Source: Parapedobacter pyrenivorans
Lineage (GTDB): Bacteria; Bacteroidota; Bacteroidia; Sphingobacteriales; Sphingobacteriaceae
Direction of reading: 5' to 3'
Length of the DNA stretch: 64,000 bases
NCBI RefSeq assembly: GCF_014636865.1
Contig: NZ_BMER01000002.1
Location: 1 to 64,000, forward strand
This document shows positions 1-64,000 of the stretch, in pieces (position 1 is the stretch's first letter; the number at the start of each line of letters is the position of its first letter). The position numbers and the translations under genes are program-made. Below the pieces are notes generated by a model. It was not told the origin of the DNA. It did not search any database and saw only the letters and a list, made by a program, of their open reading frames with translations.

Positions 1-2625
1 GTAGTCCACGTCACCCGTGTTGGTCACCGTGATCGTATACGTCAGCTCATCGCCAGCCTTCACCGACACCTTATCTGCAGCCTTCGTGGAAGTAAATGAC
101 TTGGTGGGATCCGTCGGTATTTCCACCTCGGGCTCCTCCGGTGTTTCCGGATCGTCGCCCGTAACCTTGGCTATATTTACAATTTCAGCTATGTCAGTAA
201 GATTGTCGTTGACTTTCACCGCGAACGAAACGGTAATCTCTCCGCCCACCGGAACAGCAACATTGATCCACGTGATCGAATTCGTTGCCGCGTCGTAAAC
301 CCCGTTATTTGTAATACTACCTTCAATAAACGTTGTATTCAACGGAATCACGTCGGTTATCGTACGATCCACCACTCGGTCAAATGAGCTCGTAAGCCTG
401 ATTGTATAGCGAAGTTCTTCCCCGGCCTGTGCAAGCTGATCGCCACTTTCATCTGAGACCTCTTTTTCACTCATCACCAGGCAATCATCTTTTACTGTTA
501 TTGTCTTCGAATAAGTAGCCTCACATGCATTGTCATTGACAACGGCATAATTGATTTCTACTGTTCCGGGAGCTATTGCTGTGACCCTGCCATTGGCATC
601 CACCGCCGCAACGGATTCGTCACTGCTACTCCACGTACCGCCCGACTGTTCTGCCTGCATAAGCGTCGTAGAACCCGGGCACAGTTCATCCCCTCCTTCA
701 AATATGGCATTTGGCGCCGGGTAAACTGTAATCGTAAACGATACCGGGGTTCCCTCACAGCCGGATAGACTGACTGGCACAACGGTTACCGTAGCCGTTT
801 GAATTTGGTCTGTAGAATTGATTGCGACGAAATTGAGACTGCCCTGCCCCGCTCCGTCCAAGCCGATTTCAGTATTATCTATGCTCCAGTTGTATTCCGC
901 TATAGTCCCCAGTTCATCACTGAATACCACTTCAACTTCCTCGTCTACACAAACCTCCAAATCATCTGCTCCAGTGAACTTAAAGCAGCCACTGAGGTCT
1001 ATATCGAAATCTACACCCCCGAATACAGGTACACCTGTCACATCACATTCGTCATCGCCATCTAAATACGCTTTTATAAAGGAAACATCAAGTTCCTCGC
1101 CGGTCAGCTTCCCCTTTCCACTAAGGTTTCCATTGAGCGATACTTGGGGATTGCAATCGTCACTCTGTATTTGCACACAATCATTAATCGTGACACTGTA
1201 CTCCATCGTCGCTACCACGTCTAATTGATTGTCGGGGAGAATTAGATCTCCGATTTCCCATACCAATACGTTATCTACTATATTCGTCTGTCCTTGCGAA
1301 ACATTGGATACCTGCATCGTCACGGTATTGGGAATCGGTATCTCTATACGCCCATCAACCACCTCCTCGCTTCCAGTATTTCGAACTTCTAACAAGAAAT
1401 CAACTGTTGTTCCGGGAGCAAATGTTCCTGACGGCGGTATTGGCGTTATAAGACTATTCAATGGATGTACTTCTGGCTCATAGGCATCTACTGCAAACGT
1501 CAAATTGAAGATAACATAGTTATCTCCATTTGTTCCATACTCAAAACTTGTAGTCGTTTGATTATTACCAATAAACTTATTGTTATCATTAGCAACGTCG
1601 AACGTCGCAATATCTAGCCCTGCGTTATCTTCGAGTTCTGGCCATCGCTGTCCCTGCGTAACGATGGAAGAGTTGAAGAAATTATTAACATCACTATTTT
1701 CATGTTGCAGCCGCTCATAGGAATTGGTAGAGCGATTCATCATGCCAAAGTAGTCACCCAAATCCACTTTATCACCTTCTCCGGCCATCACTCCTAAGGT
1801 AAAGTTCACCGGTCCGCTTTTTATGGACTGGAACTCATCAATTTCAATTTCGAAATTATTTTCCGGGGAGTTCGCGCCGCGAACAAATGCATAGCCGTCG
1901 TAAACAATTACGTGACGGGTCTTCATCAACGGATTTTCGTATACCACAACCAGTCCCCATCCGCCGAAATACCCAATCCCTAATCCGCCAACATCACTAG
2001 TGGCAGTTGTAGCGATGTCTGCGGCATAATAAACACCGTCGCGATGCGATGTGACGTAATCCGTGATATCTGCATATGCGACATACATGCCACGGTTGTT
2101 CTCCACGTCATTGGGATCACCTTCGGGAATAAGAACGCCATCCGCAGTAAACTCCTCATAAGCACTACCGTCCTTTTTAAACTTGATTCTGTCCTTTTGA
2201 AATCTGTTTTCGATCGTACTGCCGTCCGGCAGCACAGCATCAACAAAGTTATTTTCCGAAGAAGATCGCCCTGTCCAATACAACCCCGCATACAAGATTT
2301 GGGTACACGAATTAACCGCCCCGTTTTCATTGGAAAATACCAACGTCGCAGCCGACGAATTAATCGTCGCAACATCATTGTCTACATCTACAAATGTAAC
2401 TCCGTCGCCATTATGACCAACTTTCCCGCCATAAGGATTGTCCGCGAGCTCCACAACGGTATTACCAAGCATAGCGAAGTTACCCCTTATTGCTGTTGGC
2501 GACTTATATTTCGGCTCGAAATCATTCCGAACTTGGGCCCGCAATGCGGTGGGAATCACAAAAAGAATCAACATACACACAAGCAAATATGTTGTTAGTA
2601 CAGATCGTGGGTCGAAATTTTTCAT
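1..2625 (-). CDS. Secreted DUF11-repeat surface protein (3' end outside window)
   Basis: Open from an ATG at 2625 to the window edge (875 codons, no stop), so the C-terminus is missing. Residues 1-30 form a signal peptide (hydrophobic LLVCMLILFVIPTALRA, then QV). About residues 40-390 form a large beta-rich domain. A DUF11-type domain follows near 395-480, a stretch with Ig-like character (SGGTWSSSDESVAAVDANG) near 640-700, another DUF11 domain near 715-820, and a third begins near 838 and ends at the edge with TNTGDVDY. DUF11 proteins of Bacteroidota are usually cell-surface or type IX-secreted adhesin-like proteins; the sorting domain would lie beyond the edge. Surface role is inferred from family and signal peptide. 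Confidence 0.85.
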   Translation of the reverse strand, partial: MKNFDPRSVLTTYLLVCMLILFVIPTALRAQVRNDFEPKYKSPTAIRGNFAMLGNTVVELADNPYGGKVGHNGDGVTFVDVDNDVATINSSAATLVFSNENGAVNSCTQILYAGLYWTGRSSSENNFVDAVLPDGSTIENRFQKDRIKFKKDGSAYEEFTADGVLIPEGDPNDVENNRGMYVAYADITDYVTSHRDGVYYAADIATTATSDVGGLGIGYFGGWGLVVVYENPLMKTRHVIVYDGYAFVRGANSPENNFEIEIDEFQSIKSGPVNFTLGVMAGEGDKVDLGDYFGMMNRSTNSYERLQHENSDVNNFFNSSIVTQGQRWPELEDNAGLDIATFDVANDNNKFIGNNQTTTSFEYGTNGDNYVIFNLTFAVDAYEPEVHPLNSLITPIPPSGTFAPGTTVDFLLEVRNTGSEEVVDGRIEIPIPNTVTMQVSNVSQGQTNIVDNVLVWEIGDLILPDNQLDVVATMEYSVTINDCVQIQSDDCNPQVSLNGNLSGKGKLTGEELDVSFIKAYLDGDDECDVTGVPVFGGVDFDIDLSGCFKFTGADDLEVCVDEEVEVVFSDELGTIAEYNWSIDNTEIGLDGAGQGSLNFVAINSTDQIQTATVTVVPVSLSGCEGTPVSFTITVYPAPNAIFEGGDELCPGSTTLMQAEQSGGTWSSSDESVAAVDANGRVTAIAPGTVEINYAVVNDNACEATYSKTITVKDDCLVMSEKEVSDESGDQLAQAGEELRYTIRLTSSFDRVVDRTITDVIPLNTTFIEGSITNNGVYDAATNSITWINVAVPVGGEITVSFAVKVNDNLTDIAEIVNIAKVTGDDPETPEEPEVEIPTDPTKSFTSTKAADKVSVKAGDELTYTITVTNTGDVDY

Positions 2626-2857
2626 CTATCTTTTAATAAAAAGGTCATTTGTTCTTGTTGAATTGTTCAACGTGAGATATTCATTCTTCACAAGTAATGG
2701 ACACAAAGTGAATTATTTCGCCCTATTCAGTCAACTTGGTGTATACGAACGACAGGAAAATGTATTTGAACAGGAATTCATGTAGAAGAAAAACTACATC
2801 ATGTTCAACGAGGGAAAGGAGATTTGGAACAGGTCTAAAGATGAGTATGGAAGCGTG

Positions 2858-3505
2858 TTATCGGCAAATCTTCCATACAGCGATAAGGTCCGACAAGGTA
2901 TTAACACCAAGTTTATTGAATATCCGCTTCTTGTAGGTACTTACAGTGGTTTCTTTCAGGTTCGCTTCCCTTCCAATCTCCGTCAATGGCACTCCTCTTA
3001 TCAATAAATCCGCAATTTGGAACTCGCGGCGGGATAGTTCATTGAATACGCTTGGTTTTAATGGTTGTTGCTTTGACGGAGCAGTCGAGTGTATCATTTC
3101 ACCTTGAAAGACCTCTCCGTTCAATGCGGTCTCTATCGCCAACACGATATTACTTACATCGGTGTTCTTGGCCAGAAATCCATTTGTCCCGAAGGCTAAG
3201 TATTTCGGACCGTATATTGTCTCGTCCAATTCAGAGAAAATTAGTATACGGGTTTGTGGGCTTATCGATTTAATATGTTCAAGCGTGCCCAATACATGCG
3301 CGCTGTCTCCGATCTCAGCGTCGAGCACCACCAAATCATAAGCTTTCTTTGGCAAATCACTCAAAGTTTTCTGAAAATTTTGTGCCTCACTAATGGCCGA
3401 TTTCGGAAAATGCTGTTGCACCAACCATTTCATTGCTATCCCTACAATTTCATGGCAATAGGTCAGGAAAATATGGTGTTGAACGTTTGCTAAGTTACTT
3501 CCCAT
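2858..3505 (-). CDS. Response regulator, LuxR/NarL family, with degenerate receiver
   Basis: A 215-residue protein: receiver-like domain (about 10-125) and LuxR-type helix-turn-helix (about 154-212, LSRREFQIADLLIRG then TTVSTYKKRIFNKLGV). The phospho-acceptor position is kept (D62 in LVVLDAEIG), as are a Ser near 91 and K113. The acidic pair normally found after the first beta strand is absent: the sequence there is HIFLTYCHEIVG. Phosphorylation and Mg binding may therefore be altered. No sensor kinase is adjacent. A TAnnTTTG promoter element lies about 40 nt upstream of the ATG. Its targets cannot be told from the sequence; the neighbouring surface-protein gene, in the same orientation, is one possibility. 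Confidence 0.88.
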   Translation of the reverse strand: MGSNLANVQHHIFLTYCHEIVGIAMKWLVQQHFPKSAISEAQNFQKTLSDLPKKAYDLVVLDAEIGDSAHVLGTLEHIKSISPQTRILIFSELDETIYGPKYLAFGTNGFLAKNTDVSNIVLAIETALNGEVFQGEMIHSTAPSKQQPLKPSVFNELSRREFQIADLLIRGVPLTEIGREANLKETTVSTYKKRIFNKLGVNTLSDLIAVWKICR

Positions 3506-3544
3506 GCTGATATCGTGGTAATCCTTCTATTCAATTTGCTCAGT

Positions 3545-3552
3545 CAAAGTTA
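3545..3552 (-). promoter_or_regulatory. -7 element (TAACTTTG) of the response regulator gene
   Basis: Minus-strand TAACTTTG matches the Bacteroidota TAnnTTTG element and leaves about 40 nt to the ATG at 3505. No clear TTTG -33 element is present; TTTC/TTTT lies at the right distance. Confidence 0.5.
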
Positions 3553-3614
3553 GTTGGTTAAACAGGTAATTGAAAATGATTGCATGTAAACGCCGCAAAA
3601 ATGTATATGAACGA

Positions 3615-3645
3615 CAAAAAAACCGCGCCTTTGGGAAGCGCGGTG
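3615..3645 (-). terminator. Rho-independent terminator of the glutamine amidotransferase gene
   Basis: On the minus strand a 7-bp stem (ACCGCGC 3622-3628 with GCGCGGT 3638-3644, 9-nt loop) is followed by a run of seven U. It lies about 45 nt beyond the stop of the amidotransferase gene. Confidence 0.8.
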
Positions 3646-3688
3646 AAAACAAAATGTAATGAATTTTTCTTTTATATCATATCGCAAT

Positions 3689-4381
3689 TTAATGAAAGAA
3701 ACAGCTAAGCAAGCCCTTGCAAATGCTTTGGTCCTCGCTATGTTCTATGCCGGTTATCAATTCCGTTTCATGTTGCACGAAGTTGCCGGGTATGATATCC
3801 GCATTCATGTTTTCAATCAACGCGCTTACGTCAACCTGCGTAGTTTCCACATGAAATTGTAAACCCAATAGCTGATTTCCAACAGCAAAAGCTTGGTTTT
3901 TATTTGCATCAGACGATGCTAAATTGATGGCACCATAGGGTATCTCGAATTTGTCTGCATGCCAATGGAATACCGTAGGGCCGGCAGAAAAAAGCTCGTA
4001 AAACCATGGCAGCGCTTTTGACTCCTCGGTGGCAAATACGGGAAACCAGCCTATTTCCTTGTTGAGTGCCGGCTTCACGGCAGCCCCCAACACATGAGCT
4101 ACTAATTGAGCACCGAGACAGATTCCGAGTATTTTTTTCCCAGCATCAATGGCCTCCCTGATAAACCGCTTTTCATCGACTAACCATTCATATTGGGCTT
4201 CGTCGAATACACTCATCGGTCCGCCCAATACAATTAGTGCATCGATAGCTGACATCGTTGGCAATCGGTGTTCCTGTTCAAAAAAACGTGTGGCAGTCAC
4301 TTGATGACCTTGCTCATTTGCCCACGTCTGGATATATCCCATTCCTTCAAAATGCACGTGCTGGAGACAATGAATATTCAT
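3689..4381 (-). CDS. Class I glutamine amidotransferase (GMP synthase-like)
   Basis: A 230-residue stand-alone GATase1 domain. The triad is visible: nucleophile C88 in GICLGAQL, H177 and E179 in GLQFHVET. The domain would hydrolyse glutamine or act on a gamma-glutamyl compound; the stand-alone form without a synthase domain resembles YfeJ/gamma-glutamyl hydrolase-like proteins rather than GuaA. The upstream small gene ends 12 nt before it, so the two are probably co-transcribed, and a strong terminator follows. Substrate unknown. Confidence 0.88.
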   Translation of the reverse strand: MNIHCLQHVHFEGMGYIQTWANEQGHQVTATRFFEQEHRLPTMSAIDALIVLGGPMSVFDEAQYEWLVDEKRFIREAIDAGKKILGICLGAQLVAHVLGAAVKPALNKEIGWFPVFATEESKALPWFYELFSAGPTVFHWHADKFEIPYGAINLASSDANKNQAFAVGNQLLGLQFHVETTQVDVSALIENMNADIIPGNFVQHETELITGIEHSEDQSICKGLLSCFFH

Positions 4382-4393
4382 AACGAACTGAAA

Positions 4394-4663
4394 TCAATAA
4401 TCGATATCCAACAAACTACCCAGTGGCAGCACCACGCCATTCTTGATTTGCAGTGCATCTTCGGTGAGCGTCCAAACAGTCGTTTCGACACGCTTTGGCC
4501 CCTCAACGGTCTGAAATGTAATTATCGCTTTGGCCTTAAATTCATTGCCAAGCCGCAATGCACTCCGCAGTTTAGGGCGTAATTCCATCACATGGTCTTC
4601 TGAAGCCCTAGCCAACTTGTATTTAGGAATGTCCTCCTTGGGTATTAATTCTCCGGTTGCCAT
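4394..4663 (-). CDS. Small conserved hypothetical protein
   Basis: An 89-residue soluble, charged protein starting MATGELIPKEDIPKY, with no signal peptide or membrane segment. An in-frame TTG seven codons upstream would lengthen it, but the ATG at 4663 is preferred. It ends in a beta-rich stretch (TTVWTLTEDALQIKNGVVLP). No family recognised. It sits 12 nt upstream of the amidotransferase gene on the same strand and is divergent from the M28 peptidase. Confidence 0.6.
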   Translation of the reverse strand: MATGELIPKEDIPKYKLARASEDHVMELRPKLRSALRLGNEFKAKAIITFQTVEGPKRVETTVWTLTEDALQIKNGVVLPLGSLLDIDY

Positions 4664-4800
4664 ATTATTGATTTGGATAAACAATACTACTGAAATACTC
4701 CCGGAATCACAACCGTAGATGTGAAAAATTGCGGTTACATAAGCGATGTCAACGATTTATTTTGCTCATTTGCATTTCTTAATATAATGCAAAGCAAACC

Positions 4801-5706
4801 ATGGGAGTTAGAATTTTATCCATTGCCCTCTTCTTTTGCCTGGTCGGCGCTGGTGTCGAGGCTCAGGAAATAGACAAGGAATTACTATTGAATGACATCA
4901 AAACATTATCATCCGATACCTTCGCAGGGCGAAAGCCAGGTACTCAAGGCCACCAACGGGCAATGAACTACCTGACTGCTCGATTTCGTGCGCTGGATTT
5001 GAAAGATTTCCGTCAAGGTTATCTTGATACCTTCGAAATAGAAGACCGTCTTAAAGGATATAACGTCATTGGATACATACCCGGTCAGCGCAGAGAAACC
5101 ATTGTCGTTTCCGCGCATTATGATCACTTAGGAGAGCGCGACGGGAAACGCTATCTTGGTGCGGATGATAATGCCAGCGGCGTATCGGCGTTGTTAGCAT
5201 TGGCGGCATATTTCAGCGAGCATACCCCAGCGTACACCTTGATTTTTGTCGCATTTGATGCCGAAGAGATGGGCTTACGAGGTGCAAATGCATTCGTAAA
5301 TAACCCACCCATTCCTTTGGAACACATCCTACTGAACATTAACATGGATATGGTAAGCCGCAGCGACCGTAACGAACTTTATGCTTGCGGCACCTATCAT
5401 TATCCCCACCTATTGCCATTTATCAACACTGACAATCCAGTCGTCACACTCAAAACGGGGCATGATGAACCCGGAAGCGGACATCAAGATTGGACAACCC
5501 AAAGTGACCATGCAGCTTTCCATCGTGTGGGCATCCCGTTCATTTACTTCGGTGTTGAGGATCATCCCGATTACCATACGCCCAATGACACCTATGAACA
5601 TATCCAGCCTGACTTTTTCTACAATGCCGTCTTAACAATACGGGATATTGTGGAAAGGATCAATCGGAATGCCGACTTACTGAAAACCCGGAATTCGGCT
5701 ATGTAG
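4801..5706 (+). CDS. Secreted M28-family zinc aminopeptidase
   Basis: A 301-residue protein with an N-terminal signal peptide (about 1-21, ending VEA-QE). The M28 co-catalytic zinc site is complete: H106 in SAHYDHLG, D122 in LGADDNASG, general base/ligand E155-E156 in FDAEEMG, D183 in NMDM and H259 in DYHTPND. It would remove N-terminal residues from peptides in the periplasm or outside the cell. It is monocistronic, and its last 8 bases overlap the convergent dehydrogenase small-subunit gene. The ATG at 4801 is the only start giving the signal peptide. Confidence 0.92.
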   Translation: MGVRILSIALFFCLVGAGVEAQEIDKELLLNDIKTLSSDTFAGRKPGTQGHQRAMNYLTARFRALDLKDFRQGYLDTFEIEDRLKGYNVIGYIPGQRRETIVVSAHYDHLGERDGKRYLGADDNASGVSALLALAAYFSEHTPAYTLIFVAFDAEEMGLRGANAFVNNPPIPLEHILLNINMDMVSRSDRNELYACGTYHYPHLLPFINTDNPVVTLKTGHDEPGSGHQDWTTQSDHAAFHRVGIPFIYFGVEDHPDYHTPNDTYEHIQPDFFYNAVLTIRDIVERINRNADLLKTRNSAM

Positions 5707-6268
5707 CCCACGCTTTATCGCCCTTTTTATAAGGATAGTCCCCCTCATACTTACCTGGAATCTGCACGTAGCGTAATGCCTTCGTAGCACCCAGCTCCGA
5801 GGTAAAAAATCCAAGCAACGTCAGTTGTTTAAACAAGTGGAAGTAATGATTAGGATCTTCGTCCGTTCTATTCCGTTGATGCTCTTTGGCTTCTTTGTCG
5901 ATGGCAGCTAAAAGTTCGGTGCGTTCCGTTGCTTCTAATTCCTGGAATTTACGGCCGAATTTTTCCTTTGCAGCATCTTCTAACTTTGCCAGTCCTTCGA
6001 CAAACGTCTTTTGGTCATCTGCTGTATAACAATCTTTCACCATTACCGGGATAAACGCCCCCACCCCGGCTTCCTTTGCACCAGGGCTACTCGTAGGGGG
6101 CAATATCGTATCCGAGATATCGCCGAGCAAATCTATATTAGCTGGCTCGAATAGGCTTTCGACGCTATTCGTGGCTTTCCGGGTACATCCTTCCAAAAAT
6201 AGATTGGCACCAACAACGGTTCCGCCCATTATCCATGCGACCCGCGCCAAAGCTTCTCTTCTGTTCAT
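5699..6268 (-). CDS. Gluconate 2-dehydrogenase subunit 3-like protein (small subunit of GMC dehydrogenase)
   Basis: A 189-residue protein with a twin-arginine-like N-terminus (MNRREALARVAWIMGG) and a possible lipobox (LFLEGC), so it is exported. Its family partners periplasmic FAD-dependent GMC sugar dehydrogenases; the small subunit is thought to carry the large one through Tat. It lies 32 nt downstream of the GMC gene, the usual order. It is the last gene of the seven-gene operon and overlaps the convergent M28 gene by 8 nt. Confidence 0.85.
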   Translation of the reverse strand: MNRREALARVAWIMGGTVVGANLFLEGCTRKATNSVESLFEPANIDLLGDISDTILPPTSSPGAKEAGVGAFIPVMVKDCYTADDQKTFVEGLAKLEDAAKEKFGRKFQELEATERTELLAAIDKEAKEHQRNRTDEDPNHYFHLFKQLTLLGFFTSELGATKALRYVQIPGKYEGDYPYKKGDKAWAT

Positions 6269-6300
6269 GTCTATCTTAGTTATTTAGCTATTAAAGCTCA

Positions 6301-7980
6301 TTATAAATTTCCCTTTTTCAACTCTTCCGTAGCAAAATCTACTGCACGCGCCGTTAATGCCATATAGGTAAGCGATGGGTTTACACATGCCGCGGAGGTC
6401 ATACATGCTCCGTCTGTGACGAACACGTTCAGTGCATCCCATACCTGGTTATTCGCATTCAGCACGGAACTCTTGGGGTCCCTTCCCATCCGCGCGGTCC
6501 CCATTTCATGGATCCCTTGCCCGAAACCGTAGCCACTATCATACGTAGAAACGTCTTTGACACCAGCTGCCTCAAGCATTTCCTTTCCATCTTCCATCAT
6601 ATCCTTACGCATCTTGAGTTCGTTTTCTTTGATTTCCATATCCATAGCCAACACAGGTAACCCCCATTTGTCCTTCACTTTCTTATCTAAGGAAATCCGA
6701 TTTTCATGATAAGGCAATGTTTCGCCGAAAGCCGTAAAATTGACAGACCATTCGCCAGGCTCGCACATGGCATCTTTCCACGCGCCCCCAATACTCATCT
6801 CGGCGATCTCGCCACCCCAACGCCCCCTGCTGGCAGCTCCCTGATAGCCGAATCCGCGCACATAATCCCGCTTATCATCGCCCACATTTCGAAAACGGGG
6901 AATATAGAGTCCATTGGCCCTACGCCCGAAGTAGTACTTGTCTTCGTAGCCTTCAACCCTTCCCCGTGCTCCGCAACGGAAGTGATGGTCCATCGCATTG
7001 TGTCCTAGTTCCCCGCTGCTGCTGCCTAATCCGCCTTCCCAGACATCTGTAGCTGAATTCATCAATACCCATGTAGAATTGAATGCAGATGCACATACGA
7101 AGACTACTTTAGCGAAATATTCGTAGGTTTGATTATTCTCCGCGTCCACGATCTCTACGCCTTTAGCCTTCTTGGTATCTTTATCATAAAGAATCCGGGT
7201 AACGATCGAAAAAGGTCGAAGCGTGAGGTTGCCCGTTGCCACGGCAGCCGGTAGAGTAGACGATTGTGTACTGAAATAGGCACCAAAATTACAGCCAAGC
7301 CAGCACTGGTTCTGGTACTGGCAATTTACCCGACCTTCGTGTGGTGCGGTAAGATTGGCAACCCGGCCCATAATAAAATGCCGCTTGCCGCCATAGTGTG
7401 TTTTGATGCGCGCGGCCAAATCCTTTTCAACCACATTCATCTCCATGGGCGGAAGGAAATCGCCGTCCGGCAACACAGCCAAACCGTCCCGGTTGCCACT
7501 GATACCCGCCCATTTCTCGGCATAACTATACCACGGAGCGATATCGGCGTATCGGATCGGCCAATCCACACCATGCCCATCCTTCAGGTTTGCCTCAAAA
7601 TCCAAATCACTGAACCGGTAACTCTGGCGCCCCCACATCAACGAGCGCCCACCGACGTGGTATCCGCGATACCAATCAAAACGTTTCACTTCCACATATG
7701 GGCTTTCCTTTTCATTCACCCAAAAATCGAGGTTTTTTTCATTGAGTGGGTAATCCCTGCTCAATACCGGATAGTCTTCAATCATCTGCTGGGTGCGTCC
7801 GCCACGATGCGGGAATTCCCAAGGATGTTTGGTCGCAGCTGGATAATCTTTTACGTGCTCCACATTGCGGCCACGTTCAAGCATGATGGTTTTCAACCCT
7901 TTTTGGGTCAATTCCTTTGCAGCCCAGCCACCGCTGATACCCGATCCGATTACGATCGCATCATATACATTGTCTGCCAT
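6301..7980 (-). CDS. GMC-family FAD-dependent sugar dehydrogenase, large subunit
   Basis: A 559-residue GMC oxidoreductase. The N-terminal dinucleotide fold (VIGSGISGGWAAKEL, then MLERG) binds FAD. The C-terminal domain holds the catalytic His in GQGIHEMGTARMG and the His/Asn-type pair region AACVNPSLTYMA. It has no signal peptide of its own, which fits export with the Tat-bearing small subunit encoded next. Relatives in Bacteroidota with this partner oxidise sugars or glycosides, including at C3. Nearby Gfo/Idh/MocA and isomerase genes make a glycoside-oxidising role likely, but the substrate is inferred. Confidence 0.9.
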   Translation of the reverse strand: MADNVYDAIVIGSGISGGWAAKELTQKGLKTIMLERGRNVEHVKDYPAATKHPWEFPHRGGRTQQMIEDYPVLSRDYPLNEKNLDFWVNEKESPYVEVKRFDWYRGYHVGGRSLMWGRQSYRFSDLDFEANLKDGHGVDWPIRYADIAPWYSYAEKWAGISGNRDGLAVLPDGDFLPPMEMNVVEKDLAARIKTHYGGKRHFIMGRVANLTAPHEGRVNCQYQNQCWLGCNFGAYFSTQSSTLPAAVATGNLTLRPFSIVTRILYDKDTKKAKGVEIVDAENNQTYEYFAKVVFVCASAFNSTWVLMNSATDVWEGGLGSSSGELGHNAMDHHFRCGARGRVEGYEDKYYFGRRANGLYIPRFRNVGDDKRDYVRGFGYQGAASRGRWGGEIAEMSIGGAWKDAMCEPGEWSVNFTAFGETLPYHENRISLDKKVKDKWGLPVLAMDMEIKENELKMRKDMMEDGKEMLEAAGVKDVSTYDSGYGFGQGIHEMGTARMGRDPKSSVLNANNQVWDALNVFVTDGACMTSAACVNPSLTYMALTARAVDFATEELKKGNL

Positions 7981-8012
7981 AGTTTATTATATAGTTTTGT
8001 TTAGTTATATTA

Positions 8013-8028
8013 CGTTAGCCCGCTAACG
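8013..8028. repeat. Perfect palindrome in the MFS-GMC intergenic gap
   Basis: CGTTAGC-CC-GCTAACG is a 7-bp inverted repeat with a 2-nt centre, in the 94-nt gap upstream of the GMC gene. It could be an operator or an mRNA hairpin within the operon; no U-run follows on either strand, so it is not a typical terminator. Confidence 0.5.
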
Positions 8029-8074
8029 CTATTATTATGACGTTATTAATTGCGTTTTATTATCCACATGCTCA

Positions 8075-9298
8075 TTATAGAGCCGTACGGGCTTTTTCAT
8101 CTTTAAAAAAAACGGCGAATAAAAAAAGCACTACTGCTGCGATTCCAGCGGGCACCAGCCATACATTTTGCCAAAAAGGGTCACTCGTATGATTTACTTT
8201 GTAATATTCGCTGGCAAAACCGGCTACCCAAAATCCGATCAGTTGCCCTACCCCATACGTAGCCAGCGTAATCAAACCCTGCGCCGAGCTCTTATGTTTT
8301 TCACCGGCCTTCGCATCGGTATATATCTGGCCGGACACGAAGAAAAAATCGTAGCATATGCCATGCAATGCAATGCCAACGATTAGCATGTAGGCAAGCT
8401 CACCTGCATCCCCATAGGCAAATAGCAAATAACGTATCGCCCAAGCAAACATCCCTAACATAATGGTGTTCTTGAATCCGAATCGGGAGAAAAACACGGG
8501 CAACAACAACAGGAAAAAAGCCTCCGACAATTGTCCGATCGTCATTTTACCCGTGGGGTTCGTCAAACCAATTTCAGTAAGGAATAAATTCGCATTTTGG
8601 TAGTAAAAGGCAAGTGGAATACAAATGAGAATAGAGGATACGAAAAACACCAAAAAATTCTTATTATTGAGTAATTTGATGGCATCCAGTCCTAATATTT
8701 CTGAAAGACTACGCTTTTCTACTGTAGCTTTTTTGACCGGTGGGGTCTTGGGCAGCCAGAAGCTAAATAACCCCAGAACGAATGAAGCAACAGCCGCCAT
8801 TAAGAACGTGTTTTGAAGCATCCCTTCACCTGTATCCCATTTAAATACGTAACTAATCGTTAGACCGGCGACAATCCATCCTATCGTACCCCAAACCCTT
8901 ATTGTAGAAAATTCCTTTTCGGGATTCGACATTTGCCTGAACGAAACCGAATTGACCAAGGCCAGCGTCGGCATATACAATACCATGTACGTCAACACAT
9001 AGGGATAAAAAACGCCCACATGGGTTGCGCTGTACATCTGGAACATTAAAACCGCTCCGACCAAATGCAAAATGCCAAGTATACGCTCCGCATTGAAATA
9101 CTTATCCGCAATCAAACCGATAATAAAAGGTGCGATTATGGCGCCCCAAGACTGTGTGGAAAAAACATTAGCTGTTTCCAGACCGTCGGCGTTCAGGTTC
9201 TGGCTCAGAAATGTCCCCAGTGTCACAAACCATGCTCCCCAAATAAAAAATTCAAGGAACATCATGAAAGACAGTTTAATTCTGGTGATTATATTCAT
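8075..9298 (-). CDS. MFS transporter, nucleoside:H+ symporter (NupG/YegT-like) family
   Basis: A 407-residue integral membrane protein with about 12 hydrophobic segments, starting MNIITRIKLSFMMFLEFFIWGAW in two pieces typical of the NupG-like family (EFFIWGAWFVTLGTF). Bacteroidota members are often found in carbohydrate or keto-glycoside operons rather than nucleoside ones, and here the gene sits between an isomerase and a GMC dehydrogenase. It probably brings an oxidised or modified sugar across the inner membrane. The spacing of 36 nt to the upstream gene supports operon membership. Substrate not determinable. Confidence 0.85.
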   Translation of the reverse strand: MNIITRIKLSFMMFLEFFIWGAWFVTLGTFLSQNLNADGLETANVFSTQSWGAIIAPFIIGLIADKYFNAERILGILHLVGAVLMFQMYSATHVGVFYPYVLTYMVLYMPTLALVNSVSFRQMSNPEKEFSTIRVWGTIGWIVAGLTISYVFKWDTGEGMLQNTFLMAAVASFVLGLFSFWLPKTPPVKKATVEKRSLSEILGLDAIKLLNNKNFLVFFVSSILICIPLAFYYQNANLFLTEIGLTNPTGKMTIGQLSEAFFLLLLPVFFSRFGFKNTIMLGMFAWAIRYLLFAYGDAGELAYMLIVGIALHGICYDFFFVSGQIYTDAKAGEKHKSSAQGLITLATYGVGQLIGFWVAGFASEYYKVNHTSDPFWQNVWLVPAGIAAVVLFLFAVFFKDEKARTAL

Positions 9299-9334
9299 AA
9301 TGGGCTGTGAAGTTCATACTTGACTGTTAATCAA

Positions 9335-10261
9335 TCAATCGATAAAGTTATCCACTTCACGATAGGCAGCGATTAACTTCACCTCACCTTCCTTACCACC
9401 CACCGATTTACCATGTTCCATACCCACAACTCCACGGTATCCCTTGTCATATATATGCCTGAATAGGTTTTTGTAATTAATTTCACCGGTTGTAGGCTCC
9501 CGCCTTCCCGGATTGTCACCGGTTTGGAAGTATGCGATTTCATCCCAACACCGGTCAATGTTGGCAATCAGATCGCCTTCGTTGCGTTGCATATGGTACA
9601 CATCGTAAAGGATCTTGCAAGAAGGACTATTTACCCCTTTGCAAATCAGGTAAGTTTGGGTAGCGGTTCTCAAAAACAGGTCCGGCGTATCACTCAGTGG
9701 TTCCAGTACCATGATGATTCCATGCGGTTCTAAAATTTCCGCTCCCCGACGCAACGCCTCGATGACATTTGCTGTCTGAATATCTAATGGTAGATTTCTG
9801 GCAAAATCGCCTGGAACCACGGTCGTGAATTTGCCTCCACACCGTTTGGCAAGCTCAATGGCTTGCCGGCAACCTTTGATGAAAACATCAACATGCTCCT
9901 GTTTGCCCGCTGCCAGCGTGTTTGCTCCGTTTCCGCCCTTATCCAGTACGAAAACCCCCATATCCATGCCTAGCTTAGCCAATAAAGCACCTATACGCTC
10001 CTGCTCTTCGACCGACCGCCCTGAGAAACCGTTGTCTTCTATACTTCGGAACCCCTTATCGTATGCAAACTGGATTTGGTCGAGGATATTCTTTCCCGCA
10101 TGATTCTCAAACTGGCCTTGATGGGGGCCATAGTTTAGATTGAACGGTCTGTTTTCTTGTCTATTCCGTCTTTCTTCAGAAAAAGCGGATAACGAACCAT
10201 TGCTGACGACCGCTCCCGTCGCTAACAGCGAGTTACGGATAAATTGACTCCTTCTCATCAT
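9335..10261 (-). CDS. Sugar phosphate isomerase/epimerase-type TIM-barrel protein (hydroxypyruvate isomerase-like)
   Basis: 308 residues when started at the ATG-ATG pair at 10261, which gives MMRRSQFIRNSLLATGAV, a Tat-like export signal. The 21-codon upstream extension is unlikely to be translated. The body is an AP-endonuclease-2-type barrel with metal-binding acidic and His residues (MVLEPLSD, YDVYHMQRNEGD, FQTGDNPGRREP, VGMEHGKS). This resembles hydroxypyruvate isomerase and periplasmic sugar isomerases of Bacteroidota. It probably acts on a sugar or keto-sugar in the periplasm, consistent with the exported neighbours. Confidence 0.82.
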   Translation of the reverse strand: MMRRSQFIRNSLLATGAVVSNGSLSAFSEERRNRQENRPFNLNYGPHQGQFENHAGKNILDQIQFAYDKGFRSIEDNGFSGRSVEEQERIGALLAKLGMDMGVFVLDKGGNGANTLAAGKQEHVDVFIKGCRQAIELAKRCGGKFTTVVPGDFARNLPLDIQTANVIEALRRGAEILEPHGIIMVLEPLSDTPDLFLRTATQTYLICKGVNSPSCKILYDVYHMQRNEGDLIANIDRCWDEIAYFQTGDNPGRREPTTGEINYKNLFRHIYDKGYRGVVGMEHGKSVGGKEGEVKLIAAYREVDNFID

Positions 10262-10334
10262 AATAATTGTTCTTAAAAGCCTTATGCAACCTGCGTCGGT
10301 GCCCTCACCGCGCATAGCCGACACATCTTAATAA

Positions 10335-11345
10335 TTAGTTAATCAACTTTTTAAATCCAACACTCATGGTATCCCTTATGGCGCCAGTTCCATCCCGATA
10401 AACTACAAAGACATCCATGTCTTTACGTTTGTTCGCAAACGTTATTGCCTCATCGGCCTTCATAGCCATGATTACGTTATCATATCCGTCAGCCGTGATG
10501 GCATCTTTTGCGTAAATGGTCGCACTGATGATACCTGTATCAAAGGGATATCCGGTTTTTGGATCGATATGATGCGATACCCGCCGCGTCCCCTCCTGCA
10601 AAAACTTACGGTAATTGCCCGCCGTAGTGATCGCACCTATCCTCACCGTTATCACATCCTGGATGACCACATGCTCGTCACCATTGCGTGCAGGACGCTC
10701 AATTCCAATACGCATCGGCTCGCCATCAGGCTTAGGTCCCCTCACCCGCAATTCGCCCCCCAATTCCACGATGTAATGAATTATTCCGTTGCGTTCCAGA
10801 TGATCTGCCAGCACGTCAACACTATATCCCTGCGCCACGCCATTCATATCCAACTTGATACACGGCTTCTTTTTCGTCAACCGGCGGCCTTTCAACCGAA
10901 TCATATCCATCCCCACGCAAGCAAGCGCATCATGTATCGCCGCACTATCCGGGAAATGGTTTATTGCTTCCACACCAAAGCCCCAAAGTTGGACCAATGG
11001 CGCTACCGTCGGATCAAAAACACCCCTGCTGTCGCGGTATATTTCGAATGATCGCTTAAGCACCCGATAGAAATGCTCGTCAACCATCACTTCCTCTCCA
11101 ATGCCACCATTGATCTTATTGATCAGCGAATAAGGTTTATATAACGACATGGAGCTATCAATTACTACGAGTATACTATCAACAGCTTCTTTTGAAACTA
11201 CACGATCTTCTGCATAATAAGTAATGGTGTAGTCCGTACCCTGGGCATACCCCGCAATCTGATATCGTCTTAAACCGGAATCAGTAGCGCTTATCGATAT
11301 AACCCAACAGGCTATCGCGGCGAGCGGCACCGATCTTTTCCACAT
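10335..11345 (-). CDS. apbE: FAD:protein FMN transferase (ApbE), exported
   Basis: 336 residues from the ATG at 11345 (a GTG two codons upstream overlaps the preceding stop and is an alternative). A signal peptide is followed by ApbE motifs: the N-terminal domain (AGYAQGTDYTITYY), GVFDPTVAPLVQLWGFG, and KLDMNGVAQGYSVD corresponding to the usual LDLGGIAKGYAVD flavin/Mg region. The enzyme covalently attaches FMN to a Thr/Ser of an extracytosolic target. No obvious FMN-accepting protein is encoded nearby, which is unusual. It abuts the Gfo/Idh gene, so the two are probably translationally coupled. Confidence 0.88.
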   Translation of the reverse strand: MWKRSVPLAAIACWVISISATDSGLRRYQIAGYAQGTDYTITYYAEDRVVSKEAVDSILVVIDSSMSLYKPYSLINKINGGIGEEVMVDEHFYRVLKRSFEIYRDSRGVFDPTVAPLVQLWGFGVEAINHFPDSAAIHDALACVGMDMIRLKGRRLTKKKPCIKLDMNGVAQGYSVDVLADHLERNGIIHYIVELGGELRVRGPKPDGEPMRIGIERPARNGDEHVVIQDVITVRIGAITTAGNYRKFLQEGTRRVSHHIDPKTGYPFDTGIISATIYAKDAITADGYDNVIMAMKADEAITFANKRKDMDVFVVYRDGTGAIRDTMSVGFKKLIN

Positions 11346-11350
11346 GCCCA

Positions 11351-12670
11351 CTATACCACAACAGTCTGTCCGGGTATGGCATACGGATAAATACCACGCT
11401 CGTCAGGCAACACCTTCGGCATGGCATCCCAAGCAAAACGCTCGGGCATCAGATCGATGTTAGACTTCAGTGCGTCCTCCCATTTGATTACCTGACCGGA
11501 GTAAGTCGCCAATCTACCGATGATACCCGTGAGCGTGCTGTATGCCCCGTATTCGGCGTTATCAAATTTGTACTCTCCTTTTGCTATCGCCTCGAAAAGT
11601 TCCACATGTTCGTGTTGGTAAGGATTGGCTTGGCCGCGCTTGGGATGGCTGAATAGCTCATTACCTTTATGATCCCAAAGGACACCGTCATTCCCGGCAG
11701 AAAGATATACTCGCCCTTTAGTGCCCTGAAACGTTTCGTCTACCCGATTGGCGGTTCCTTCGAAATGTCGGCACTGGCTATAAATAACCGATCCGTCTGC
11801 ATAAGTGAGCTCGACGGCGTGGTTGTCATAAATCTCGCCATATTCCTTGCCTGTACGCCATGCACGGCTTCCCGTACCCTGTATGGATACCGGATAACTA
11901 CCCTTTACCCAATTAACCACGTCAATTTGGTGAACGTGTTGCTCTACAATATGGTCGCCGCATAGCCAATTGAAATAATACCAATTGCGCATCTGGTATT
12001 CCATTTCTGTTTGACCGGGCTGGCGCGGGCGCACCCAAACGCCACCGCTGTTCCAATAAACCTGGCCTGATACAATATCACCGATTGCACCATCTTGAAT
12101 TCGTCGGATCGTTTCCCTGTAGTTGGCCTGGTAACGGCGCTGTAGCCCTACCACTACATTCAGTTTCTTCCGTTTAGCCTCCTCTGCGGCAACCAATACC
12201 CTGCGGATGCCCGGGATGTCTACGGCGACCGGCTTTTCCATGAAGACATGCTTGCTCTGCCGCACCGCCTCTTCAAAGTGGATTGGCCTGAATCCTGGTG
12301 AGGTAGCTAAAATGACCACATCGGCTAATGGAATGGCCTGTTTATAGGCATCAAAACCAACGAATTTCCGATCTTCAGGCACATCTAATTTGTCCGCATG
12401 GCGCTCCGACAGTTTGGTATAAGCCTCGTCCAACCTGTCGCGGAAAGCGTCGGCCAATGCGACGATCTTAATATTGGCACCCGATGCGATTGCATCAAAA
12501 GCAGCACCTGTGCCCCTGCCGCCGCAACCAATAACGACAACCTTGATCGTATCGTCCACACTTGCATGTGCGCCCATAAATGGCACACTACTTAACATTG
12601 CGCCGCCTGCTAATAGCGCCGACGTCTTCAGAAATTCTCGGCGTTGTCCACCCAAATTTGTTGTATCCAT
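11351..12670 (-). CDS. Gfo/Idh/MocA-family oxidoreductase with Tat signal
   Basis: 439 residues. A twin-arginine signal (GGQRREFLKTSALLAGGAML) precedes a Rossmann fold (KVVVIGCGGRGTGAAFDA) and the EKP motif (HVFMEKPVAVD) at the sugar-binding site; NWYYFNWLCGDHIVEQHVHQ follows in two parts and contains catalytic His residues. These enzymes oxidise or reduce sugar hydroxyls with NAD(P); Tat-exported forms in Bacteroidota carry a tightly bound cofactor. Within this operon it may interconvert keto-sugars made by the GMC dehydrogenase. Confidence 0.9.
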   Translation of the reverse strand: MDTTNLGGQRREFLKTSALLAGGAMLSSVPFMGAHASVDDTIKVVVIGCGGRGTGAAFDAIASGANIKIVALADAFRDRLDEAYTKLSERHADKLDVPEDRKFVGFDAYKQAIPLADVVILATSPGFRPIHFEEAVRQSKHVFMEKPVAVDIPGIRRVLVAAEEAKRKKLNVVVGLQRRYQANYRETIRRIQDGAIGDIVSGQVYWNSGGVWVRPRQPGQTEMEYQMRNWYYFNWLCGDHIVEQHVHQIDVVNWVKGSYPVSIQGTGSRAWRTGKEYGEIYDNHAVELTYADGSVIYSQCRHFEGTANRVDETFQGTKGRVYLSAGNDGVLWDHKGNELFSHPKRGQANPYQHEHVELFEAIAKGEYKFDNAEYGAYSTLTGIIGRLATYSGQVIKWEDALKSNIDLMPERFAWDAMPKVLPDERGIYPYAIPGQTVVV

Positions 12671-12715
12671 TTGCTTTAGTCTATCTTATGGTTAAAAAAT
12701 TCATAGGGTATTAAA

Positions 12716-13678
12716 TCAATAATCTTCTATCGGTGCCCGTTCGAAATAGGCTTCGATTTCCGCGTCAGTCGGCGGATTCAACGGCCGCACTAACCGGACA
12801 CCGATAAACGGAGCTTCGGGAAACCACCAGTTGCTTTTCGGTATCTGCGGATCAAGTTGCTTCCATGACGGGTCGGAAGGCAGACGTGATGCAGACCGAA
12901 GGTCCCCGACGGCATCCTCGAACGATCCACCCCGGATACTATGCGGGTATAGTTTTTCCGGTGTGGCCACCGGATTGTCCGCCATAGTATCCTCGAAATG
13001 GCTATAGAAATCTACTATATATTGATCATATGTCCACTCGGCCACATTGCCATGCATGTCATACAGTCCCCAAGCGTTAGGCTTTTTTTGGCCTACTTTG
13101 TGGGTTTTGTTGCCACTGTTTGCTGCGTACCACGCGTAGTCGCCCAACTCAGCTTCATCGTCCCCAAAATAGTATTCGGTTTCGCTACCCGCGCGGCATG
13201 CATATTCCCACTCCGCTTCTGTAGGCAAGCGATAGAATACACCTGTACGCACATACAACCATTTACAAAACTGAATAGCATTATATTGGGTCATCGCCAG
13301 GGCCGGATGTCCTTCCTTACCCATGCCGAAGGTCATGTCCAGATAAGGTTTCGTAGGCCGGGTTACTGCGTCCACCTCCGATTCGATACTACCTCCGCTG
13401 CGCGACAATTCGAGATCTTTGTAAACAAACGGTTCATACAAATCCCAGGTTACTTCGTAAGTACCCATCCAGAATGGATCTATTTTTACCTGATGTACCG
13501 GTTGCTCATCTGCATTACCATGTATGCTCCCCATAGCGTACTCCCCTCCGGAAATCGGCTGCATCGTAAATTTAAGGGCAGTGCCCGCTATTTGTTGGGT
13601 ATACGGTTTGAAATCTTCTTGAGCTACGGCAACGTTCAGCAACAATAGGCTGGTAAAAAATACAGAATTAACAGACAT
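12716..13678 (-). CDS. SUMF1/formylglycine-generating-enzyme-like exported protein
   Basis: 320 residues from the ATG at 13678, which gives a clean signal peptide (MSVNSVFFTSLLLLNVAVA-QE); a longer TTG start adds 20 codons without it. SUMF1 fold motifs are present: GGEYAMGS, YEVTWDLYEPF, YRLPTEAEWEYACRAG, WGLYDMHGNVAEWT, RGGSFEDAVGDLRSASR. The active-site Cys pair of true formylglycine-generating enzymes is missing in the RGGSF region, so this is a non-FGE member, perhaps a binding or accessory protein. It is the first gene of the leftward seven-gene operon. Confidence 0.85.
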   Translation of the reverse strand: MSVNSVFFTSLLLLNVAVAQEDFKPYTQQIAGTALKFTMQPISGGEYAMGSIHGNADEQPVHQVKIDPFWMGTYEVTWDLYEPFVYKDLELSRSGGSIESEVDAVTRPTKPYLDMTFGMGKEGHPALAMTQYNAIQFCKWLYVRTGVFYRLPTEAEWEYACRAGSETEYYFGDDEAELGDYAWYAANSGNKTHKVGQKKPNAWGLYDMHGNVAEWTYDQYIVDFYSHFEDTMADNPVATPEKLYPHSIRGGSFEDAVGDLRSASRLPSDPSWKQLDPQIPKSNWWFPEAPFIGVRLVRPLNPPTDAEIEAYFERAPIEDY

Positions 13679-13885
13679 CTCAGCTATAATCAATAAAAAA
13701 TTGGTGGCTGAATTTACTGCCTTTTTATTTAAATCCAAAATATACCCGGCATTTTAACAATCGCCTAATCCTATGCTTTCGGCAAACACTTGCATCTTGA
13801 CGTAAAAAAATCGCCTGCAGTGTGTGATTAATACACTAGGGAAGGAAATCCGGATGTGGAAAACTTTTCTGACTAAAAGAATACC

Positions 13886-15262
13886 TTAAAACAACACCGG
13901 GTCAAATCTCGCTGTAAAATGTCGGAGTGAGGGGGATTCAAAAATTATTTGGTACCCATTAAATTCACGTCTTTTCTTGTAGACTTCCACGATGACTTCT
14001 GCTACATAGTCGATGTGGCTTTGTGTATATACCCTTCGGGGAATAGCAAGCCTTACCAATTCCATGGATGGTGGGATCAAACTACCGTCGATCGCATATT
14101 TACCAAACATCACGGATCCAATCTCCACGCCTCTTATCCCGCCTTCTAAATACAATGCATTACTCAAGGCTTGACCAGGATATTGGCATACGGGGATATG
14201 ATCCATGAATCGCTTTGCATCGAGGTATACAGCATGACCTCCCGTGGGTTTAATATAGGGGATACCGAATACATCAAGCTTATCACCTATATACTTGATA
14301 CTTCTGATCCGATACGTCAGGTAATCCTCTTCCATTACCTCTCGTAAGCCAATGGCTATGGCCTCCAAATCGCGACCGGCCAGCCCACCGTAGGTGAGGA
14401 ATCCTTCTGTCATAATCAACAGATTCTTGCACTTTTCGGCCAATTGCTCATCCCGTATCCCAATGAATCCACCAATGTTTGCAAAAGCATCCTTTTTTGC
14501 ACTCATTATGCAACCGTCTGTATGGGAAAACATCTCCTGCGCAATTTCCAGGATACTTTTTGTTTCGTAACCCGCTTCACGTAGCTTAATAAAATAGGCG
14601 TTCTCAGCAAACCTAGATGCATCAATAAATAGTGGTATCTGATATTGCTTGCATAGTGCACTCACTTCGCGAATATTACGCATGCTCACCGGCTGGCCAC
14701 CGCCCGAGTTGTTGGTTACGGTGAGCATCACCATCGAGCTATCGGCAATGCCCTTGTCGACGATGAAAGACTGCAACGCCGAAATGTCTAAATTGCCTTT
14801 AAACGGAGCGTCCAATGCCGGATCCATACCTTCCGTACAACGGAAGTCAACTCCCTCTGCTCCCGAAAATTCTACGTTGGCCCGAGTCGTATCAAACAGT
14901 GTATTGCTAAGTACATATTTACCAATACCCCCCACTATTGTAAACAGGATTTTCTCTGAAGCTCGGCCTTGATGTGTCGGGATGATAAACGGCATGCCGG
15001 TAATCTGTTTGACAACCTCTTCAAAACGAAAGAAGCTGTCGCTCCCTGCGTAACTTTCGTCCCCGCGCATGACACCGGCCCATTGTTCGCTGCTCATAGC
15101 GCTGGTACCGCTGTCCGTTAACAAATCGATGATTACATCCCTAGCTTTAATTAAAAAGGGATTATAATGGGCCTGCCTTAAAATATGGGCACGTTCGTCA
15201 CGTGTGGTAAAATAAATCGGCTCTACTGTTTTAATCTTAAAAGGTTCGATGATCGTATTCAT
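13886..15262 (-). CDS. tnaA: Tryptophanase (beta-eliminating lyase)
   Basis: 458 residues from the ATG at 15262 (an ATG four codons upstream is possible). PLP beta-eliminating lyase with the PLP-binding lysine in MSAKKDAFANIGG. Tryptophanase and tyrosine phenol-lyase are close relatives. Here the aromatic-pocket positions read FDTTR, where the tyrosine phenol-lyase has Thr-124, and GGIRGVEIGS, where the lyase has Arg-381 in VRSMERG. Both therefore resemble tryptophanase, which splits tryptophan to indole, pyruvate and ammonia. It is monocistronic, between the infB terminator and the SUMF1 operon. No tnaC-like leader peptide was recognised. Confidence 0.82.
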   Translation of the reverse strand: MNTIIEPFKIKTVEPIYFTTRDERAHILRQAHYNPFLIKARDVIIDLLTDSGTSAMSSEQWAGVMRGDESYAGSDSFFRFEEVVKQITGMPFIIPTHQGRASEKILFTIVGGIGKYVLSNTLFDTTRANVEFSGAEGVDFRCTEGMDPALDAPFKGNLDISALQSFIVDKGIADSSMVMLTVTNNSGGGQPVSMRNIREVSALCKQYQIPLFIDASRFAENAYFIKLREAGYETKSILEIAQEMFSHTDGCIMSAKKDAFANIGGFIGIRDEQLAEKCKNLLIMTEGFLTYGGLAGRDLEAIAIGLREVMEEDYLTYRIRSIKYIGDKLDVFGIPYIKPTGGHAVYLDAKRFMDHIPVCQYPGQALSNALYLEGGIRGVEIGSVMFGKYAIDGSLIPPSMELVRLAIPRRVYTQSHIDYVAEVIVEVYKKRREFNGYQIIFESPSLRHFTARFDPVLF

Positions 15263-15295
15263 GCGAAAAAACATTAAACATTACGTATAGATAAA

Positions 15296-15340
15296 CTGAA
15301 AAAACAACGCGGCCCGCTTTATTAAAAGCAGGCCGCGAAA
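15296..15340 (-). terminator. Terminator of the rimP-nusA-infB operon
   Basis: The minus strand forms a GC-rich stem (CGCGGCC 15308-15314 with GGCCGCG 15331-15337, extended by GCTTT/AAAGC) followed by TTGTTTTTT. It lies about 70 nt beyond the infB stop. Confidence 0.8.
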
Positions 15341-15407
15341 ATTTCAACATTCAGCTATGACGGTTGTTTGATGATGTTCTTCCACATACTTGGCATAGCT
15401 AACGTTG

Positions 15408-18344
15408 CTAGAGTTTACGTTTAACTTCCACTTGTTCATATGCCTCGATAATATCGCCCTCTTTGATATCGTTGAAGTTCTGAATATTTAATCCACATTC
15501 GTAACCAGTGGAAACTTCCTTCACGTCGTCCTTAAATCGTTTGAGCGACGCCAACTGTCCGGTATGTACAACTACACCATCTCGAATCACACGGATACTG
15601 TGATTGCGGTTGATTTTTCCGTCCAGCACCATACAGCCGGCAATCGTACCTACTTTGGTGATCTTAAAGGTCTCCCGAATTTCCACATTCGCCACAATTT
15701 TCTCTTCATATTTCGGCTCCAACATACCTTCCATCGCTGCCTTAACCTCCTCGATCGCGTCGTAGATAATCGAATATAGCCTGATATCGATCTGCTCTTG
15801 CTCGGCCAGTTTCCGGGCACTTGTAGAAGGTCTCACCTGGAAACCAATGATTATGGCATCAGAAGCTGAGGCTAACAAGACATCCGATTCAGAGATCTGG
15901 CCGACCGATTTATGGATAACGTTAACTTGGATTTCCTCCGTTGACAATTTGAGCAGGGAATCCGACAACGCTTCAATGGAACCATCCACGTCGCCTTTGA
16001 CAATAACATTAAGTTCCTTGAAGTTCCCAATGGCCAGTCGTCTTCCGATTTCATCCAACGTGATATGCTTTTGGGTACGCAAGCCCTGTTCACGTTGCAG
16101 CTGTAATCTTTTGTTAGCTACCTGTCGTGCCTCCACCTCACTTTCCATTTCATAAAACTTATCTCCGGCCGTAGGTGCACCAGACATCCCCAGTATTTGT
16201 ACCGGGGTTGCAGGCCCAGCTTCTGTCACCTTCTGCCCGCGCTCATTGTATAGCGCCTTCACCTTTCCGCTATGGGATCCTGCTAATATAGGTGCTCCCA
16301 CCCTAAGTGTTCCCGATTGAATCAATACAGTGGTAACGATACCCCTGCCTTTATCGAGGCTTGCCTCAATTACCGAACCAACAGCGCGCTTACCGGGATC
16401 TGCCGTCAATTCGAGCATCTCGGCTTCAAGCAGAACTTTTTCCAGCAATAAATCTACATTCTCACCTGTTTTACCAGATATTTCCTGGCATTGGTATTTA
16501 CCACCCCAATCTTCAACCAGAATATTCATCGTAGACAACTGCTCACGAATCTTGTCAGCACTTGCACCGGGTTTGTCTATTTTAGTAAAGGCAAATACGA
16601 TAGGCACACCTGCCGCCTGTGCGTGATTGATCGCTTCCTTTGTCTGGGGCATCACACTGTCATCAGCGGCGATTACGATGATTGCGATATCTGTTACTTT
16701 TGCACCGCGAGCACGCATCGCCGTAAAGGCTTCGTGGCCAGGCGTATCCAAAAACGTCAGTTTACGCCCATCATCAAGGGTCACCTCATAGGCGCCAATA
16801 TGTTGGGTTATTCCCCCTGCTTCGCCACCGATCACATTCGTCTTACGGACATAGTCAAGTAGGGAAGTCTTACCGTGGTCTACGTGGCCCATTACCGTCA
16901 CAATAGGTGCACGGGGTATAAGATTCTCTGGGTTATCGGACTCCTCGAGTTCGGTGTTTTCTTCATCCTCCGGCTTCACAAACTCGATTTCATAACCAAA
17001 TTCATCAGCAACAATCGCAATAGTTTCAGCATCCAGCCGCTGATTGATTGAGACAAAAAGCCCCAAGCTCATACAGGTAGCTATGATCTGCGTCACTTGC
17101 ACACCCATCATATTGGCTAGGTCATTTGCTGTTACAAACTCAGTGACCCTCAGTACCTTGGACATCATTTCCTGTTCCAAAGCCGCCTCTTCTGCCGATT
17201 GAGCAATATCATCGCGCTTCTGACGACGAAGTTTCGCTCGCTGCGCAAATTTACCGGATTTACCTGCGCCACTAAGACGTGCAAGCGTTGCCTTTATTTG
17301 ATCCTGTATTTCCTTTTCGGTTGGCTCTTCCCTATTCTCAGTGGTATGCCGGGGTTTGCCCTTGAAGTCCGGGCGTCCTTTGGGCCCTCCATGCTGGCCG
17401 GGAGTAGTGGTTCCCGGACGTTGTTGAGTTGTCGGCTTATCTTTACGTTTGCGCTTGCGCTTCTGATCCTGGGATGAAATGCCAGAAGAACTGGAAGAAG
17501 CAACCGGCTTTTCTTTTGGCTGATGCGCGGCCAAGTCAATACGGCCAACCACGTTAGGCCCGGTTAGACGCTGTGCTCGTGCCCGTATTACGTCACTATG
17601 GGGTTGGCGTACATTTTCTTTAATGTCAGCTTTTCCTTCTTCCTGCTTAGCCGCAACCTGTGGTACTTCCGGTATAGGCTCAACTGCTGTTGTTTCAGCA
17701 ACAACGGGTTGTTGTTCCGGCTTCTCTTCAACGGGTTCTTTACTTGACTCCTCCACTTCCGGAACCTTTGTTTCTGCAGGCACAGGTTCCTCCTGTATAT
17801 TTACAGGTTCTTTCTGCACATCAGCTTCCGAAGGCAAAGGAACCCCTTTCTCCGTTATTTCTTCCTTAGGCGTTTCCTTCTGAGGTTTCCCGCCCTTGAG
17901 ATTTGCCAAATCTATCTTGCCGACGATCTTCATGCCCGATACATGCGGCTTTTCTTCTACTTGCGATACCTCATCTTTTTCTTGATCTTTATCCTTATCT
18001 TGATCAGGTGTGGGCACCTGGCGCTCTTCCGGAGTAAATGCACCAGTATTCTTGATCAGAATTTCTTCTGTATCACTGTCTCTCTGTGGTTTTTGCACAA
18101 CGCTCTCCGAAGGTGACTCATCACGACGGATTTTACCAATGATAATTTGGTTGGCTTCTTCCTTCACAATCTTGTCACCTTGAAACTCCCGTAAAAGAAC
18201 ATCATAGGTGTCGCTGTCCAACTTGGTTCCTGGCTTGGATTCGATTTCATAACCGCTTTTGGCCAAAAAATCGACAGCAGTGCCTATACCAATGTTCAGT
18301 TCCTTTGCTGCTTTCAGTAATGTTATGCTCTTACCTTCTGACAT
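15408..18344 (-). CDS. infB: Translation initiation factor IF-2
   Basis: A 978-residue IF-2. The N-terminal IF2_N-like segment ([20 protein letters not shown]) is followed by a long low-complexity Glu/Pro/Lys/Thr-rich region to about 390, then a second IF2_N segment, the G domain from about 480, and C-terminal domains. G-motifs: GHVDHGKTS (G1, about 485), DTPGHEAF (G3, about 528) and TKID (G4, about 585), where NKID is usual. It brings initiator tRNA to the 30S subunit. The 110-nt gap to nusA contains an own promoter, so infB can be expressed separately from rimP-nusA. Confidence 0.97.
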
Positions 18345-18378
18345 TTAATTTATTTACCTCTCGTTTTTTGTGCTGATA

Positions 18379-18412
18379 CAAAAGTATATTTTTTTAAGCG
18401 TTTATCGGCAAA
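18379..18412 (-). promoter_or_regulatory. Internal promoter for infB
   Basis: On the minus strand TTTG (18412-18409), a 22-nt spacer and TACTTTTG (18386-18379) match the Bacteroidota consensus. The predicted start gives a leader of about 30 nt before the infB ATG at 18344. Confidence 0.6.
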
Positions 18413-18454
18413 GAATTAAAAAAGCGTGGCCGTAGGCGTATCCTGTCGACAACT

Positions 18455-19693
18455 TTACTCAAATTCAGCCTGCAACACTTGAATGATTTCTTGGATGGTA
18501 TTTTCCTCCAAATCGGTACGTCTCGCTAAATCTTCTACCGAAAGCGCTAGCACCGATTTTGCCGTATCCAAGCCTACCCGTTTCAGTTCATCGATGATCC
18601 AACCATCAATTTCATCTGCAAATTCTTCAATATCCACATCCTCCTCTATCTCTTCTGCCTCGCGATAAACATCTATTTCATAGCCTGTAAGCTTACCGGC
18701 AAGCTTGATATTGTGCCCCCCACGTCCAATGGCTAATGACACTTGGTCAGATTTAAGATAGACCGCCGCGGTCTTATGCTCGTCATCCAACTTTATCGAT
18801 CCGATGCGAGCCGGACTTAATGCCCTTTGAATATACAATTGGGTATTATTCGTATAATTAATAACGTCGATGTTTTCATTGCGAAGCTCACGGACAATAC
18901 CGTGGATGCGGGAACCTTTCATGCCGACACAAGCACCCACTGGGTCAATGCGGTCGTCATAAGATTCAACGGCCACTTTAGCGCGCTCACCCGGCTCACG
19001 GACAATCTTCCTGATGGTAATCAGCCCGTCGAATATCTCGGGCACTTCCAGCTCAAAAAGGCGCTGTAAAAACGCCGGAGCCGTGCGTGAAATAATAATC
19101 CGTGGATTGGCATTGACCATTTCGACTTTATCAACCACCGCCCGGATGGTATCACCTTTTTTGAAATAGTCGGCAGGAATCTGTTCTGTCTTAGGCAAAA
19201 TCAGTTCATTGCCATCGTCATCGAGTACCAAGGTTTCCTTTTTCCATATTTGGTACACCTCTCCGGTAATTAATTCACCTTCCCTGTCTTTATATTTCTT
19301 AAATACTTCGTCTTTCTCTAATTCCAGGATTTTGGAAACCAAGGTCTGCCTCGCGGCTAAGATTGCCCTGCGTCCAAAGCTCTCCAACGTGATTTCCTCG
19401 ATGTAGTCATCGCCCACCTCAAGATCCGGATCAAATTTCCGCGCATCAGTCAATTCGATTTCCAAATCGTCATCTTCGGAAAACTCATCTTCCACGACTA
19501 CGCGTGTACGCCAAATTTCCAAATCGCCGTTGTCTGGATTGACAATAACGTCGCAATTTTCATCGGTACCATACTTCCTACGGATCATGCTACGGAACAC
19601 CTCTTCCAGCACACTGATGACCGTAGGGCGGTCGATGTTTTTGAACTCTTTAAATTCTTGAAAAGAGTCAATGAGATTGATATTGTTGCTCAT
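18455..19693 (-). CDS. nusA: Transcription termination/antitermination factor NusA
   Basis: 412 residues: N-terminal RNA-polymerase-binding domain, S1 domain (GEVYQIWKKETLVLDDDG), KH1 (GACVGMKGSRIHGIVREL) and KH2 (AIGRGGHNIKLAGKLTGYEI), then a short acidic tail with a helix-hairpin-like end (VEDLARRTDLEENTIQEI). It modulates pausing, termination and antitermination. It starts 1 nt after the rimP stop, so translation is coupled. The hairpin-terminator in the operon leader is a plausible target for autoregulation (inference). Confidence 0.97.
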   Translation of the reverse strand: MSNNINLIDSFQEFKEFKNIDRPTVISVLEEVFRSMIRRKYGTDENCDVIVNPDNGDLEIWRTRVVVEDEFSEDDDLEIELTDARKFDPDLEVGDDYIEEITLESFGRRAILAARQTLVSKILELEKDEVFKKYKDREGELITGEVYQIWKKETLVLDDDGNELILPKTEQIPADYFKKGDTIRAVVDKVEMVNANPRIIISRTAPAFLQRLFELEVPEIFDGLITIRKIVREPGERAKVAVESYDDRIDPVGACVGMKGSRIHGIVRELRNENIDVINYTNNTQLYIQRALSPARIGSIKLDDEHKTAAVYLKSDQVSLAIGRGGHNIKLAGKLTGYEIDVYREAEEIEEDVDIEEFADEIDGWIIDELKRVGLDTAKSVLALSVEDLARRTDLEENTIQEIIQVLQAEFE

Positions 19694-19694
19694 T

Positions 19695-20165
19695 TTACTT
19701 AAATGAAATTAACACCTTTATTGTTGTGATGTTTTCAAAGGGAATATTACGTTGACTTTCAACAGCCTTCTTCCCCTTCTCTTTTATTTTTTCAGCGATG
19801 GCAATGTACGCTTCCGTTACTTCGAGCAATTTGCCCTCCTTTGTCACCCCATCCTGCAATCCAACCTGGATAAACCTTCCAATGTTCTTTCGATATTGCC
19901 TCGTCGAGGTAAGCGCCGTATCTACCCCCGGTGATGACACCTCCAATCGGTAAGCATGGGAAATCGCATCCTCCTCTTCCAATTGGAAACCCACATAACG
20001 GCTTATTGCTACACAGTCTTCGATACTCACACCATTATCACCATCAACCAACACCTCTAATTTGCCACTTGGGTGCATTTTTACACCCACTAAAAACAGG
20101 TCTTCCCTGTCGGCAATTTTTTCTTCAACCAATGCGGTAACTCTGTCTTCTATTGAAAATGCCAC
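19695..20165 (-). CDS. rimP: Ribosome maturation factor RimP
   Basis: 156 residues starting at GTG 20165 (GTGGCATTTTC). The N-terminal alpha/beta domain contains LVDGDNGVSIEDCVAISRYV and YRLEVSSPGVDTAL, the conserved RimP signature with the SSPG motif; the C-terminal SH3-like domain follows (GKLLEVTEAYIAIAEK). Needed for 30S maturation. First gene of rimP-nusA-infB. Its promoter lies upstream of an intrinsic-terminator-like hairpin in the 60-nt leader. Confidence 0.95.
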   Translation of the reverse strand: MAFSIEDRVTALVEEKIADREDLFLVGVKMHPSGKLEVLVDGDNGVSIEDCVAISRYVGFQLEEEDAISHAYRLEVSSPGVDTALTSTRQYRKNIGRFIQVGLQDGVTKEGKLLEVTEAYIAIAEKIKEKGKKAVESQRNIPFENITTIKVLISFK

Positions 20166-20186
20166 GCTTTATGAACTAGTAACCAT

Positions 20187-20220
20187 GAAAAAAGGGGACT
20201 AAAGCTGTCCCCTCTTTTTC
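20187..20220 (-). terminator. Terminator-like hairpin in the rimP leader
   Basis: On the minus strand GGGGAC (20212-20207), a 7-nt loop and GTCCCC (20199-20194) are followed by TTTTTT. It lies between the predicted rimP promoter (20230-20259) and the rimP GTG (20165). It may also stop read-through from the S24 regulator gene. As rimP transcripts must pass through it, it is a candidate attenuator. Confidence 0.7.
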
Positions 20221-20229
20221 AAGATGATG

Positions 20230-20259
20230 CAAAGATAAATAAAATCTTTGAAAATCAAA
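20230..20259 (-). promoter_or_regulatory. Promoter of rimP-nusA-infB
   Basis: Minus strand TTTG (20259-20256), an 18-nt spacer and TATCTTTG (20237-20230), both exact consensus elements. Transcription would start near 20225, giving a leader of about 60 nt that contains the hairpin. Confidence 0.65.
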
Positions 20260-20278
20260 ATTCTGCTCACTCCAATTC

Positions 20279-21052
20279 CTATCGCTTTTCCACCACAGTA
20301 CTTATCGTTTTTTGCATTTGGGCCATCATAGCAGTAAGTGTTTCCATAGTGGGCTCCGGATTTGGCTCCGGCAGCTGTGTACTGATATATGCCTTAGCTC
20401 TCCATACCTCCAGGATATCGTCAGAGGGCACCCAATACGGTTCATAACTCTTATTGTCGGAAACCAGCTTCAATCCCTTATCATCCTTATATTTGAAAGC
20501 CACCCGTTTGTAGACTACGCCCTCGTTGTTCGAAATGATTACATAGGTCTGGCCCGGCTTCACTTCATTCCAGTTTTCAACGTACTCCGCAATCACAATA
20601 CTACCGGGCTGCAAAGGCAACATGGAATCCCCCTTGATTTCAAAAGCCCGGTACGTACCCTGTCTAAACATCGGCAAACTAAACTTTGGAAGATCAGAAA
20701 TATACTCTGGATCGGCGTACCCGTTTAGATATCCCGCACTGGCTTTTACCGGCACCAATTCAATGTTTTCCTTGTCATCGCCGTCTACCGTAATGCTTAG
20801 CACTCGGACGCTGGCCGCATTGCCCCGAGGAGTAGGCTTCCACTTGTCATTGATCGTATCGTTCGCAAGCTCATCCATTGTCAACTCATAGAAATCGGCA
20901 ATTTTCTTTAGCAATTCGTATTTCGGCTCCGCCCGACTCTCTTCATAAGCACCGACGGAAGCGCGCTTGATGGCCATTTCATCCGCAAATTGTTGTTGGG
21001 TAAGCCGCTTTTTCTTGCGGAGGTATTTAAGGTTATTAGCAATATTCGACAT
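20279..21052 (-). CDS. XRE/S24 (LexA- or CI-like) transcriptional regulator
   Basis: 257 residues. XRE helix-turn-helix at about 8-63 (LRKKKRLTQQQFADEMAIKR), then an S24 peptidase-like domain with a possible Ala-Gly self-cleavage site (SAGY near 105-108), catalytic Ser S143 in KGDSMLP and Lys K182 in VVYKRV. Such proteins repress stress or phage genes until RecA-stimulated autocleavage. It is divergent from a GIY-YIG-like gene, and the shared intergenic region has repeats fitting an operator. A chromosomal SOS-type repressor is the likeliest role; the regulon is unknown. Confidence 0.88.
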   Translation of the reverse strand: MSNIANNLKYLRKKKRLTQQQFADEMAIKRASVGAYEESRAEPKYELLKKIADFYELTMDELANDTINDKWKPTPRGNAASVRVLSITVDGDDKENIELVPVKASAGYLNGYADPEYISDLPKFSLPMFRQGTYRAFEIKGDSMLPLQPGSIVIAEYVENWNEVKPGQTYVIISNNEGVVYKRVAFKYKDDKGLKLVSDNKSYEPYWVPSDDILEVWRAKAYISTQLPEPNPEPTMETLTAMMAQMQKTISTVVEKR

Positions 21053-21076
21053 AAAAATAAAAATAAATTTGAATAG

Positions 21077-21115
21077 ACTAAATAAGTTAGTATTATTGTG
21101 CCAATAAAGTTAGTA
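21077..21115. promoter_or_regulatory. Candidate operator between S24 regulator and GIY-YIG-like gene
   Basis: The 9-mer AAGTTAGTA occurs at 21084-21092 and 21107-21115, 23 bp apart (about two helical turns). The first copy is also part of an inverted repeat ACTAA-N5-TTAGT (21077-21091). Repeats in the short divergent gap suggest autoregulatory binding. Confidence 0.5.
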
Positions 21116-21162
21116 ATTTTTTTAGAGCTGCAAAATATAAACGTTAAATAATTTTCAACATC

Positions 21163-21495
21163 ATGAGCAATTACATCTATGTACTGACCGATTGCAACCG
21201 AACTTGCCTGCATGTAGGCATGACAGATAGCCTCCAAAAGGCGGTAAACACCTACAAAGAGTTATCTGGCATTTTTTTAGACACCTGTGCAAAAGTATCC
21301 AGATTAGTGTACCATGAGACGCTTCCTACGGAAGAAGCCGCCGCGCGCCGGTTTAAGGAATTGACTAGGTATACCCGTATGCAAAAAGAAAAGCTAATAC
21401 GGAAGCACAACCCCAATTGGTCAGATTTAGGATCGGTCAGACCGCTCCATAGCGCGCGACCCACGACGTTGCTGAACACCAGCTTGCGCCCCTAA
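21163..21495 (+). CDS. Degenerate GIY-YIG-family protein
   Basis: 110 residues. The fold signature resembles small GIY-YIG proteins (YIYVLTDCNRTCLHVGMTDSL, LVYHETLPTEEAAARRF, KLIRKHNPNWSDL). Catalytic residues look altered: the GIY/YIG motif reads YIY and HVG, the usual Arg after the second motif is replaced (DSLQKAV), and the REKQLK-type Glu is not in place. It may bind DNA without cutting. Divergent from the S24 regulator and probably controlled by it. The C-terminal 15 residues look unstructured. Confidence 0.72.
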   Translation: MSNYIYVLTDCNRTCLHVGMTDSLQKAVNTYKELSGIFLDTCAKVSRLVYHETLPTEEAAARRFKELTRYTRMQKEKLIRKHNPNWSDLGSVRPLHSARPTTLLNTSLRP

Positions 21496-21527
21496 CTAAT
21501 CACGCCGCACGGGATATCCGTACGATG

Positions 21528-24500
21528 CTACCAACCAGGAGCAAAATTCAGCCCAAATGTGCCAAAGCGTACGTCCGAACGTTGAAAAGGAAACGCATAA
21601 TACGGCTCAAGTATCATAGCCCCAAAAAGATTGACGCGCAGGGAAACGCCGGCACTCAATGCAGGAATTCGCTCGTAAACTTCAATCGGCGGTAAATTGG
21701 GATCATTGGGATTGGGACTCGATTCGATTAGACGGGGCGTACTTCTAAAGGCAACTTTAGAATCGCTATTCCAAGCCAAACCAGCATCAAAAAATAAATT
21801 CAGATCAGAGAACAGCATACCAGATCGTATAACCGCAAGTTTTTCAGGCCCGGTAAAAGGTAGCCGGAGTTCGAGATTGAGCACTGCAATACGGGTACCC
21901 ATCAGACTATTGAAATTGAAACGTCCGGTACTGTTACGAAATGAGGAGCTCTCATAGCCACGTATGAGGTGCGGATAACCCAAAAACAAGGGATACAATG
22001 CATTTTCATGTTTACCGGCCCTCATGTATGTGTATGCCCTAGCGGCGATCGTAACGGGCTGATACCGATTATACTTGCGCACATCGAACGTATAAGCGGT
22101 AAAGTTGTAGTCGCCGAAGTACTGCTCCGCTCCAACCCGGTAACGGTACCCCTGCAAAGGCGCTGCTATACCGAATACCGCATTATCACCCACAAATGAT
22201 GTATTTACCTGTTGGATGGTGAAGGCATTAAAATTACCACCGAAAGCCTGACTAGCCTCTTCATTGGATACTTTATCTCTACCCCCGTAGCCATAGTAGT
22301 AGCTTTGCCACCATCGATCTACGCGGTAACTGTATCGCGCGATAGCACCCCCCAATTCAAAACGATGGTGCCGCGAAAACGGATAGGCCCCAAATGCCTC
22401 AGCTTGTTGCTGAAACGTACGAATGATATAGGTATCCAAAATTGTCTCCTCACCATTGCCTACGTCCCTTACATCGTAAAAGGAAAATCCAGACATATAC
22501 GGGATATGCGAAATGGCACCGCCCCAATTGATCCGACTCTTCTGATTAATATACGCAACTTGGCCGCCAAAATCGTAGATTTCGCCGTTGATGGACAATG
22601 CGGCAAAAATCTGATTGTGCCCAAGGATATCCGAAAACATCCCCTGGATACCGCTGGATATACCCGCCCCGTAGCGGCTACCCACTGCCAATCCCATTCC
22701 GCTGTTCGCTAAATAATCCAACTTAAAATTGGGCTTATAGGAAACCGACGAAATACGACCATCCCCAATTCGCTGAAATAGGTTGAAATTACTGAGATTG
22801 GCATTGACGACATCTACGCCGAGATTTTCAGGCGGGGGTAGCATTGCGGCGTCAAAATTCACCACATAAGGATCCACTTCCACGCCTTTAAATTCGGCTT
22901 CTTTGGCGTTGTAAAGTGAATAACCATTATTGCGGAAGTATGAGTACAACACGTCACCCTTGGACGATAGGCTCAATGCGGGCGAATACTCTGTAATGCC
23001 GCTGATTCCAGTAAAATACTGAGTCAATCGCTCTACTTTGCCGCCTTTGAGGGTGTACCGGTACATGTTTCGGAAACCATCACTGTTGGAAAGAAAATAA
23101 ACCTGGCTATCATCCGCCGAAAATTGAGGGTTCAGGTTATTGGCCCCCTGAAACACGTTGATATTCGAAATTGCCCGTGTCTCCACATCGATTACTGCAA
23201 TATTCATCGGAATATCAACACTTCTCGAATCCGATTGAAGCGATACCCGATCCGTACTAAATACGATGCGCTTGCCATCGCGCGAGAACGCAGGCTGATA
23301 ATCAGAATAACTATCGTTGGTTAACTGGGTAAGTACTTTGGTCGCGATGTTATAGAGGTAAATATCACTGTGGCCATTTTTCAACCCTGAAAACGCAACG
23401 GTCTCCCCATCGGGTGACCATGCAATATTGGCAAATTCCGAAATGTCACCCATCGCCTCCAATAGCAATTGCTTGCCCGTCTGCACATCCACTACCATAA
23501 GTCGGCTTTTGCCACGACTAAAAACGCTGAAGGCAAACTTGCGGCTATCCGGTGAAAACGCGCCCGACGATTCGATAAAGCTATATTCATCGATATCCTC
23601 ATTGGTCAGCTTACTACTCAATCGCCTGATATTTCCACCAGTTTCCGCATCAGCTAAGAATAGGTCTATACTAAACAGGCTTTTTTCCGAAAGAAACGCG
23701 ATGTGCTTACCATCCGGTGAAATTGCAGGCGAAACATTCATCCGACCGGAATTACCCGTATTGATGATGGACCTCCCCACTGGCTTTACAGCGGTGTCTA
23801 CCGGCAGACTGCGATAAGCATTAATCATGCTGTTCTTCCAAAGGTTGGAGAGTGTCTGTGAATCGTAACCGAATACGCGCCTGATCCCCATTTCATAGCC
23901 GTACATCGCCGTTGCCTTAAATAACGGCATGATAACCGTATCACCGTAAGTAGACCCAATGTAGGACCAAAAAGCCTGCCCGTATCGATAAGGGAAATAC
24001 CGATTCATATTTTCAGTCATGGCCTTCAGTGAAGGGATATCGTTATTCAGGTATGCATCCCGCATCCACATGGCCGTAAATGCGTCCTTTTTACCGATAG
24101 AAAAATATTCTGCCATTCCCTCTACCATCCACAGCGGAATATTCCCGATGTTCTCCAAGCGGGTAGAATCCCCACCTTCCATCAGTATGCGGTATTGAAA
24201 TGCGTGGACCAACTCGTGCCCAAGTACATGCCGCGTTTGATGATTGATTTGCATCACTGGCATCACCACACGCGTCTTAAATGCCTCGGTGACACCGCCC
24301 GTACCTACACCGATCTCCCCTTGCACCGTAGTGGTCTGCTGAAACTCTGGGTGATTGCTATACAGAATGATCGGATTCTTACGCAAAAAAGTATCCCGGA
24401 AAACCTGCTGATGTAATTCATACCAGACTTCACTTTCCTTAGCCAACCACCTCACCAGTGTGTCGTTTTCCAGATAATAGTGCAGGTTGAAATGCGGGGT

Positions 24501-24647
24501 CTCATACACCTTGAATTTAAGCGATTTATATCGCATTTTATTCTGCCCAAAATATTGGGCCTGCACATGCACGGCAATCGAGCTAAACAGCAATAAACAG
24601 CAGATATTTAGCAATGAAAGCTTGACAAATCGATTAAGGTAAGTCAT
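21528..24647 (-). CDS. Peptidase-MA-like / beta-propeller / outer-membrane barrel fusion protein
   Basis: 1039 residues. Signal peptide 1-30; metalloprotease-like domain with HELVH at 144-148 and a downstream EG motif (WMVEGMAEYF, E176) typical of gluzincins. A TolB/PD40-like propeller spans about 290-600 (repeats such as SPDGKHIAFLSEKS, SPDSRKFAFSVF, SPDGETVAFSGL, SRDGKRIVFSTD). The C-terminal 400 residues form an aromatic-rich Omp85/D15-like barrel (YPLFLGYPHLIRGYESSSF) ending in FGLNFAPGW. Probably an outer-membrane protein with a periplasmic or surface protease-propeller part. Function unknown; proteolytic activity is inferred from the motif. Confidence 0.85.
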   Translation of the reverse strand: MTYLNRFVKLSLLNICCLLLFSSIAVHVQAQYFGQNKMRYKSLKFKVYETPHFNLHYYLENDTLVRWLAKESEVWYELHQQVFRDTFLRKNPIILYSNHPEFQQTTTVQGEIGVGTGGVTEAFKTRVVMPVMQINHQTRHVLGHELVHAFQYRILMEGGDSTRLENIGNIPLWMVEGMAEYFSIGKKDAFTAMWMRDAYLNNDIPSLKAMTENMNRYFPYRYGQAFWSYIGSTYGDTVIMPLFKATAMYGYEMGIRRVFGYDSQTLSNLWKNSMINAYRSLPVDTAVKPVGRSIINTGNSGRMNVSPAISPDGKHIAFLSEKSLFSIDLFLADAETGGNIRRLSSKLTNEDIDEYSFIESSGAFSPDSRKFAFSVFSRGKSRLMVVDVQTGKQLLLEAMGDISEFANIAWSPDGETVAFSGLKNGHSDIYLYNIATKVLTQLTNDSYSDYQPAFSRDGKRIVFSTDRVSLQSDSRSVDIPMNIAVIDVETRAISNINVFQGANNLNPQFSADDSQVYFLSNSDGFRNMYRYTLKGGKVERLTQYFTGISGITEYSPALSLSSKGDVLYSYFRNNGYSLYNAKEAEFKGVEVDPYVVNFDAAMLPPPENLGVDVVNANLSNFNLFQRIGDGRISSVSYKPNFKLDYLANSGMGLAVGSRYGAGISSGIQGMFSDILGHNQIFAALSINGEIYDFGGQVAYINQKSRINWGGAISHIPYMSGFSFYDVRDVGNGEETILDTYIIRTFQQQAEAFGAYPFSRHHRFELGGAIARYSYRVDRWWQSYYYGYGGRDKVSNEEASQAFGGNFNAFTIQQVNTSFVGDNAVFGIAAPLQGYRYRVGAEQYFGDYNFTAYTFDVRKYNRYQPVTIAARAYTYMRAGKHENALYPLFLGYPHLIRGYESSSFRNSTGRFNFNSLMGTRIAVLNLELRLPFTGPEKLAVIRSGMLFSDLNLFFDAGLAWNSDSKVAFRSTPRLIESSPNPNDPNLPPIEVYERIPALSAGVSLRVNLFGAMILEPYYAFPFQRSDVRFGTFGLNFAPGW

Positions 24648-24721
24648 GGAAAAATGGGTGTATGGTACAATGTCTAATTAGAACGAATATCGGTGAAAAA
24701 GTTTAATTATCTACAAACATA

Positions 24722-27142
24722 TTATTTTTTTAACGGATACCTGATCCGAATTTTACTGTTCGGCTGCCGCTCAATTGCAGCGGCCTGCTCCTGGTTTTCC
24801 TGCGGCTCCTCCACAGCTGGGATATTGGTCTCCAATTGCTCTCTTAGCTCTTCGACATCCACTGGGATTTCCAACGGCCTCTCTGGCAACCGCAGTGGAA
24901 CAATGCTATCCAGCAATGTACTATCAGGCCTTACAATGCGAGGGCTCGGACAATTATACTTCCTATTTATCTCCACTTCCGGATCCGGAAACGGGCCATA
25001 ATCGTAATGAAGCGAATCGTCATGATAGAGCTGCTCCATAAACCTGCCAAAGACCGGTAAGGCGGTTCGTGACCCCTCACCTGTTTGCGAATTCCTGAAA
25101 TGTATACTCCGCTCGTCACAGCCAACCCAGACACCCGTAACCAAATCCTTTGTTACCCCCATATACCAGCCATCCACATAATCCGACGATGTTCCGGTCT
25201 TCCCTCCAATCTGATTCTTATCCTTCCACAGATCCCATTCCCAAAGACCCTGAGACGTGCCTTCCGGTTCTTCCATCGTACCCCGAAGCATATACCCCAT
25301 TAGCCAAGCCACTTCTTCACTGATAGCTTGTTTAGTGGTTGTCTTAAACGTTGCCAGGGTGTTTCCATGATAATCAAAAATCTTCGAAACGAGAACCGGC
25401 TGCACCTTTTTCCCTTTGTTCATAAAGGTTGCATATGCATTGACCATTTCAAAGACACTGACGTCATTGGAACCAAGGCTTACGGAAGGCACGGATGCCA
25501 GCGAACTTGTAATCCCGCAGCGATGGGCCGCATCTACAACCTTGTCCCACCCTATTTCTTCTGTAATTTGGGCGGTGATCGAATTGACAGACCTTCCCAT
25601 TGCCCATCGAAGTGACATTTCCCGTCCGCTGAATACCCAATCGGCATTCTTGGGCTCCCAAACCTTCTCTTCCCCGTTTTCGGTATAAGTAATACGGACA
25701 AATTCATCCGTGTATTTATCGCAAGGCGACATGCCTGCTTCTAGAGCCGCCAAGTACGCAAAGGGCTTAAATGTCGAACCGGCTTGCCGCTTCGCCTGAA
25801 ATACGTGATCGTATTTATAATATTTGTGATTGATTCCGCCCACCCAAGCTTTGATCTCACCATTATAAGGATCCATCGTCATTAGTCCTGCGTTAAGCAT
25901 CATGGCATAGTGAGCTAGGGAATCCATACTGGAATATTGAACCTCCCTGAGGCCATCCCACGTAAACACTTCCATTGTCTTCGGAAGATTAAGGTAATGA
26001 AAAATACTATCCTTATCCCCCTTATATTTCTCGTTTAGCAGCTTATAATAAGTGGTCCGTTCGGCCAAATTTTCCAGAAAACCTTCGATTACCTTTCCTT
26101 CCGAATCTCGCCAAGGGATTTCACCGCGCCAAGCGTTTTCCAACCGCTGTTGCAGCGGTTTCATTTGTCCGGCAATGACCTCCTCTGCATGCCGCTGTAC
26201 GCGCGAATCAATGGTCGTATAGATTTTTAGTCCATCTACATAAATATCATACCCATTCTCCTCGCACCAAACGGTAAGCCATCGCTCCACCGCCGTACGC
26301 AAATACGAATCTCCGCTACCCAACTCTTCGGTTTCACCCAAACGTAGACCAAGTCCCGACGCATTGGCCGTTTGATAAGCCGTCTCGGACAGAAATCCAG
26401 CTTTATACATCTGCCCCAAGACCACGTTTCGTCTTTCTAGCGAGCGTTCCGGATTGCGTATCGGATTATAGAGTGTTGTACCTTTCAACATGCCAATTAG
26501 CACGGCCGCCTCGGCTGCATTTATCGCTTGTGTTTCTTTGTTGAAATATAGCCTGGCTACGGTTTTTATGCCGTAGGCATTATTGCTGAACGACACCGTA
26601 TTCAGGTACATCGCAAGGATGTCCTTTTTGCTGTAATTACCTTCGAGCTTATAAGCTGTCATCCACTCCTTAAACTTCACCACAAGGATGCGTATGCCGG
26701 GTATCTTGTCCAAAAGTCCAACAGCATGGTTATAACGCGTCCGATACAAATTTTTTGCCAGTTGTTGGGTGATGGTACTGCCACCCCTTGGATCACCCTG
26801 TACGGTAGCTACAATGCTGGAAAAAATAGCACGGAAATCCACACCGCTGTGCTGGAAAAAGCGAATATCTTCGGTGGCGACCAACGCGTTGACCACATCG
26901 GATGAGATGCTATCATAAGATACGGGAGAACGATCTTCCTTGAAGTATCGACCAATGAGCACACTGTCAGCCGTATATACCTCAGACGCCACACTTTGGA
27001 TCGGTTGGCGGATATCCTTAGCCGTGGGAGAATAACCAAACAGCCACAGGAAATTCACCTCCACCATGCACACGAACAGGACAATCATAAAAATGATGAT
27101 TACCAAATAGCGTATATAGCGGCTTCGTATCTCTTTAAACAT
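24722..27142 (-). CDS. mrcA: Penicillin-binding protein 1A (bifunctional glycosyltransferase/transpeptidase)
   Basis: 806 residues. One N-terminal membrane segment (LVIIIFMIVLFVCMVEVNF). GT51 glycosyltransferase motifs: EDIRFFQHSGVD, RGGSTITQQLAKNLY, NTVSFSNNAYGI. Transpeptidase motifs: STFK-type Ser in AGSTFKPF (about 455), SVN in GRSVNSIT and KTGT in IGGKTGTSS (about 647). It polymerises and cross-links peptidoglycan at the periplasmic face of the inner membrane. A Pro/Glu-rich C-terminal tail follows the transpeptidase domain. Monocistronic by spacing. Confidence 0.95.
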   Translation of the reverse strand: MFKEIRSRYIRYLVIIIFMIVLFVCMVEVNFLWLFGYSPTAKDIRQPIQSVASEVYTADSVLIGRYFKEDRSPVSYDSISSDVVNALVATEDIRFFQHSGVDFRAIFSSIVATVQGDPRGGSTITQQLAKNLYRTRYNHAVGLLDKIPGIRILVVKFKEWMTAYKLEGNYSKKDILAMYLNTVSFSNNAYGIKTVARLYFNKETQAINAAEAAVLIGMLKGTTLYNPIRNPERSLERRNVVLGQMYKAGFLSETAYQTANASGLGLRLGETEELGSGDSYLRTAVERWLTVWCEENGYDIYVDGLKIYTTIDSRVQRHAEEVIAGQMKPLQQRLENAWRGEIPWRDSEGKVIEGFLENLAERTTYYKLLNEKYKGDKDSIFHYLNLPKTMEVFTWDGLREVQYSSMDSLAHYAMMLNAGLMTMDPYNGEIKAWVGGINHKYYKYDHVFQAKRQAGSTFKPFAYLAALEAGMSPCDKYTDEFVRITYTENGEEKVWEPKNADWVFSGREMSLRWAMGRSVNSITAQITEEIGWDKVVDAAHRCGITSSLASVPSVSLGSNDVSVFEMVNAYATFMNKGKKVQPVLVSKIFDYHGNTLATFKTTTKQAISEEVAWLMGYMLRGTMEEPEGTSQGLWEWDLWKDKNQIGGKTGTSSDYVDGWYMGVTKDLVTGVWVGCDERSIHFRNSQTGEGSRTALPVFGRFMEQLYHDDSLHYDYGPFPDPEVEINRKYNCPSPRIVRPDSTLLDSIVPLRLPERPLEIPVDVEELREQLETNIPAVEEPQENQEQAAAIERQPNSKIRIRYPLKK

Positions 27143-27271
27143 CGGGTAAAGATGAATAAATGTTTTGACATAGCATACGTTTGATAAACGATTTACGCTA
27201 CAACTTGTGTGATATTAACGCAATAAATTCTATTTTGCGACAACTTATCTTATCACTCAATCATTGATACA

Positions 27272-28159
27272 ATGGCAGGCGTTGTTGAAAAATTCGGGGT
27301 GACTTCCAGCGAGTCATTCAAACTAGAAAATTATCGAACCAATGATCCGGGCTCCATGAAAAAAGACGACGCCCTTGAAGATCTAGCAGACTTCCAAGCG
27401 AAGCTCAAGGAGCACCAGGAGCGACTATATGCCGAGGATTCCCAGAGTCTACTGATCGTTTTCCAAGCGATGGATGCCGCTGGCAAGGATGGTGCAATCG
27501 AGCACGTAATGAGCGGGGTTAATCCGCAAGGATGCCAGGTATTCAGTTTCAAGCAGCCCACCAGTAAGGATTACGAACATGATTTCCTTTGGCGGCACTA
27601 TAAGGCCTTGCCTGAGCGTGGCCGCATCGGGATTCATAACCGCTCGCATTACGAATATGTGCTCGTATGCAAAGTGCACCCCGAATACAACTTATCCGAG
27701 CGGATACCCGGATACCGGGAAGTAAAGCAATTCGATAACGGGTTTTGGGAAAACCGTTATGAAAGTATCCGGCAATTTGAAGCCCACCTTCAGCGCAATG
27801 GCACAAAAATCATCAAATTCTTCCTCCATGTATCCAGGGATGAGCAAAAAAAACGATTTCTCGACCGTATCGAAGATAAATACAAAAACTGGAAATTTTC
27901 ATCTGCAGACATCGAGGAGCGGGCGTACTGGGATGATTACATGGCTGCCTACGAGGAAGCGATCGCCGCCACAGCTACACCATCTTCACCCTGGTATATC
28001 ATCCCAGCCGACAAAAAGTGGTTTGCTCGCTATGCTGTCGGCAAAATCATCGTGGAGACGCTAACGGCCATGGAACCCGAATTTCCGGAGTTGCCGGCAG
28101 ATCAGCGCGCCAAGCTCAAAATCTACAAGGATAAACTTGCCAACGAGCCCCACGACTAA
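27272..28159 (+). CDS. Polyphosphate kinase 2 family protein
   Basis: 295 residues, the length of single-domain PPK2 enzymes. Walker A-like AMDAAGKDG at 66-74, the lid and Walker B region GRIGIHNRSHYEYVLVCKVHP (about 117-137; FNRSHYE is usual, here HNRSHYE), and KFFLHVSRDEQKKRF with conserved basic residues. PPK2 enzymes phosphorylate nucleotides with polyphosphate; Bacteroidota single-domain forms often belong to class III (AMP/ADP). Class assignment is inferred. Its last 4 nt overlap the stop of the convergent CDF gene. Confidence 0.93.
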   Translation: MAGVVEKFGVTSSESFKLENYRTNDPGSMKKDDALEDLADFQAKLKEHQERLYAEDSQSLLIVFQAMDAAGKDGAIEHVMSGVNPQGCQVFSFKQPTSKDYEHDFLWRHYKALPERGRIGIHNRSHYEYVLVCKVHPEYNLSERIPGYREVKQFDNGFWENRYESIRQFEAHLQRNGTKIIKFFLHVSRDEQKKRFLDRIEDKYKNWKFSSADIEERAYWDDYMAAYEEAIAATATPSSPWYIIPADKKWFARYAVGKIIVETLTAMEPEFPELPADQRAKLKIYKDKLANEPHD

Positions 28160-29175
28160 ATGTGTTTTTCATTTTTACTGATGATTTTTTTATCCCATAC
28201 CACATCGCGTTGATATGCTTCGCTGCGTATCGGACAATCGTTCATCCGACAATAGTGGCAACATGCAGGGATGCAGGGATCCGCATGGATAAAAAGCTCC
28301 GTATTTGCATGTAAATAACTATTTATCAGCGAATCAATAGCAGAAACCTCATCATGCACTTTATTTAGGTCATAGTAGTTCGGCAATGTTACATGACAAT
28401 CGATATGCAGCTCGTGCCCATAACGTTGTACCCGAAGATTGTGTACGTCGATCCAGTCATTCTCGCGATGCCTTTGCAGGATAGCTGCGATTTGACCAAC
28501 CAATTTCGTATCCGATTCGTCCATCAATCCCGCAATCGATTTGCGGAGCAATTTGTATCCACTAAAGAGGATATATAGACCAAGACCGATGGATAAAACA
28601 ATATCAATCCAGGCAAATCCTGTCCAATACATCACAGAAAGCCCGGCAAGCAAACCGACCGTACTATATGCATCTGTTTGCAAGTGTTTGCCATCTGCGT
28701 GTAGGGTCAGCGAGTTTAACGCTTTACCCTGTTTCACCATATAAGTCCCTAAAGCCCAATTGACTATACCGGTAAATCCAATCAGCCCCATCCCCCCCAG
28801 CAAATTACCAACGGTCTCCGGAAAAAATATATTATAACAAGCCTTCCCGAGAATGAGTACCCCTGCAATAAAAATCAATCCTCCCTCCAAGAAAACAGAG
28901 AAAAACTCTACTTTTCCATGACCGTAAGGATGGTTTTGATCTTTTGGTCGCGCCGACAAGTGAATGCTGTAAAAAGCAAAACCAGAAGCGACTACGTTGA
29001 CAATGCTTTCCATCGCATCCGTCAAAATAGCATTCGAACTGGTCAGCAAATAGGCGGTAAATTTGATTAACATCAACAGAATACCAGCGGTCAATGCGAA
29101 AAGAATAATGTTTTTCTGCTTGTTCAAAACTGATGCGTTCGAGGTAATGGGGCAAAGATACACAATATGTAACAT
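28156..29175 (-). CDS. Cation diffusion facilitator (CDF) family transporter
   Basis: About 340 residues from ATG 29175. Six membrane segments follow, with the metal site HxxxD in GKHLQTDAYS, the loop motif HPYGHGK, and a cytosolic C-terminal domain with a Cys/His-rich tail (HADPCIPACCHYCRMNDCPI) that probably binds metal. Likely exports Zn, Fe or similar cations by proton exchange. The start is uncertain: ATGs at 29226, 29205 and 29187 are also in frame, and a TATCTTTG element at 29160-29153 would instead favour TTG 29127, giving MNKQKNIILFAL. Divergent from the aminotransferase gene. Confidence 0.85.
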   Translation of the reverse strand: MLHIVYLCPITSNASVLNKQKNIILFALTAGILLMLIKFTAYLLTSSNAILTDAMESIVNVVASGFAFYSIHLSARPKDQNHPYGHGKVEFFSVFLEGGLIFIAGVLILGKACYNIFFPETVGNLLGGMGLIGFTGIVNWALGTYMVKQGKALNSLTLHADGKHLQTDAYSTVGLLAGLSVMYWTGFAWIDIVLSIGLGLYILFSGYKLLRKSIAGLMDESDTKLVGQIAAILQRHRENDWIDVHNLRVQRYGHELHIDCHVTLPNYYDLNKVHDEVSAIDSLINSYLHANTELFIHADPCIPACCHYCRMNDCPIRSEAYQRDVVWDKKIISKNEKHI

Positions 29176-29206
29176 ATCGCCTTGCATGATCGTTTTCGCG
29201 AACATT

Positions 29207-29241
29207 TTTGTTTGCGGAATCCGCAAATTTACCTAAGTTTG
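29207..29241 (+). promoter_or_regulatory. Aminotransferase promoter with a 17-bp palindrome in the spacer
   Basis: TTTG (29211-29214), a 19-nt spacer and TAAGTTTG (29234-29241) match consensus. Only 6 nt separate the -7 element from the ATG at 29248, predicting a nearly leaderless mRNA. The palindrome TTTGCGGA-A-TCCGCAAA (29211-29227) covers the -33 element and half the spacer, so a bound protein would block the promoter. Confidence 0.65.
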
Positions 29242-29247
29242 CCTTCC

Positions 29248-30453
29248 ATGAGTACACCATCTATACTTTCTGACAGGATCAATAACCTGTCGGAATCCGC
29301 CACCCTGAAAATGACCAAATTGGGTCGCGAGTTAGCCGCAAAAGGTATCAATGTAATCAGTTTAAGTGTAGGCGAGCCTGACTTCAACACGCCCGAGCAT
29401 GTCAAACAAGCCGCGAAGCAGGGGCTTGACGACAACTATACTCGATATTCACCGGTGCCGGGGTATCCTGAATTGCGAAAGGCCATCGTAACCAAATTGA
29501 AAACCGAAAACAACCTCGACTACGATGCGTCTCAAATCGTGGTTTCAACCGGTGCGAAGCAGTCGCTTTCCAACGCCATCCTTACACTCATTAACCCCGG
29601 TGACGAAGTCATCATCCCTACACCTTATTGGGTATCCTATTCGGAGATGGTAACATTGGCAGAAGGCAAATCTGTATTTATCAATACGACCATCGATAGC
29701 GATTTTAAGATCACACCCGCAGAGCTGGAGGCAGCAATTACTCCGAAAAGTAAACTGTTTATGTTCTCTTCTCCGTGCAATCCGACGGGGAGCGTCTATA
29801 GCAAGAGCGAACTAGAGGGATTGGTGCGCGTATTTGAAAAACATCCAGGCATCTATATTATTTCCGATGAGATTTATGAGCATATCAATTTCGTGGGCAA
29901 ACACGAGTCCATCGCACAGTTTGAAAGCATAAAGGACCGCGTTATCCTCATCAATGGGTTTTCAAAGGCTTTTGCGATGACGGGATGGCGATTGGGCTAC
30001 CTAGCAGCGAGCAAGGAAATTGCGGATGCGAATGATAAATTGCAAGGACAGACGACATCTGGCACTTGCTCCATTGCCCAGCGTGCGGGCATCGCGGCTT
30101 ATGAGCAGGGATTGGAAAGCGTACTGGCCATGAAAGAGGCATTTCTACGCCGGCGTGAGCTCGTGTATAACTTATTGAAAGACATCCCTGGCGTAAAGAC
30201 CAACCTTCCAGAAGGTGCGTTCTATTTTTTTCCCGACATCAGCTCGTTCTTTGGAAAAAAAGACAGTCAGGGAAACATCATTCATAATTCGGCGGATTTA
30301 TCGCTTTATTTACTAAATGAAGGGCACGTAGCCACCGTAGGTGGAGATTCCTTTGGCAACAACAATTACATTCGGCTATCCTACGCGGCATCCGATGAGA
30401 ACCTGACAGAAGCGCTCCGGAGAATAAAAGAAGCGTTAGGAAAACTAATTTGA
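29248..30453 (+). CDS. aspC: Class I aminotransferase (aspartate aminotransferase type)
   Basis: 401 residues from ATG 29248 (MSTPSILSDRINNLSES). Further upstream in-frame ATGs would overlap the promoter. PLP fold-type I: SVGEPDFNTPEH, NPCNPTGSVYSKSE, SDEIYEHINF, and PLP-lysine in NGFSKAFAMTGWRLGY; the C-terminal substrate-binding Arg lies in NYIRLSYAAS. Probably converts aspartate/glutamate and related amino acids. It is followed by a large inverted repeat that can act as terminator. Confidence 0.92.
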   Translation: MSTPSILSDRINNLSESATLKMTKLGRELAAKGINVISLSVGEPDFNTPEHVKQAAKQGLDDNYTRYSPVPGYPELRKAIVTKLKTENNLDYDASQIVVSTGAKQSLSNAILTLINPGDEVIIPTPYWVSYSEMVTLAEGKSVFINTTIDSDFKITPAELEAAITPKSKLFMFSSPCNPTGSVYSKSELEGLVRVFEKHPGIYIISDEIYEHINFVGKHESIAQFESIKDRVILINGFSKAFAMTGWRLGYLAASKEIADANDKLQGQTTSGTCSIAQRAGIAAYEQGLESVLAMKEAFLRRRELVYNLLKDIPGVKTNLPEGAFYFFPDISSFFGKKDSQGNIIHNSADLSLYLLNEGHVATVGGDSFGNNNYIRLSYAASDENLTEALRRIKEALGKLI

Positions 30454-30463
30454 TGGATTAATT

Positions 30464-30534
30464 AATTTGAAGAAGATTTTAATGGGGTGTTGATTCGAGA
30501 TTTATCAATTTCAAATCAACACCATCTTCAAATT
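30464..30534. terminator. Large two-level inverted repeat between convergent genes
   Basis: Inner stem GGTGTTGATT (30486-30495) with AATCAACACC (30514-30523), outer stem AATTTGA (30464-30470) with TCAAATT (30528-30534). It lies between the aminotransferase and permease genes, so it can end transcription on both strands. No long U-run follows, so its terminator role is likely but not certain. Confidence 0.55.
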
Positions 30535-31780
30535 ATTTACTCCGTATAGCCTCCACCGGATCCAATCTTGCGGCCATCGCGGCAGGTACAATACCTGCAA
30601 TAAGTCCAATTAACGTAGACAGCACAATTGTAAGGATGACCATCCCCATATTGACAACTATTGCCAAATCAAAGGCGAGCTTTACCAAAAACGCAAGTAG
30701 ATAGACAATGGACAACCCCATCAACCCGCCAATAATGCATAATGCGATAGCTTCAATAAGGAACTGAGACAATATAAAATAATTCTTCGCTCCCAACGAC
30801 TTCTGGATGCCAATGATGTGTGTACGCTCTTTGACCGACACAAACATGATATTGGCGATGCCAAACCCACCGACTAAAATAGAAAATATACCGATAAAAC
30901 CACCCGCAGTATTGATGACTTTAAACATCGCATCCAATTGGGCCGTGATAATGGTGGTTTTATTAAGTGAAAAATCATCTTCCTCCTGTGGACTCAGCCG
31001 GTGGATTGAACGCATTACCCCCCGCAATTCACTCTCGGTTTCCTCCAAGGATACATTTGGGGCCGCGCTCACCATAATGGCTGGGCCGTAGCTCCTGATA
31101 TTTACCAAATTACGACCAAGATTCAATGGGATCATAATAACATTATCCATCGATACGTCAAAGATCATACCCTCCCCTTCTTTTTTGAACACGCCGATCA
31201 CCGTGATTTTCCGACCCAAAACAGAAACGGACTTGCCGATGGGATCGGTATTGGGAAACAACCCTTCAGCAATAGTAGCCCCGATTACAGCCACATTGCT
31301 TCCACGATTCGATTCGGATTCCGTAAAATACCGGCCGTCCACAATTTCCAGCTCCCGGATGTCATAAAGCTCATGTGATGTAGCTGTAACGGTGATGCCC
31401 GAAACGTTATTGTTCAAATATTGTGCAGTCCGGCCACCGATGTCAATCGAAAATGAAATCGCTTCAGCCGTAGTCATTCTCGCTTTTAGCGCCTCATAGT
31501 CGCGAATATCCGGTTCAGGACGATTTACATATTTCCACCAAGGGAAATCGGGCCCGCCATCCCAAGGCCATTTCATCACGTAAATCGTCTTGCTGCCCAA
31601 TTTTTCGACGCTGCTTTCTAAATTCGCTCGTAGGGTATCAACTGCCGAGAATACACCAATGATAATCAGGATACCAATGGTGACACCGAGCAAAGACAAC
31701 AATGTCCTGGTTCGATTTTCACGCAGTGCCGAAAATGCAAATCCAAAACTCTCGCCGATTAATCTCAGGAATAACATCAT
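30533..31780 (-). CDS. MacB/FtsX-type ABC transporter permease
   Basis: 415 residues. One N-terminal membrane helix (LLSLLGVTIGILIIIGVFSAV), a periplasmic MacB_PCD-like domain (about 60-260; VSGITVTATSHELYDI, NVAVIGATIAEGLFP) and three C-terminal helices of the FtsX domain (FIGIFSILVGGFGIANIMFV, ending ARLDPVEAIRSK). It should export a substrate or sense cell-envelope stress with an ATPase partner, but no matching ATPase gene is adjacent. Monocistronic here. Confidence 0.9.
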   Translation of the reverse strand: MMLFLRLIGESFGFAFSALRENRTRTLLSLLGVTIGILIIIGVFSAVDTLRANLESSVEKLGSKTIYVMKWPWDGGPDFPWWKYVNRPEPDIRDYEALKARMTTAEAISFSIDIGGRTAQYLNNNVSGITVTATSHELYDIRELEIVDGRYFTESESNRGSNVAVIGATIAEGLFPNTDPIGKSVSVLGRKITVIGVFKKEGEGMIFDVSMDNVIMIPLNLGRNLVNIRSYGPAIMVSAAPNVSLEETESELRGVMRSIHRLSPQEEDDFSLNKTTIITAQLDAMFKVINTAGGFIGIFSILVGGFGIANIMFVSVKERTHIIGIQKSLGAKNYFILSQFLIEAIALCIIGGLMGLSIVYLLAFLVKLAFDLAIVVNMGMVILTIVLSTLIGLIAGIVPAAMAARLDPVEAIRSK

Positions 31781-31886
31781 ACTATGTTATGACGACAAAA
31801 AAACCAGTAAGTTACACACCTGATGTAAACAAATTTCACCTGAACAATAAACCCCAATAATACACATTAAATATTAAAAAATTTCA

Positions 31887-31894
31887 TAACTTTG
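31887..31894 (+). promoter_or_regulatory. -7 element (TAACTTTG) of queA
   Basis: TAACTTTG matches TAnnTTTG and leaves about 60 nt to the queA ATG at 31955. No clear TTTG -33 element is present at the expected spacing. Confidence 0.45.
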
Positions 31895-31954
31895 CACGCT
31901 AATTTATACGTTGGGCATATATTTTGTGCCGCTATCTAAAATTTCACATCAACA

Positions 31955-33004
31955 ATGAAGCTATCACAATTTAAGTTCAATTTACCTGAATCCCTTATTG
32001 CATACGAGCCAACCGAAAACCGAGACGACTCCCGATTGATGGTGCTCGACCGCAAAACCGGCAAAATAGAGCACAAAATATTCAAGGATATCCTGAATTA
32101 CTTCGATGATAAAGATGTGATGATCCTTAATAACACCAAAGTGTTTCCCGCCCGGATGTACGGCAATAAGGAAAAAACTGGCGCTACTATTGAAGTATTC
32201 CTTTTACGTGAGTTAAATAAAGAGCTTAGGCTTTGGGATGTATTGGTAGATCCCGCGCGGAAAATACGAGTGGGTAATAAACTATACTTTGGTGACGACG
32301 ACCTTTTGGTGGCTGAGGTAGTCGATAATACCACATCTCGTGGTCGCACGATTCGCTTTTTATTTGATGGTACAGATGAGGAATTTCGCCGGAATATCGA
32401 AATACTCGGCGAGACCCCCCTCCCCAAATACATCAAGCGTAAAGCCACCCCCGAGGATAAGTTCCGATATCAAACGATATTTGCAAAGCATGAAGGTGCT
32501 GTGGCCGCGCCTACCGCCGGACTCCATTTCAGCCGCGAATTGATGAAACGTCTCGAGTTAAGGGGTGTGGATTTTGCCGAAATCACACTTCATGTAGGTT
32601 TGGGCACCTTTAGGCAAGTAGAGGTAGAAGACCTCACTAAACACAAAATGGATTCTGAGCAGTTCATTATATCCGAGGAGGCATCCAAAATCGTCAATAC
32701 CGCTATTGATGCTAAGCGCAGGGTATGTGCTGTCGGCACCACTTCTATGAGAGCCATCGAGTCTGCTGTCTCTGCTGACAAGCACCTGAAACCAGCAAAT
32801 GAGTGGACGAGCAAATTTATCTACCCCCCATACGATTTCAGTATCGCCAATAGCATGGTTACTAATTTCCATACGCCTGAATCTACATTATTGGTAATGA
32901 TCGCTGCTTTCGGGGGATATGAACATGTAATGAATGCTTATGAAATTGCTGTGAAAGAGGGATATCGCTTTTACAGCTATGGAGATGCCATGCTAATTAT
33001 TTGA
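31955..33004 (+). CDS. queA: S-adenosylmethionine:tRNA ribosyltransferase-isomerase
   Basis: 349 residues, standard length. Conserved motifs: [89 protein letters not shown]. It transfers the ribosyl part of SAM to preQ1 in tRNA to make epoxyqueuosine. Start ATG 31955. ispD follows 72 nt downstream on the same strand and may be co-transcribed. Confidence 0.97.
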
Positions 33005-33076
33005 TTTTGGCAGATATCGCTATTTGCTTGGCGCATATAGTCTTTAATAATTTGTTATCTCTTGTTTGATAGCTAA

Positions 33077-33787
33077 ATGAATTATGTTATCATCGTTGCC
33101 GGCGGCATGGGTGTCCGTATGGGTTCCGATACTCCAAAACAGTTCTTGCTGTTAAGTGGGCTTCCAGTGATGATGCATACCATCAACGCGTTCTATCGGA
33201 GCAGCAGTTCGCCTCATATCGTAGTGGTTATTCCCTCATCCCTGCATAATCATTGGTCAGCGCTGTGCGAAGCACACCACTTTGGAGTGCCGCACACTAT
33301 CGCATACGGTGGCCAAAGTCGGTTCGAAAGTGTGAAAAGCGGATTGGATACGATCAAATCCATGAGCGCGGATTTGAAGCAAAGTCTCATTGCCGTCCAC
33401 GATGCTGCCCGGCCATTGATATCTCCAGAGCTCATCGATGGCACCTATAATCAAGCTGCACTTACGGGCGCCGCTGCATTGGCGATAAAAAGCACCGATT
33501 CAATACGGCTGAGAAGCAAGAATGGATTGAAAAACAATGCGTACCCCAGGGAACTCGTCTATCTGATGCAAACACCCCAGACATTCAACGGTGCGATTTT
33601 ATCCGAAGCCTACGAGCAGCCCGATGATAAAACGTACACTGATGACGCCTCAGTGGTTGAAAAAAAAGGGTATCCCATCGTTTTGATCGATGGTGATACC
33701 CTTAATATTAAAATAACCTTTCCTGGAGATTTACGCATAGCGGAAATGCTCCTGGGAGACCATACATTTAGGCGGCGCTTCGGATAA
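33077..33787 (+). CDS. ispD: 2-C-methyl-D-erythritol 4-phosphate cytidylyltransferase
   Basis: 236 residues. Nucleotidyltransferase signature IIVAGGMGVRMGSDTPKQF (CTP-binding loop with Arg and Lys), GGQSRFESVKSGL, AVHDAARPLIS, QTPQTF and a terminal NIKITFPGDL. It makes CDP-methylerythritol in the non-mevalonate isoprenoid pathway. Its last 20 nt overlap a small membrane-protein gene on the other strand. Confidence 0.95.
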   Translation: MNYVIIVAGGMGVRMGSDTPKQFLLLSGLPVMMHTINAFYRSSSSPHIVVVIPSSLHNHWSALCEAHHFGVPHTIAYGGQSRFESVKSGLDTIKSMSADLKQSLIAVHDAARPLISPELIDGTYNQAALTGAAALAIKSTDSIRLRSKNGLKNNAYPRELVYLMQTPQTFNGAILSEAYEQPDDKTYTDDASVVEKKGYPIVLIDGDTLNIKITFPGDLRIAEMLLGDHTFRRRFG

Positions 33788-33920
33788 CACGCAATAAAAT
33801 TGCCACTATCGCGATTACCAACAAAATGTGGATAATCCCCCCTGTATAATAGCCTCCAAAATAACTTATCGCCCAGGCTATTACTAAGATTACGGCGATC
33901 ACATAAAGTAAATTTCCCAT
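33768..33920 (-). CDS. lmo0937-family small membrane protein
   Basis: 50 residues, MGNLLYVIAVILVIAWAISY at the N-terminus, with two membrane helices split by FGGYYTGG. It matches the widespread lmo0937 small membrane protein family of unknown function. It overlaps the ispD 3' end by 20 nt, tail to tail. A second member occurs at 55924-56079. Confidence 0.8.
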   Translation of the reverse strand: MGNLLYVIAVILVIAWAISYFGGYYTGGIIHILLVIAIVAILLRVIRSAA

Positions 33921-33979
33921 ACCTATTGAGGTTAATGATTAACAATTACCTACAATAACAGCAAGAGCTGAAAAATGTT

Positions 33980-34765
33980 TCAGGATGATTCATCCAAAGC
34001 CTCATGAATGTCTAGTGTCAACCCATCATAAGCTAAGAAAATACCGGCCGGCAATTCCTGCTGAACCTCATTATGCAGTCCAAGCCGATGACTGATATGT
34101 GTAAAATAGGTTTGCTCTGCGCCAATACGTCGCGCAAAGGCAATGGCTTCGTCCAACGTAAAGTGCGAGATATGGGAATCACGTTGCAGCGCATTGACCA
34201 CCAAAATTTTTGTACCCGTAATCTTTCTGATTTCGGTATCATTCACCGTCTTCGCATCGGTGATATAGGTGAATTCACCGATCCTAAAGCCCAGAACAGG
34301 CATCATGTAATGCATCACCTCAATCGGCGTTATTTCCCGTCCAAATAAGGTGAACGGCGCAGACGTGATTTCATGTAAATCAAGTAATGGAACACCTGGG
34401 TATTTTTTAGCAGAAAAAGCATAGTAAAATTCACGTTTCAACGCTTCGTGAACGTCCGTTGTACCATAGATATCAATAGCCGCACCTTGTTGCCGATTAA
34501 AAGCGCGCACATCATCCAGCCCGGCCAAATGGTCTTTATGAGCATGTGTAAATAGCACAGCATCCAGATGCGTAACATGCTCACGTAACATTTGATACCG
34601 AAAATCCGGCCCAGTATCGATAACGATGTTCCTGCCACCCAACTCAATTAATACCGATGAACGCAAACGCCTGTCTTTAGCATTTGGAGAAGTGCATATC
34701 GGACAATCGCATGCGATTACCGGAACACCTTGAGATGTGCCTGTACCTAAAAATCTTATGATCAA
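33980..34765 (-). CDS. MBL-fold metallohydrolase, PhnP-like phosphodiesterase
   Basis: 261 residues. Metal ligands HAHKDH at 74-79 (H74, H76, D78, H79). An N-terminal Cys cluster, C19, C21 and C24 in CDCPICTS after GTSQGVPV, matches the structural zinc site of PhnP phosphoribosyl 1,2-cyclic phosphodiesterase relatives. Probably a phosphodiesterase; not in a phosphonate operon, so the physiological substrate is open. Its ATG overlaps the stop of the upstream 90-residue gene by 4 nt, so the two are coupled. Confidence 0.88.
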   Translation of the reverse strand: MIIRFLGTGTSQGVPVIACDCPICTSPNAKDRRLRSSVLIELGGRNIVIDTGPDFRYQMLREHVTHLDAVLFTHAHKDHLAGLDDVRAFNRQQGAAIDIYGTTDVHEALKREFYYAFSAKKYPGVPLLDLHEITSAPFTLFGREITPIEVMHYMMPVLGFRIGEFTYITDAKTVNDTEIRKITGTKILVVNALQRDSHISHFTLDEAIAFARRIGAEQTYFTHISHRLGLHNEVQQELPAGIFLAYDGLTLDIHEALDESS

Positions 34766-35034
34766 ATCGTTAGTTTAGTTTGTTTGATACTCCTTAAAAG
34801 CTGCCGCTTCTTTTCATCAAGCGTAGCACCATCCGTCTGCATATCACGCAAGATACCTACCAGTGCGCTAATTTTAGTTTCCAAATTAGAAAACCTGTTA
34901 ACCACTACCACGTTGCTGTGCTCAAGTATGCACGCCGCTGTCTTGAAGTTTCCTTTCTCGTACCGCACCTTATACCCCAAATCCTTCAATAGGGATTCCA
35001 GTTTATCCAAGCTATGTTGTGTATTGGGCAACAA
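34762..35034 (-). CDS. Conserved hypothetical protein upstream of the PhnP-like gene
   Basis: 90 residues, soluble, mixed alpha/beta: helical N-terminus (SLDKLESLLKDLGYKVRYEKG), a beta centre (KTAACILEHSNVVVVNRF) and a basic helical tail. No family recognised. It overlaps the MBL-fold gene (ATGA) and has a full promoter upstream, so the pair is a two-gene operon. Confidence 0.75.
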   Translation of the reverse strand: MLPNTQHSLDKLESLLKDLGYKVRYEKGNFKTAACILEHSNVVVVNRFSNLETKISALVGILRDMQTDGATLDEKKRQLLRSIKQTKLTI

Positions 35035-35056
35035 TGGTATTTAAATTTGGTCCCGC

Positions 35057-35087
35057 CAAAATACAATTCATTCCATGAAAACGCAAA
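35057..35087 (-). promoter_or_regulatory. Promoter of the 90-residue/PhnP-like operon
   Basis: Minus strand TTTG (35087-35084), a 20-nt spacer and TATTTTG (35063-35057), a one-nt-shorter version of TAnnTTTG. Leader about 20 nt to ATG 35034. Confidence 0.5.
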
Positions 35088-35131
35088 AGTGTTTTATCCA
35101 CACGATGATTGTTTGAACGACTTTTTACTAA

Positions 35132-36121
35132 TTAGCTGCGTTTCAGCACCAATCGTCTCCAAAAATCTTGTATGAATCCCAATCCGTAGGCAACCAATTG
35201 AATACATGACGCCACAACACTTAGTACTGCAACCTCGAAGCGACGTGTTTTGGCCAACGAATGAAAAAAAAGGGTTAAGATATAGCCACCAAACATGATA
35301 TTACCGATGACCGCAATAGGTAACCAATGGTTAGCAATCAACGCCGACCACATATTCAAAAGTATCAACGCCGTCACAAAAACCACGAATGCCGCTGGCA
35401 TAAAATGTACTGCTTTCAATTCGTTAGGGAAATGTTTATAAATATTAATCCGAGCCCGACCAAAAAAATGCAGTTGTTTGTAAAATTGCCAAAAATCGGT
35501 ACGTCTTTTATGGTATACCACCGCATTAGGAATCAATCCGATATGAAATCCCGATGCTTGAATGCGGATACTGTATTCAATATCTTCACCAAGACGGGTA
35601 AGCTTGAATCCTCCTACTTGCTCCCATACCTTTCTTGAAACCCCCATATTGAAACTACGTGGATGAAACTTGCCAATGTGCTTCCTATTTCCCCTTATCC
35701 CCCCAGTAGTGAAAGGCGAGGTCATTGCGTAACTGATCGCCTTCTGTATAGGCGTAAACGAATCGTGAGCAGCATCTGGTCCGCCATAGGCATCCAATCC
35801 TTCACGCTCTAAAAAGGTCGCAACATGCGTAAGATAATCCGGTGGGATTAGGCAATCGGAATCGAAAATGATGAAATAATCCCCTTTGGCCTGTTCAAAA
35901 CCGAAGTTTCTCGCAAACCCCTGCCCTTCGTTATCCTTAAAAAAATATTGTACATCCAACGTATCGCGATAGCGAGCCACAATCGCCCGTGCATCGCGTG
36001 TTGAACCGTCCTCAATCACCAACACCTCAAAAGAAGGATACGTTTGATGGGTGAGGCTCTCCAACAACTCGTCAATCTCCTGCGGTCGGTTATAAAGCGG
36101 GATGATTATCGAGAACAACAT
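35132..36121 (-). CDS. Glycosyltransferase family 2 with C-terminal membrane helices
   Basis: 329 residues from ATG 36121 (MLFSIIIPLYNRP; four further codons upstream to 36133 are possible). GT-A fold: nucleotide-binding LVIEDGSTRDAR, DXD-type IIFDSDCL, and acceptor region with RLGEDIEYSIRIQASG. At least two membrane helices follow (AAFVVFVTALILLNMWSALI, WLPIAVIGNIMFGGYILTLF). It adds a sugar to a lipid or polysaccharide acceptor at the inner membrane. Last gene of the leftward operon starting with the dihydroorotase-like gene. Confidence 0.9.
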   Translation of the reverse strand: MLFSIIIPLYNRPQEIDELLESLTHQTYPSFEVLVIEDGSTRDARAIVARYRDTLDVQYFFKDNEGQGFARNFGFEQAKGDYFIIFDSDCLIPPDYLTHVATFLEREGLDAYGGPDAAHDSFTPIQKAISYAMTSPFTTGGIRGNRKHIGKFHPRSFNMGVSRKVWEQVGGFKLTRLGEDIEYSIRIQASGFHIGLIPNAVVYHKRRTDFWQFYKQLHFFGRARINIYKHFPNELKAVHFMPAAFVVFVTALILLNMWSALIANHWLPIAVIGNIMFGGYILTLFFHSLAKTRRFEVAVLSVVASCIQLVAYGLGFIQDFWRRLVLKRS

Positions 36122-36219
36122 GAACATCTCCACAAATCCGACATCCTGAATCTAAACGCCAAAATCCCCATTGAGTCCAATAAAGGTAAACTTGAAATCA
36201 ATACATTCAAAACCGTAAA

Positions 36220-37170
36220 TCAAATGACCTGCTCTATTTGATAGTTATTCCGATCCGGGCCACTACGGGAAACCAGCTCGGCTATAAATCCAGTCAAAAA
36301 AAGCTGCGTACCGATAATGATAGCGATCAGTGCAAAGAAAAACAAGGGTTGCTCCGTCACGTTCCGATAGGGACTTTGATTGGCGATGCTGACTAATTTT
36401 TCCACGATAAGCCACACCGCTATGATAAACCCTGCAAGAAAACTCAACACACCCATTGTACCAAAAAAATGCATGGGGCGTTTCCCGAATTTCCCGACGA
36501 AAAAAATAGACAATAGATCCAAAAAACCCTTAACAAACCTCCCCGCACCAAACTTCGTCTTCCCATATTTGCGAGGATAGTGTTGCACAACCTGTTCATC
36601 TATGCGTCTAAATCCCGCCCATTTAGCGATTACGGGAATGTAGCGATGCATCTCTCCATACACTTCAATACTTTTCACTACTTCCCGCTTGTAGGCTTTT
36701 AGGCCGCAATTGAAATCGTGTAGGTTATGAATACCCGACATCCCTCGCGTTACCGAATTAAAAAGCTTAGTGGGGATTGTCTTGCTTGGTGGATCTTGCC
36801 GTTGTTGTTTCCATCCCGATACCAGGTCAAAGTCATCTTGGATTATCCGCCTATACAGCTCGGGGATTTCATCAGGGCTATCTTGCAAATCAGCATCCAT
36901 CGTAATCACTACATTACCCTGCGCAGCAGCAAACCCTACATTTAACGCGGCTGATTTGCCGTAGTTCCGCCTGAACTTCACTGCCGTGATTTTGGAGTTC
37001 ATTGCTTTCAACCCCTCAATGACCATCCATGACCCGTCCGTACTACCATCATCCACCAAGATGATCTCATAACTAAACCGATGGTCATCCATTACACGAC
37101 GTATCCATGCAGTCAGTTCCGGCAATGACTCAGCTTCGTTAAATAACGGGATGACGACGGAAATATCCAT
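36220..37170 (-). CDS. Glycosyltransferase family 2 (DPM1/GtrB-like), membrane-anchored
   Basis: 316 residues from ATG 37170 (MDISVVIPLFNEAES; a GTG two codons upstream is possible). Motifs ILVDDGSTDGSW, VITMDADLQDSPDEI (DXD) and FNCGLKAYKREV are typical of polyprenyl-phosphate glycosyltransferases of the ArnC/GtrB/DPM type. Two C-terminal helices (GVLSFLAGFIIAVWLIVEK, FFALIAIIIGTQLFLTGFI). It probably makes a polyprenyl-phosphate sugar for envelope glycans. It starts 12 nt after the DUF4199 gene. Confidence 0.92.
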   Translation of the reverse strand: MDISVVIPLFNEAESLPELTAWIRRVMDDHRFSYEIILVDDGSTDGSWMVIEGLKAMNSKITAVKFRRNYGKSAALNVGFAAAQGNVVITMDADLQDSPDEIPELYRRIIQDDFDLVSGWKQQRQDPPSKTIPTKLFNSVTRGMSGIHNLHDFNCGLKAYKREVVKSIEVYGEMHRYIPVIAKWAGFRRIDEQVVQHYPRKYGKTKFGAGRFVKGFLDLLSIFFVGKFGKRPMHFFGTMGVLSFLAGFIIAVWLIVEKLVSIANQSPYRNVTEQPLFFFALIAIIIGTQLFLTGFIAELVSRSGPDRNNYQIEQVI

Positions 37171-37182
37171 ATTCACTATTAG

Positions 37183-37767
37183 CTATTGCTCCTCCTCGGC
37201 AGGAGCAAAAACAGGTCGCTCCCGCTTAAAAATAGCCGCAAATATAAGCGCACCAATAAAATAGAAAATCGCAGCTATTGCCAGTCCCTGGACGAAATCC
37301 ATGAAACCGGGGTTGACTTGCTTTTCGATACTTTTCTCCGCCTCCTCGATCATTTTATCTATCACCTCCTGATCCGAACTAAATGTCTCAGCCATTTTTG
37401 TAGTAGCATTCAATGTCGCATCTCGCATCATATTGGCATATTCGGGTTCTATCCATTTGGCAAACGCTGTCGTAAAAATTGTGTAAACGACCACTTGGAC
37501 GAAGAACATCAGAAAAATATTCCCCAATGCCTCCCGAAAAGACCAATAACCACCGACTTTCTTACGAAGATCAAGTATGAAATAGATTGCTAACCCAATT
37601 CCTATGGCTATCGTAATGAATCCAAAGGTAGGGTTGGCCATCAACGTAGGGGCCGCGTAATAGACTAACAAAAAAATGATAATGTTAATTACCGCCCAAA
37701 GAAATGCATTGGTGATTGCTATTCTCTTTACTTTTGTTTTTTCCTCGCTGTTTAGATTTGTTGTCAT
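37183..37767 (-). CDS. DUF4199-family membrane protein
   Basis: 194 residues from ATG 37767 (MTTNLNSEEKTKVKRIAITN); the longer in-frame start is not supported. Four membrane helices with a central soluble segment (about 100-150: MRDATLNATTKMAETF, EKSIEKQVNPGF). DUF4199 proteins are common in Bacteroidota, often next to GT2 glycosyltransferase and dihydroorotase-like genes as here; their function is unknown. Confidence 0.85.
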   Translation of the reverse strand: MTTNLNSEEKTKVKRIAITNAFLWAVINIIIFLLVYYAAPTLMANPTFGFITIAIGIGLAIYFILDLRKKVGGYWSFREALGNIFLMFFVQVVVYTIFTTAFAKWIEPEYANMMRDATLNATTKMAETFSSDQEVIDKMIEEAEKSIEKQVNPGFMDFVQGLAIAAIFYFIGALIFAAIFKRERPVFAPAEEEQ

Positions 37768-37783
37768 GGCTATGTGTGTTTGA

Positions 37784-38452
37784 TTAACGATTATAAGCAA
37801 CTAACAAGGTGTACACTGCGACATCGAAAGCAGGATTTACACTGGAATGGGCATATTCCTCCATATCACTGGCAGTAGGCTGTTGTTCATAAAAAAAACT
37901 CATTATTGGATAAAACAATTCCGACAGCTCTTGGTCTGCTGGAATTTTCGAGGCCACTTTGGCGATTTCCACATACGAGCTATCCAGCAATAACTGATTG
38001 GCAATCACCGGTTCATAAATTCGGTACTCATCCTGAAATTCATCTTCATCTACCAACAGAAATTCCTTGAGGTAGTCATCTAATTGTGGCTCGATCGCCT
38101 CATCAGCACACTCCCGAAAATAAAGCAGTAGATTCAACAGCTCTGTACCTCGATCGATGGTGTCATTTTCAATCATCTCCCATTCTTCAGATTCCAAATA
38201 GTCGTTCTCCAATTTTTCTACATCAGCAGCGAAGAAATTCATCAACAACAAATCAAAGGCGATTTCTCGTAATTCCTCAAGTTGTGGCTGATCATCAAAC
38301 ACCGCATCCAAATCAGATACCTTTTCCAAATAGGGCGCATCCCCTTCAAACACCTTCGTAAGCCGCACCTGAAGATTATGCGCCTGGTATGCTGTCGCCT
38401 CAGTGTATGCCTGCAGGCTGGCCACAAGTGCCTGTTGTACGTGCTGGTCCAT
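37784..38452 (-). CDS. Conserved hypothetical acidic protein
   Basis: 222 residues, mainly helical and very acidic (FDDQPQLEELREIAFDLLL, LENDYLESEEWEMIEND). No signal peptide or membrane helix. No family recognised. It sits 5 nt after the dihydroorotase-like gene and 16 nt before DUF4199, so it is in the same operon. Confidence 0.75.
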   Translation of the reverse strand: MDQHVQQALVASLQAYTEATAYQAHNLQVRLTKVFEGDAPYLEKVSDLDAVFDDQPQLEELREIAFDLLLMNFFAADVEKLENDYLESEEWEMIENDTIDRGTELLNLLLYFRECADEAIEPQLDDYLKEFLLVDEDEFQDEYRIYEPVIANQLLLDSSYVEIAKVASKIPADQELSELFYPIMSFFYEQQPTASDMEEYAHSSVNPAFDVAVYTLLVAYNR

Positions 38453-38457
38453 AGCGC

Positions 38458-39726
38458 TTATTGTATATTTACGATTTGGTGCTTGTTGATCACCATGGTT
38501 ACTTTACCTTTCAACACACTCCCCATGAGGGGGCTATTACTTGATTTTGAGCGGTTTGTCTGCTGGTCAAAACGCCATTTCAGTTCCGTGTCAAACAACA
38601 CAAAATTTGCAACCGCTTGTTCCCGAAACTCGGGGACCGGTAATCCAAATATACGCCTAGGACCAATGGCCAGCTTTTCTATCAATTGATCTGTTGTCAA
38701 TCCCGCTTCCAACACGAATGGCAATACTGTCTGCAAGGCGATAATCCCTTCGGCGGCAATCTGGTATTCTACATTCTTAAATTCGATTTCATGCGGGGTA
38801 TGCTGCGATACAACAGCATCAATCGTACCATCTTTGAGCCCTTTAAGCAGTGCCTTCCGATCGTTTGGTGTCCGCAACGGTGGACTCACTTTATAATTGC
38901 TATCAAAACCAGCAACCAACTCATCCGTCATGACCAAGTGGTGAGCAGCCACATCACAGGTCACCTTGATCCCTTTTGCTTTAGCCTTACGAATAAGGTC
39001 AACGCTCTCTGCTGTACTGATGGTAGTGAAATGAATGGTTGCGTCGTTGTATTCCGCAAGATACAAATCACGGGCTACCATGAGCGTTTCCGCGAGGTTG
39101 GGATTACCTCTCATACCCAAATATGTGCTGGTAACACCTTCATTCATCTTGGCCCCAGCAGCCACAGATGCATCCTCCGCATAAGACACGATCAGACCGC
39201 CAAAACCCTTACTGTATAATAACGCCCTGCTCATCAAGCCTGCCTGTTGCACCGGTTTATTACCATCACTAAAGGCTATAGCCCCCGCCAACTTCATGTC
39301 ATACAGTTCGGCCAACTCCCCACCCTCCCGCTTCTTGCTGATGGTGCCTATCGGAAAAACATCGACAGGTAGTGTCTTTGCACGACTTACAATCAAGGCC
39401 ACTTCCGAATGACTATGCACAGCAGGATATGTATTGGGTTGTACTGCCACTCCCGTAAACCCTCCGGCCACTGCAGCAGTACATCCGGACAAGATATCTT
39501 CCTTAGTCTCCAATCCCGGCTCCCCGAAATTGACATTCATATCAAAAAAACCAGGGGCAAGACACTGCCCCTTTGCATCAAAAGTAGCTACTTTGTCGCC
39601 ATCAACCTTGATCCGGGCAGCTATCTTAGCAATTATGCCTTTTTCTAACAGTACATCCACTTCTCTATCGTGGTAAGGCGTACCGGGAAAAGCAACTTTA
39701 GCAGATTTGATAAGTAAGTTATCCAT
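38458..39726 (-). CDS. Dihydroorotase-like amidohydrolase lacking metal ligands
   Basis: 422 residues, clearly of the class I dihydroorotase family (GEPGLETKEDILSG, SDGNKPVQQAGLMSRALLYS, IGPRRIFGLPV). The metal-binding HxH is replaced by NVN (FFDMNVNFGEPG), a later His is Ser (IVSYAED) and the final catalytic Asp is replaced (VSQHTPHE where DHAPH is usual). It is therefore unlikely to be an active dihydroorotase. It may resemble the inactive PyrC' proteins that support aspartate transcarbamoylase assembly in other bacteria, or have a new function. First gene of the operon that includes the two GT2 genes. Confidence 0.85.
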   Translation of the reverse strand: MDNLLIKSAKVAFPGTPYHDREVDVLLEKGIIAKIAARIKVDGDKVATFDAKGQCLAPGFFDMNVNFGEPGLETKEDILSGCTAAVAGGFTGVAVQPNTYPAVHSHSEVALIVSRAKTLPVDVFPIGTISKKREGGELAELYDMKLAGAIAFSDGNKPVQQAGLMSRALLYSKGFGGLIVSYAEDASVAAGAKMNEGVTSTYLGMRGNPNLAETLMVARDLYLAEYNDATIHFTTISTAESVDLIRKAKAKGIKVTCDVAAHHLVMTDELVAGFDSNYKVSPPLRTPNDRKALLKGLKDGTIDAVVSQHTPHEIEFKNVEYQIAAEGIIALQTVLPFVLEAGLTTDQLIEKLAIGPRRIFGLPVPEFREQAVANFVLFDTELKWRFDQQTNRSKSSNSPLMGSVLKGKVTMVINKHQIVNIQ

Positions 39727-39812
39727 GTATATGAAACGAAGAAAAAGGCGTTAATCGAACCGGTAAGCTGATTTTCAATGGTATTATAGCGGCGCGCACA
39801 CTCATTAAAGAA

Positions 39813-39820
39813 CAAAAGTA
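39813..39820 (-). promoter_or_regulatory. -7 element (TACTTTTG) of the dihydroorotase-like operon
   Basis: Minus strand TACTTTTG, consensus TAnnTTTG, leader about 80 nt to ATG 39726. No TTTG at the usual -33 spacing. Confidence 0.45.
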
Positions 39821-39844
39821 CAAAATCCGTCGCAATGGCAATGT

Positions 39845-40423
39845 TTATTTTGAGATTTTATCATCCGTCCCCCATTCATAACCACTAACCTCCAGCCCAG
39901 CCAACCCTAATACACGGTCAACAACCGTCGCTGCGATTTCCTCAAAGTTTGCCGGCAAGCTATAAAATGATGGGCTGGCTGGGCAAATGATGCCCCCTGC
40001 TTCGGTCACCGCCAACATATTCCGGATATGGATCAAACTCAACGGTGTTTCTCGAGGCACTACGATGAGCTTCCGTCGCTCTTTAATTATCACATCCGCT
40101 GCACGCGTCGTCAAATCGGATGATGTCCCATTCGCTATCCGTGCCAATGTACCCATAGAGCATGGGCACACAATCATCGTATCGAATTTAGCAGATCCAG
40201 AGGCGAACGGTGCATAGAAATCGTTCTTTTCATAGCAAGTAAAGGGATATTTCGCATAATCATCATTTCCCAATTCGAATCGCCACACATCTTTGGCATT
40301 GTCTGACATGACGACTCCCACCGCCTCCAACTGCGATCCGAGTGCCGACAATTTATCAAGCAGCACTTTCGCGTAGATAGCACCACTAGCTCCGGTTATG
40401 GCAACTACAATCTTCCTTGGCAT
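39845..40423 (-). CDS. ubiX: UbiX-family flavin prenyltransferase
   Basis: 192 residues from ATG 40423 (MPRKIVVAITGASGAIYAKV), chosen because a TAAGTTTG promoter element lies just upstream. Flavin-binding ITGASGAIYA, CPCSMGTLARIANGTSSDL and PRETPLSLIHIRNM are UbiX signatures. It prenylates FMN to the cofactor of UbiD-type decarboxylases. No UbiD gene is in the window. Confidence 0.94.
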   Translation of the reverse strand: MPRKIVVAITGASGAIYAKVLLDKLSALGSQLEAVGVVMSDNAKDVWRFELGNDDYAKYPFTCYEKNDFYAPFASGSAKFDTMIVCPCSMGTLARIANGTSSDLTTRAADVIIKERRKLIVVPRETPLSLIHIRNMLAVTEAGGIICPASPSFYSLPANFEEIAATVVDRVLGLAGLEVSGYEWGTDDKISK

Positions 40424-40438
40424 ATTTTGAATATTTGC

Positions 40439-40446
40439 CAAACTTA
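40439..40446 (-). promoter_or_regulatory. -7 element (TAAGTTTG) of ubiX
   Basis: Minus strand TAAGTTTG, 15 nt upstream of ATG 40423. It supports the shorter start of ubiX. Confidence 0.5.
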
Positions 40447-40644
40447 GATAAATCACCATTCAAATACAAATCGTCGGTTCGAACCAGGCGTTCATCGCGA
40501 TCGTGTTTCCCTTCGCGTGAATGACGTGTATGACAGTCAAGGGCCCCAAGCTTCGTAAGAAAACAGTGTTGGTTAAATTAGAAATTCAATAAAAAATCAA
40601 AAAGAATCATATTTTTTAACATTTTTACACCCTAAAACCCGTCG

Positions 40645-40718
40645 AAAAAAAAAGGGCCGAATAAGTGAATATTCGACCCTACATCTACCTATGAAAAACA
40701 TGCCCTTTGGGAGGGCAT
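40645..40718 (-). ncRNA. Candidate small RNA: two hairpins and a terminator
   Basis: Predicted transcript of about 74 nt on the minus strand, beginning just downstream of a consensus promoter. Hairpin 1: ATGCCC (40718-40713 side) with GGGCAT (40705-40700), 7-nt loop, followed by GUUUUUC. Hairpin 2: a 10-bp stem (40679-40670 with 40663-40654, one G-U pair, 6-nt loop) followed by nine U (40653-40645), a strong terminator. No open reading frame of note. It occupies a 456-nt gene-free stretch between ubiX and the ankyrin gene. No Rfam family recognised. A leader for ubiX is less likely because ubiX has its own promoter 200 nt on. Confidence 0.6.
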
Positions 40719-40720
40719 TA

Positions 40721-40751
40721 CAAAAGTACAGCTAAGATTGATGATACAAAA
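40721..40751 (-). promoter_or_regulatory. Promoter of the candidate small RNA
   Basis: Minus strand TTTTG (40751-40747), an 18-nt spacer, and TACTTTTG (40728-40721). Start predicted at 40718-40715, exactly at the base of the first hairpin. Confidence 0.6.
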
Positions 40752-40879
40752 CAATTAGTAGCTTAAAAAACGTTTTTGTAGACGTAATACTACAAGAACA
40801 CGAAGGTTTAACTTTTTTTGATAATTTTTTAGTTAATTCGTCCCAGTATTTGTAAGCGTTGACCACCCAAATTGAAAAA

Positions 40880-41530
40880 ATGAGTCTTAGTCTATTGGAA
40901 GAATATATCGAAACCGGCAACAGTATGGCCATCGAAGATTTGTTGAATGGAAACCCGGGGTTAAGCAAACAGAAGACCAGTCACGACATCTCTCCTCTTT
41001 TGTTAGCCTGCTATTATAATAAGCCACAAATTGTCAAGGCGCTCCTTAAACACATCGATGAGCTCACAATTCATGAAGCTGCCGCTGCCAACCTATTGGA
41101 GCAGGTACAGGCAATGATTGAAGACAAGTCTGACTTATTGGATGACGTCTCTGATCATGGCTTTACCCCATTGGGCATGGCAACTCATTTCGGGAATGAA
41201 GATATTGTCCGGTTTTTATTATCCGCGGGCGCCGACCCCAATATCCAATCCCAAAACGGCTATAACGTGTACCCACTTCATGCAGCCATCGGATCGGGGT
41301 TTGATAGCATCGCCAAAATGCTTGTTGAAGCCGGAGCAGAGGTAAATGTACTGCAGACATCACGGGCGAGTCCATTGCATCTTGCAGCGCAAAATGGCAA
41401 TATTGACCTTATCATCCTATTACTGGAAAATGGCGCGCTTATAGCTATTAAAAATGATATGGGCAAAACGGCGTCAGACCTTGCAGCAGAAAAGGGACAT
41501 ACAGAAATCGCAGCAATCCTGAAAGCGTGA
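40880..41530 (+). CDS. Ankyrin-repeat protein
   Basis: 216 residues from ATG 40880 (MSLSLLEEYIETGNS); a TTG seven codons upstream is not preferred. About five ankyrin repeats, recognisable from SPLLLACYYNKPQIVKALLK, TPLGMATHFGNEDIVRFLLS, YPLHAAIGSGFDSIAKMLVE, SPLHLAAQNGNIDLIILLLE and TASDLAAEKGHTEIAAIL. No signal peptide, so cytosolic. Ankyrin repeats bind proteins; partner unknown. Confidence 0.9.
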   Translation: MSLSLLEEYIETGNSMAIEDLLNGNPGLSKQKTSHDISPLLLACYYNKPQIVKALLKHIDELTIHEAAAANLLEQVQAMIEDKSDLLDDVSDHGFTPLGMATHFGNEDIVRFLLSAGADPNIQSQNGYNVYPLHAAIGSGFDSIAKMLVEAGAEVNVLQTSRASPLHLAAQNGNIDLIILLLENGALIAIKNDMGKTASDLAAEKGHTEIAAILKA

Positions 41531-41542
41531 TCACCTTTCTTC

Positions 41543-41767
41543 TCAAACGTCCCAAAGCCGATGACGCATGCGTTTAATATAATTCCGGAAGTCCAATACG
41601 ATCCCGGCTAGAAAATAAAAGATAATCGGAAAGCCAACAGCCAAAAAAGAGGTATAGATGAAGAATAGGCGAAGCTTAGAAATGGAGATACCTAAGCGCT
41701 CACCGATATAGGTACATACGCCAAAGGAACGCTTTTCGAAAAACAAGAGAATCCGGTTTACCATCAT
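41543..41767 (-). CDS. PspC-domain protein
   Basis: 74 residues. PspC-like core GVCTYIGERLGISISKLRLF followed by a membrane helix (TSFLAVGFPIIFYFLAGIVL) and a basic tail. PspC proteins regulate envelope-stress responses or act as small membrane adaptors. It overlaps the DUF2851 stop by 4 nt (ATGA), so it is translationally coupled and is the last gene of the ribD operon. Confidence 0.85.
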   Translation of the reverse strand: MMVNRILLFFEKRSFGVCTYIGERLGISISKLRLFFIYTSFLAVGFPIIFYFLAGIVLDFRNYIKRMRHRLWDV

Positions 41768-43053
41768 TCATTGTGTTTGATTAACTGCAAGCCCACTCCA
41801 CAATCCAAGCATTTTCTTTTATCACAGTAAAACGCTTTCATTTGTAACAACGCTTGTGACTCGGCCGCCTGCTGCACCTGTACACCCAACGTCGAAAAAC
41901 GCTTCAACACGGCATTATCCTCCGCTTTCAGATTTTCCAACAAGGCTATAGCCCGGTAAATATACGTTTCTTTACCAATATATTTACCATAAGCAAATAA
42001 TATACCAGCCACGGCATTAATCAGCAATGTATCAATAGATCGACCACCCAATTGGCTTCCGTGGCGAGATAATGTACCGTCAAAGCGATAACGTTTCTCC
42101 CAATAGGAATTGATGGGAAGATCGTCAAACAACGCTTTCAAGGCAGGGGGATCCTTCATTTCGACGATGGTTGAAAAAAGCTGTACGGTTCGCTTGCAAA
42201 GCGCCGCCAACTGTGCGATGCGAATAGATGGAAAGTTGCCAGGACGCGTACGCATAAATTTCCACATTGAAGCATCCATAGGTCGCAGTGAGTGGAGCCT
42301 TCGTAGATGGCTGTATTCCCGTTGCAATTCTCGGGGATAGTCATCCTCAAAATCGACATTTTCCAACATGCCTGCTTGTCCAAAAAAAAGCGCCTCGATA
42401 GCCAAAGGGTTACGCTTGTACTTTGCAAGTATCAATTGTGGTAAGCTTCGGGCGAGTTGTTCAAATGCCAAAGCGTTCACTTTAAACCCAAAGCAACGGG
42501 CCATCCATATATAGCACGTGTCCTCCCAGCTCCCTCGCTGTTCAGCTAATAATGCATAAATCGAAGAAACTTTATATTCGAAGCGTTCCACCAGCAAGCG
42601 AGATAGCCATTGTGACAAATGGAATGGCGGGGTAAGATGAATAAGTCTTTCGCAGGGAATCCAATACATGCCACTCATCAACTCCCGGTATTTCGGAAGA
42701 ATATGATGGGGCATCAACGACTTCAGTTCCAACGCCTCAACCAGCGTGCCATCCTCACGGTATACCGCCTCATCATACTCATACACCACATGCACAATCA
42801 CGTTATTGTAGGCTTTATCCTTATGGTGCTGGTGCCGCTCCCAATCCGAGGCCCGTATATGGATTTCCACATTGCCCACCCATTCGACATCCGCGATAAC
42901 GGCGCGAGCAGCTAAGAAATCAGCGCCTGCATCGTGATTGTGTATGCCCGTATCGAGTATTCTCAGTGTTTTGCCCGACATCGTATTCAACCGCCGTATA
43001 TCATATAGGCGGTATTTCCAGACAAAATGCAATATATCTTCGGACAAGGTCAT
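41764..43053 (-). CDS. DUF2851-family protein
   Basis: 429 residues with the DUF2851 N-terminal signature (ILHFVWKYRLYD, TGIHNHDAGADFLAARAVI, NVEIHIRASDWERH) and a C-terminal Cys cluster (CDKRKCLDCGVGLQ) that may bind zinc. DUF2851 is specific to Bacteroidota and relatives. The motif GNVEIHIRASDW resembles nuclease-type cores, but no function is established. Third-from-last gene of the ribD-ABC operon region. Confidence 0.85.
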   Translation of the reverse strand: MTLSEDILHFVWKYRLYDIRRLNTMSGKTLRILDTGIHNHDAGADFLAARAVIADVEWVGNVEIHIRASDWERHQHHKDKAYNNVIVHVVYEYDEAVYREDGTLVEALELKSLMPHHILPKYRELMSGMYWIPCERLIHLTPPFHLSQWLSRLLVERFEYKVSSIYALLAEQRGSWEDTCYIWMARCFGFKVNALAFEQLARSLPQLILAKYKRNPLAIEALFFGQAGMLENVDFEDDYPRELQREYSHLRRLHSLRPMDASMWKFMRTRPGNFPSIRIAQLAALCKRTVQLFSTIVEMKDPPALKALFDDLPINSYWEKRYRFDGTLSRHGSQLGGRSIDTLLINAVAGILFAYGKYIGKETYIYRAIALLENLKAEDNAVLKRFSTLGVQVQQAAESQALLQMKAFYCDKRKCLDCGVGLQLIKHNE

Positions 43054-43095
43054 ATAACTTGGTCATAGGTAAGCAAGGCCAAATATATGAATCTC

Positions 43096-43851
43096 TCAAT
43101 AATAATCAAACCACGACACGACTTCGGCATGATCAAGTGCTGACTTCGCGACCGCATCAAAGTCCCTAATAACCCTACCAGTTTCCATTTGGATAAGGCG
43201 TGTTCCGTAGTGAAGCGCTTCACCAATGTTATGGGTAACCAACAAGGCCGTAAGTTTATGGTCCCTGATAATTCTATTGGCAATTTCCATTACCTCTCTT
43301 GCAGACCGGGGGTCCAACGCAGCCGACGGTTCATCGAGCAATAGCACGTCTACGCCAGCCATCACAGTCATCAATAGCGTAAGCGCTTGCCGCTGCCCAC
43401 CACTCAGGGTGCCCATGGGCTGCGCAAGCTTATGCTCTAGTCCCATCTCCAAGGTTGCTACTTTTTCGGCGACCAACTTGCGAAATGTGCCATCCACACC
43501 CAATCTCGCCAATTTAGGCGATTTGCGTAAGGCGGCCATCCTGAAATTGTCCAGAATGCTTAACGAAGCAGCCGTGCCCGTTAATGGATTCTGAAACACG
43601 CGCGCAATCCATTGGCTTCGCCGGTAATCGGGTAATCGCTGGATCTCCTGCGCCCCCAATAGCATTTTACCCCTATCTGGGTAAGCGGTACCTGCAATCA
43701 GGTTGAGCAACGTGCTTTTTCCCGACCCATTAGCTCCGATGAGTACTGTATAACTCCCATCCTCCAGTTGCAGCGTCACATCCTGAACAGCGGTCACCTC
43801 AGTTGCCTTTCCCGTGTTAAATATTTTGGTGATATGCTGAAGTTGTAGCAT
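43096..43851 (-). CDS. ABC transporter ATP-binding protein
   Basis: 251 residues. Walker A GANGSGKST (39-47), signature LSGGQ (149-153), Walker B VLLLDE (169-174), D-loop SAALD. It belongs with the permease encoded 18 nt upstream; the pair resembles the YtrB/TrpX-like uptake modules with BmpA/ABC-substrate-binding lipoproteins. No substrate-binding protein gene is in the operon, so the substrate cannot be named. Confidence 0.9.
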   Translation of the reverse strand: MLQLQHITKIFNTGKATEVTAVQDVTLQLEDGSYTVLIGANGSGKSTLLNLIAGTAYPDRGKMLLGAQEIQRLPDYRRSQWIARVFQNPLTGTAASLSILDNFRMAALRKSPKLARLGVDGTFRKLVAEKVATLEMGLEHKLAQPMGTLSGGQRQALTLLMTVMAGVDVLLLDEPSAALDPRSAREVMEIANRIIRDHKLTALLVTHNIGEALHYGTRLIQMETGRVIRDFDAVAKSALDHAEVVSWFDYY

Positions 43852-43869
43852 GCCGATATCTGTATATAC

Positions 43870-44748
43870 CTATCGCCTATTGAATTCTAAAATCCCTCCA
43901 AACCGTGGCAGGGCTACAATGACCAATACCAACACCGAAGTAGTGAGCTTGAGTAGGTTTGCGTCTACCCCGGCATCCAACGCTAATGCCAACATCAACT
44001 GAAAGGTAATCACGCCGAAAAGCACCCAGCACAACATGGGTGGAATGGCGCGTACTTTTAGGAAATTTATCAGCGTATCGCCAATAATGACGGCCCCCAA
44101 GCCACTGATCACAATACCAATCCCCATATTAATATCTACAAATCCCTGAAACTGGGCCATCAGCGACCCACTCCACGCAACCAGCGCATTGGACATAGCC
44201 AAACCATAAACCTTCATCCGCGTCGTATTTACTCCCTGTGCACGAATCATCGGTTCACTATCTCCGGTAGCACGTAGCGCGATACCGAAGTCGCTGCGTA
44301 ATAGGTAACTCATAGCGAACAATAAGATGACAACAAATAACACCAATACAAACAACGTATTATCATCCGTGCGTGTAAACAGGCCCAATCCTGCAAAAAT
44401 ATCTGCAAATCCCAACAATGGCAGGTTCGATCGCCCCAAAAGCACCAAATTGACCGAATACAGCGCAGTCATCACCAAAATACCGGCCAAGAGTGCATGG
44501 ATACGCAATCCTGTATGGATCAACGCGGTACAACCTCCTGCAAACGCGCCTCCCAACATCGCCAAAAACAATGTAACAAGTGGCGGATAACCATTTGAAA
44601 GCCCCACGGCCGTGATCACCGCACCCAACGTATAGCTCCCATCCGTGGTGATATCCGGGATGTTGAATATTTTCATTGACAGAAAAAGCCCGATTACCAA
44701 CGGGCCAAAACACAACGCCTGAATGATTGCGGCTACATAAAAGTCCAT
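43870..44748 (-). CDS. ABC transporter permease (TrpY/branched-chain-type fold)
   Basis: 292 residues, about eight membrane helices, starting MDFYVAAIIQALCFGPLVIG. The loop NIPDITTDGSYTLGAVIT and FVDINMGIGIVISGLGAVII are typical of the permease family found with tryptophan/tyrosine-type substrate-binding proteins. Its ATG shares one base with the ribD stop (TAATG), and the ATPase gene follows, so they are co-expressed. Substrate uncertain. Confidence 0.88.
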   Translation of the reverse strand: MDFYVAAIIQALCFGPLVIGLFLSMKIFNIPDITTDGSYTLGAVITAVGLSNGYPPLVTLFLAMLGGAFAGGCTALIHTGLRIHALLAGILVMTALYSVNLVLLGRSNLPLLGFADIFAGLGLFTRTDDNTLFVLVLFVVILLFAMSYLLRSDFGIALRATGDSEPMIRAQGVNTTRMKVYGLAMSNALVAWSGSLMAQFQGFVDINMGIGIVISGLGAVIIGDTLINFLKVRAIPPMLCWVLFGVITFQLMLALALDAGVDANLLKLTTSVLVLVIVALPRFGGILEFNRR

Positions 44749-45812
44749 TAACTATTGTTACTATGAATACGATAATAGCTATCCAATCGGTCGTGGCCCA
44801 CGAGCTGGCTCCTCGCACTGGCTGCATGCCATACCGGCGCTGCGATGCCACCACCCCAAGCTTCTGGTGACGTAAATATGCGGGCTTCATCCCATAATCC
44901 TGCATCGATAAATAAATCAAGCGTCTTGCGTCCCCCTTCTACAATAATCGATTGAATGTCCATTAAATAAAGTTGATAGAGAATATTTTGTGGCAAATAC
45001 CAATCGAAATTTTCCAGAGCGAAATATTTGACACTCCCTATCCAGTCCGTCTTTGACGCATTGAAAACGAGGGTTTCGACACTGCTATCGAATAAATTAG
45101 CGTCGGCCGAAACGGCCAGCTGCTTATCAATGAGTATACGTTTCGGATTCCTGCCGCGCCATTCCCGTACCGTCAGCTGCGGATTGTCAACCAACGCAGT
45201 TTTCGCCCCTACCAATACCGCGTCTTCTTCACTGCGCCAACGATGTACCAATTGCTTGGCCTCCGCACCAGTGATCCACCTTTGCGCACCGCCTTCGGGC
45301 GCCATATATCCGTCGGCAGTTTGTGCCCATTTAAGAATGACATAAGGGCGCTGGTGTCTTACCCGGGTGGTAAACCGACGATTTAACCACAGTGCTTCGT
45401 CGGCCAATATTCCCTCTATCACTCGAATTCCAGCCTTTTTCAGGATTTCGATTCCCTGACCATTTACCTGACCAAAAGGATCGCGGCATGCGATGACCAC
45501 CTCGTCTACTTGATGTTCGACCAACAACTTCGCGCAGGGAGGCGTTTTCCCATAGTGGGCGCACGGTTCCAAACTCACATACATGGTTGAATTGCGGAAT
45601 ATGTCTGCAGCACGATCGCCAAACTTGCGAAGGGTCTCTTCTATGACCAGCGCCTCTGCATGCGGACCTCCAAATCGTTGGTGGTAATTTTCGGCAATGA
45701 TCTTTCCTTCATGTAACAATAATGCCCCAACCATCGGGTTAGGGCTCACCGATCCCATACCCAGCCGGGCCAATTCCAGGCAGCGTCGCATGTAAAGTTC
45801 ATGTTCCTGCAT
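44748..45812 (-). CDS. ribD: Bifunctional riboflavin biosynthesis deaminase/reductase RibD
   Basis: 354 residues. Deaminase domain zinc site: H51 and E53 in GPHAEALVIEE, C84 and C93 in EPCAHYGKTPPC. Reductase domain starts near 150 (RPYVILKWAQTADGYMA) with GAKTALVDNPQLTVR and IIVEGGRKTLDLFID. It catalyses the second and third steps of riboflavin synthesis. First gene of a leftward operon with an ABC transporter, DUF2851 and PspC; a flavin-related cargo for the transporter is possible but unproven. The -7 element TATGTTTG is only 4 nt from the ATG. Confidence 0.96.
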   Translation of the reverse strand: MQEHELYMRRCLELARLGMGSVSPNPMVGALLLHEGKIIAENYHQRFGGPHAEALVIEETLRKFGDRAADIFRNSTMYVSLEPCAHYGKTPPCAKLLVEHQVDEVVIACRDPFGQVNGQGIEILKKAGIRVIEGILADEALWLNRRFTTRVRHQRPYVILKWAQTADGYMAPEGGAQRWITGAEAKQLVHRWRSEEDAVLVGAKTALVDNPQLTVREWRGRNPKRILIDKQLAVSADANLFDSSVETLVFNASKTDWIGSVKYFALENFDWYLPQNILYQLYLMDIQSIIVEGGRKTLDLFIDAGLWDEARIFTSPEAWGGGIAAPVWHAASARSQLVGHDRLDSYYRIHSNNS

Positions 45813-45816
45813 GACG

Positions 45817-45824
45817 CAAACATA
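45817..45824 (-). promoter_or_regulatory. -7 element (TATGTTTG) of ribD
   Basis: Minus strand TATGTTTG, 4 nt from the ribD ATG at 45812; transcription would start on or next to the start codon. No consensus -33 at the usual spacing. Confidence 0.5.
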
Positions 45825-45861
45825 CTTAAAAATGTTCTCTTTTTATGGCCTACTTTCCAAG

Positions 45862-46081
45862 CTTAGTCCTCATTAACCCCTTGCCTACCCCTTTTCTACA
45901 CTTCGTTTACACATTTTTTACCTCGTTGGTAGGGAAATGGTAAAGAATTGGTAAGGAGTTGGTAACGCTTTGGTAAGGAATAGGTAAGGAATAGGTAAAC
46001 AAAGGGTAAAGAAAAGGTAAGTGAGAAGTAAGGCAATATTAAGCGAGAAGTAAGCACTTGGTAAGCAAAAGGTAGGGAAAA
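45862..46081. repeat. 11-bp phased degenerate repeat array with TA steps
   Basis: From 45928 to 46081 there are 14 units of exactly 11 bp, each beginning GGTA, AGTA or ATTA (consensus about GGTAAGGAATT), with no insertion or deletion. To the left, units with the complementary sense (TTTACACATTT, TCTACACTTCG, CCTACCCCTTT) carry the same phase. In all, 18 TA steps lie exactly 11 bp apart between 45886 and 46074; two more (45864, 45874) are off by one. The plus strand has TAA in most right-hand units and so carries stops in all frames; the minus strand is open in at least two. It lies between divergent ribD and prmC. Confidence 0.85.
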
Positions 46082-46084
46082 TCG

Positions 46085-46116
46085 TTTGGCCAACCCGGAT
46101 GTATAGCGTATGTTTG
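46085..46116 (+). promoter_or_regulatory. Promoter of prmC
   Basis: TTTG (46085-46088), a 20-nt spacer and TATGTTTG (46109-46116), a perfect consensus. The preferred ATG at 46122 begins 5 nt after the element, predicting a leaderless or nearly leaderless mRNA; the ATG at 46110 lies inside the element and is excluded. Confidence 0.7.
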
Positions 46117-46121
46117 TATTC

Positions 46122-47000
46122 ATGCAATCCATCGCAGCAATCGAGCAGCAGTTCGCTAACGAACTGGCAGACCTGTATGATGCCAGTGAAGTCCGGCAAC
46201 TCTGTTATCTGCTTTTTGAAGATCGATATGGGTGGTCCAAAACGAATTATCTACTCAACCGACAGGCATCGGTAGACCAACAGGACATCACCTGGCTTAA
46301 CACCATGCTGTCGTCTTTGAAAAAGGCCAGACCAATTCAGTACATTCTTGGCCATGCATGGTTTATGGGAATGAGACTGACGGTCAACGAGACCGTGTTA
46401 ATACCCAGGCCCGAAACGGAGGAACTGGTAGACCTCATCATCAGGCAACACGGGGATGCAAAAACCCTTTCTTTACGCATCATCGATATCGGTACCGGAA
46501 GCGGTTGCATTGCCATCGCGCTGAAAAAAGCGCTGCCACAAGCTGCGGTATATGCGGTTGACATCTCGGCAGATGCCTTGCATACTGCCCGGCAAAATGC
46601 GGCAAGCCAATCAGTCGACATTGAATTCATCAATGCGGATATTTTGGAATGGGATACGGTTTTCGATCACACATCGACATTTGATATCGTGGTCAGCAAT
46701 CCACCCTATATTACCGCCACCGAGCAAAATGATATGCACCGGAATGTGCTCAACCATGAACCGCACATGGCCCTTTTTGTACAGGGAAATGCGCCCCTTT
46801 TGTATTATGAGCGCATTGCGGCGTTTGCCACCGAGCACTTGCGGACCGGAGGTGGCCTATATTTTGAAATTAATCGTGACTATGGACAAGCCTTGTGCGA
46901 TCTCCTGCATAAGAAAGGGTTTAATGACGTAGCACTCCATCAAGATATACAGGGTGCTGATCGTATGGTCCATGCTAAAAAGTCTATAACCAATCCTTAA
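46122..47000 (+). CDS. prmC: Peptide chain release factor N5-glutamine methyltransferase
   Basis: 292 residues from ATG 46122. SAM-binding IDIGTGSGCIAIAL (about 121-134) and the catalytic SNPPYI motif (about 191-196), with the N-terminal helical substrate-binding domain carrying ETVLIPRPETEELV. It methylates the GGQ glutamine of release factors 1 and 2. Start chosen because the promoter overlaps the earlier ATG at 46110. The downstream amidohydrolase begins 6 nt later, so they may be co-transcribed. Confidence 0.95.
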   Translation: MQSIAAIEQQFANELADLYDASEVRQLCYLLFEDRYGWSKTNYLLNRQASVDQQDITWLNTMLSSLKKARPIQYILGHAWFMGMRLTVNETVLIPRPETEELVDLIIRQHGDAKTLSLRIIDIGTGSGCIAIALKKALPQAAVYAVDISADALHTARQNAASQSVDIEFINADILEWDTVFDHTSTFDIVVSNPPYITATEQNDMHRNVLNHEPHMALFVQGNAPLLYYERIAAFATEHLRTGGGLYFEINRDYGQALCDLLHKKGFNDVALHQDIQGADRMVHAKKSITNP

Positions 47001-47006
47001 TAACCC

Positions 47007-48647
47007 ATGGGCAGGAAATTATCTTACCTGATGATTAGCTTAACCGGGGCGGTGCTTTCATGCGATGGATCCAAGCATGTCGATCTGATTGTACACAATG
47101 CCCTGGTTTACACAGTCGATTCGGCGTTTACAAAAGCCGAAGCATTTGCGGTGCGGAACGGCGAATTTATTGCTGTCGGTACGTCCGCTGAAATCCTATC
47201 TCGGTACGACGCCGAGGAAACGTTGAATGCATACGGACAGCCAGTATACCCGGGGTTTTATGACGCTCATGCTCATTTTTTTGGCTTCGCACAGACACTG
47301 GCCCAAGCCGATCTAGCCGGCGCCACCTCGTTCACTGAAATTATCGACCGACTCAAGGCATTCAGGGCCGAACATCCCGAAGCGCCGTGGCTGTTGGGAC
47401 GGGGATGGGATCAAAACCTCTGGGTAAGCCGGGCGTTCCCCGACAGGGAGGCTCTGGATACTGAGTTTCCAGATATCCCAGTGTACCTAGTGCGCATTGA
47501 CGGACACGCTGCGTTGGCCAATGGAAAGGCACTGGATCTGGCAGGCATTGTTGGTCCCGTCACCGTTGAAGGCGGTTTGGTGGAAGTGAGAAACGGACAG
47601 CCAACCGGCATTTTGGTTGACAACGCCATGGAACTTGTAGTGGCTAACGTCCCGCACCCAACTGTCTCAGAACTCGTGCAGTTATTGATAAAGGCAGAGG
47701 CCGCCTGCTTGGCTGTTGGCCTTACCACAGTGAGTGACGCCGGCCTTGACCGACCCGCAATCAACTTACTGGACAGCTTGTACAAAAAAGGGCGACTCCG
47801 TATCCGCAACAATGCTATGATCGGATTATCGGATGAAAACCTCGATTACTATCTCGCAGCAGGTCCCTATGTGAGTGAGCGGTTCACTGCTCACACTTTC
47901 AAAATATTGGCCGATGGCGCCCTTGGATCGCGCGGTGCCTGCTTGTTGCATCCTTATTCGGACGCCCGCACCGCTGGCTTCCTCCTGTCAAGCCCACAGA
48001 CCATCGACTCAGCAATCGCTCGCATTGCTTCCAGCGAATTCCAGGTTGCCACACACGCTATTGGCGATTCCACCAACCGCCTGATACTGGATATATACGG
48101 AAAGCATCTCGGCGGTAAGAACGACCGTAGGTGGCGTATTGAACATGCCCAAATCGTATCGCCGCAAGACTTCGAAAAATTTGGCAGGCACTCCATTATT
48201 CCTTCGGTACAACCCACGCATGCCACTTCGGATATGTATTGGGCTGGCGACCGGGTCGGACCCGACCGTTTAAAAGGCGGCTATGCATACAAGCATTTGC
48301 TCGACCAATCGGGAATATTGGCTTTGGGCAGTGACTTTCCTGTAGAGCATATCAATCCACTCTACGGTTTTCATGCAGCTGTGGCCCGTGTAGATGAGGA
48401 TGGTTATCCTGAGGGCGGCTTCCAGCCGGAAAATGCCATAGACCGCGAAGCCGCCTTGCGGGGCATGACGATATGGGCCGCCTACGCGGTCTTCGAAGAA
48501 AACACCAAGGGAAGTATCGAAGTCGGGAAAAAAGCCGATTTTGTCAGATTAGAAAAAGATATCATGACGGCGGCGATAGGCGAGTTGCGTAGCGTTGAGG
48601 TGATGCAAACCGTGATAGCGGGTGAAACGGTATATCAAAAAGAATAG
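47007..48647 (+). CDS. Amidohydrolase family protein (YtcJ-like), probable lipoprotein
   Basis: 546 residues. N-terminal lipobox (LTGAVLSC, Cys near 19) suggests membrane attachment. Amidohydrolase metal motif DAHAH (YPGFYDAHAHFFGF), WLLGRGWDQNLW, ILADGALGSRGA, ATHAIGD, RIEHAQIV and ALGSDFPVEHINP are typical of YtcJ/LAF3-like metal hydrolases. It probably hydrolyses an amide or related bond of an external compound; substrate unknown. Confidence 0.92.
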   Translation: MGRKLSYLMISLTGAVLSCDGSKHVDLIVHNALVYTVDSAFTKAEAFAVRNGEFIAVGTSAEILSRYDAEETLNAYGQPVYPGFYDAHAHFFGFAQTLAQADLAGATSFTEIIDRLKAFRAEHPEAPWLLGRGWDQNLWVSRAFPDREALDTEFPDIPVYLVRIDGHAALANGKALDLAGIVGPVTVEGGLVEVRNGQPTGILVDNAMELVVANVPHPTVSELVQLLIKAEAACLAVGLTTVSDAGLDRPAINLLDSLYKKGRLRIRNNAMIGLSDENLDYYLAAGPYVSERFTAHTFKILADGALGSRGACLLHPYSDARTAGFLLSSPQTIDSAIARIASSEFQVATHAIGDSTNRLILDIYGKHLGGKNDRRWRIEHAQIVSPQDFEKFGRHSIIPSVQPTHATSDMYWAGDRVGPDRLKGGYAYKHLLDQSGILALGSDFPVEHINPLYGFHAAVARVDEDGYPEGGFQPENAIDREAALRGMTIWAAYAVFEENTKGSIEVGKKADFVRLEKDIMTAAIGELRSVEVMQTVIAGETVYQKE

Positions 48648-48733
48648 TAGGCTAGGTAATCAGAGCACGTTGAAACGCTTAGTTACTGAAACAAAAGGCC
48701 TTAATCATTAATATGAAATTATCTGAAATTTCT

Positions 48734-48765
48734 TTTGGACGATACTGCTGATAATTCTATCTTTG
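48734..48765 (+). promoter_or_regulatory. Promoter of tRNA-Lys
   Basis: TTTG (48734-48737), a 20-nt spacer and TATCTTTG (48758-48765), a perfect consensus, about 50 nt before the tRNA. Confidence 0.7.
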
Positions 48766-48814
48766 CACCACTTTCCAAAACAGGAAAGGCGTTCCTGCGA
48801 CAGGCAAAAGCAAT

Positions 48815-48887
48815 GAATCCGTAGCTCAGCTGGTAGAGCAATACACTTTTAATGTATGGGTCCTGGGTTCGAATCCCAGCGGGTTCA
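48815..48887 (+). tRNA. tRNA-Lys (TTT)
   Basis: 73 nt. Acceptor GAATCCG pairs with CGGGTTC (one T-G), D-arm GCTC/GAGC, anticodon stem ATACA/TGTAT with loop CTTTTAA (anticodon TTT), T-arm CTGGG-TTCGAAT-CCCAG, discriminator A. CCA is not fully encoded. The accessory island begins directly downstream. Confidence 0.97.
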
Positions 48888-48893
48888 CCTCTT

Positions 48894-48931
48894 GGGACAA
48901 AGCAGAAAAATCTGTCTTTGTCCCTTTTTTT
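48894..48931 (+). terminator. Terminator of tRNA-Lys
   Basis: GGGACAAAG (48894-48902) pairs with CTTTGTCCC (48916-48924), with an additional CAGA/TCTG inside, followed by seven T. Confidence 0.9.
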
Positions 48932-49082
48932 ACACCTCCTCAACCCCTTGTTAATCAGATTGATATATTGAATAAATTAATTCCTTCGAGCGGTTCGAAC
49001 CACGCTATCTTCAAAGAAGCTCTCCATATCTTTTAATATTTCACGATTACTATTTCAGCAGAAGCTCTATGCTTGCAGCCCT

Positions 49083-49549
49083 TCACTCAATGACAATAAG
49101 AATAGTGTCTGGTTCATGTTTTCCCGAAACAAAATGACTTTCTTCATCTTTATGTTGAGGAATAAATAACTTTCCACAATAAAGGGGATTTCTTATCATA
49201 TGCCAAAAAGTATTTTTTTTGCATTTTAAACCCATATTTCGAGCGGTCTTCCAGATTTGTTCCGTACTAAAAATTCCTTTCGCAATCTCATTGAATGCCC
49301 AAATAACAATACTTGCTTCGGGTGCTTTACGTGCAACATATTTTGGTCCATTTTCATATACTTTATTCACATATCCCACCGGTGCTAATCCCATTATACG
49401 TCCCTCTTTTCTTGTTCTTCTCATCCCATAGAAAACATTTAATGACCGACGGTCATGCTCCACTTCGGAAGCGGCAAGATAAAACGCCAACATCATCTTG
49501 TTCTCAGGTATTATAAATCCAATGGCTGTTCTATAGCCTGGGGCTTTCC
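49083..49549 (-). pseudogene. Serine recombinase (resolvase family) remnant, frameshifted
   Basis: Middle part of a Bacteroidota large serine recombinase: QAIEQPLDL in one frame, then, after a frameshift near 49511-49520, IPENKMMLAFYLAASEVE, RRSLNVFYGMRRTRKEGR, LAPVGYVNK and a recombinase-domain segment (MIRNPLYCGKLFIP, HFVSGKHEP). The N-terminal catalytic domain and the C-terminus are missing. It marks the tRNA-proximal edge of the island. Family members mobilise integrative elements; this copy is dead. Confidence 0.75.
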
Positions 49550-49843
49550 TTGCCCTCTTACATCGAAAAGAATCCCAATAGTTCCTTGTCTGTTTTTATC
49601 AACGTAGTGCTGGGCAAACCCATGATGGTGTCTGGGATATGGATGCTGTTGCTGGGCAATATTATTCCCGGAACAAGGGATCAAAGAGGAATGAAGGACT
49701 GGCACACGAATTAAGAGTACAGCAACCTGAAGGATGAGTCATCTGCTGCAATCGTAAAATGATAGCGGAGTATCAATCTGTCTTTTTGTATATTGGTATG
49801 ATAAATGAAAAGAACAAAAAAATAGTATTGAGCATTTAAAATA
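49550..49843. other. No recognisable gene
   Basis: A plus-strand open stretch ending at 49713 encodes a hydrophobic tail (KPMMVSGIWMLLLGNIIPG) that could be the end of a lost membrane protein, but I cannot assign it. No RNA gene or repeat seen. Confidence 0.4.
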
Positions 49844-50836
49844 ATGAAAAGGGAGCAGCAACAATTACAGGTGTCATCCCTAATACGAAGTGCTATGTGC
49901 AGGATTCTGGTTCTTGTTACATTTTTATTGAGTTCATGTCATGGAAGATCCGATAAAGTTTCAAAGATTGCTGATACAACCGGAACAGAAATAAGGGCTT
50001 TTGAAGGACATAGTAAAGAAGTATCCTGTGAAAGACTGGTGTCGGATTTAGTCCGTTCCAGTAATGCTACCGCATTTAAGCATTTTGGTGATACAACGGT
50101 AAGGATCCGAATAGCTTCTATGACTCCTGACAAAGCCACAATCAAGCTATACGTTATCCAGGATGTTTCCGAGAATGCGGCGGAAAGGCGACTGACGGAG
50201 CAGGCCATAGGCTGGCTGGAATTTTATAGGACAAGCGGCAGGCTTATGGATATCACAAACGATCCTGATCGACGGGAGGAACTACGTTACGACAAAAATA
50301 CCCTTAAAGGGCACGATATTTTCATCCTATGCAGTCCCGTGGTTGCGGCTGCCAAGCCCGGCACCGATTATGAGTCAAGGGACGTCATGCTCGAAAAAGA
50401 TATCCGGTTCAACGGTAAATTGAAGCGATTTTTCACCCTTGCCGAGTTTGAACAGGTCTATGGCCAACCCGATAGCGTCAGACTGCTGAAGGATGAGGCG
50501 CCCTGTGTTACCATCTTTGGTACAGAAGCGCCGGACGATAAATACCTGTATAAGAACGGTTCACGTTTTGAATCCAGTAAGGACAGTGTAGCGATGGATG
50601 AATACTGGTTCCTGAACGGAAATTTTATCACGTACAAAGGCATCAAGATAGATGAAGGGACAACCATGGACGATATACAACAACTGTTTCCTGCCGCTGT
50701 AAGAGGAAGGTTGGGCCTTGATAAAGAGGGCGAACTGTGGGTCGTTAAGCTAAAGAGCGATGTTACTTATGGGCACATCAAACTGTTTTTTAAAAACGAC
50801 AGGGTTTATTTTATGCATTGGTGGTTACCCTGTTAA
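49844..50836 (+). CDS. Hypothetical lipoprotein of the immunity island
   Basis: 330 residues with lipobox (VTFLLSSC, Cys 32); an internal ATG at 49895 gives a more standard signal peptide. The rest is soluble and mixed alpha/beta (VSDLVRSSNATAFKHFGD, LTEQAIGWLEFYRTSGRLMD, VMLEKDIRFNGKLKRFFTLA). No family recognised. First complete gene of the island; the next lipoprotein gene starts 17 nt after its stop, so they are probably co-transcribed. Confidence 0.8.
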   Translation: MKREQQQLQVSSLIRSAMCRILVLVTFLLSSCHGRSDKVSKIADTTGTEIRAFEGHSKEVSCERLVSDLVRSSNATAFKHFGDTTVRIRIASMTPDKATIKLYVIQDVSENAAERRLTEQAIGWLEFYRTSGRLMDITNDPDRREELRYDKNTLKGHDIFILCSPVVAAAKPGTDYESRDVMLEKDIRFNGKLKRFFTLAEFEQVYGQPDSVRLLKDEAPCVTIFGTEAPDDKYLYKNGSRFESSKDSVAMDEYWFLNGNFITYKGIKIDEGTTMDDIQQLFPAAVRGRLGLDKEGELWVVKLKSDVTYGHIKLFFKNDRVYFMHWWLPC

Positions 50837-50853
50837 ACCTAACTTAGAAAAAA

Positions 50854-51468
50854 ATGAAGAGACTAACTGTACTTTTTTTGATACCGCCATTTTTCCTCGT
50901 GTCTTGTGGTAACAAAACGCAAAAGGAAACCAGGGTAGCACAGCCAAAAACGGAATCCGCCATCAACGATACCGTTCCTTCAGATACTCATGAAGAGGTT
51001 CCCTCTGCTGCAATCCGTTTGTTGAAAACGCTTCCTGTCCGGGATTTGCCGATTACAGACAGTACGCGCTTTGACGATTTTGAAAAGATAGGCATTCCGG
51101 ATAACGGATTTTTAAAGCGAATTCAATTTAATCCTGAACATACAGATGCGAAAAATTTCAGGTTGAACTACACCATACCTTTTTCCGAAAACTTTACCTC
51201 GCTGGTGATCACCTATCAGAGCGGCGAGCACGAACTGTTTACCACATTGATTACCCTGAGTAAAGAAGACAAAATAATCGACAGTCTGGAGATCGCTTAT
51301 GACGAGATAGCTGAGTCTGCGTTTGCGAAATCGAGTAGCATTGAAAAGAACAAAATAATAATAACGGACTGGAACTGGATGACTGGTGAACCCCATGTCG
51401 ATGAACGTAGAACCTACGCTGTGCAACAGAATGGTAAATTTGAAATACAGCTAACTGAGACAGATTAA
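50854..51468 (+). CDS. Hypothetical lipoprotein of the immunity island
   Basis: 204 residues, signal peptide and lipobox (PPFFLVSC, Cys 17), a Thr/Glu-rich linker to about 50, then a globular beta-rich domain (LNYTIPFSENFTSLVITYQ, ITLSKEDKIIDSLEIAYDE, TYAVQQNGKFEIQ). No family recognised. Its layout resembles envelope-located immunity or accessory proteins (inference). Confidence 0.8.
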   Translation: MKRLTVLFLIPPFFLVSCGNKTQKETRVAQPKTESAINDTVPSDTHEEVPSAAIRLLKTLPVRDLPITDSTRFDDFEKIGIPDNGFLKRIQFNPEHTDAKNFRLNYTIPFSENFTSLVITYQSGEHELFTTLITLSKEDKIIDSLEIAYDEIAESAFAKSSSIEKNKIIITDWNWMTGEPHVDERRTYAVQQNGKFEIQLTETD

Positions 51469-51481
51469 TACCGACTTGTAA

Positions 51482-51823
51482 ATGAAATATTGGAAAATCA
51501 TTTTCTTGAGCTTTATTATCGGGTGCATTATGGTACTATCAGGATTGGTAGTGTTGCATTCCCAACAGGTACGACATCACCCCGCAAGTGATATGGTTGG
51601 TCTAGCCTATGGGCTGTCGATAGCATTTAATATCGTGCTGGCTTTTGGTTCGCTACCTGTTGTGACACTGAAAAGCAGGAAAACGCCAAAGCTGTGGCAG
51701 ACCATAGCGTTATTGTTCGCTTTGCCGTTGGTATTGAAGCTTTTATGTTCAGGGAAACATATATTGCGCATTATGGATTTTAGCAGCTTTGGTTTCTATA
51801 ATAGGGTTGATAAACAGGGATGA
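51482..51823 (+). CDS. Small membrane protein of the immunity island
   Basis: 113 residues, three to four membrane helices (IIFLSFIIGCIMVLSGLVVL, GLAYGLSIAFNIVLAFGSLP, TIALLFALPLVLKLL). No family recognised. Its stop overlaps the next ATG by 4 nt (ATGA), so the two are coupled. Polymorphic-toxin immunity proteins are often of this size and topology, but this is only by analogy. Confidence 0.7.
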   Translation: MKYWKIIFLSFIIGCIMVLSGLVVLHSQQVRHHPASDMVGLAYGLSIAFNIVLAFGSLPVVTLKSRKTPKLWQTIALLFALPLVLKLLCSGKHILRIMDFSSFGFYNRVDKQG

Positions 51824-52359
51824 AACAACTAGCTATAAAAAACATTACGACCATGCAATTAGAATTATTCATAACAAAAAGACTTTTCAAGGATTATATT
51901 AATTCATTTCTTGAAGACAATAACCTTACATTATTTTTTGAGTTAAAGAATAACCAATATTTATACACGACACACTTAACCAATGATAAATTAGAAGAAA
52001 AGAATCTTGTTGTCGGTATAGGGACGAGTAATATGGTAAGCTCATTAAAGGATGACTCTGTTTTAGATAATTTGGACCCTATGAGTTTGGTGTTTGTAAA
52101 TTATAGAACTCCATCTGATCCTGACAAGTTGGTAAATTTTACAGTTTATTGGAAAACAACTAATAAAGATGCTCGTAAAGTTGGAAATATGATAAAGAAA
52201 TCAATAAGTAAAAAGTTTAATAAGGGAGTAGAAGTAGTTGATAAAACCTATGTTGAATATAATAGGTATTTAAATGAATATTATTGGTCAAATGATATTC
52301 TAACTTTTAAAGAAAGACTATATAAATCAGGAGGGATCATCCAAGTTCAACCTATTTAG
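51820..52359 (+). CDS. Hypothetical cytosolic protein, AT-rich
   Basis: 179 residues (or from the internal ATG at 51853, MQLELFITKRLFKDYINSF). Soluble, Lys/Asn-rich, no signal peptide. Base composition is visibly more AT-rich than core genes, suggesting recent transfer. It overlaps the previous membrane-protein gene by 4 nt. Function unknown; may be a toxin or immunity-type protein. Confidence 0.7.
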   Translation: MKQLAIKNITTMQLELFITKRLFKDYINSFLEDNNLTLFFELKNNQYLYTTHLTNDKLEEKNLVVGIGTSNMVSSLKDDSVLDNLDPMSLVFVNYRTPSDPDKLVNFTVYWKTTNKDARKVGNMIKKSISKKFNKGVEVVDKTYVEYNRYLNEYYWSNDILTFKERLYKSGGIIQVQPI

Positions 52360-52380
52360 AGATGGGATGTTCTCTGCCTT

Positions 52381-52400
52381 GGTTCGTGTCCGGACGAACC
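52381..52400. repeat. Short inverted repeat downstream of the AT-rich gene
   Basis: GGTTCGT-N6-ACGAACC, 7-bp arms. No U-run follows; may be a terminator remnant or mobile-element end. Confidence 0.4.
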
Positions 52401-52519
52401 GGAATAAGACATGCGCTTGGAAAACATATTCCTCCAATAAAAAAAGACTTTAAATATATCGATAAATAGACGATAATAATTTAGGAATTACCCAGATCCA
52501 TTTCAGAAACGGGATTTCG

Positions 52520-52935
52520 ATGGCAAACAGTGATCTACTGAGTGAATGTGGATTTGTGGCTTATTTTCCGACAGAAGATATTCTTCTACTCGAAGGAGGT
52601 CATACCACTGAGCCAGCTTCGATCTGTCAACAGGTCAAGGGACTTACGATGCAGGAAATCCCGAATTGATGACGACCTCTCTGGCTGGAAAATATCGGTT
52701 GAACAAGGTGTTTGAAGGGCAAGAATGTTTTTATCATTTCATTCAGGAAAAGAAAAACGGTAAATTTCAGAAAGTAGCGGGACTTAATGAAATTTTTGAA
52801 AAGAAAACCAACAAGTGGCTTTGCGTAATTGAAGGGGAATTCTGGACGGACGATCATACACTCTATTTTGGACTGGTGACGCAATATAATGAGGCCGGTA
52901 ATGAATATGATTATTACAGGCTAAAAATTAGCTAG
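52520..52935 (+). pseudogene. Frameshifted immunity-type gene
   Basis: Two frames continue one protein: MANSDLLSECGFVAYFPTED and ILLLEGGHTTEPAS in the frame of ATG 52520, then FDLSTGQGTYDAGNPEL and LAGKYRLNKVFEGQECFYHF in the frame that ends at 52935. A single missing base near 52617 would restore one reading frame. The N-terminus (signal peptide) is also absent. The downstream ORF starting at 52666/52669 should not be read as an independent 89-residue gene. Confidence 0.65.
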
Positions 52936-53014
52936 AAAGATTGAGTTTCAAACAGTAGCAATTCAATATGTGGTTAAAAAGGATTAAATTAGATAGTAAC
53001 ATATAATATAACCG

Positions 53015-53698
53015 ATGAAAGAGCTAATCCATTCCATCTTTGGGGTTTTGATTATAATATCCCTCCATTCTTGTTCTCTTGCTACAAAAGAAGATCAGCA
53101 CCCCGATATTCCTACATTGGAAGAATTGGTCAGGACGAAAAAAGTGATACAGGTAGAAGCATTGGATCCGACAGTTATGCATACGGTAAAAATGTTAGAT
53201 GATTCGCTTTATTATTCGAAAAAACAGCTTCATTTTTTTCAGGACTCAAACAATAAAGAACCCCAAAAGAATGCAGCCGAATACCGTATCGGAAACGAGT
53301 TTCAGCTAAAAAACCTCTTTAATGGTAAAACATATGTGGCGGATACGGTCAGTTCCGACTCAAAGATTTTAATGGATAAAAATCGGAATATAATTGCAGG
53401 CGGTTTTCTATATGCTGCACCTGACTATGCTGTTAAGCAGAAGATCGATAGCGCAGCATCGGAAAAAGGATTTACCGAGATCGGAGAAGTGGCAGTAGAA
53501 CTAAAAAATGAGCTACCCGAATTTGATGAAAGTATTGTTTACCAATGGACCAATGGACGGCTTCCCAATTTTGATAAGATCTATTACTATGAATTGGATG
53601 GACAAAAGTTCAAAAGCTTCGACAGTGAATGTTACCGGATCAATAGTAACCCAAACTATTTTTATAATGCACGTTTTGGAATATTGAGGATGAAGTAG
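53015..53698 (+). CDS. Hypothetical lipoprotein of the immunity island
   Basis: 227 residues, signal peptide with lipobox (IIISLHSC, Cys 20). The mature part is alpha/beta with repeated Lys/Asp/Tyr-rich segments (KKQLHFFQDSNNKE, KQKIDSAASEKGFTEIGEV, KIYYYELDGQKFKSF). No family recognised. AT-rich. Probably periplasmic or surface-anchored. Confidence 0.75.
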   Translation: MKELIHSIFGVLIIISLHSCSLATKEDQHPDIPTLEELVRTKKVIQVEALDPTVMHTVKMLDDSLYYSKKQLHFFQDSNNKEPQKNAAEYRIGNEFQLKNLFNGKTYVADTVSSDSKILMDKNRNIIAGGFLYAAPDYAVKQKIDSAASEKGFTEIGEVAVELKNELPEFDESIVYQWTNGRLPNFDKIYYYELDGQKFKSFDSECYRINSNPNYFYNARFGILRMK

Positions 53699-53767
53699 CA
53701 TTTCAAAGGATTTATGAAAAGTAACAGGGATTGGTAAAAACAAAAATGGCAATTAAAAGCTAGAAGA

Positions 53768-54118
53768 ATGAAAATATACAATGCACTTCCGGAAGGAAAC
53801 GAAATGGCAAGTCTGGAACCTGCAAGGTTCTTTAATCTTGGCATAGAACAGGTGGAGCAGATAATCGAATGGATGAAAGATGCCAAAGGACCAACTCAGC
53901 CGCTTTTGGTTCATCTGGACGTATTATTGCTATTGTCTGAAAGATATCCCTCCGTAGCCGAGGACAGGATATACAAACTAGATCTGGAAAATATCAGGAC
54001 AATATTTTTAGCTTGGCATGAACGCAATAGCGCTAAAATACCAGCCAAATTCCGTGAAGAAATAAAGGAATCGGGGATTAAGATTCTCGAAGGTTTAAAA
54101 AAATACTGGAAACCGTAA
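53768..54118 (+). CDS. Small hypothetical cytosolic protein
   Basis: 116 residues, all-helical by appearance (VEQIIEWMKDAKGP, HLDVLLLLSERYPS, FREEIKESGIKILEGLKKY). No signal peptide, no family recognised. Size and setting fit an immunity protein (inference). Followed by 200 nt without a gene. Confidence 0.65.
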   Translation: MKIYNALPEGNEMASLEPARFFNLGIEQVEQIIEWMKDAKGPTQPLLVHLDVLLLLSERYPSVAEDRIYKLDLENIRTIFLAWHERNSAKIPAKFREEIKESGIKILEGLKKYWKP

Positions 54119-54325
54119 TTTAAAAGAGAAAACTCCCATTGAAAGCGCAATTAATAGATAGGGCAGAAAAAAGGAAATTTGATTTACAAACAGGAGCAGT
54201 TATCAGCATCATGTTACATTAAAATGAATATGCTTTTATAAGGGTAATTGCAAAAAAAAAATTGAGGAGAAGTGATTGAAGCGCTCAATTGATTTTTTGG
54301 AGGACTAAAAATATAGCGTAGACCA

Positions 54326-54670
54326 ATGGGAGATTTCAAAGAAAATATCAAACCGTTCTTTTGGGTAGAAAACATAAGCAGTACGTCCGTATGCCTGAAT
54401 ACAGGTTCATTTAAGCCGGAGATTTTCGAAACAAGAGCAGATGAAGGCTTTGAAGGAAACGGTTATGACTGGACATCCTTAGCAAAAGTATTTTTGGATG
54501 AGCGGTATGCTGATCTGACGGATAAAGTCAAATTTGATCCTGAAGCCGCTATGTTCTGTGCGTATTCTTCAGATCCCGATGCGCTGAAAACTTTTATAAT
54601 CGCATTTAAAGAAGCTTGCGAAAACGAAACTTTAATACAGGATGTATTTTCAAGAGCTGAATTAGATTAA
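54326..54670 (+). CDS. Imm51-family immunity protein
   Basis: 114 residues. The pattern FWVENISSTSVCLNTGSFKP, FEGNGYDWTSLAKVFLDE and KFDPEAAMFCAYSSDPDALK matches the Imm51 family, cytosolic immunity proteins against polymorphic toxins. It is the clearest evidence for the nature of the island. No toxin gene is adjacent. Confidence 0.72.
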   Translation: MGDFKENIKPFFWVENISSTSVCLNTGSFKPEIFETRADEGFEGNGYDWTSLAKVFLDERYADLTDKVKFDPEAAMFCAYSSDPDALKTFIIAFKEACENETLIQDVFSRAELD

Positions 54671-54711
54671 AGCACCTTAGATGCTACACAAAAGATATTG
54701 GAAAATTAAAA

Positions 54712-54858
54712 ATGAATCGCCGAATAAATACTAACAACAGTAAGACACCCATCATTTCGAAGGTAGATAACGTGATTCTTAAATGGTTAAAGGAAATCAT
54801 AAAATCTTGGGTTGAGTATATAAGTAGCTCATCTTCACTAAAAAAATTTTTACAATGA
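54712..54858 (+). CDS. Small ORF coupled to the next gene
   Basis: 48 residues from ATG 54712 (MNRRINTNNSKTPIISKVDN, ending SSSLKKFLQ). The stop TGA overlaps the ATG at 54855 (ATGA), which suggests translational coupling. Helical, basic. It may be a genuine small protein, or the surviving end of a toxin module whose immunity gene follows. Confidence 0.4.
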   Translation: MNRRINTNNSKTPIISKVDNVILKWLKEIIKSWVEYISSSSSLKKFLQ

Positions 54859-55526
54859 ACTATTATATTTTATCTAATAACTATCGATTACAAACCACCT
54901 TTACCTCTGATGGTGTTTTAGCAGAAGGGTATGATCAGAAAAATCCTTTTCCTCCCATGAAATATTCCTGGACAAAACCGAGAGATTTAAACCGTGTTTA
55001 TCCATCGGAATTAAATTATATTTTTAAGGGAGGCATTTTTAAACTGGATTACGCAAGTTTTTGGGATGGCTACATTGTTAGCAGAGAATTTAAAGAATTA
55101 ATAGATATCTTGCGGTGCCCTGTATACAAATCAGTCCGCCTGAATGTACTCAACATAAAAGGGGAACGGATTTCTAATGAGGGCGAGTATTTTTTCCTTG
55201 ATATGCGTCATTCCGTTCAGGATGTTGTGGATTATCCAAAGTCATTGTTCTTTTTAAATGAAGATATGATAAAAATGAGAGGGTTGACCATCGAACAGGT
55301 TAAAAGTACAGGAGACTATTTTGGAAATATTAAAGCTTATGAAAAAATAGCCCTAAAGGAGGAAAAGGTAGATTTTAACATCTTTAAGTTAAAAGATATC
55401 GCGGTTCACGATCTCGTTTGTGATGAAGAATGTTATTTAAAAATTCGAAACAGTTTTGACCGTGTCAAATGTATCAATCTTACCGACCTAAAAGAGTACA
55501 ATGAAAGATTTGGATGGAGTAATTAA
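54855..55526 (+). CDS. Imm43/DUF1629-like protein
   Basis: 223 residues starting MNYYILSNNYRLQTTF. The C-terminal half (LKEEKVDFNIFKLKDIAVH, LKIRNSFDRVKCINLTDLKE) resembles the Imm43/DUF1629 group in which a protein ends with an FxxLxxY-type segment. Cytosolic. A likely immunity protein of the same island, but family assignment is tentative. AT-rich. Confidence 0.55.
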   Translation: MNYYILSNNYRLQTTFTSDGVLAEGYDQKNPFPPMKYSWTKPRDLNRVYPSELNYIFKGGIFKLDYASFWDGYIVSREFKELIDILRCPVYKSVRLNVLNIKGERISNEGEYFFLDMRHSVQDVVDYPKSLFFLNEDMIKMRGLTIEQVKSTGDYFGNIKAYEKIALKEEKVDFNIFKLKDIAVHDLVCDEECYLKIRNSFDRVKCINLTDLKEYNERFGWSN

Positions 55527-55625
55527 TTCGAATGGCTTAAAAACGTGTTTTTGAGAGAGTGTAACTTTAACTGTGTCACTGGATAAACGGATAAAAAACA
55601 ATAGATTCGTAAATCCGAGTGACAA

Positions 55626-55781
55626 ATGAAAGAGAAAGAACCATTTGACTTTGAGCGCTTCAAACAGGAAGCGATGGAAGGTTTGTACGCCGGCAAGAAG
55701 GCCGGCGGCATTGACGGAGTTTTCGCACCACTGATGAAACATCTGCTGGAATCGATGCTGGACGGCGAGCTGTTGGTTCAA
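55626..55781 (+). pseudogene. IS256-family transposase N-terminal fragment
   Basis: First about 50 codons of an ORF that runs to 56063: EKEPFDFERFKQEAMEGLYA, GGIDGVFAPLMKHLLESMLDGEL resembles the N-terminus of IS256-type transposases. The catalytic DDE part is missing, and the later residues of the ORF no longer look like transposase; its tail overlaps a genuine small membrane-protein gene in another frame. Marks the distal end of the island. Confidence 0.6.
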
Positions 55782-55923
55782 ATCTTACAACCCAAAGGTT
55801 CGAATTCCGTATCAGCAGGTTCAAAAAGCCTTAGAGAAATCCGGGGATTTGGTCGTTTTTTCCGCGACGTTTCTACCCCGGCAAACAAAATGGCCGGCTA
55901 TGGGTTATTCTATGAAAAACTAA

Positions 55924-56079
55924 ATGAGAAGCTTTCTTTTTATCTTAGCCTTGGTCCTGTTAGTTGGTTGGGGAATCGGTGTATTTTTTTATGCATTGAA
56001 GGGTTTATTCAACATCGTTGTTGTTTTAGCCGCCATTGCGTTCATTATTGCCATTTTCAATAGGCCTCGAAGAACTTGA
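55924..56079 (+). CDS. lmo0937-like small membrane protein
   Basis: 51 residues (MRSFLFILALVLLVGWGIGV, then FNIVVVLAAIAFIIAIFN), two helices and a basic tail. Same family as the gene at 33768-33920. It lies in a different frame from the transposase remnant ORF and would be missed by ORF finders preferring long frames. Confidence 0.7.
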   Translation: MRSFLFILALVLLVGWGIGVFFYALKGLFNIVVVLAAIAFIIAIFNRPRRT

Positions 56080-56080
56080 T

Positions 56081-56389
56081 TTACGCCTGAGCTGTCGGAC
56101 CACCAAAATTCATGGGAAACGGCGGTTCATCGTGCGCATCGATTTTGCCATTCGCGGATTCGTATTTGGCAATATTGTCATCCAACGCGTGCAGTAACCG
56201 TTTGGCATGTTCGGGAGTAAGGATTATTCTTGATTTAACTTTCGCCTTTGGGATACCGGGCATCACTCGTATAAAATCGAGCACAAATTCCGTATTGGAG
56301 TGGGTGATAATAGCCAAGTTAGAGTAGGTACCTTCGGCCACATCCTCAGCGAGCTCGATATTTAATTGATTTTCATTCTTGTCTGCCAT
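56081..56389 (-). CDS. DUF3467-family protein
   Basis: 102 residues. Core IELAEDVAEGTYSNLAIITH, DFIRVMPGIPKAKVKSRIIL and PEHAKRLLHALDDNIAKYE is the DUF3467 signature, a small cytosolic family of unknown function in Bacteroidota. Start ATG 56389. It lies convergent to the small membrane gene, 1 nt apart. Confidence 0.9.
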   Translation of the reverse strand: MADKNENQLNIELAEDVAEGTYSNLAIITHSNTEFVLDFIRVMPGIPKAKVKSRIILTPEHAKRLLHALDDNIAKYESANGKIDAHDEPPFPMNFGGPTAQA

Positions 56390-56481
56390 TATTCGTTTTC
56401 TTGATCCGTATACTTTATATTGGGACTCGGAAGCATTTCACTTTTCGCAAATGTGCGAAGAAATTTTCGATTATCGATTAT

Positions 56482-57210
56482 TTAACTCCATCCCTTATAA
56501 CGGTGCCTTATTTTTAAGTATTCCATTCGGAATGCATCAAAAAAAATAGTCACCACTAAAAGTGCGGCCGGTACAAAAAAAGAGTAGTGTCGATAATGTT
56601 GGAAACAGAACGCGCCGAGTATGCCGCCGATTAGAAAAAACAGCACAATACTTCCTTGTAAAATCAGCCGTTCGCTTAACCCTTTATTCAACCGAAAATT
56701 TGCACGAATAACGCTGGACAGCGATATTCCTAAATCCGTCATTAATCCGGTCAGATGCGTGGTACGCACTACCGACTTGGAGATCATTGTTACCAGTGCA
56801 TTTTGCATACCCATTACAAACAACAAACTGCCGGCAAAATAAGGAGCCTGTCCCGTATATTCGTCAGATGATGCCCCATAGTAAGCAACAAAGCAGAGGA
56901 CACTAAGTTCAATAAAAAGCGGAATCGTATACACGTATCGCCTATGTTTACCCATAAATCCGATATACCATCCTGAAAACGTGGCACCGAATAAAAACAG
57001 AAGTAGCCATCCCAAAGCAACGAATGCTTCCTTCACATCCCCGCTCTCGAGGTCTATGGCCAACAACGCCGCATGCCCCGTAACGTTGGTCGTCAGGATC
57101 GAAAACGCCAATAACCCAGCCACATTGACAAAACCGGCCGTAAGGCAAAGCAATATCGCCAAGCGAAGATTATGGGCATATGTCCGTTTTGGACCGGTAT
57201 GGCGCAGCAT
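56482..57210 (-). CDS. DUF1275/YoaK-family membrane protein
   Basis: 242 residues, about six membrane helices. Family signature LCLTAGFVNVAGLLAFSIL, TNVTGHAALLAIDL and MGMQNALVTMISKSVVRTTH. Function unknown; members often look like small-molecule transporters. Ends 24 nt before the M42 region on the other side, same strand. Confidence 0.9.
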   Translation of the reverse strand: MLRHTGPKRTYAHNLRLAILLCLTAGFVNVAGLLAFSILTTNVTGHAALLAIDLESGDVKEAFVALGWLLLFLFGATFSGWYIGFMGKHRRYVYTIPLFIELSVLCFVAYYGASSDEYTGQAPYFAGSLLFVMGMQNALVTMISKSVVRTTHLTGLMTDLGISLSSVIRANFRLNKGLSERLILQGSIVLFFLIGGILGAFCFQHYRHYSFFVPAALLVVTIFFDAFRMEYLKIRHRYKGWS

Positions 57211-57234
57211 AATGGCAATATACTACTCCGTTTA

Positions 57235-58350
57235 TTATTTTGCAAATGACCGGAAATCGTGCCCGGATTTGATAGCCAGCAACGTTTCGTATATCAGGCG
57301 GATAACATTGTCGACATCCTCCTTGTGGATCATTTCAACAGTGGTGTGCATATAACGTAACGGCAGTGATATCAGCACGGAAGGTACGCCCTCATTCGAA
57401 TAAGCAAATGCATCGGTATCAGTACCTGTCCAGCGTGAAGAAGCCTGCCGCTGGAAAGGGATTTCTTTTTTCAATGCCGTATCGATCAGCAGTTTGTTGA
57501 AGTTAATCTGTACAGAAGGTGCATATGATACTACTGGACCTTTGCCACACGCCAGATCACCCTGCGTAATCTTGTTAATCATCGGCGTTTGCGTGTCGTG
57601 GGTTACATCTGTCACGATAGCCAGATTGGGTTTGATGCGGTGTGCAATCATTTCTGCTCCCCGCAAACCGATTTCCTCCTGAACCGAATTAACAATGTAC
57701 AAGCCGAAGGGTAATTTTTTCTTAGTTTCTTTGAGCAATCGTGCGACTTCGGCGATCATGAATCCCCCTGCCCTATTATCGAGCGCGCGACCCACGTAAT
57801 AACGGTCATTCAACACCATAAATTGGTCCTCGTATGTCACCACAGAACCAACATGGACCCCAAGCGCTTCTACTTCCTCCTTGCTGGTACAGCCACAGTC
57901 TAAAAAGATATTCTTTAATGTCGGAGCTTCCTCTTTCTCGCCAGAGCGCGTATGTATGGCCGGCCATCCGAACACAGCTTTTACCACGCCTTTGTCCGTG
58001 TGGATATCTACACGTTTAGAAGGCGCTATCTGATGATCTGAGCCGCCATTTCGGATGACGTAAATCAGCCCGTCTTTCGTAATATAATTCACAAACCACG
58101 ATATTTCATCCGCATGTGCCTCAATAACCACCTTAAACTCGGCATTGGGATTGATGACGGCAACAGCCGTCCCGTAGTGATCGGTAAAGGTGTCGTCTAC
58201 ATAGGGTTTCAGGTAGTCTAACCACAAACGCTGCCCACTCCATTCAAAACCAGTGGGAGAAGGGTTGTTTATATACCGCTCAAAAAAATTAAGCGATTTG
58301 GGAGTGACGACAGGAATATGCTTTTTCTCTTCTTTTTTTGCCTTTGCCAT
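57235..58350 (-). CDS. M42-family metallopeptidase (glutamyl aminopeptidase-like)
   Basis: 371 residues from ATG 58350 (MAKAKKEEKKHIPVVTP); the 32-codon longer frame would run through the promoter. Co-catalytic metal motifs: EAHADEISW (His, Asp), RALDNRAGG (bridging Asp), QEEIGLRGAE (Glu pair), VTDVTHDTQTP (Asp) and YMHTTVEMIH (His). It is a cytosolic aminopeptidase, probably a dodecameric TET-type enzyme. A TAGATTTG element lies 43 nt upstream. Confidence 0.93.
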   Translation of the reverse strand: MAKAKKEEKKHIPVVTPKSLNFFERYINNPSPTGFEWSGQRLWLDYLKPYVDDTFTDHYGTAVAVINPNAEFKVVIEAHADEISWFVNYITKDGLIYVIRNGGSDHQIAPSKRVDIHTDKGVVKAVFGWPAIHTRSGEKEEAPTLKNIFLDCGCTSKEEVEALGVHVGSVVTYEDQFMVLNDRYYVGRALDNRAGGFMIAEVARLLKETKKKLPFGLYIVNSVQEEIGLRGAEMIAHRIKPNLAIVTDVTHDTQTPMINKITQGDLACGKGPVVSYAPSVQINFNKLLIDTALKKEIPFQRQASSRWTGTDTDAFAYSNEGVPSVLISLPLRYMHTTVEMIHKEDVDNVIRLIYETLLAIKSGHDFRSFAK

Positions 58351-58392
58351 GTTATTTTTGACTATGAAGTTGTGAACAAAATCGGCGACGTA

Positions 58393-58400
58393 CAAATCTA
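58393..58400 (-). promoter_or_regulatory. -7 element (TAGATTTG) of the M42 peptidase gene
   Basis: Minus strand TAGATTTG, 42 nt from ATG 58350; no matching -33 element seen. Confidence 0.4.
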
Positions 58401-58416
58401 TGAAATATTTGTGGGT

Positions 58417-58596
58417 ATGGAAGCCCCGGTTGCCGAGCAAACTCAACGGCTTATGAAGAAAAGAATATTCAAATTACTTGTCAAGGTCAACAACAAACTC
58501 TTGCCGAGTTATACCGGCAAAGATCCGGCTACACTTACCAAGGGGCAGCAAGCCATCTTAGGGTTCCGTTATTGGGCGCTGATCAATTCACTTTAA
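58417..58596 (+). CDS. Small conserved protein of the type often labelled SsrA-binding
   Basis: 59 residues from ATG 58417. The end, KKRIFKLLVKVNNKLLPSY, ILGFRYWALINSL, matches a short Bacteroidota family frequently but wrongly labelled SsrA-binding protein. It is basic and cytosolic. An upstream extension to 58318 overlaps the M42 start and is not preferred. Confidence 0.65.
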   Translation: MEAPVAEQTQRLMKKRIFKLLVKVNNKLLPSYTGKDPATLTKGQQAILGFRYWALINSL

Positions 58597-58597
58597 T

Positions 58598-59749
58598 TTA
58601 CTTCAGCACTTCCCGCGCGATTACCAGTTTTTGGATTTCCGAGGTGCCCTCGCCGATGGTGCATAACTTGGAATCGCGGTAATACTTCTCGACCGGAAAA
58701 TCCTTGGTGTACCCGTAGCCGCCAAAAATCTGTACCGCTTCGGTAGCGCATCGCACGGCTACTTCCGACGCGTAATATTTGGCCATTGCGGAATTCTTGG
58801 TTACATCCTCCCCGCGGTTCTTCAATGCGCAAGCCTGCCGGATCAATAACTCCGCGGCTTCAACCTCGGTAGCCATGTCTGCCAACTTAAATGATATTCC
58901 TTGGAAATTAGCGATCGGCTGCCCGAATTGGTGGCGCTCCTTTGCATATTTGGTTGCTGCGGCTAATGCACCCTTAGCAATACCCAACGCTAATGCGGCG
59001 ATGGAAATACGTCCTCCATCCAATACCTTCATCGCTTGCCTGAATCCATCACCTTCTTCGCCGAGCAGATTTTCTCGGGGTACCCGACAATTATCAAAGA
59101 TGAGCTCCGTTGTCTCTGAAGCCCGCATACCCAGTTTATTCTCCTTTTTTCCGTGCGTAAACCCCGGTGTACCTTTTTTAATCACTAAGGCCGACACGCC
59201 GTGGGAACGGGCCTTTTCACCCGTGCGCACCATCACCACGGCAATATCGCCGCTTTTACCGTGGGTAATCCAATTCTTCGCCCCGTTTACCACGTATTCA
59301 TCACCATCCAATACCGCCGCGGTGCCCATACGCAGCGCATCAGATCCGGTGTTTGCTTCGGTAAGTGCCCATGCACCTATCCATTCAGCGGTAGCAAGCT
59401 TCGGTAACCAGCGCTGCTTCTGTTCGTCATTACCGAATGCCAGGATGTGTCCGGAGCATAACGAATTATGGGCGGCCAACGAAAGACCTACCGACCCGCA
59501 AACACGCGCTACCTCGACAATAACATCGACATATTCATCATAACCCAATCCCGCTCCACCATACTCCTCCGGCACGAGAACCCCCATAAGACCTAGCTGT
59601 CCCATGGCTTTGAATGTATCGACGGGAAAAACTTGCGCTTCATCCCATTCCATTACATGTGGACAGACCTGTTTTTCCACAAATTCGCGAACCATCTGTC
59701 GCATCATTTCGCGGTTTTCATCCCCCATTGTTGTCAATTCAGTGTGCAT
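58598..59749 (-). CDS. Acyl-CoA dehydrogenase
   Basis: 383 residues from ATG 59749 (MHTELTTMGDENREMMRQMV); the 22-codon extension upstream is a hydrophobic artefact. Conserved: GVLVPEEYGGAGLGYDEYV, WALTEANTGSDALRMGT, GKKENKLGMRASETTELIF, RHQFGQPIANFQGISFKLAD and the C-terminal IGEGTSEIQKLVIAREVL with the catalytic Glu. FAD-dependent oxidation of acyl-CoA in fatty-acid or amino-acid breakdown. Convergent with the small gene at 58596, 1 nt apart. Confidence 0.93.
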   Translation of the reverse strand: MHTELTTMGDENREMMRQMVREFVEKQVCPHVMEWDEAQVFPVDTFKAMGQLGLMGVLVPEEYGGAGLGYDEYVDVIVEVARVCGSVGLSLAAHNSLCSGHILAFGNDEQKQRWLPKLATAEWIGAWALTEANTGSDALRMGTAAVLDGDEYVVNGAKNWITHGKSGDIAVVMVRTGEKARSHGVSALVIKKGTPGFTHGKKENKLGMRASETTELIFDNCRVPRENLLGEEGDGFRQAMKVLDGGRISIAALALGIAKGALAAATKYAKERHQFGQPIANFQGISFKLADMATEVEAAELLIRQACALKNRGEDVTKNSAMAKYYASEVAVRCATEAVQIFGGYGYTKDFPVEKYYRDSKLCTIGEGTSEIQKLVIAREVLK

Positions 59750-59940
59750 AACCAATTGGTTTTTCACAATTATAAGCAAAGCGAATAGCAATAACAACCA
59801 AACAAAATATCGCATAATATAGAATAAAATGGTTTTTAGTATGAATTTCTATTCGGTTAATTCGTCTTGCCCGCATTTTTCAATTTTAATGTACAATAAA
59901 ATATTTTTTAAAAAATCTACACCTAATTCATTGCAAAACC

Positions 59941-59948
59941 TACCTTTG
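59941..59948 (+). promoter_or_regulatory. -7 element (TACCTTTG) of the DUF6263 gene
   Basis: TACCTTTG, consensus TAnnTTTG, 33 nt before ATG 59982. Confidence 0.45.
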
Positions 59949-59981
59949 GAAGAAACATAAGCACGCTAAAAAAGTACGGAA

Positions 59982-60914
59982 ATGAAGCACACGATCGCAT
60001 TGGGACTTTTGTCTGTCCTCTTCTTGGTATCGGGCCCGGCAGTCGCTGAAAAACCCCCACGCAAAGAGAAAGATTCTTTTTCATACAAACAGGAAGTCTT
60101 TCTGAAATTCAACCTCAAGCCAGGAGATCAATATCGCTTTTCTTCTGTGGTAAAGCAACACATTGTCCAAGAAGCAATGGGTCAGCAAATAACCACCACG
60201 CAAGATATCGCAACAGATTACATCTACGATGTCAAATCCGTGGAAGAGGGCGTCACAACAATCAATGTTACATTCAGCGCCGTAAAAATGGACACAGATG
60301 TTGCAGGTATGCAGCAGCTATCATACGACTCAGCCAATCCCGATGCCGGAACGAACGAACTGAAGGTAATGTCCAACTTAATAGGCAAATCATTCCTGAT
60401 GTATATCAACGAAGAGGGGAGTGTGAAAAAAGTGGAAGGTCTTGCCGAAATCATCGGCGGTGTGGAAGGTCCGCAATCCGAATTGCTTAAGCAAAGTTTC
60501 GGCGATTCGTCCATGATCCAGAACATGAGTCAAATCACAAATATCTACCCAAATCAAAAGGTAAATATCGGCGACACATGGGTAAAGACTTTTTCCGGCC
60601 CTATCGCGGGCATGATGCAATCGGAAGCCACGTCCAACTTTGCACTTTCACAAGTAACGGGTGACGTTGCCGTATTGGAAGTAGATGGCCAGATGAAGTT
60701 TTCGAAACTCACCGGCGGCGGCAACCCAATGTTGCAAGGCGCAGAATTCAACCTCAACGGCACACAGCAGGGTACCATGGAAGTGGATATTGCGTCGGGC
60801 TTACCCGTTCAAACCAAGCTGAAGCAAGATATCAGCGGGAGTTTAGAAATTCAGGGCATGCAAATACCGATGTCTATCGTCTCGGACATCACCATCACGG
60901 GCCAAAAGCTGTAA
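59982..60914 (+). CDS. DUF6263-family exported protein
   Basis: 310 residues. Signal peptide 1-22 (LGLLSVLFLVSGPAVA-EK). The mature part shows the DUF6263 pattern: FNLKPGDQYRFSSVVKQHI, YIYDVKSVEEGVTTINVTF, NIGDTWVKTF-like (VNIGDTWVKTFSGP) and TGLPVQ-like SGLPVQTKLKQDISG. Periplasmic, function unknown. Convergent with apt. Confidence 0.85.
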   Translation: MKHTIALGLLSVLFLVSGPAVAEKPPRKEKDSFSYKQEVFLKFNLKPGDQYRFSSVVKQHIVQEAMGQQITTTQDIATDYIYDVKSVEEGVTTINVTFSAVKMDTDVAGMQQLSYDSANPDAGTNELKVMSNLIGKSFLMYINEEGSVKKVEGLAEIIGGVEGPQSELLKQSFGDSSMIQNMSQITNIYPNQKVNIGDTWVKTFSGPIAGMMQSEATSNFALSQVTGDVAVLEVDGQMKFSKLTGGGNPMLQGAEFNLNGTQQGTMEVDIASGLPVQTKLKQDISGSLEIQGMQIPMSIVSDITITGQKL

Positions 60915-60958
60915 CTTGCCTTAACTTCGCGGGTGTTGCAAGCATCCCCCGTTGCTTT

Positions 60959-61489
60959 TTAGCCGTAGCTCACCAAGCTACTGATATGCGGGCTGAATGC
61001 ATGGAGCTGTTCCCGACCCTTAAGGAAATCCAGGCTGATGATAAAAGCATAGCCGGCTATGCTCCCCCCTAGCTTCTGGATGAGTTTGCTGGTAGCGATT
61101 ACCGTGCCGCCAGTGGCCAGCAAGTCATCATGGACAAGTACCCGCGCCCCTGCCGCAAAAGCGTCTTCATGGATTTCAATCGTAGCATTGCCGTATTCCA
61201 GGGTGTATTCTTGTTTGACCGTATGATAGGGCAGTTTACCCACTTTCCGTATCGGAACAAATGGCTTTCCCAACCGCTGGGCTAGTGTCAGACCAAATAG
61301 AAAACCCCGGCTTTCAATACCCGCCACCACATCGATCGGATTCGCGGGTAGGCTCGCTAGTAAACCGTCCACAACCGCCCCGCATAGCTTCGGGTCTTTA
61401 AGGATTGGCGTAATATCTTTAAAGACAACTCCTTGCTTAGGGAAATCAGGAATGTCCCGGATGACGGATTTGAGTTGCTGATCAATCAT
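60959..61489 (-). CDS. apt: Adenine phosphoribosyltransferase
   Basis: 176 residues. IRDIPDFPKQGVVFKDITPI at the N-terminus, FVPIRKVGKLPY and PRPP-binding RVLVHDDLLATGGT are diagnostic. It salvages adenine to AMP. Its ATG overlaps the end of the upstream ComEA-like gene by 8 nt, so the two are coupled. Confidence 0.96.
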   Translation of the reverse strand: MIDQQLKSVIRDIPDFPKQGVVFKDITPILKDPKLCGAVVDGLLASLPANPIDVVAGIESRGFLFGLTLAQRLGKPFVPIRKVGKLPYHTVKQEYTLEYGNATIEIHEDAFAAGARVLVHDDLLATGGTVIATSKLIQKLGGSIAGYAFIISLDFLKGREQLHAFSPHISSLVSYG

Positions 61490-62420
61490 TGGATACTGTT
61501 AAATAAGGCACAATTTTACGAAAAATACGCTTATCCATGATGACGATATCCAATAAATCGGTGAGCGATTGGTAGGGACCATGTTGTTTACGATACTGTA
61601 CAATAGCATTGGCCAGTTTATGGCTGATAAAGGGATGGCTCCGCAGATGATCGTAGTCGGCGGAATTTACAGCTATTTTCTTTACTTTTCCCGTATCGAC
61701 GTATACTTGAGTCTTCACCCCATCAAACCGCAAGGAGTCAAACCCATACACGTCCATCAACTGCGAGATATTGTGGAAGCCACCCAAAAGATCCCTGAAT
61801 CGAACGATACGGGACGCAAACACTGGCCCGATACCAGGCAGGAATTGTAGTTCAAGTGAATCCGCTGTGTTCAGGTCAAGGAATAATGTACTCCTTTCCT
61901 CGCGCTCAACTACCGCGTTACCATCTCTATCAGACGAACGGCCCGGTGTTGCAGGGCTGGGGGCATGGATTTCCTCGATATCGATATACGCCGCGAGACG
62001 GGCATAGTCAGCTTCATTGATTGCATAAATCTTTTTGAAGTCTTCTTTCTTTCGGAATTGCCCGCCCTTTGCCTCATAATTCTTGATCATCCGTATCTGC
62101 CTATCGGAAAGCCCCAGCCGTTTCCAATCCACAACAGCAAGCCCGTTTGGATCAAACCTGAAATACTCGACTTCCACCATCGGCGTTTCCGGAATTGAAA
62201 CAGGCTTTTTGTTACCCACCGCTGATCTACGCGCATCAACAGTAGCCAGAAAATGATCAATATCAGCAATTTGTGCCGACAAATCGCTACCGTCATTGTT
62301 ATCCCGTAAAGCATATATACGAGGAATCAGCCATAGCATCAACAAGAACACACTTAATAGGCAAATGCCATTTAGTTCCCTGCGACTAAAAGCAAAATAC
62401 TTTTCAAACCATTTATACAT
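61482..62420 (-). CDS. ComEA-like helix-hairpin-helix protein, membrane-anchored
   Basis: 312 residues from ATG 62420 (MYKWFEKYFAFSRRELNG). One membrane helix (ICLLSVFLLMLWLIPRIYAL), a low-complexity middle, then three helix-hairpin-helix-type repeats: MIKNYEAKGGQFRKKEDFKK, LQFLPGIGPVFASRIVRF, and SHKLANAIVQYRKQHGPYQS. HhH repeats bind DNA; ComEA proteins carry DNA in the periplasm during uptake. Role in natural transformation here is inferred. Confidence 0.85.
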   Translation of the reverse strand: MYKWFEKYFAFSRRELNGICLLSVFLLMLWLIPRIYALRDNNDGSDLSAQIADIDHFLATVDARRSAVGNKKPVSIPETPMVEVEYFRFDPNGLAVVDWKRLGLSDRQIRMIKNYEAKGGQFRKKEDFKKIYAINEADYARLAAYIDIEEIHAPSPATPGRSSDRDGNAVVEREERSTLFLDLNTADSLELQFLPGIGPVFASRIVRFRDLLGGFHNISQLMDVYGFDSLRFDGVKTQVYVDTGKVKKIAVNSADYDHLRSHPFISHKLANAIVQYRKQHGPYQSLTDLLDIVIMDKRIFRKIVPYLTVSND

Positions 62421-62454
62421 CTCATTTCCTAAGGTTCTGGCATTCAAAGATAAC

Positions 62455-62488
62455 AAAAAAAACCTGGTGGGCGTTTTACCCACCAGGT
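62455..62488 (-). terminator. Terminator of the xerC-hpf unit
   Basis: On the minus strand ACCTGGTGGG (62488-62479) pairs with CCCACCAGGT (62471-62462), followed by eight U. It lies 30 nt beyond the hpf stop. Confidence 0.9.
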
Positions 62489-62517
62489 CAGCACTATCTT
62501 TCCAGAGCAAATCAATG

Positions 62518-62865
62518 CTATGCTACATACTCATCAGTTTGTGAGAGTAATTCTTTGTGGTTGCTCGCTTTTGCTCGTGTCTTGGTTTTATGTTTGTTAA
62601 TTTGCCTACGTAACGATTCGACTGCGAGGTCTGTGGCTTCTTCAAAGGATTTAGCCTGTGCCTTTGCAAATAATTGGTTACCCGGAATATTAAGTTTGAA
62701 TTCCGTTACCTTGTTTGCTTCATCTTCTACATTTTCCACCTTGAGATAACACTCCCCGTCTATGATTTGATCAAAGAACTGATCGAGTTTGTTCACCCGC
62801 TTCTGGATGAATTGGATTAACTTTTTGTCTGCATCAAAACGAATAGATTGCACAATAATATTCAT
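62518..62865 (-). CDS. hpf: Ribosome hibernation-promoting factor, short form
   Basis: 115 residues. N-terminal MNIIVQSIRFDADKKLIQFI and core KLNIPGNQLFAKAQAKSFEE, AVESLRRQINKHKTK match HPF/RaiA proteins that dimerise or inactivate ribosomes in stationary phase. It has no long C-terminal domain, so it is a short HPF. It starts 14 nt after the xerC stop, same strand. Confidence 0.93.
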   Translation of the reverse strand: MNIIVQSIRFDADKKLIQFIQKRVNKLDQFFDQIIDGECYLKVENVEDEANKVTEFKLNIPGNQLFAKAQAKSFEEATDLAVESLRRQINKHKTKTRAKASNHKELLSQTDEYVA

Positions 62866-62879
62866 GTTTCCTCCTTTTT

Positions 62880-63761
62880 TTAAGCCTTTGGATGGGCTTG
62901 TTTATAAATCGATTTAAGCCGTTCGGCCGAATTGTGCGTATACACCTGGGTGGCAGCTAGCCCAGCGTGCCCTAGTAATTCCTTAATCGCGTTCAGGTCT
63001 GCCCCGTTATCGAGCAGCGCAGTAGCGAAAGTATGCCGCAGCACATGCGGGCTTTTTTTTCGCTGCGAAGATATAATACTAAGGTAATGTGTTACGATGT
63101 CATAGATCAATTTGGGATAAGCATTCTTCCCTTCTTTAGTAACGATAAGATGGGTCGAATTGTTGTCAAAATGCTGTGCTTTTTTTTCACTGATATAATG
63201 TTGGAGCAGCACGATCAACGCTTTGTTCAACGGTACGAGTCTTTCCTTGTTCCGCTTACCAAAGATAAGGATATTCCCATTGTAAAAATCGATATGTTCA
63301 TCACGGATTTGCAATAACTCTGAAAGCCTGATACCTGTACCGAACAACAGCTCCAAAACCGTTTTGTCCCGCAGGCCTTCAAATGTATCAGCAAAAACAT
63401 TTTCCGCATCCAGCAGTAACGACAATTTTTCTTTATCTACAATTACCGGAAGTTTCTTCGGTGTCTTCAATGCCTTTACCAATGCAAAGGGATTCTGCAG
63501 CACCGCGCCTTCGCGCATAAGAAATTTATAATAGGTACGGAGTGCGGCGAGGCTTCGATTGATTGTTGCTGGGCTGCGCCCACGTTCAAATCGCGTGGCC
63601 AAATACGCCCTTGCTTGGCGGTGTGTCACTTTATCAACACCGGTATCTAGTGCTGTTAAATAATCAACAAATTGTTGCACTTCATGACCATAGGCGGTAA
63701 GTGTATGTTCAGAAAAGCGCTTTTCATACGCGATAAAACGAATAAACCGGTCTACAAACAT
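62880..63761 (-). CDS. xerC: Tyrosine recombinase XerC/XerD-like
   Basis: 293 residues, canonical Xer length. Catalytic set: R145 in GTGIRLSELL, beta-lysine near K169/K172 (IFGKRNKERLVPL), H239 and R242 in HVLRHTFA, H265 in LLGHAGL, Y274 in TQVYTHNS. N-terminal SAM-like domain 1-90. It resolves chromosome dimers. Located rpsU-xerC-hpf, a conserved arrangement, so a housekeeping Xer rather than a mobile-element integrase. Confidence 0.93.
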   Translation of the reverse strand: MFVDRFIRFIAYEKRFSEHTLTAYGHEVQQFVDYLTALDTGVDKVTHRQARAYLATRFERGRSPATINRSLAALRTYYKFLMREGAVLQNPFALVKALKTPKKLPVIVDKEKLSLLLDAENVFADTFEGLRDKTVLELLFGTGIRLSELLQIRDEHIDFYNGNILIFGKRNKERLVPLNKALIVLLQHYISEKKAQHFDNNSTHLIVTKEGKNAYPKLIYDIVTHYLSIISSQRKKSPHVLRHTFATALLDNGADLNAIKELLGHAGLAATQVYTHNSAERLKSIYKQAHPKA

Positions 63762-63762
63762 A

Positions 63763-63808
63763 GAAAACTATCCATATATTCTACATGCTGAATATACGGA
63801 TAGTTTTC
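63763..63808 (-). repeat. 19-bp hairpin immediately upstream of xerC
   Basis: GAAAACTATCC-A-TATATTC (63763-63781) and GAATATA-C-GGATAGTTTTC (63790-63808) form a 19-bp stem with one mismatch (a G-U pair on the minus-strand RNA) and an 8-nt loop. It ends 1 nt before the xerC ATG. It lies between rpsU and xerC and may be the rpsU terminator, an RNase site or a control element. Confidence 0.6.
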
Positions 63809-63849
63809 CGATGCTACAAATAAATTGCTTATCTATATTGGAAATATCC

Positions 63850-64000
63850 TTAGAGGATATCCTGGTTAAGGCCTTGTTTATAAATTGCCTTTTTAATTTG
63901 CGTACGGCGGGTAACGGATTTCTTCTCATACGCTTGACGGGAACGCAGCTCCCTCAATACCCCGGTCTTTTCAAACTTCTTCTTGAAACGCTTCAATGCC
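63850..64000 (-). CDS. rpsU: 30S ribosomal protein S21 (5' part outside window)
   Basis: C-terminal 49 residues: ALKRFKKKFEKTGVLRELR, RQAYEKKSVTRRTQIKKAIY, then KQGLNQDIL and TAA. Matches S21, which binds the 30S decoding region. The N-terminal codons lie beyond the edge. Confidence 0.95.
   Translation of the reverse strand, partial: ALKRFKKKFEKTGVLRELRSRQAYEKKSVTRRTQIKKAIYKQGLNQDIL

Follow-up and report, generated by a model that had tools for sequence, protein, structure and literature searches.

Arrays of 11-bp units in two opposed arms form a dispersed intergenic family in Parapedobacter and its relatives

The closest described counterparts of the array reported here are direct-repeat sites bound by regulators, by filament-forming proteins and by ParR, together with the dispersed intergenic repeats. 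Protomers of Mtb PhoP stand head to tail on 11-bp direct repeats, each with a 7-bp motif and a 4-bp spacer (PMC4832192). OmpR/PhoB boxes resemble our arrays in their direct repeats, 11-bp period and head-to-tail order, the helix of PhoP lying in the major groove and its wing in the minor groove. However, they comprise two units at promoters, whereas our arrays comprise 10-25 units plus a reversed arm and occupy any intergenic setting, the copies between convergent genes not lying upstream of a promoter. BldC forms a winged-helix filament on direct repeats (PMC5859096), and RdfS a winged-helix filament that follows a left-handed superhelix (PMC11963761). The filaments of BldC, Xis and RdfS are like the assembly proposed below in their variable number of direct repeats, in a span of about one turn for each protomer on long sites, in head-to-tail order and in the superhelix, and repeats in variable number, about one per turn, are what we find. 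Unlike our elements, these systems have neither an inverted two-arm design nor a dispersed repeat family, and the repeats of BldC, 9 bp long at whiI, show weak conservation. ParR of plasmid R1 binds 11-bp repeats, and the recognition repeats of such centromeres differ sharply between families (PMC9426499). The parC site of ParMRC in plasmid R1 is likewise an array of direct repeats of about 10-11 bp, but it is a plasmid locus beside the parM/parR operon, whereas here several chromosomal copies exist and no parM or parR was seen near them, judging the window neighbours (ribD and prmC) by Pfam and the ORF lists of the other arrays by eye. REP/BIME and other dispersed intergenic repeats are also multi-copy, intergenic, palindromic and found in any gene orientation, but lack 11-bp phased unit arrays, while in Parapedobacter both locus and register of the arrays are conserved. 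The parS, Noc and SlmA sites would be analogous in logic to the wider, doubtful version of a chromosomal multi-site platform considered at the end.

The array between ribD and prmC

The window, that is the whole 64-kb stretch of Parapedobacter pyrenivorans DNA analysed, contains one array, which occupies the intergenic space from ribD to prmC, two genes transcribed divergently, and ends before the promoter boxes of both. These boxes are of the Bacteroidota type, whose -7 consensus is TAnnTTTG. The features are as follows.

44748..45812, minus strand: ribD, neighbour outside the element (Pfam RibD_C 1.6e-34, dCMP_cyt_deam_1 1.4e-15)
45817..45824, minus strand: promoter-like -7 box of ribD, CAAACATA (minus strand: TATGTTTG), outside the array, read against the consensus
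45864-45865: extra in-phase TA beyond the left arm, from the sequence
45884..45927, minus strand: left (short) arm of four reversed units, CCTACCCCTTT TCTACACTTCG TTTACACATTT TTTACCTCGTT
45917..45932: strand-sense switch (dyad), TTTACC-TCGTT-GGTAG, from the alignment of 25 arrays
45928..46026, plus strand: right (long) arm of nine GGTA(A/G)nnnnnn units, from the sequence, Tandem Repeats Finder and the array alignment
46027..46059, plus strand: three variant units AGTAAG / ATTAAG / AGTAAG, a feature of most arrays of the genus
46060..46081, plus strand: terminal units GGTAAGCAAAA GGTAGGGAAAA
46085..46116, plus strand: promoter-like boxes of prmC, TTTGG at 46085-46089 and TATGTTTG at 46109-46116, directly 3' of the array
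46122..47000, plus strand: prmC, neighbour outside the element (Pfam MTS 2.2e-17, PrmC_N 8e-09)

The start of prmC is placed at 46110 by the ORF finder and is likely 46122 by alignment with two related species (G003 and G004); its -7 box is kept in G003, G004 and G005.

The original prediction described eighteen TA steps exactly 11 bp apart, and we reproduce them as one consecutive run from 45886 to 46073. Such runs reach at most 4 steps in the rest of the window and at most 5 in 100 Markov-resampled windows of 64 kb. Taken over nine units, the period-11 column information is 14.9 bits at 45926, against 6.9 at the next best site of the window and a maximum of 7.6 in 100 resampled windows; no other period from 7 to 15 exceeds 8.6 (scaled) at any place in the window. 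From 45928, fourteen units begin with GGTA, AGTA or ATTA, as had been claimed. To their left stand four units of reversed sense, at 45884 (CCTACCCC..), 45895 (TCTACAC..), 45906 (TTTACAC..) and 45917 (TTTACC..), so that the predicted change of strand sense with phase kept is also found, the switch lying at 45928. The TA of the left-arm units and the C after it are conserved between orthologous array pairs. The 11-bp phasing and the switch are far beyond chance. Tandem Repeats Finder recovers the same array, and our sequence model R1 matches it at 45907-45991 (E 6.5e-20).

Other parts of the original prediction need qualification. The minus strand is indeed open, with ORFs of 78 and 93 aa, but this is a trivial outcome because the unit carries TA and then C on the minus strand. 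We thus reject a coding reading, since the open frames are a by-product of the unit, and gain or loss of a unit shifts the frame. All TA steps were thought to face one side of the DNA. B-DNA has a helical repeat of about 10.5 bp; steps at 11 bp therefore rotate by about 17 degrees with each unit, which adds up to almost one turn across the 18 units. For the steps to share a side, the DNA would have to be unwound to 11 bp per turn or fixed by protein. Static bending by co-facing TA steps is likewise doubtful, as the period is 11 and not 10.5 bp and a sister class of arrays has CG in place of TA.

A dispersed family with several core motifs

Beyond what could be seen from the window, the array is a member of a dispersed family with several core motifs. 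In the P. pyrenivorans genome (G000) the pattern (GGTAAN6)x3 has 45 matches and its reversed control none, and we count six full arrays of this class I and a faint seventh at a contig end, where the GGTAA array (L026) is degenerate and lies within about 500 bp of the end of contig C5. Five of eight other Parapedobacter genomes have class I arrays, namely P. composti, P. koreensis, P. luteus, P. indicus and P. defluvii (G002-G006). The two-armed form is also present in Pedobacter suwonensis, Pedobacter terrae, Pedobacter zeae and Niastella caeni, and Longitalea species have shorter arrays. The sequence model finds class I in 16 of 121 family genomes at E 0.001 and, at E 1e-6, in 2 of 395 genomes of a class-wide sample that doubles as its specificity control, both from this family. 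Class I is thus multi-copy in the genome and in the genus, with near-zero matches in controls.

The 25 aligned arrays are built alike: about 3-4 units of reversed sense, the dyad TTACC-N5-GGTAA, then 7-25 forward units GGTAA(G/A)(G/C)AANN, usually some variant units (AGTAAG/ACTAAG), and finally 2-3 GGTAAGCAA units. Searches of plasmid and phage collections by blastn give no match, which argues against a phage or plasmid origin, with the caveat that the low-complexity filter may mask some matches. In viral contigs a 4-unit pattern mostly finds arrays of 4-5 units without the two-arm design. Phytoplasma genomes (L046, L055, L138) have 11-bp arrays of 8-12 units of GGTAATAAAAT without a reversed arm, which are probably unrelated.

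The related species G001 is without GGTAA arrays and has TCGAA units in 11-bp register upstream of ileS. Pattern search and model together give about 20 such class II elements in G001 (L252-L261, L300-L319). They are about 200 bp long and combine the palindromic core TTCGGAAYGCAAnnnnTTGC with a reversed left arm and position-specific right-arm units (TCGAA-N6). The palindromic core reads TTCGGAACGCAACGGATTGCAC in the copies, which also have a common order of right-arm units. Judged by neighbour proteins, three of these elements stand at loci that carry GGTAA arrays in other species, at ileS and dnaK with both neighbours shared and at htpG with one; chance alone would give about 0.2 shared loci, an estimate from about 17 class I loci, about 20 class II loci and perhaps 2000 intergenic gaps. 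At ileS and dnaK the array orientation is opposite between the two classes.

CGAA arrays of related type are found in G002, G005, G006 and G008, P. pyrenivorans itself has one (L413), and G394, a Bacteroidia genome of another family, has five. In G005 and G006 several TCGAA arrays per genome (L264, L265, L268-L270) have a common unit order and lie just upstream of gene pairs for a thioredoxin-like protein and a TonB receptor. A motif-agnostic scan of 800 kb of G007 gives two weaker arrays on GCGGA, and one of 400 kb of G153 gives one array on TTAGGGTTTA and one on CGAA; these scan arrays are suggestive only, since other periods peak about as high there. The G007 arrays (L366 near 18130, L360 near 5320) are weak AGCGGA-type arrays with inverted arms around a common centre GCTGCTCAAGCG, possibly a third motif class, and the G153 array of TTAGGGTTTA-like units (L392 near 6080), also with inverted arms at 11 bp, may be a fourth. 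The same scan of 400 kb of G014 finds no array of this kind. Strong 14-bp repeat arrays are present in G014 (L380 near 7570, TTCAAGGTTTAAAG; L382 near 14340, GAAACTAnAAACTG), which has no 11-bp arrays. On the whole, the family of dispersed intergenic elements is real. The original prediction knew of no described element of this form, and we likewise find none in the open-access literature searched.

Register, conservation and genomic setting

The original prediction proposed to test whether related genomes keep the phase while the sequence drifts, and this is what we observe. In class I, 382 of 407 GGTA-to-GGTA steps are in 11-bp register (94%), and in class II 185 of 196 steps are. With few exceptions, orthologous or duplicated arrays differ in internal length by 11, 22, 33, 44 or 66 bp, and their flanks have indels of 1, 2, 3, 6, 7, 15, 18 and more bp. 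Furthermore, the units are specific to their position within the array, a reversed arm is present and the loci are orthologous, none of which fits a slippage minisatellite. Between orthologous arrays the long-arm mismatch at unit positions 1 to 11 is 0.11, 0.02, 0, 0, 0.18, 0.30, 0.14, 0.14, 0.04, 0.30 and 0.28. The central GTA (positions 2-4) thus shows 0-2% mismatch and position 9 shows 4%, against about 30% at positions 6, 10 and 11. This purifying pattern, with positions 2-4 and 9 frozen amid drifting ones, is the pattern of protein contacts on one face of the DNA.

At ribD-prmC, G000, G003 and G004 carry the array, and G005 has the same gene order but no array. Five species have the array at ileS. 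Neighbour genes of the arrays include dnaK, htpG, clpC and ileS, and several arrays sit directly behind terminator-like hairpins. The G001 elements lie between tandem genes in 11 cases, divergent genes in 4 and convergent genes in 4, which is near the random intergenic expectation and therefore makes a promoter-bound role unlikely. The suggestion of a spacer insulating two promoters is consequently unsupported as a general role, as copies also lie between convergent and tandem genes. Replication polarity finds no support either, the local GC skew along the long-arm strand being below zero in 12 of the 20 G001 elements and above zero in the other 8.

Arrays of both classes repeatedly adjoin DUF6266 genes (L021, L023, L034, L038, L262, L266, L267, L271), often together with DUF5675 and with an HTH_17/LytTR module, itself duplicated within the genome. 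An HTH_17 gene adjoins three arrays in P. pyrenivorans and also arrays in G003-G005. This gene, the one candidate whose co-occurrence was followed, is rejected as trans factor, being absent (E 1e-6) from the array-bearing G002 and G006 and present in the array-free G007, so that this candidate for the cognate MerR-like/HTH_17 protein of a BldC-like site does not accompany the arrays in every genome.

A proposed platform and its alternatives

The array family is likely functional. The best explanation, which we hold with moderate confidence, is a vertically inherited, dispersed, two-armed platform for the head-to-tail, cooperative assembly of a DNA-binding protein, probably winged-helix-like, with a recognition motif that turns over between species; among the options of the original prediction, the nucleoid-protein or binding-array reading is the best supported, the phase being kept in relatives. 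The element would consist of recognition units (here GGTAA-N6), one per 11 bp, with opposite senses from the central switch, and a small protein would place one protomer per unit and turn. We observe the architecture, the register, the purifying pattern, the dispersal, the conserved loci and the motif classes directly, and we infer the protein, its polymerisation and its role. In the simplest case the protein would be a winged helix whose helix occupies GGTA in the major groove, its wing touching the conserved A half a turn further, at position 9. A unit contacted at 1-4 and 8-9 and repeated every 11 bp would fit the head-to-tail winged-helix proteins PhoP, BldC and RdfS, and also ParR of R1; the winged helix is one among several folds that could fit. 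Assembly would begin near the switch and extend outward into a nucleoprotein filament, and with 11 bp against 10.5 bp per turn the protomers would wind slowly into a superhelix. That GTA and A9 are frozen amid free neighbours is the strongest argument for a bound protein, though homogenisation of units could contribute. Several points count against the platform: the HTH_17 neighbour, the candidate examined, does not qualify as its trans-acting partner, the patchy distribution (16/121; 2/395) is odd for an essential function, and slippage likewise yields whole-unit indels, while the frozen GTA and A9 are not thereby explained.

The alternative that survives best, although we consider it unlikely, is a non-functional dispersed repeat of the MITE/REP/BIME kind with an internal minisatellite, which duplication or transposition would have spread and slippage and gene conversion would keep homogeneous. 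Variable unit numbers, patchy distribution, a common unit order in copies of the same genome (G001 right arms; L284 and L285 of G034) and the near-identical duplicate arrays L021 and L023 would follow from it. It agrees poorly with loci kept across species (ileS in five, ribD-prmC in three), with core positions frozen where others drift, with an arm inversion that stays in register, and with the comparison by eye of G000 and G005 at ribD-prmC, which shows neither a target duplication nor a clean empty site.

An RNA element, with the inverted arms forming a long transcript hairpin or the C-rich strand serving as a Rho-loading site, is improbable. A-form RNA has 11 bp per turn, the arms complement each other, and compared with dinucleotide shuffles the minus strand folds better (z -4.9; plus strand z -1.9); its long-arm transcript is C-rich and G-poor with regularly spaced YC. 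However, arms combined from different arrays match native pairs in folding (native -39.5 against chimeric -40.3 in class I, -70.1 against -67.9 in class II), so there is no pair-specific covariation; arm lengths are unequal, from 4 to 22, the class II motif has no C-over-G bias, several arrays follow terminator-like hairpins, and an Rfam search of 40000-50000 gives no structured-RNA match at gathering score except a tRNA. In sum, the evidence weakens or rules out the readings as RNA hairpin, as coding sequence and as simple slippage. Equally improbable is an over-sized operator by which a response regulator or other transcription factor controls the neighbour genes: the 11-bp direct repeats are an OmpR/PhoB footprint, the array abuts the prmC promoter and the neighbours include dnaK, htpG, clpC and ileS, but convergent settings are frequent, 10-25 units far exceed two, the neighbours have no evident common pathway, and orientation to the gene is variable, with the ileS and dnaK arrays inverted between classes.

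Returning to the protein platform, it perhaps serves to organise the chromosome locally, to insulate it topologically or to tether it, and not to control one promoter, because the elements occupy any intergenic setting. A wider version, a patchy multi-site platform of Bacteroidota in which the word turns over (GGTAA, TCGAA, possibly GCGGA and TTAGGGTTTA) and the register, two-arm layout and some positions are kept, is a doubtful extension. If it is true, it would point to a DNA-binding protein that co-evolves fast, a counterpart in bacteria to centromeres with their rapid evolution. The word change at ileS, dnaK and htpG is a natural experiment on how a protein and all its sites may change together. 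If a protein filament forms, the arrays would be among the very few bacterial chromosomal elements that carry dozens of protomers, one per turn, along two opposed arms and at several places fixed in each genome. The clear unit code should make the partner protein easy to fish for.
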